Source: Spirochaetales bacterium (GTDB lineage: Bacteria; Spirochaetota; Spirochaetia; Treponematales; UBA12059). Taken from it: DNA of 14,492 nt. This document shows, in pieces, positions 1-14,492 of the stretch. Numbering within the stretch: position 1 is the stretch's first letter; each line of letters starts with the position of its first letter. Made by a program: the position numbers and the translations under genes. The stretch lies in the NCBI GenBank assembly GCA_004525355.1, contig SPCK01000015.1, positions 1 through 14,492 of the forward strand. Direction: 5' to 3'. A model generated the notes under the pieces. It was not told the DNA's origin. It did no database searches and saw only the letters and a list, made by a program, of their open reading frames with translations.

Positions 1-452
1 CCGTTGAAGCGCTCGCCGCGATCGCGGATTCCGTACCCATGCCCTTCATCCTGAAAGGCATCATGACGCCCGAGGGCGCACGCAAGGCTCTGGCGGCAGG
101 TGCCAGTGGGATCGTCGTTTCCAACCACGGCGGCAGGGTCCTGGACGAGACTCCATCAACAATCGAAGTTTTACCTTCCATCGTTGACGCGGTGGGTGGT
201 TCGATGACCATCCTGATAGATGGCGGATTCCGGACGGGCCTGGACGTATTCAAGGCGCTCGCGCTCGGCGCGGACGGCGTCCTGATCGGTCGTCCCTTTA
301 CCTACGCCGTTTACGGCGGCGGCGCCGAGGGCGTGAGGCTCTACTTGGAGAAAGTCAAGGCCGAGCTGGTGGAAGCCATGGTGATGACCGGCTGCGCAAA
401 ACTCGCCGACATAGGCGCAAACATGGTGGATCGGATACAACTCCTTGAATAG
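1..452 (+). CDS. FMN-dependent alpha-hydroxy-acid oxidase/dehydrogenase, C-terminal part
   Basis: The gene enters from the left edge; the reading frame is open from base 3 and ends at TAG 450-452, so about 149 C-terminal residues are visible. The visible part is the second half of an FMN TIM barrel of the lactate oxidase/glycolate oxidase/L-lactate dehydrogenase family, which oxidises 2-hydroxy acids to 2-oxo acids. Seen motifs: an LKGI segment with the lysine that contacts FMN, then SNHGGR with the catalytic His and substrate-binding Arg, then IDGGFRTGLDVFKALALGA followed by GVLIGRP, the FMN phosphate-binding loops. The end (MTGCAKLADI) is also typical of the family. Substrate and electron acceptor cannot be told from this part. 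It stands upstream of the transporter on the same strand, but a 130-bp gap with its own candidate promoter argues against one operon. Confidence 0.9.
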   Translation, partial: VEALAAIADSVPMPFILKGIMTPEGARKALAAGASGIVVSNHGGRVLDETPSTIEVLPSIVDAVGGSMTILIDGGFRTGLDVFKALALGADGVLIGRPFTYAVYGGGAEGVRLYLEKVKAELVEAMVMTGCAKLADIGANMVDRIQLLE

Positions 453-521
453 ACTGCAACCTCACAGCCTGCACATACAGGTGCCATGCCGCTTCCTTCC
501 CTCGCACTTGCGTGTATTTTC

Positions 522-550
522 TTGACGACGTAATCAAACTGCCTTAGTCT
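522..550 (+). promoter_or_regulatory. Candidate sigma-70 promoter of the ABC transporter genes
   Basis: A -35 like TTGACG (522-527) is followed after 17 bp by TAGTCT (545-550), a weak -10. It lies 35 bp upstream of the chosen start of the first permease and in the only substantial gap before it. The -35 matches five of six consensus bases and the -10 three of six, so this is a candidate only. Confidence 0.35.
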
Positions 551-572
551 TTTTACCATTCACCTGAAATGC

Positions 573-578
573 AAGGGG
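573..578 (+). promoter_or_regulatory. Ribosome binding site deciding the permease 1 start
   Basis: AAGGGG at 573-578 lies 7 nt before ATG 586 but only 1 nt before the in-frame ATG at 580. The spacing therefore favours 586 as the true start. Confidence 0.6.
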
Positions 579-585
579 CATGTTC

Positions 586-1728
586 ATGAGGATCAGGCTT
601 CCCAGGACCACTTCAACCGATCATGAGCATGGCAAAGGCGATTGGTTCGAGTTCATGCTTCGTACTTCTTTTCCTTTCCTTGGCGTTTTCGCCGCCCTTT
701 TCATCAGCGCTTTCGTTCTCCTGCTCCTCAAGACTAATCCCATCGTAGCCTATGGCGCGATGCTCCAGGGTGCTTTTGGCTCGATAAATGGACTGTCCCA
801 GAGCCTCGTCAAGGCGACCCCGCTCCTCCTCGTCGGCTTGGGTGTCTGTATAGCTTTCAAGGCGAGCGTCATCAACGTGGGCGGCGAAGGACAGATCATT
901 CTGGGCTCGATAGCCGGCACCTGGATGGCCCTCACCTTTCCCGACCTGCCAAAAGTCGTACTCATTCCAGCATGCATGACTGCGGGTTTCCTTGCAGGAG
1001 CTTTCTGGGGATTCATACCTGGCATGCTGAAAGCCCGCTTCAAGGTGAACGAGATCCTGAGTACCATCATGATGAACTCCATAGCCCTCCAGCTATTGAA
1101 CTTCCTCCTGCAGGGTCCAATGATGGACCCCGAGGGCATCAAGGCCGGCACCTTTCTGGCCCAATCGGCACGGCTGCCCGAGAGCGCATGGCTCGCTCGG
1201 CTCGTACCCCGCACAATGCTCCACTCGGGCGTGTACGTGGCGCTTGCGTTCGCAGTCGCCGTCTACATATTCCTCTGGAGGACAACTATCGGCTACCAGA
1301 TACGAGCCGTCGGGCTGAACCCACAGGCGTCGCACTACTCGGGCATCAACGTACCATTCAATCAGATGCTGTCCCTGACATTGGCCGGCGGCCTTTCCGG
1401 CCTGGCGGGCGTCATCGAGGTCATGGGCGTGCACCGCCGCATCCTGGAGGGTCTGACCGGCGGGTATGGCTTTACGGGCATAGTAGCGGCGCTCCTCGGG
1501 AGCCTCCACCCGTTGGGGGTCGTACCGGCCTCCGTTCTCTTTGGCGGCCTCCTCGTCGGTGCCAACACCATGCAGCGCGCCGTGCAGATACCGTCGGCAC
1601 TTATCAATGCCATCCTCGGCCTCATCGTATTGTTCGTATCCGGCTCGGCACTCTGGATACATCAAATAATCAAAAAACGCAAAACGGCGACTATGGTGGT
1701 AAGCCCGACGAAGGAGACGCAGGCATGA
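586..1728 (+). CDS. ABC importer permease 1, BMP/nucleoside-type (BPD_transp_2 family)
   Basis: An inner-membrane permease of about 380 residues, one half of the channel of an ABC importer that works with a BMP (Bmp/Med/PnrA-type) binding protein; relatives include YufP/NupP and treponemal homologues. After a charged N-terminal tail come multiple hydrophobic segments; the first spans about residues 25-48. The family hallmark is the stretch around residues 85-115 where GVCIAFKASVINVGGEGQ precedes a glycine-rich membrane segment, and a second conserved part, AVGLNPQASHYSGIN, lies about residue 243-257 and corresponds to the cytoplasmic loop that couples to the ATPase. Start 586 is chosen over ATG 580 because of Shine-Dalgarno spacing. 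The stop overlaps the start of permease 2 (ATGA, 1725-1728), implying translational coupling. Likely substrates in this family are nucleosides or related compounds; the precise substrate is not readable here. Confidence 0.93.
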   Translation: MRIRLPRTTSTDHEHGKGDWFEFMLRTSFPFLGVFAALFISAFVLLLLKTNPIVAYGAMLQGAFGSINGLSQSLVKATPLLLVGLGVCIAFKASVINVGGEGQIILGSIAGTWMALTFPDLPKVVLIPACMTAGFLAGAFWGFIPGMLKARFKVNEILSTIMMNSIALQLLNFLLQGPMMDPEGIKAGTFLAQSARLPESAWLARLVPRTMLHSGVYVALAFAVAVYIFLWRTTIGYQIRAVGLNPQASHYSGINVPFNQMLSLTLAGGLSGLAGVIEVMGVHRRILEGLTGGYGFTGIVAALLGSLHPLGVVPASVLFGGLLVGANTMQRAVQIPSALINAILGLIVLFVSGSALWIHQIIKKRKTATMVVSPTKETQA

Positions 1729-2657
1729 CCAACATCTTCTCCTTTGAGGTGCTTTCCGGCGTGCTCCGCACCATGATAGCGCTGTCGACACCCTTCCTCT
1801 TCGCGGCCCTGGGTGAGACCTTCTCGCAATTGTCGGGAGTCGTGAACCTGGGCGTGGATGGCATCATGCTCCTTGCCGGCTTCTTCGCGTTCTACGCGGT
1901 ACTCCTGACCGGCAACGTCTGGCTGGGATTGCTGCTTGCCATGTTCATCGGTCTCCTGATGGGTCTGATCATGTCCCTCGTGAGCGTTACACTCAAAGCG
2001 CAACAGGGCATAAGCGGCATTGGCTTGCAAATATTCGGCCTCGGCATGTCTAGTCTTCTTTTCAAGGTGCTTGTCGGTACCGTCAAGACCGTATCGGGCT
2101 TTGCGCCCATCAAGATACCGCTCCTGGGCGATATTCCCTTCTTTGGTCCGATACTCTTCCGCAATAACTTCCTTGTATACGCCGCCTTCCTTCTTGTGCC
2201 AGTGTCCTGGTGGATACTGGAGAAGACGACCCTGGGTCTCAAGATCAAGGCCGTAGGTCAAAATCCGGCGGCTGCGGACTCTGTGGGCATCAATGTCAAC
2301 CGGATACGGTATTTCAGCGTGTGCCTGGGCGCCATTCTTGCCGGCGTAGCAGGCGCGGCGCTTTCGATTTCCGTCGCCAACCTATTTCAGGACAACCTGA
2401 CCGCCGGGCAGGGCTTCATCGCCGTGGCACTCGTGTATTTCGGTGGCTGGAGCCCGATAGGCGTGCTGGGCGGCGCATTGCTTTTCAGCTTTGCCACTTC
2501 AGCTCAGCTCTGGTTGCAGGTGCTGGGTATCCAGGTGCCTGCGAGCCTCGCTGTCATGCTACCCTATATACTCACCATTATCGTTCTCACAATAAGCGTG
2601 AATCGAGGCAAACAGCCTGCGGCCCTCAACAAGCAGTTTTTCAGGGGAGAGAACTAG
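1725..2657 (+). CDS. ABC importer permease 2, BMP/nucleoside-type (BPD_transp_2 family)
   Basis: A 310-residue inner-membrane protein, the second channel half of the same importer (YufQ/NupQ-like). It begins MTNIFSFEVLSG and is preceded by AAGGAG at 1711-1716 with 8 nt spacing; the ATG overlaps the permease 1 stop. The conserved segment GETFSQLSGVVNLGVDGIML near residues 28-47 is the equivalent of the FKASVINVGGEG segment of permease 1, and AVGQNPAAADSVGIN near residues 175-189 is the matching coupling loop. Hydrophobic helices fill most of the rest, with a short basic tail. The same frame is open far upstream across permease 1, but that upstream part has no hydrophobic pattern and is a shadow, so 1725 is the start. 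Permease 1 and 2 presumably form a heterodimer. Confidence 0.94.
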   Translation: MTNIFSFEVLSGVLRTMIALSTPFLFAALGETFSQLSGVVNLGVDGIMLLAGFFAFYAVLLTGNVWLGLLLAMFIGLLMGLIMSLVSVTLKAQQGISGIGLQIFGLGMSSLLFKVLVGTVKTVSGFAPIKIPLLGDIPFFGPILFRNNFLVYAAFLLVPVSWWILEKTTLGLKIKAVGQNPAAADSVGINVNRIRYFSVCLGAILAGVAGAALSISVANLFQDNLTAGQGFIAVALVYFGGWSPIGVLGGALLFSFATSAQLWLQVLGIQVPASLAVMLPYILTIIVLTISVNRGKQPAALNKQFFRGEN

Positions 2658-2661
2658 CTCG

Positions 2662-2696
2662 GTGTTGAAAATCCGCGCTGGTGGTGTTTTCAACAC
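2662..2696. repeat. Hairpin 1 of the spacer array: perfect 10-bp stem
   Basis: GTGTTGAAAA (2662-2671) and TTTTCAACAC (2687-2696) are perfect inverse complements around a 15-nt loop. The hairpin begins 4 nt after the permease 2 stop codon. No clean T-run follows, so it looks more like an mRNA-end stabiliser or a repeat element than a classical intrinsic terminator. Confidence 0.75.
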
Positions 2697-2704
2697 TTCA
2701 TATG

Positions 2705-2749
2705 CGTTGCTATAGCGGAGCAAACCGCACGGTTGCGAGCATAGCAACG
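2705..2749. repeat. Hairpin 2 of the spacer array: 9-bp outer stem with inner stem
   Basis: CGTTGCTAT (2705-2713) pairs perfectly with ATAGCAACG (2741-2749). Inside, GCAAACC (2720-2726, one bulged A) can pair with GGTTGC (2731-2736) around a 4-nt loop; an alternative inner pairing is GCGG 2715-2718 with CCGC 2725-2728. The two inner pairings exclude one another. Confidence 0.7.
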
Positions 2750-2786
2750 GTTGTCGGGAAATAGCATCGGGCTATTTCAACAACCG
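2748..2786. repeat. Hairpin 3 of the spacer array: 15 paired positions
   Basis: GAAATAGC (2758-2765) pairs with GCTATTTC (2771-2778) around a 5-nt loop. Beyond a small internal loop (2755-2757 against 2779), CGGTTGT (2748-2754) pairs with ACAACCG (2780-2786). Its left arm overlaps the right arm of hairpin 2 by two bases. The arm sequence resembles that of hairpin 1 (GTTGAAA/TTTCAAC), so the two may share origin. Confidence 0.7.
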
Positions 2787-2821
2787 ATTGAAGCGCGTTG
2801 CGCATAGGCGCATGCTCAATC
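2786..2821. repeat. Hairpin 4 of the spacer array
   Basis: GATTGA (2786-2791) pairs with TCAATC (2816-2821), GC 2793-2794 with GC 2814-2815, and the tip TGCGC (2799-2803) with GCGCA (2808-2812) around a 4-nt loop. It abuts hairpin 3 directly. Confidence 0.6.
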
Positions 2822-2833
2822 AATGCCATAAGA

Positions 2834-2846
2834 GGGGCGTTGCCCC
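2834..2846. repeat. Hairpin 5 of the spacer array: short GC stem
   Basis: GGGGC (2834-2838) pairs with GCCCC (2842-2846) around a 3-nt loop. It is short and could be chance, but it continues the tandem series and contains one of three copies of GCGTTGC in the spacer. Confidence 0.4.
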
Positions 2847-2859
2847 CACGCAATAGCCA

Positions 2860-2875
2860 GCCGTATATATACGGC
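2860..2875. promoter_or_regulatory. 16-bp perfect palindrome, candidate operator at the binding-protein promoter
   Basis: GCCGTATATATACGGC is a perfect dyad centred 37 bp before the binding-protein start codon. A candidate promoter, TTGCCC (2840-2845) and TATATA (2864-2869) with 18-bp spacing, would place the -10 inside the palindrome, a usual arrangement for a repressor site. As RNA it would also form a 6-bp hairpin with a TATA loop just before the Shine-Dalgarno. The regulator is unknown. Confidence 0.5.
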
Positions 2876-2904
2876 GTACTCTGTGATCAATCAAGGAGAA
2901 CAGC

Positions 2905-3912
2905 ATGAAGTCGAACAGAATTTTCGTAGCCTTCCTGCTCCTCGCGGTCGTCGCCTCGACGGCCTTCGCCGTGGGCGACAAGGAAGCAGGGGCCACCGGA
3001 GCGGCCAAACCTTTGCGCATTGCGGTTGTCATGCCCAGCGCAACCACGGATTTGGCCTTCAGCCAGTCCATGTGGTCCGCCTTGCTCAAGATTCAGGCCG
3101 AGATGGGCGGTCCCTCCAAGCTGGAGCTGAAGTATTCCGAGAATATGTTCAACGTTCCGGACGCGGCTTCCGCGCTCCGCGATTACGCCAGCCAGGGCTT
3201 TGACATCGTCATCGGCCATGGCTCGCAGTACGGATCCAGCATACGGGAGATTGCACCGGACTTCCCCACCACCGTATTCGCCTGGGGTACCGACGTGAAT
3301 ACCTTCGGTCTGCCCAACGTGTACGCCTATACCGCCGCCGCCGAGCAGGGTGGATACGTCAACGGCGTCCTCGCCGCTCTCCTTACCAAGACAGGTAAAA
3401 TCGGCGTTACCGGCCCCGTCGAAGTGGGCGACGCCAAGACATACATCATCGGTTTCGTGAACGGCGTGACCGCCACGGACGCCCGCATCACCATTTCCAA
3501 GACTTGGACGGGCAGCTTCTCCGATGTGGCCCTGATGACCGCGGCGGCCAAGACCCACATCGCCAGCGGCGCCGGAGCCCTCACCGGATCGTCGCAATCG
3601 GTGGTCGGCTCCATCGGCGCGGCCAAGGAAGCCGGAAACGTCCTATGGTTTGGAACCCAGGCCGACCAGGCGCCGTTGGCTTCCGGACTCGTAGTCGCCT
3701 CCCAGGTGTATGACTGGACCGGTATGATCAAGGACATCATAGCCAACCAAAAGTCTGGCAAACTTGGCGGCGACGCCTACGTGCTGACCCTGGCAAACGG
3801 TGGTCTCAAGATCGCCTACAATCCTTCGTACACAATTCCCGCGGCCGTCAAGGCAAAGGCCGAAGCCGCCATCCAGGCAATCAAAAGCGGTGCCATCAAG
3901 GCCATGCCCTGA
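2905..3912 (+). CDS. BMP-family (PnrA-like) periplasmic substrate-binding protein of the ABC importer
   Basis: A 335-residue solute receptor for the flanking permeases and ATPase. Residues 1-22 are a signal peptide (basic MKSNR, hydrophobic core, AFA cleavage site), then a GDKE-type mature start. There is no cysteine anywhere, so unlike many BMP proteins it is not a lipoprotein and should be free in the periplasm. The two-lobed BMP fold shows as PLRIAVVMPS with TDLAFSQSMW, GFDIVIGHGSQYGSS, NVYAYTAAAEQGGYVNGVLAALLTKTGKIG split across lobe 1, and VLWFGTQADQAP in lobe 2. The pocket differs from the nucleoside receptor type: FSQ replaces FNQ, GTQADQ replaces GVDSDQ, and VYDW stands where a conserved lysine segment is usual, so the ligand may be other than a nucleoside. 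Shine-Dalgarno AAGGAG (2893-2898) is 6 nt from ATG. Hairpins flank the gene on both sides. Confidence 0.9.
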   Translation: MKSNRIFVAFLLLAVVASTAFAVGDKEAGATGAAKPLRIAVVMPSATTDLAFSQSMWSALLKIQAEMGGPSKLELKYSENMFNVPDAASALRDYASQGFDIVIGHGSQYGSSIREIAPDFPTTVFAWGTDVNTFGLPNVYAYTAAAEQGGYVNGVLAALLTKTGKIGVTGPVEVGDAKTYIIGFVNGVTATDARITISKTWTGSFSDVALMTAAAKTHIASGAGALTGSSQSVVGSIGAAKEAGNVLWFGTQADQAPLASGLVVASQVYDWTGMIKDIIANQKSGKLGGDAYVLTLANGGLKIAYNPSYTIPAAVKAKAEAAIQAIKSGAIKAMP

Positions 3913-3935
3913 TCCTGCGAGGATACCCAGAGTTC

Positions 3936-3975
3936 AAAAAATAGCGGGAGTGGCTCTGCCAAGAGCCCTCCCGCT
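3936..3975 (-). terminator. Strong hairpin between binding-protein and ATPase genes; intrinsic terminator in the minus direction
   Basis: AGCGGGAG (3943-3950) plus GGCTCT (3952-3957) pair with AGAGCC (3962-3967) plus CTCCCGCT (3968-3975), a 14-bp stem with one bulged T and a 4-nt loop. On the plus strand it is followed by CCATGCC, not a T-run, so it would act as a processing or stability element behind the binding-protein gene. On the minus strand the stem is followed by A and six T (complement of 3936-3941), a textbook intrinsic terminator facing transcripts antisense to the ATPase gene. Confidence 0.65.
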
Positions 3976-3988
3976 CCCATGCCATAGT

Positions 3989-3993
3989 GGAGG
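3989..3993 (+). promoter_or_regulatory. Ribosome binding site deciding the ATPase start
   Basis: GGAGG lies 5 nt before ATG 3999. The longer frame from GTG 3987 would bury this site inside the coding region, so 3999 is preferred. Confidence 0.6.
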
Positions 3994-3998
3994 TAGCG

Positions 3999-5558
3999 AT
4001 GGCCGGCATGATTCAGCGGATCGAGATGAAAGGAATCGTCAAGCGCTTCCCCGGAGTACTTGCCTGCGACCGCGTCGACTTCGACCTGTGCGCCGGCGAA
4101 GTGCATGCCCTCCTCGGGGAAAACGGGGCGGGCAAGAGCACGCTCATGAAAATGCTCTATGGCATGTACCCAATTGACGAAGGCGCCATCTTCATCGATG
4201 GCGTCGAGAGACGCTTCCGTTCCCCCGCTGACGCGCTGGACGCGGGAATCGGCATGATTCACCAGCATTTCATGCTGGTACCCACCATGACCGTGGCGCA
4301 GAACGTGGCGCTGGGCCAGAAATCCAGCAAGGGCTTCGTCCTGGACCTGGATAGAGTAACCGAGCGGATCTGCCAGCTTTCAGCTGATTACGGGCTCAAG
4401 GTCAACCCGCACGACCTTGTGGGCCACCTGTCGGTAGGAGAGCAACAGCGCGTCGAGATCATCAAGGCGCTCTCTCATGGAGCCAGCGTTATCATCCTGG
4501 ATGAGCCAACAGCCGTGCTGACGCCGCAGGAGGTGGACGACCTTTTCGTCGTGCTCCGCAAAATGGTGCATGAGGGCCACGGCCTCGTGTTCATATCCCA
4601 CAAGCTCCATGAGGTCACGGCGCTCTGCGACCGCATCACCGTTTTGCGCGACGGGCGACGAATGGGCACGCGCCCCGCTGCCGGAGTGCAACGCAACGAG
4701 CTCATCAAAATGATGGTGGGCAGGGAACTCAAGGCACTCGAGCATCGCGGGTACACACCCGGTATTGAGCGGCTTTCAATACGCGATCTTCGAGCCTCTG
4801 GCGATCGCGGCGTAGAGACAATTGCCGGTATAAACCTCGCGGTGCAGGCGGGCGAGATACTCGGAATAGCCGGCGTATCGGGAAACGGGCAGCTTGAGCT
4901 GGCAGAGTGCCTCATCGGCGTGCGCAAAGCGGACTCGGGCAACATCCTGCTGAATGGAGCCGATGTCGCCGGAATGAGTCTCAACGAGCGTATTTCCCGC
5001 GGCATGGCGATCATACCCGAGGAGCGCATGCGAGACGGGGCAGTCAACGACTTTTCCGTGCTGGAAAACGTATTCCTGCACGACCACAAGGACAAGGCTT
5101 TTCGCCAGGGTATTTTCCTCGACTTTAAAAAGATGGCCGTCCACGCGGGGAAGCTGGTCCACGACTTTGCCGTCAAGACTCCCAGCCTCGAAACACCCAT
5201 CAAGAATCTATCCGGCGGCAATATCCAGAAACTCATCATGGCAAGGGAGCTGTCACGCAAGCCTACCGTACTCATCGCAGCCCAGCCCACCCGGGGAGTG
5301 GATATTGGAGCCTCGGAATACATCCATCAACGGCTCCTTGTCCAGCGCGACGCGGGCATGGCCATACTCCTCATTTCCGAGGATCTGGATGAACTCTATG
5401 AGCTGTCGGATCGCATCGCCGTAATGTACGAGGGGCAGATAATGGGAATATTCGCCAGGCAGGACACGGATATTCAGACACTGGGTCTCCTCATGGCAGG
5501 CATCAAACCGGGAGACAGTCCCAAGGCGGGTTCGCTCATAGCCGCTTGTGAGGACTAG
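3999..5558 (+). CDS. ABC importer ATPase with two fused nucleotide-binding domains (YufO/RbsA-like)
   Basis: A 519-residue cytoplasmic ATPase that powers the BMP-type importer. Domain 1 (about residues 6-245) is complete: Walker A GENGAGKST at 40-48, Q-loop in MIHQHFMLV, signature LSVGEQQRVEI, Walker B VIILDEPTAVL and switch FISHKLHEV. Domain 2 (about 255-510) keeps a signature LSGGNIQKLIMARELS but has GVSGNGQLEL instead of a Walker A with GKS/T, AAQPTRGVD instead of the Asp-Glu of Walker B, and SED where the switch His would be. This one-active-one-degenerate pattern is normal for the sugar/nucleoside duplicated ATPases. Placed last in the transporter cluster, 86 bp after the binding-protein stop, behind a strong hairpin. 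It ends only 7 bp from the convergent dnaE stop. Confidence 0.95.
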   Translation: MAGMIQRIEMKGIVKRFPGVLACDRVDFDLCAGEVHALLGENGAGKSTLMKMLYGMYPIDEGAIFIDGVERRFRSPADALDAGIGMIHQHFMLVPTMTVAQNVALGQKSSKGFVLDLDRVTERICQLSADYGLKVNPHDLVGHLSVGEQQRVEIIKALSHGASVIILDEPTAVLTPQEVDDLFVVLRKMVHEGHGLVFISHKLHEVTALCDRITVLRDGRRMGTRPAAGVQRNELIKMMVGRELKALEHRGYTPGIERLSIRDLRASGDRGVETIAGINLAVQAGEILGIAGVSGNGQLELAECLIGVRKADSGNILLNGADVAGMSLNERISRGMAIIPEERMRDGAVNDFSVLENVFLHDHKDKAFRQGIFLDFKKMAVHAGKLVHDFAVKTPSLETPIKNLSGGNIQKLIMARELSRKPTVLIAAQPTRGVDIGASEYIHQRLLVQRDAGMAILLISEDLDELYELSDRIAVMYEGQIMGIFARQDTDIQTLGLLMAGIKPGDSPKAGSLIAACED

Positions 5559-5565
5559 CCGGTTC

Positions 5566-8500
5566 TCAATCCAGCCATAGGTCGGCAACGACCGGAGTAT
5601 CGCGTATCCGGTTCAGCACGTCTTCCTTGGGAGCGCATGAAATCTGCGCGTGGGCCCGGACAGGTACCCTGACATCTCCCGATTGCACGTGCAGGACGAC
5701 CCCGCATTGACCACTTGACGCGAACAACACGTCGCGCAGCCCTTCCAGGTCCTCTTTCCGTTGTACCGCGTTCAGCGCAATGTGTACGTCCCGATAACTT
5801 TTTTCCTTGAGATCCAGCGGCTCGGCGAATTCTTCCACCTTGAAGCTGGGGGTTTCCCGGTCTGTATCGACCTTGCCCCGCAGGAACACAATGGAATCCA
5901 GTTCGAAACGTCCGGGGTTACGGTCGAGGGTATCACTGAAAACCACGATATCCATGGAACCCTCGTAACCTTCCACCTTGCCGAAAGCCATCTTCCGGCC
6001 GCGCTTGGTCAGGATCTCGCGATACTCGATCAATTGCCCTATCAGGGTATAGACCCTGTCCGGACTGGATCGTTCGGGGTGTGCGAAATCGACATCACAG
6101 GAACGGCGATACAGATCCTCGTACTCGTCCAATGGATGGCCGGAGAAGTAGAAGCCCAGCAATTGTTTTTCTACGCGCAGGAGTTCGGTCCGCGGCCATT
6201 CTTCCGCGGGGTCAAAACGGAACGGGGGGAATTCCTCCTCGCTGGTTCCTTCAAAAAGGCTGACTTGGCCATATGCCCCCGCTTCCTGTTTATTCTGCGC
6301 GTAGTCGTACGCCCTCTCGAGGTTGATGCCCAACTGGGCTCGTTTGTAACCCAGCGAATCGAAACAGCCTGCCTGGATCAGTGTTTCCAGCATGCGCTTG
6401 TTGATGCTCCGGGTACCTACGCGCTCGAGGAAATCGATGAAATCAGCGAACGGACCGTTCTTCCCGCGCTCGGCAATGATGTCGGCGACCACGCCCTCTC
6501 CCACTCCCTTGACGCCGATCAGGCCGTACACGATCTGCCCATCGGACACGGTGAACCTGCTCTCTGAGCGATTTACGTCCGGCGGCAGGATTTCGATACC
6601 CATCGACCGTGCTTCCGCGATGTACTGGGTCAGCTTCTTGGTGTCGTTGATCTCGTTGGTCAGGTTGGCGGCCATGTACTCGGCGGGGTAATTGGCCTTG
6701 AGCCAGGCAGTCTGGTAAGCCAGAACGGAATATGCCGCGGCATGGCTTTTATTGAAGCCGTAGCCGGCGAAGGGCACGAGGATTTCGAATATCTCCTTGG
6801 CCGTCTGCTCCGAGTAGCCGCGCGCGACGGCCCCTGCAACGAAGGGCGCTTCCTCCTTGGCCAGAACCTCGGGCTTTTTCTTGCTCATGGCACGGCGCAG
6901 CAGGTCGGCGCGACCAAGGCTGTATCCTGCGATCTCCTGCGCCACTTGCATCACCTGCTCCTGGTACACGATGACGCCGTAGGTTTCCTCGAGATATTTT
7001 TTCAGTGACGGGGCTGGATAGGTGATCGGGCGCCTGCCCCACTTGCAATCGACAAACTGCGGAATATTGTCCATGGGTCCGGGTCGATACAACGCGTTCA
7101 AGGCAATCAGATCTTCGATCCGGCTGGGTTTGACCTGCTTGAGTATGCCCTGCATGCCATCAGATTCGAATTGGAACACGCTGGTACTCTTGCCTTCGCC
7201 AAGCATGGCAAACGTCTTCTTGTCGTCCTCGGGAAACGTATCCGGATCCACCTCGATGCCACGCTTGCGAATGAGGTTCACGGCGTTATTGACCAGGGTG
7301 AGCGTCTTCAGGCCAAGAAAATCCATCTTGACCAGACCGCATTCCTCCAACTGGTCCATCGTGTACTGCGTAGCGACGATGCCGGTCTTGGCATCCTTGT
7401 ACAGGGGCACATAGTCCGAGAGTTTCGTTTTCCCGATGACGATGCCCGCGGCGTGCAGGCTCGAGTGTCGATTCTTGTTCTCCAGCTTGCGCGCCACTTC
7501 GAACAGCTCGGCATAGCGGGGATTCTCCGCCAGCTCGGCCAGCTTGGGTTCCTGATCGAAGGCCAGTTTGAGGGTCATCTTTGGATCCTCTGGTACGAGC
7601 TTGCTGATCATGTTCGATTCATCGATCGATATGTCCAGCGCGCGCGCAACATCCTTGATGACAGCTCTGGCCTTGAGCGTCCCGAAGGTGATGATCTGCC
7701 CCACGCGGTCGTCGCCGTATTTTTGCGTGACGTAATCGATGACCTCTCCCCGCCGCTCGTAGCAGAAGTCGACGTCGAAGTCGGGCATGGAAACGCGCTC
7801 GGGATTCAGGAAGCGTTCAAACAGGAGATTGTAACGCAGGGGATCGATGTCCGTAATGCGCAGGGAATAGGCGACGATGGATCCTGCGCCCGAACCGCGG
7901 CCCGGTCCGACCGGTATGTCGCGATCCTTGGCCCAGTTGATGAAATCCGCCACGATCAGGAAGTAGCCCACGAAATCCATGAGGATAATGGTTGCAAGCT
8001 CGTAATCCAGCCGTTCCAGGATGTCTGTAGACGGCGATGAATAGCGCTTCTCAAGGCCCCGGTTAGTGCTGAAAATGAAATACCGGGTGACCGGATCCCG
8101 GAGGCGTACGGCAAGGGTAGCCCGTACATCCGGAGCGAGTTCCGCCGTGGGTACCTTGCCGTAGCGCGGATTCGGCTTGCAGACGTCCTCGTCATCCATC
8201 GCCGCGACGAAAGCGCTCACCCTGTCCACCTCCGGGGCTGCGGCCACATCGTTATCGGTGCAGTAGCTCTGCGGGATGTCGTAATCCGGAAGCATGGGAC
8301 CCGGCAGGGAGATGGTCAGGTCGATCATCTCGTTTACCAGCAGGGTATTGGAAATCGCTTCGGGGACCTCGCGGAACAGCCTTGCCATCTCCTCGGGGGT
8401 TTTCATGTAGAATTCCGGCGACGGGAAACGCATCCGCGAGACATCTCCGACCTTGCGATTGGTGCCTACGCACAGCATGGTGTCATGCGCGGCGGCATCG

Positions 8501-9138
8501 CTTTTTTCCAGGTAATGGATGTCGTTGGTGGCTATGAGGCGAATCCCCAGCCGCGAGGCCAGTGGAATCAGTTCGCGGTTGACGCGCGCCTCCTCGTCCA
8601 TGCCGTGATCCTGCATTTCGAGGAAATAATTCTCCGGTCCGAACAGTTCGCGATAGCGCCCCGCGACGCGCTCGGCATCCACCATCCTGCCAAGAAGGAT
8701 AAACTGTGGCACTTCGCCGGCGATGCAGGCAGTCGAGCAGATGAGTCCTTCGTGGTGACGTTCCAGGAGTTCCCAGTCGATGCGCGGCTTGTAATAGAAG
8801 CCCTCGGTAAAGGAGAGCGAGGACAACATCACCAGGTTGCGGTACCCGGTTTCGTTTTTTGCGAGAAGGATCAGGTGGTAGTACTTGTTGCCACCCTCCG
8901 TACCAGTTTTTTCCTTGCGGCTCGCCCCCGCTACGTAGAATTCACTCCCGATGATGGGCTTGATGTCGGCTTTCCTGCATTCCTTGTAGAATTTCAGGGC
9001 TCCGAAGAGATTCCCGTGGTCGGTTATGGCCATTCCCGGCATGCCCAGGACCTTGGCGCGCGCCACGAGACTCGCGATGCTCGCGGCCCCGTCGAGAAGG
9101 GAATAATCCGTGTGATTGTGGAGGTGGACGAACGACAT
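5566..9138 (-). CDS. dnaE: DNA polymerase III alpha subunit (replicative polymerase)
   Basis: A 1190-residue C-family replicative polymerase (E. coli DnaE is 1160). The N-terminal PHP domain (about 1-280) shows LHNHTDYSLLDG, ITDHGN, GSEF, YHLILL, TACIAGE and NDIHY, all metal-ligand positions intact. The polymerase core has GPGRGSGAGS (411-420), PDFDVDF with D455 and D457, and KMDFLGL with D606, the catalytic aspartates. YRPGPMD (685-690) and FNKSHAAAYS (about 795-804) follow. A helix-hairpin-helix GLIGVKGVGEG (872-882), a likely sliding-clamp motif QVSLF (958-962) and an OB-fold domain beginning YTLIGQLIEYREI (1030-1042) complete the order. About 50 extra residues sit between PDYDIPQ and GLEKRY (near 290-350) compared with E. 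coli. No Shine-Dalgarno precedes ATG 9138, but an in-frame stop lies shortly upstream and the N-terminus matches the family, so the start is secure. Monocistronic as seen. Confidence 0.98.
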   Translation of the reverse strand: MSFVHLHNHTDYSLLDGAASIASLVARAKVLGMPGMAITDHGNLFGALKFYKECRKADIKPIIGSEFYVAGASRKEKTGTEGGNKYYHLILLAKNETGYRNLVMLSSLSFTEGFYYKPRIDWELLERHHEGLICSTACIAGEVPQFILLGRMVDAERVAGRYRELFGPENYFLEMQDHGMDEEARVNRELIPLASRLGIRLIATNDIHYLEKSDAAAHDTMLCVGTNRKVGDVSRMRFPSPEFYMKTPEEMARLFREVPEAISNTLLVNEMIDLTISLPGPMLPDYDIPQSYCTDNDVAAAPEVDRVSAFVAAMDDEDVCKPNPRYGKVPTAELAPDVRATLAVRLRDPVTRYFIFSTNRGLEKRYSSPSTDILERLDYELATIILMDFVGYFLIVADFINWAKDRDIPVGPGRGSGAGSIVAYSLRITDIDPLRYNLLFERFLNPERVSMPDFDVDFCYERRGEVIDYVTQKYGDDRVGQIITFGTLKARAVIKDVARALDISIDESNMISKLVPEDPKMTLKLAFDQEPKLAELAENPRYAELFEVARKLENKNRHSSLHAAGIVIGKTKLSDYVPLYKDAKTGIVATQYTMDQLEECGLVKMDFLGLKTLTLVNNAVNLIRKRGIEVDPDTFPEDDKKTFAMLGEGKSTSVFQFESDGMQGILKQVKPSRIEDLIALNALYRPGPMDNIPQFVDCKWGRRPITYPAPSLKKYLEETYGVIVYQEQVMQVAQEIAGYSLGRADLLRRAMSKKKPEVLAKEEAPFVAGAVARGYSEQTAKEIFEILVPFAGYGFNKSHAAAYSVLAYQTAWLKANYPAEYMAANLTNEINDTKKLTQYIAEARSMGIEILPPDVNRSESRFTVSDGQIVYGLIGVKGVGEGVVADIIAERGKNGPFADFIDFLERVGTRSINKRMLETLIQAGCFDSLGYKRAQLGINLERAYDYAQNKQEAGAYGQVSLFEGTSEEEFPPFRFDPAEEWPRTELLRVEKQLLGFYFSGHPLDEYEDLYRRSCDVDFAHPERSSPDRVYTLIGQLIEYREILTKRGRKMAFGKVEGYEGSMDIVVFSDTLDRNPGRFELDSIVFLRGKVDTDRETPSFKVEEFAEPLDLKEKSYRDVHIALNAVQRKEDLEGLRDVLFASSGQCGVVLHVQSGDVRVPVRAHAQISCAPKEDVLNRIRDTPVVADLWLD

Positions 9139-9147
9139 ACTAACGGA

Positions 9148-9177
9148 ACTATACCCTCAAGGCGACCGGGTCGTAAA
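9148..9177 (-). promoter_or_regulatory. Candidate dnaE promoter placing transcription start next to the start codon
   Basis: Read on the minus strand, TTTACG (9177-9172) is followed after 18 bp by TATAGT (9153-9148), which matches five of six -10 bases. The -10 ends 9 nt before the dnaE ATG, so initiation would fall within about 0-4 nt of it. This would explain the missing Shine-Dalgarno. Confidence 0.4.
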
Positions 9178-9194
9178 GCGGGACAGCCGCCTAT

Positions 9195-9227
9195 GGCTTG
9201 ATCCTTTTTAAAACACGATTTCAAGCC
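9195..9227. repeat. Inverted repeat in the dnaE-lpdA divergent spacer
   Basis: GGCTTGA (9195-9201) and TCAAGCC (9221-9227) are perfect inverse complements 19 nt apart around an AT-rich centre (CTTTTTAAAAC). It lies just upstream of the candidate dnaE promoter and could be a regulator site. The rest of the 244-bp spacer holds the two promoter candidates and no further gene that I can support. Confidence 0.4.
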
Positions 9228-9289
9228 GCCTTGCGTTCAGCCGGGTATGATCGTTCAGATGAATTTACGGCCGATATCCTGCGGCACAG

Positions 9290-9344
9290 TTGACTCGAGC
9301 GCCGGCCTGTCGCCACTATGTCCTTGCGGGTTGTATGCGATAGT
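9290..9344 (+). promoter_or_regulatory. Candidate lpdA promoter region
   Basis: TTGACT (9290-9295) with CACTAT (9314-9319) at 18-bp spacing is one candidate; a second is an extended -10, TG-C-GATAGT (9336-9344), without a good -35. Both lie in the spacer before the strong Shine-Dalgarno AAGGAGG (9371-9377) of lpdA. The choice between them is open. Confidence 0.3.
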
Positions 9345-9382
9345 TTGGCGCATCCGTCGCTCGCTGCAAAAAGGAGGAACTC

Positions 9383-10732
9383 ATGTACGATATCGCCATT
9401 CTCGGAGGCGGTCCGGGGGGATATGTGGCGGCCGAACGGGCCGGCTCCCTGGGGCTTTCCGTCGCGCTGGTCGAGATGGATGCCCTTGGCGGGACTTGCC
9501 TCAACCGCGGCTGCATTCCTACCAAGAGCCTCCTGGCCGGAGCCAAGCGCTATCGTCATGCCCTGGAATCGGCCCCCATGGGCATAAAGGTCGCCGGCGT
9601 GGAATACGACCTTGCGGCGGCCATGCAATGGAAAAACCAGACAGTAACCCGGCTTGTGGCGAATATCGACTTCCTGATGAAAAAGCACGTTGTCGAGGTA
9701 ATCAAGGGGACAGGCGAGTTGACCTCGCCTGGTTCCATTCTGATCCGAGAAACAGGCGCAGTTATCGAGGCGCGGCATATCATCATCGCGACCGGGTCCA
9801 GTCCTGCCAAGCCTCCCATACCGGGAACTCAGGATAACCCCGCCGTAGTCACCAGCGACGAGATACTGAACATCGCCTCCATGCCGCGCGACCTTGTCAT
9901 CATAGGCGGCGGCGTCATCGGCATCGAGTTCGCTACGTATTTCTCGGCGCTGGGAATCCCGGTAACGGTCATCGAGATGCTGCCGGAAATCCTGCCCTTC
10001 ATGGACGCGGAAGCGACCGGGGTCTTCAAACGGTCCTTCAAAGGCGTGACGACGGTTACCGGGGCAACCGTTACGCATATCGAAGGCAGCCAGGTTTTCT
10101 ACGGGAAGAACGGTGCTGAAACCATGGCATCGGGCGAGCTGATCCTGATGGCTACGGGCCGCAAGCCGAACGTCAGGGGAATCGGCCTGGAATCCGCCGG
10201 CGTGTCGTTTTCCCCGCAAGGTATCGCGGTCGACGACACCTGCCGCACAAACGTTCCGGGCGTCTGGGCGATAGGCGACGTGACCGGCCGCTCCCTTCTG
10301 GCCCACTCTGCCAGCACGATGGGGCGGGCCGTGGCGGATACAATAGCCGGGAAGGAATCTGAAATTCCGTGGAAGGCGTTGCCCTGGGTGGTCTATGGCG
10401 AACCGGAAGCCGCCGGTGTCGGGTTGACCGAAGCGGAAGCACGGGCCTCGGGTATCGAATACTCCAAGTCATCGCTCCCCGCACGGGCAAACGGTCGTTT
10501 CCTGGCGGAGAACGGCCTTGCGGCTCACGGAATGTGCAAGATTCTCGCGGCCAAAGCCGACGGACGGATTATTGGCGCCACTATCGTTTCCCCGTACGCA
10601 GGAGAAATGATCTGGGGGATGCAGTACGCTATAATGAACGGAGCAACCATCCATGATCTGCAGAACGCAGTATTTCCCCATCCGACCGTGAGCGAGCTTC
10701 TGCACGACGCCGTCGAGGGTATTGGATCCTGA
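9383..10732 (+). CDS. lpdA: Dihydrolipoamide dehydrogenase (E3), FAD/NAD disulfide oxidoreductase
   Basis: A 449-residue cytoplasmic flavoenzyme that reoxidises dihydrolipoyl groups with NAD+, as the E3 component of 2-oxo-acid dehydrogenase or glycine-cleavage complexes. FAD site GGGPGG at 8-13; redox-active disulfide GGTCLNRGCIPTK with C39 and C44, the lipoamide dehydrogenase spacing; NAD site GGGVIGIEF at 175-183; second FAD motif AIGDVTG near 296; and the C-terminal dimer-interface pair FPHPTVSE with H433 and E438 that completes the partner active site. It lacks an N-terminal lipoyl domain and is a little shorter than the usual 460-475. AAGGAGG sits 5 nt before ATG. It stands alone: no E1, E2 or gcv gene is in the window, so its complex is unknown. 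The C-x4-C motif and His-Glu pair favour Lpd over mercuric or glutathione reductase. Confidence 0.93.
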   Translation: MYDIAILGGGPGGYVAAERAGSLGLSVALVEMDALGGTCLNRGCIPTKSLLAGAKRYRHALESAPMGIKVAGVEYDLAAAMQWKNQTVTRLVANIDFLMKKHVVEVIKGTGELTSPGSILIRETGAVIEARHIIIATGSSPAKPPIPGTQDNPAVVTSDEILNIASMPRDLVIIGGGVIGIEFATYFSALGIPVTVIEMLPEILPFMDAEATGVFKRSFKGVTTVTGATVTHIEGSQVFYGKNGAETMASGELILMATGRKPNVRGIGLESAGVSFSPQGIAVDDTCRTNVPGVWAIGDVTGRSLLAHSASTMGRAVADTIAGKESEIPWKALPWVVYGEPEAAGVGLTEAEARASGIEYSKSSLPARANGRFLAENGLAAHGMCKILAAKADGRIIGATIVSPYAGEMIWGMQYAIMNGATIHDLQNAVFPHPTVSELLHDAVEGIGS

Positions 10733-10750
10733 AAGAAACGGAATTGTACG

Positions 10751-10777
10751 CCCAGGATGGCGGGAAGCCGTCCTGGG
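10751..10777. terminator. Hairpin between convergent lpdA and ybaK, probable terminator
   Basis: CCCAGGA (10751-10757) and GGC (10759-10761) pair with GCC (10767-10769) and TCCTGGG (10771-10777), an 11-position stem with one T-G wobble and a 5-nt loop. It begins 18 nt after the lpdA stop in the 93-bp convergent gap. No strong T-run follows on either strand; the minus side is somewhat T-rich (TTTCTTTC). It may serve both genes, possibly with Rho. Confidence 0.45.
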
Positions 10778-10825
10778 AGCCAACACTGGGATGCCAGAAC
10801 GGTAACCGACTATTCCTGCATCCTC

Positions 10826-11296
10826 CTATCGCTTGACGAGATCCGCGTATGCCGCCTCGGCGGCGAGCGCCAAGTCCGACGGAGTGAGCAGCATCTGCAA
10901 TCCGCGCGTTCCCGCGCTGACGGACACGCGATCCCACAGCTGCGCTGTCTCGTCCAGGAATACCGGCAACTTCCTCCTGGCACCGATTGGGGAGCAACCG
11001 CCCCGTACGTACCCGGTCAATGGTTCAAGTTCCCGCATCGGCAACATCGCGACTGACTTGTCGCCGCTTGCCCGGGCGGTCTTCTTGAGGTCCAACTCAG
11101 CCGAGCCCGGTATGACGCACATGAAAGGGCCGGTTCGATCCCCGACCACGACCAGCGTCTTGAATACCATATCCTGATCTATTCCCAGCTTGGAAGCGAC
11201 CGCTACGGCCGACAGATCATGTTCGTCCACGGCGTATTCCCTGGTCTCTACTTCCATGCCGAGGGTCTTGAGTTTCCTGAGCGCGTTCGTAGTCAT
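10826..11296 (-). CDS. ybaK: YbaK/EbsC-family aminoacyl-tRNA deacylase
   Basis: A 156-residue cytoplasmic protein of the YbaK/EbsC family, which hydrolyses mischarged tRNAs; E. coli YbaK (159 residues) clears Cys-tRNA(Pro) in trans with prolyl-tRNA synthetase. Conserved parts seen: VFKTLVV with K46 at the same place as the essential lysine of E. coli YbaK, a VIPGSAELDLKK segment, GYVRGGCSPIG at 95-105 and VSAGTRGLQ at 126-134. The strong Shine-Dalgarno (AGGAGGAGG, complement of 11304-11312) is 7 nt before ATG, and the ATG overlaps the upstream oxidoreductase stop as ATGA, so it is translated as last gene of the operon. Exact tRNA specificity within the family is not decided by sequence reading alone. 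Confidence 0.93.
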   Translation of the reverse strand: MTTNALRKLKTLGMEVETREYAVDEHDLSAVAVASKLGIDQDMVFKTLVVVGDRTGPFMCVIPGSAELDLKKTARASGDKSVAMLPMRELEPLTGYVRGGCSPIGARRKLPVFLDETAQLWDRVSVSAGTRGLQMLLTPSDLALAAEAAYADLVKR

Positions 11297-12096
11297 ACGA
11301 CATCCTCCTCCTGCAGGAACGACGGCTGATAGCGAATTCGCCGTCTCGGTATACCCAGTTCCCCGAGTGCACGCCTCACGGACGCGGTCAAGGCCCCGGC
11401 AGCACCGATCCAGAACGTACTTCGGGAATCAGCCAGTTCCGGGCCGACGAGCTCAGTGAGGGTAGCCCTGTCCAGGGTTCCGCGCCGGCCATTCCAAAGG
11501 GGATCATGAGAAAGGATGGGTATGGTGCTGATCGACGGATTGGCTTGGGTCAAGGCAATCAGGTCATCAAGGCACGCCAGTTCCTGACGGGTCCGTGCCG
11601 CCCAGAGGATCAGCACGCGGCGGTGTTCTCCTCGTGCGGCCAAGGTCAGTGCCATGGACAAGAATGGCGCCACGCCAAGACCTTCCGCGAGGAACACAAG
11701 AGGGCCACTTTCGCAACCCGCTGGCATCCGATCTTCAAGCGTGAATCTGCCGCAGGGGCCGATGATATCTGCCGCCCAGGGGTTTCGGGCATCGGAGCCG
11801 GGAAAGATTTCGGCGGCATCGACGAGGCCCAGACTCCAGTCGTCGCTCGCCCCGACCATGAATGATACCGCGTCGCCCGATTCAGGAGACGAGACCATCG
11901 TCAGGGAGCGGTACCTTCGGGACAGCCCTGGGGCTCCGACCCGAACGAAGGCGAACTGCCCCGCCCGGTATGGGAATGTACAGGCGCCATACCCGGGCAA
12001 CGACTGTAATCGCAGCCTCACGATAAGCGGCGCAAGTGTGTCCATGTTCGAAACCAGAAAGCGACGAGGCGGCCTGAACAGTGCACTGAGCCTCAC
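11293..12096 (-). CDS. FAD/NAD(P)-binding oxidoreductase of the ferredoxin-NADP reductase type
   Basis: About 267 residues, a two-domain flavin reductase of the ferredoxin reductase superfamily. The FAD barrel (about 10-120) shows YRAGQFAFVRV, RSLTMVSSP (63-71; equivalent to the RxYS flavin motif, with Leu for Tyr and Thr for Ser) and GPCGRF (113-118). The nucleotide domain shows FLAEGLGVAPFLSMAL (135-150), LILWAARTRQEL and a C-terminal WIGAAGALTASVRRALGELG, where the usual Cys of the CGPxxM motif is replaced. No cysteine cluster for an iron-sulfur centre is seen, so it is not a complete PyrK or dioxygenase reductase. The frame is open from 12186, but that would overlap the GH57 gene; GTG 12096 has GGAGG 7 nt upstream and leaves a 28-nt gap, and keeps the whole FAD domain. 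Electron acceptor unknown. Confidence 0.85.
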   Translation of the reverse strand: MRLSALFRPPRRFLVSNMDTLAPLIVRLRLQSLPGYGACTFPYRAGQFAFVRVGAPGLSRRYRSLTMVSSPESGDAVSFMVGASDDWSLGLVDAAEIFPGSDARNPWAADIIGPCGRFTLEDRMPAGCESGPLVFLAEGLGVAPFLSMALTLAARGEHRRVLILWAARTRQELACLDDLIALTQANPSISTIPILSHDPLWNGRRGTLDRATLTELVGPELADSRSTFWIGAAGALTASVRRALGELGIPRRRIRYQPSFLQEEDVV

Positions 12097-12103
12097 CGCT
12101 TTG

Positions 12104-12108
12104 CCTCC
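12104..12108 (-). promoter_or_regulatory. Ribosome binding site deciding the oxidoreductase start (GTG 12096)
   Basis: GGAGG on the minus strand lies 7 nt before GTG 12096. Later ATG 12045 would cut the first strand of the flavin domain and has no such site; earlier starts run inside the GH57 gene. Confidence 0.65.
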
Positions 12109-12124
12109 GGAAATGCTGTGTACT

Positions 12125-13711
12125 CTATCGCTTTTTCCGGAATATTCGATAATTGATATCCGGGAAGAGATTGTTGCGCTTTTCAAGACGAGTCAGCCAT
12201 TCGGTTCCGACGGTATTGGCGCACAGCATTTCATAGATACGGGTAAAATTGGTAACCGCGTCCTCGACCTGTTTGCGGGCGAAGGATCCGGATTTCCCCG
12301 AACGCAGCAGGAAGGGCCAATCCGAGGCCTGGGACAGCAGCACCTCGCGGGTCGCCTGATTGAGCACCCGCTCGCGCAGGCCGCTTTCATTGGGAAAGCG
12401 CTCAGCCAGCTCGATCATGCGCTCGATCATCTTGAAGCAATGGCGATACACCCAGTCATTGGCTTTCTCGAGCCAGATGCCGGCGTATCCGCCATCCCCC
12501 CACGACGAAAGCTCGGGTACCGATTCGAAATTCTCGGGGTATGCCCGCTGGTATTCAGCCAGTGATACGAGACGTAGCTCTGACGTGTCCTGAGCCTTTC
12601 GAAATAGAGCCTCCAGCCACTGTATGCCCTCGTGCCACCAATGGCCGAACAGTTCGGCATCGTAGGGAGCCACCATGAGGGGCGGTCTATCCATGTGCGC
12701 AGCAGCCTTGTGCGCCTGGCGAGTCCGGTTGTACAGGAAGTTTTCAGCATGCTCCACCGCCTTCGCCGCGGCCAGATCTGGATTGTACGGGACCTTCTCG
12801 ATGCCTCGGCCGGTCACGGCCCAGTACTTGAAACCGGTAAACGTGCGAATTTGGTTTTGTTCGATGTAGGGTCCGATATAGTCGAGGGGCAGGTCAAATC
12901 CGATGTCCCGATAAAAATCGCGGTACGCCGGATCGGACGGATAGCCCTCGGTCTCGGACCAGACGGCCTCGGTGGCTGCTACGTCCCTGATGAAGGCGTT
13001 GAATCCGTTTGGACAGGCAACGGGCGCATAGGATCCGCGCCTCGGAGTAGGCTTGCCCAACATGGCTCCACGGATCGAGACAACCGTATATTGCAGTCCG
13101 TATGCTCCCAGTATCTCCTCGACCCCCGGGTACCAACCCAACTGCGGCATCCAGAATCCCGAGGGCGATCTTCCGAAGGTCGACCTGAACGACACCACTG
13201 CCGCCTCGACCTGGGCAGCTACAGTCTCGGGGTATGAGCGATAGATGGGCAGGAAGGCCTGCGTGGCGCCGCTGGTCATCAGCTCCAGGCGCCCTTTTTT
13301 GTAATAGAAATCAAAGGCGCTGAGGACGTTCCCGCCATGCAGAACCGTAAAGTCGTCGAAATTTTGCTGATAGAGGTCAGCGTACATACGAGCCAACGGG
13401 CCGAAAACCGGATCGTCAGCGGTACGCTCGATTTCCTTGCCCGCCAGTTCAAGTTGCTCGCACAGCCAGGACGCATAGCGTTCCTTGAGGAGAGCGTCAC
13501 CGAGCATCGCAGAAACGGTCGGCGATATTGCCATAGTCAGTTTCCATGGTATGCGCTCAGCCTCGAGCCGGGCGAACAAGCGAAGCAGAGGCAGGTACGT
13601 TTCCGACAAGGATTCGAACAGCCACCGTTCTTCAAGGTAGCGCGGGTAATCCGGTTGGCGAACGAAAGGGAGGTGTGCGTTGAGAACGAGCGCTAAAGAA
13701 CCGGTTTCCAC
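12125..13711 (-). CDS. GH57/DUF1957 protein, branching-enzyme homologue with altered catalytic pocket
   Basis: About 528 residues, the size of GH57 1,4-alpha-glucan branching enzymes (TK1436/TTHA1902 type). Seen in order: region 1 LNAHLPFVR (10-18; usually HAHLPYVR), a long helical part, region 2 SGATQAFLP (147-155; usually GATHGFLP), region 3 GFWMPQLGWYPG (185-196; usually WLPECAY with the nucleophile Glu), TGFKYWAVTG, region 4 APYDAELFGHWWHEG (348-362) with acid/base D351 kept, and a helical C-terminal domain with SSWGDGGYAGIWLEKANDW. So N11, Q151 and Q190 replace His, His and Glu. GTG 13711 is chosen since GGAGG lies 8 nt upstream and the upstream gene then ends 16 nt before; TTG 13738 would overlap it with no site. 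Fold assignment is firm, catalytic branching is doubtful. Confidence 0.88.
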   Translation of the reverse strand: METGSLALVLNAHLPFVRQPDYPRYLEERWLFESLSETYLPLLRLFARLEAERIPWKLTMAISPTVSAMLGDALLKERYASWLCEQLELAGKEIERTADDPVFGPLARMYADLYQQNFDDFTVLHGGNVLSAFDFYYKKGRLELMTSGATQAFLPIYRSYPETVAAQVEAAVVSFRSTFGRSPSGFWMPQLGWYPGVEEILGAYGLQYTVVSIRGAMLGKPTPRRGSYAPVACPNGFNAFIRDVAATEAVWSETEGYPSDPAYRDFYRDIGFDLPLDYIGPYIEQNQIRTFTGFKYWAVTGRGIEKVPYNPDLAAAKAVEHAENFLYNRTRQAHKAAAHMDRPPLMVAPYDAELFGHWWHEGIQWLEALFRKAQDTSELRLVSLAEYQRAYPENFESVPELSSWGDGGYAGIWLEKANDWVYRHCFKMIERMIELAERFPNESGLRERVLNQATREVLLSQASDWPFLLRSGKSGSFARKQVEDAVTNFTRIYEMLCANTVGTEWLTRLEKRNNLFPDINYRIFRKKR

Positions 13712-13719
13712 TGTGCCGA

Positions 13720-13724
13720 CCTCC
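13720..13724 (-). promoter_or_regulatory. Ribosome binding site deciding the GH57 start (GTG 13711)
   Basis: GGAGG on the minus strand lies 8 nt before GTG 13711 and just inside/after the end of the DUF4912 gene. The longer TTG 13738 frame has no Shine-Dalgarno. Confidence 0.65.
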
Positions 13725-13727
13725 GCA

Positions 13728-14432
13728 TCAGTCTTCAAAGTCGCTCAGAATGCGCGATGGATGCCGCTGGGGCGCGTTTCGTATCTGGAGATGGTCCAAA
13801 GCCGATAGCGCCGCCAAGGCGGCCGCATCCGGCTCAAGATCATCGAGCGAATTGGCCAGCAATGCCCGCGGCGTTCGTACTGAGTTGGAATGGGCTATGG
13901 CCTTGAAGCGCGAGCCATGACGTACACAGAGATCCAGCCGGTAGGCCGTATCCTGTTGGGGCATGTGCAGGTACCAGTGATCATCATTCTCGCCTATCGG
14001 GATATCGTATGAGGCGCTTCCCTTTCCGTCATAGCCTGAATTTTGGATGACCCTGATGAAAAAGCCTCCAAATCCGTCTGAGGAGCACAGGGCATCGAAC
14101 TCATCTTCACGTACGTCCCAGAAGGCGAAAGCCCATTCGGGATCCCGTGGTATGCAATGGATCACCGTCTCGTTATAGCGTCTCGCAATGCAGGGCGCTG
14201 CATCGAGGGAAGCGTCAATCTCGTCAAGCTCCGAGCCGGAGTATTTCTTCTCCTCGACGTGGATAGCCGCGACGTCTGAAGACTTGCGATCCTCGTTATC
14301 CTCTTCGTACGCCTCGATAATAGCCTCGACTACGAATACCCGTTCAAGGGACGGTGGTAGATCGAGACCCATTTTCTCCGCGAGGGCATACAGCGCTTCT
14401 ATGGATAATACATTGAGCCGTTCGACTTTCAC
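13728..14432 (-). CDS. DUF4912-domain protein with Rho/SAP-like N-terminus
   Basis: A 234-residue protein without signal peptide or membrane segment, so cytoplasmic. Residues 9-43 (LSIEALYALAEKMGLDLP and on) resemble the short helical Rho_N/SAP-like module found at the head of such proteins. An acidic linker follows (about 41-75). The DUF4912 core shows DPEWAFAFWDV (97-107), HWYLHMP (152-158), AYRLDLCVRHG (163-173) and AHSNSVRTPRA (180-190). The molecular role is unknown; the Trp-rich beta domain and its place directly before a GH57 protein suggest carbohydrate or partner binding, which is inference. It is first of four genes and starts with GTG, with no Shine-Dalgarno. The frame upstream is open to the window edge but has no start codon, and the N-terminus fits the family, so it is probably complete. 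Confidence 0.8.
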   Translation of the reverse strand: MKVERLNVLSIEALYALAEKMGLDLPPSLERVFVVEAIIEAYEEDNEDRKSSDVAAIHVEEKKYSGSELDEIDASLDAAPCIARRYNETVIHCIPRDPEWAFAFWDVREDEFDALCSSDGFGGFFIRVIQNSGYDGKGSASYDIPIGENDDHWYLHMPQQDTAYRLDLCVRHGSRFKAIAHSNSVRTPRALLANSLDDLEPDAAALAALSALDHLQIRNAPQRHPSRILSDFED

Positions 14433-14438
14433 GTTGGC

Positions 14439-14467
14439 ATCATCCGAAAATGCCGAAGCTGTGTCAA
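14439..14467 (-). promoter_or_regulatory. Promoter of the DUF4912-GH57-oxidoreductase-ybaK operon
   Basis: On the minus strand TTGACA (14467-14462, perfect -35) is followed after exactly 17 bp by GATGAT (14444-14439, four of six -10 bases). The -10 ends 6 nt before the GTG start, so the predicted transcription start is at or within a base or two of the start codon, giving a leaderless message. Confidence 0.55.
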
Positions 14468-14492
14468 GCGGGCTCGCCGTCGTTACACTTCG

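What the first reader, a model, noticed from the sequence alone, without database searches (positions are those of the whole stretch)
12659..13711. GH57 branching-enzyme homologue with three pocket residues exchanged, including nucleophile Glu to Gln
Seen: N11 in LNAHLP, Q151 in GATQAFLP and Q190 in WMPQLGW stand where GH57 branching enzymes have His, His and the nucleophile Glu, while the acid/base D351 (APYDAELFGHWW) and the rest of the scaffold are kept. Each change is one base from the usual codon, yet the long frame is intact, so decay of the gene is unlikely. Known: GH57 enzymes are retaining and need the Glu. Inference: this is a glucan-binding pseudo-enzyme, a regulator, or an enzyme of different mechanism.
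Basis: partly seen in the sequence, partly recalled or inferred. Interest (0 to 1): 0.72.

Follow-up and report, generated by a model that had tools for sequence, protein, structure and literature searches.

The report
Dead branching enzyme kept by spirochaetes
A spirochaete gene that looks like a sugar-polymer branching enzyme has lost the amino acid that does the cutting, its close relatives have lost it too, and the gene is still protected by selection beside a constant partner gene, so it has probably become a binding or scaffold protein rather than an enzyme.

Summary
The frame (12125-13711, minus strand, 528 aa) is a GH57/BE_C protein whose predicted fold matches Thermotoga AmyC, a branching enzyme (TM-score 0.93). 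The nucleophile (AmyC E185) is Q190 and the acid/base polariser (H10) is N11; the acid/base (D351) is kept. In the 120 best database matches (one is this protein) N11 is invariant and none has Glu at 190 (95 Gln, 24 His, 1 Asn). Q151 is not a clade trait; an unreported H214R/K is. The gene is not decaying (dN/dS 0.03-0.08).

The clade is one step in a class-wide erosion. All 25 spirochaete loci examined outside the class keep His/Glu/Asp, against 11 of 99 rows inside it. One family (46 loci) kept none of 12 groove positions. A DUF4912 gene lies just upstream in 98 of 98 class loci. Relative constraint favours the C-terminal helical domain. Five genomes without detectable glycogen synthase or phosphorylase keep the pair.

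Best reading: a catalytically dead, possibly glucan-binding scaffold working with DUF4912. Branching-enzyme-like GH57 proteins lacking catalytic residues are in print, so this is a new variant. Partner binding, glucan binding and lack of activity are inferred, not shown.

The parts
12125..13711 (-). GH57/DUF1957 branching-enzyme-like CDS, 528 aa plus stop (GTG start at 13711; a longer 537-aa reading from TTG 13738 is possible)
12518..13693 (-). Glyco_hydro_57 catalytic-barrel domain (PF03065)
   Evidence: residues 16-407 of the 537-aa reading
12140..12439 (-). BE_C C-terminal helical domain (PF09210); more conserved than the barrel in the class
13679..13681 (-). N11, where AmyC has H10 (polariser of the acid/base); 120 of 120 listed matches
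13142..13144 (-). Q190, where AmyC has nucleophile E185; Q 95, H 24, N 1 of 120
13070..13072 (-). R214, where branching enzymes with the full His/Glu/Asp set have His (97%); R 105, K 13 of 120
13259..13261 (-). Q151 (His in most of the clade): variable site, not a clade trait
12659..12661 (-). D351, acid/base (AmyC D349), kept in 120 of 120
12500..12502 (-). W404, gatekeeper (AmyC W402), kept 119 of 120
12473..12475 (-). W413, gatekeeper (AmyC W411), kept 119 of 120
12320..12322 (-). D464, near the active site (AmyC D463), kept 120 of 120
13728..14432 (-). DUF4912-protein CDS (234 aa), just upstream, same strand, 16 bases before the GTG start of the GH57-like gene; the conserved partner gene
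14280..14432 (-). N-terminal helical part of the DUF4912 protein, Rho_N-like by relatives
   Evidence: helices; Rho_N over cut-off in L046 and L081
14214..14255 (-). Conserved motif EEKKYSGSELDEID in the low-confidence linker of the DUF4912 protein
13842..14177 (-). DUF4912 domain (PF16258), predicted Fn3/Ig-like beta sandwich

Best explanation
The protein is a catalytically dead branching-enzyme-like GH57 protein that works as half of a two-gene unit with the DUF4912 protein encoded 16 bases upstream. Shown: the nucleophile and the polarising His are replaced clade-wide, the gene is under purifying selection, the DUF4912 neighbour is constant in the class loci examined, and the C-terminal BE_C helical domain is more conserved than the barrel. 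Inferred: in this clade the substrate groove (W30, R242, D351, W404, W413, D464) still binds an alpha-glucan or similar ligand without cutting it, the BE_C domain is the docking surface for the DUF4912 protein, and the Rho_N-like N-terminus of that partner connects the pair to nucleic acid or another protein. The pair would thus be a ligand-sensing scaffold or regulator. In the related family where the groove itself is gone, only the scaffold role would remain.
For: Residue mapping to AmyC. No Glu at 190 and N11 in 120 of 120 listed matches, the window protein included. C186, a residue that PMC6616209 calls a branching-enzyme sequence feature, is Leu 18 or Met 1 of 19 clade rows. dN/dS 0.029-0.083 over six Q-clade pairs (three of them with dS about 2); a seventh had saturated dS, pN/pS 0.144. 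Groove positions W30, R242, D351 and D464 are kept in 120 of 120, and W404 and W413 in 119 of 120. Best structural match 2b5d, TMq 0.93. The same list holds PDB entries titled as a GH57 amylopullulanase E256Q mutant in complex with maltopentaose; I take E256 to be that enzyme's nucleophile (recalled). DUF4912 just upstream in 98 of 98 class loci and 11 of 25 elsewhere. The same 87 class-or-closer genomes hold both families. BE_C identity exceeds barrel identity in 100% of 151 Q-clade, 1028 f2, 15 f3 and 65 f12 pairs, against 36% of 621 pairs among His/Glu/Asp proteins. Five of those 87 genomes lack detectable GlgA and glycogen phosphorylase but keep the pair.
Against: No physical contact between the two proteins was tested, and gene adjacency is indirect. 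Glucan binding was not tested. W358 (100 of 120) and F467 (34 of 120) are partly relaxed, and lid-2 positions 473 and 477 are changed. Groove and pocket positions are kept less often than other conserved positions (7 of 12 against 52 of 61, Fisher p 0.046). Clade genomes with GlgA (G063, G169, G271, G245) show no TIGR01515 branching enzyme, which leaves room for residual activity. The BE_C excess is already visible, weaker, in basal class families that still have His/Glu/Asp (79% of 14 distinct pairs), so it is not tied to loss of catalysis alone; and the comparison cannot tell a tighter BE_C from a looser barrel.
Confidence: 0.6

Rival explanations
1. Pure scaffold: the protein binds no glucan at all. 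Only its fold and the BE_C surface matter, for a role such as envelope or RNA-related housekeeping.
For: The related family f2 kept 0 of 12 groove/pocket positions against 29 of 61 other conserved positions (Fisher p 0.002) yet keeps the gene and the DUF4912 neighbour (46 of 46). Genes next to the pair, where identified, are housekeeping genes: a poly(A) polymerase head domain and tRNA-editing YbaK in this clade, MraZ in basal families (Pfam-checked in L004 and L033), a RluA-like gene (by reading its sequence) in f2 and f3.
Against: In the window's own clade W30, R242, D351 and D464 are kept in 120 of 120 listed matches, which needs a reason.
Confidence: 0.27
2. Still an enzyme: another carboxylate or a substrate-assisted route replaces E190, for example E253 or D464, giving branching or transfer activity by a changed mechanism.
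For: D351 is kept in 120 of 120. Residue 253 is acidic in 96% of the clade against 14% of His/Glu/Asp proteins. Clade genomes with GlgA have no TIGR01515 branching enzyme; of these only G063 was seen listed, without a match, in the two further searches.
Against: 24 of 120 have His and one Asn at 190, so the position is not tuned to Gln. E400, the other new acidic residue near the groove, also appears in 4 of 6 f3 loci, where 5 of 6 keep Glu190, so it is no replacement. D464 is present in intact enzymes too. No coordinates were available to measure whether residue 253 can reach the reaction centre.
Confidence: 0.1
3. Gene decay or a sequencing error in one draft genome.
For: The window's genome is a 506-contig draft.
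Against: Intact 528-codon frame. No Glu at 190 in any of the 120 listed matches or in the 18 further Q-clade tree rows, sets that overlap. dN/dS is 0.03-0.08.
Confidence: 0.01

Closest known systems
GH57 glycogen branching enzymes (Thermotoga maritima AmyC 2b5d; TT1467 3p0b; TK1436 3n8t)
   Same: Same domains and fold (TMq 0.93, 0.83, 0.85); acid/base Asp, the second His and most groove aromatics kept.
   Different: Nucleophile Glu is Gln, polariser His is Asn, a third pocket His is Arg, Cys186 is Leu. NCBIfam scores (304 and 248 bits) lie far below the branching-enzyme cut-offs of 920 and 1000.
'GBE-like' proteins of family GH57 (PMC6037648, passages seen)
   [quoted passage not shown] bacterial.
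   Different: That group is defined by sequence only. In the passages I saw there is no DUF4912 partner, no spirochaete-wide erosion series and no shift of constraint. Its species list (supplement) could not be read here.
ISA2, the non-catalytic isoamylase subunit of plants (PMC12510319, abstract and outline seen)
   Same: Works-like analogue: an alpha-glucan enzyme homologue kept although its catalytic site is lost, acting in a complex for which multiple glucan-binding sites are proposed.
   Different: Another family and kingdom; its partner is an active paralogue, whereas here the likely partner is an unrelated DUF4912 protein.
GH57 amylopullulanase E256Q mutant with maltopentaose (PDB 9jlr, title only)
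   Same: A Glu to Gln change in a GH57 enzyme, crystallised with a glucan.
   Different: A laboratory mutant; here the change is natural and accompanied by further pocket changes.

Membership tests
GH57 (fold family) | Glyco_hydro_57 and BE_C domains, incomplete barrel plus helical domain | tested here: met
   Pfam 99.1 and 119.7 bits over cut-offs 21.2 and 25; model matches 2b5d
GH57 glycogen branching enzyme (as an active enzyme) | Catalytic nucleophile Glu | tested here: not met
   Q190; no Glu in 120 of 120 listed matches
GH57 glycogen branching enzyme (as an active enzyme) | Acid/base Asp | tested here: met
   D351 in 120 of 120
GH57 glycogen branching enzyme (as an active enzyme) | Polarising His of the acid/base (AmyC H10) | tested here: not met
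   N11 in 120 of 120
GH57 glycogen branching enzyme (as an active enzyme) | Branching activity | not testable with these tools
   Needs an assay
GBE-like group of GH57 (PMC6037648) | Close to branching enzymes but one or both catalytic residues missing; bacterial | tested here: met
   definition
GBE-like group of GH57 (PMC6037648) | Placement on the published GBE-like branch | not tested
DUF4912 protein (partner) | PF16258 over its cut-off | tested here: met
   91.6 bits, cut-off 29.4
DUF4912 protein (partner) | Rho_N N-terminal domain | tested here: inconclusive
   Over the cut-off of 24.9 in relatives L046 (32.2) and L081 (29.3); below it in L050 and L034; not listed for L032, L060 or the window's own protein

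The most novel reading that the evidence does not exclude
Spirochaetes of this class have turned a glycogen branching enzyme into the constant structural or regulatory partner of a DUF4912 (Rho_N-like plus Fn3-like) protein. The unit is unrelated to glycogen, is kept even in a 1.14-Mb genome without detectable glycogen synthase or phosphorylase, and has repeatedly lost its active site while its C-terminal domain became the functional core.
Probability: 0.45. Interest if true: 0.78.

Novelty: new variant of a known kind. Interest (0 to 1): 0.6.

Why it matters
Many database sources call these proteins '1,4-alpha-glucan branching enzyme' (names), and that label is probably wrong for much of a class of spirochaetes. 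The material is a natural series: intact enzymes, then loss of the polariser, the nucleophile or the acid/base, then of the groove, with the same neighbour. That makes it possible to test how an enzyme becomes a scaffold. If the pair has a non-metabolic role, it is a conserved spirochaete function nobody has named, kept even in a strongly reduced genome. In the held papers DUF4912 occurs once, in a plant transcriptome study (listing only).

Tried and rejected
Gene decay or sequencing error: rejected by the intact frame, the homologues and dN/dS. 'N/Q/Q as a conserved set': rejected, since site 151 varies. Relocated carboxylate: E400 rejected because it occurs in f3, where Glu190 is mostly kept; E253 left open. 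Replacement by a GH13 branching enzyme as the reason for the loss: looked for and not found in the window's family. TIGR01515 at E 1e-60 hit 31 of 296 genomes, all outside the class (which included four genomes of the window's family). PF02806 hit 11 of 108 class genomes. A GH13_8-like enzyme (type recalled) used as query hit 9 of 108. In some searches only G000 and G063 of the window's family were seen listed, both without a match, and few f2 genomes were listed. Glycogen operon around the pair: not seen in the neighbours scanned; several gave no family. Function of DUF4912 from structure: only a general Fn3/Ig-like sandwich with many equal matches, which says little. Whether the second GH57 of the genome (C299) is active: not settled; Glu lies in the aligned part (WLSEYAW against WLTERVW), but the first alignment to 1k1w ends at residue 177 and the next starts at 331. 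Carboxylate distances in the pocket: not possible, no coordinates are given. Papers: DUF4912, DUF1957, GH57 with Treponema pallidum, GH57 with pseudoenzyme, and GH57 with branching enzyme, spirochaete and catalytic residues gave no description of this system in the listings; the held library lacks most subscription papers.

Full report
What is there. The minus-strand frame 12125-13711 encodes 528 aa from a GTG start, with Glyco_hydro_57 and BE_C domains. The closest solved sequence is T. maritima AmyC, 2b5d (438 bits; TT1467 follows at 234). An AlphaFold model from 71 homologues (mean pLDDT 85.5, pTM 0.87) matches 2b5d best (TMq 0.93, 38% identity). AmyC is described as a glycogen-branching enzyme in PMC6616209 (passages and section 17 read).

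Residues. Table 1 of that paper names E185 nucleophile, D349 acid/base and H10 polariser of the acid/base. The alignment puts them on Q190, D351 and N11. AmyC H12, W29, R237, F261, W356, W402, W411, S462, D463 and F466 fall on identical residues; C186, which the paper calls a branching-enzyme feature, falls on L191. So the window protein has lost the nucleophile and the polariser but has kept the acid/base and most of the groove.

Clade. The best 120 of 7670 matches with E up to 0.001 are listed (60-100% identity; P0001 is the window's own protein). All 120 have N11, D351 and H13. At 190: Q 95, H 24, N 1. At 214: R 105, K 13, G 1, P 1. At 151: H 92, N 16, Q 6, G 5, Y 1. Among positions at least 97% conserved in 37 proteins with the full His/Glu/Asp set, the commonest residue of 18 clade rows differs only at 11, 190, 214 and, mildly, 299. 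Site 151 in the finding is therefore not a clade trait, and 214 should be added. In a quick tree of 125 rows, made without the columns around 11, 151, 190 and 351 (504 of 528 kept), the clade (19 rows) has SH-aLRT support 100 and is the sister of families f3 plus f2 (support 92).

The wider series. Outside the class all 25 spirochaete loci examined read His/Glu/Asp at the three catalytic sites. Inside the class 11 of 99 rows do, 40 of 99 keep Glu at 190 and 62 of 99 keep Asp at 351 (counted). In f2 (46 loci) none has the triad, one keeps W404 and none W413; 11 of 46 keep Glu190 and 15 of 46 Asp351. Of 73 positions conserved at 94% or more in the intact set, f2 keeps at 80% or more 0 of 12 groove/pocket positions and 29 of 61 others (Fisher p 0.002). 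This clade keeps at 95% or more 7 of 12 and 52 of 61 (p 0.046). By parsimony the nucleophile state changes at least 9 times, the acid/base 11 and the polariser 6. Because every row outside the class is intact, these read mostly as losses; the count itself cannot show direction.

Selection. dN/dS in six pairs of the clade is 0.029-0.083 (three with dS near 2); a seventh pair had saturated dS (pN/pS 0.144). Five f2 pairs give 0.049-0.134, and three pairs from f5, f12 and f24 give 0.014-0.078. The gene is not decaying in either eroded group. Between pairs, BE_C (434-524) is more alike than the barrel (4-400) in 100% of pairs in the clade (151), f2 (1028), f3 (15) and f12 (65), but in 36% of 621 pairs of His/Glu/Asp proteins. 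At barrel identity 0.5-0.6 the mean BE_C identity is 0.74 in the clade, f2 and f12, against 0.52 in the His/Glu/Asp set. A weaker excess is present in basal class families that keep His/Glu/Asp (79% of 14 distinct pairs, printed as 28 because both orders were counted), so the shift may have come before loss of catalysis. Pairs are not independent, and a tighter BE_C cannot be told from a looser barrel.

Link to glycogen. The window's genome (506 contigs, 93% complete) has no detectable GlgA, glycogen phosphorylase or GH13 branching enzyme, though it has two GH13 matches. Incompleteness could hide a gene. Of the 87 class genomes with the pair, five lack GlgA (G000, G056, G149, G238, G266), and the same five lack phosphorylase. 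G056 is a single 1,139,633-base contig; that length is the one I recall for T. pallidum, and the identity is not given by the tools. Its relative of the window gene reads D/E/P at sites 11, 190 and 351, so there the Glu is present and the Asp is lost (L061). Three f1 relatives do have GlgA and a distant phosphorylase match, and 82 of the 87 have a GlgA-family match, so the pair mostly coexists with glycogen genes.

Mechanism. I commit to a dead GH57 protein that in this clade keeps a ligand groove and serves as a scaffold or sensor with DUF4912. Loss of the nucleophile, selection, neighbourhood and constraint difference are shown. Absence of activity follows from the established two-residue mechanism of GH57 (PMC6037648, passages) and was not measured. 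Glucan binding, contact with DUF4912 and any nucleic-acid link are inference. PDB titles list a laboratory GH57 E256Q mutant with maltopentaose, so a Glu to Gln change of this sort is compatible with binding.

Known or new. 'Like' groups of GH57 without one or both catalytic residues are in print, including 60 bacterial branching-enzyme-like sequences (PMC6037648). This protein fits that definition, and I could not see whether it or its kin are in their list. The passages read there and the searches gave no account of the DUF4912 pairing, the graded erosion across the class or the constraint shift. Hence: new variant of a known kind.

Noticed in passing
L001 (G000:C299), 349-2268 minus: The genome's only other PF03065 match is a protein of the 4-alpha-glucanotransferase type (1k1w 145 bits). 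Its Glu motif aligns, but the region that should hold the acid/base Asp does not align, so it may be a 4AGT-like protein with incomplete machinery.
   Followed up: partly
window 14214-14255 and relatives: The low-confidence linker of the DUF4912 protein carries a conserved EEKKYSGSELDEID motif (eight positions at 90% or more of 46 homologues). A basic-basic-aromatic trace at the same place is visible in several other class families, and the motif is absent in the f2 and f3 rows seen (part of the output was cut). Possibly a docking motif.
   Followed up: partly
L030, L032, L033, L034, L035, L039, L043, L049, L053: In nine loci of other families of the class the DUF4912-GH57 pair sits directly before a gene of the MraZ cluster (Pfam-checked in L033), the usual first gene of the division and cell-wall cluster (recalled).
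   Followed up: partly
L061 (G056), 1,139,633-base contig: A strongly reduced genome keeps the DUF4912-GH57 pair although the searches find no GlgA, phosphorylase or GH13 branching enzyme.
   Followed up: yes
class genomes with GlgA: TIGR01515 matched no genome of the class, and two further searches hit 11 and 9 of 108 class genomes, while 82 of 87 pair-bearing genomes have a GlgA-family match. What branches their glycogen, if anything, is unclear.
   Followed up: partly
L058 (G000:C431), 1-1842 plus: A GH13 protein, cut at the contig start, with TreS-type scores far under the cut-off; by reading its N-terminus it resembles amylosucrases, which could make glucan without GlgA.
   Followed up: no
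window protein residues 473 and 477 (lid-2 region): Thr473 and Tyr477, nearly fixed in the His/Glu/Asp set, are replaced in this clade (kept in 2% and 0% of 120), so the lid over the groove has probably changed too.
   Followed up: no
window 11293-12186 minus: The next frame downstream (NAD_binding_1, 36.4 bits; ferredoxin-reductase-like scores far under the cut-offs) overlaps the end of the GH57 frame by about 60 bases and is followed by YbaK.
   Followed up: no
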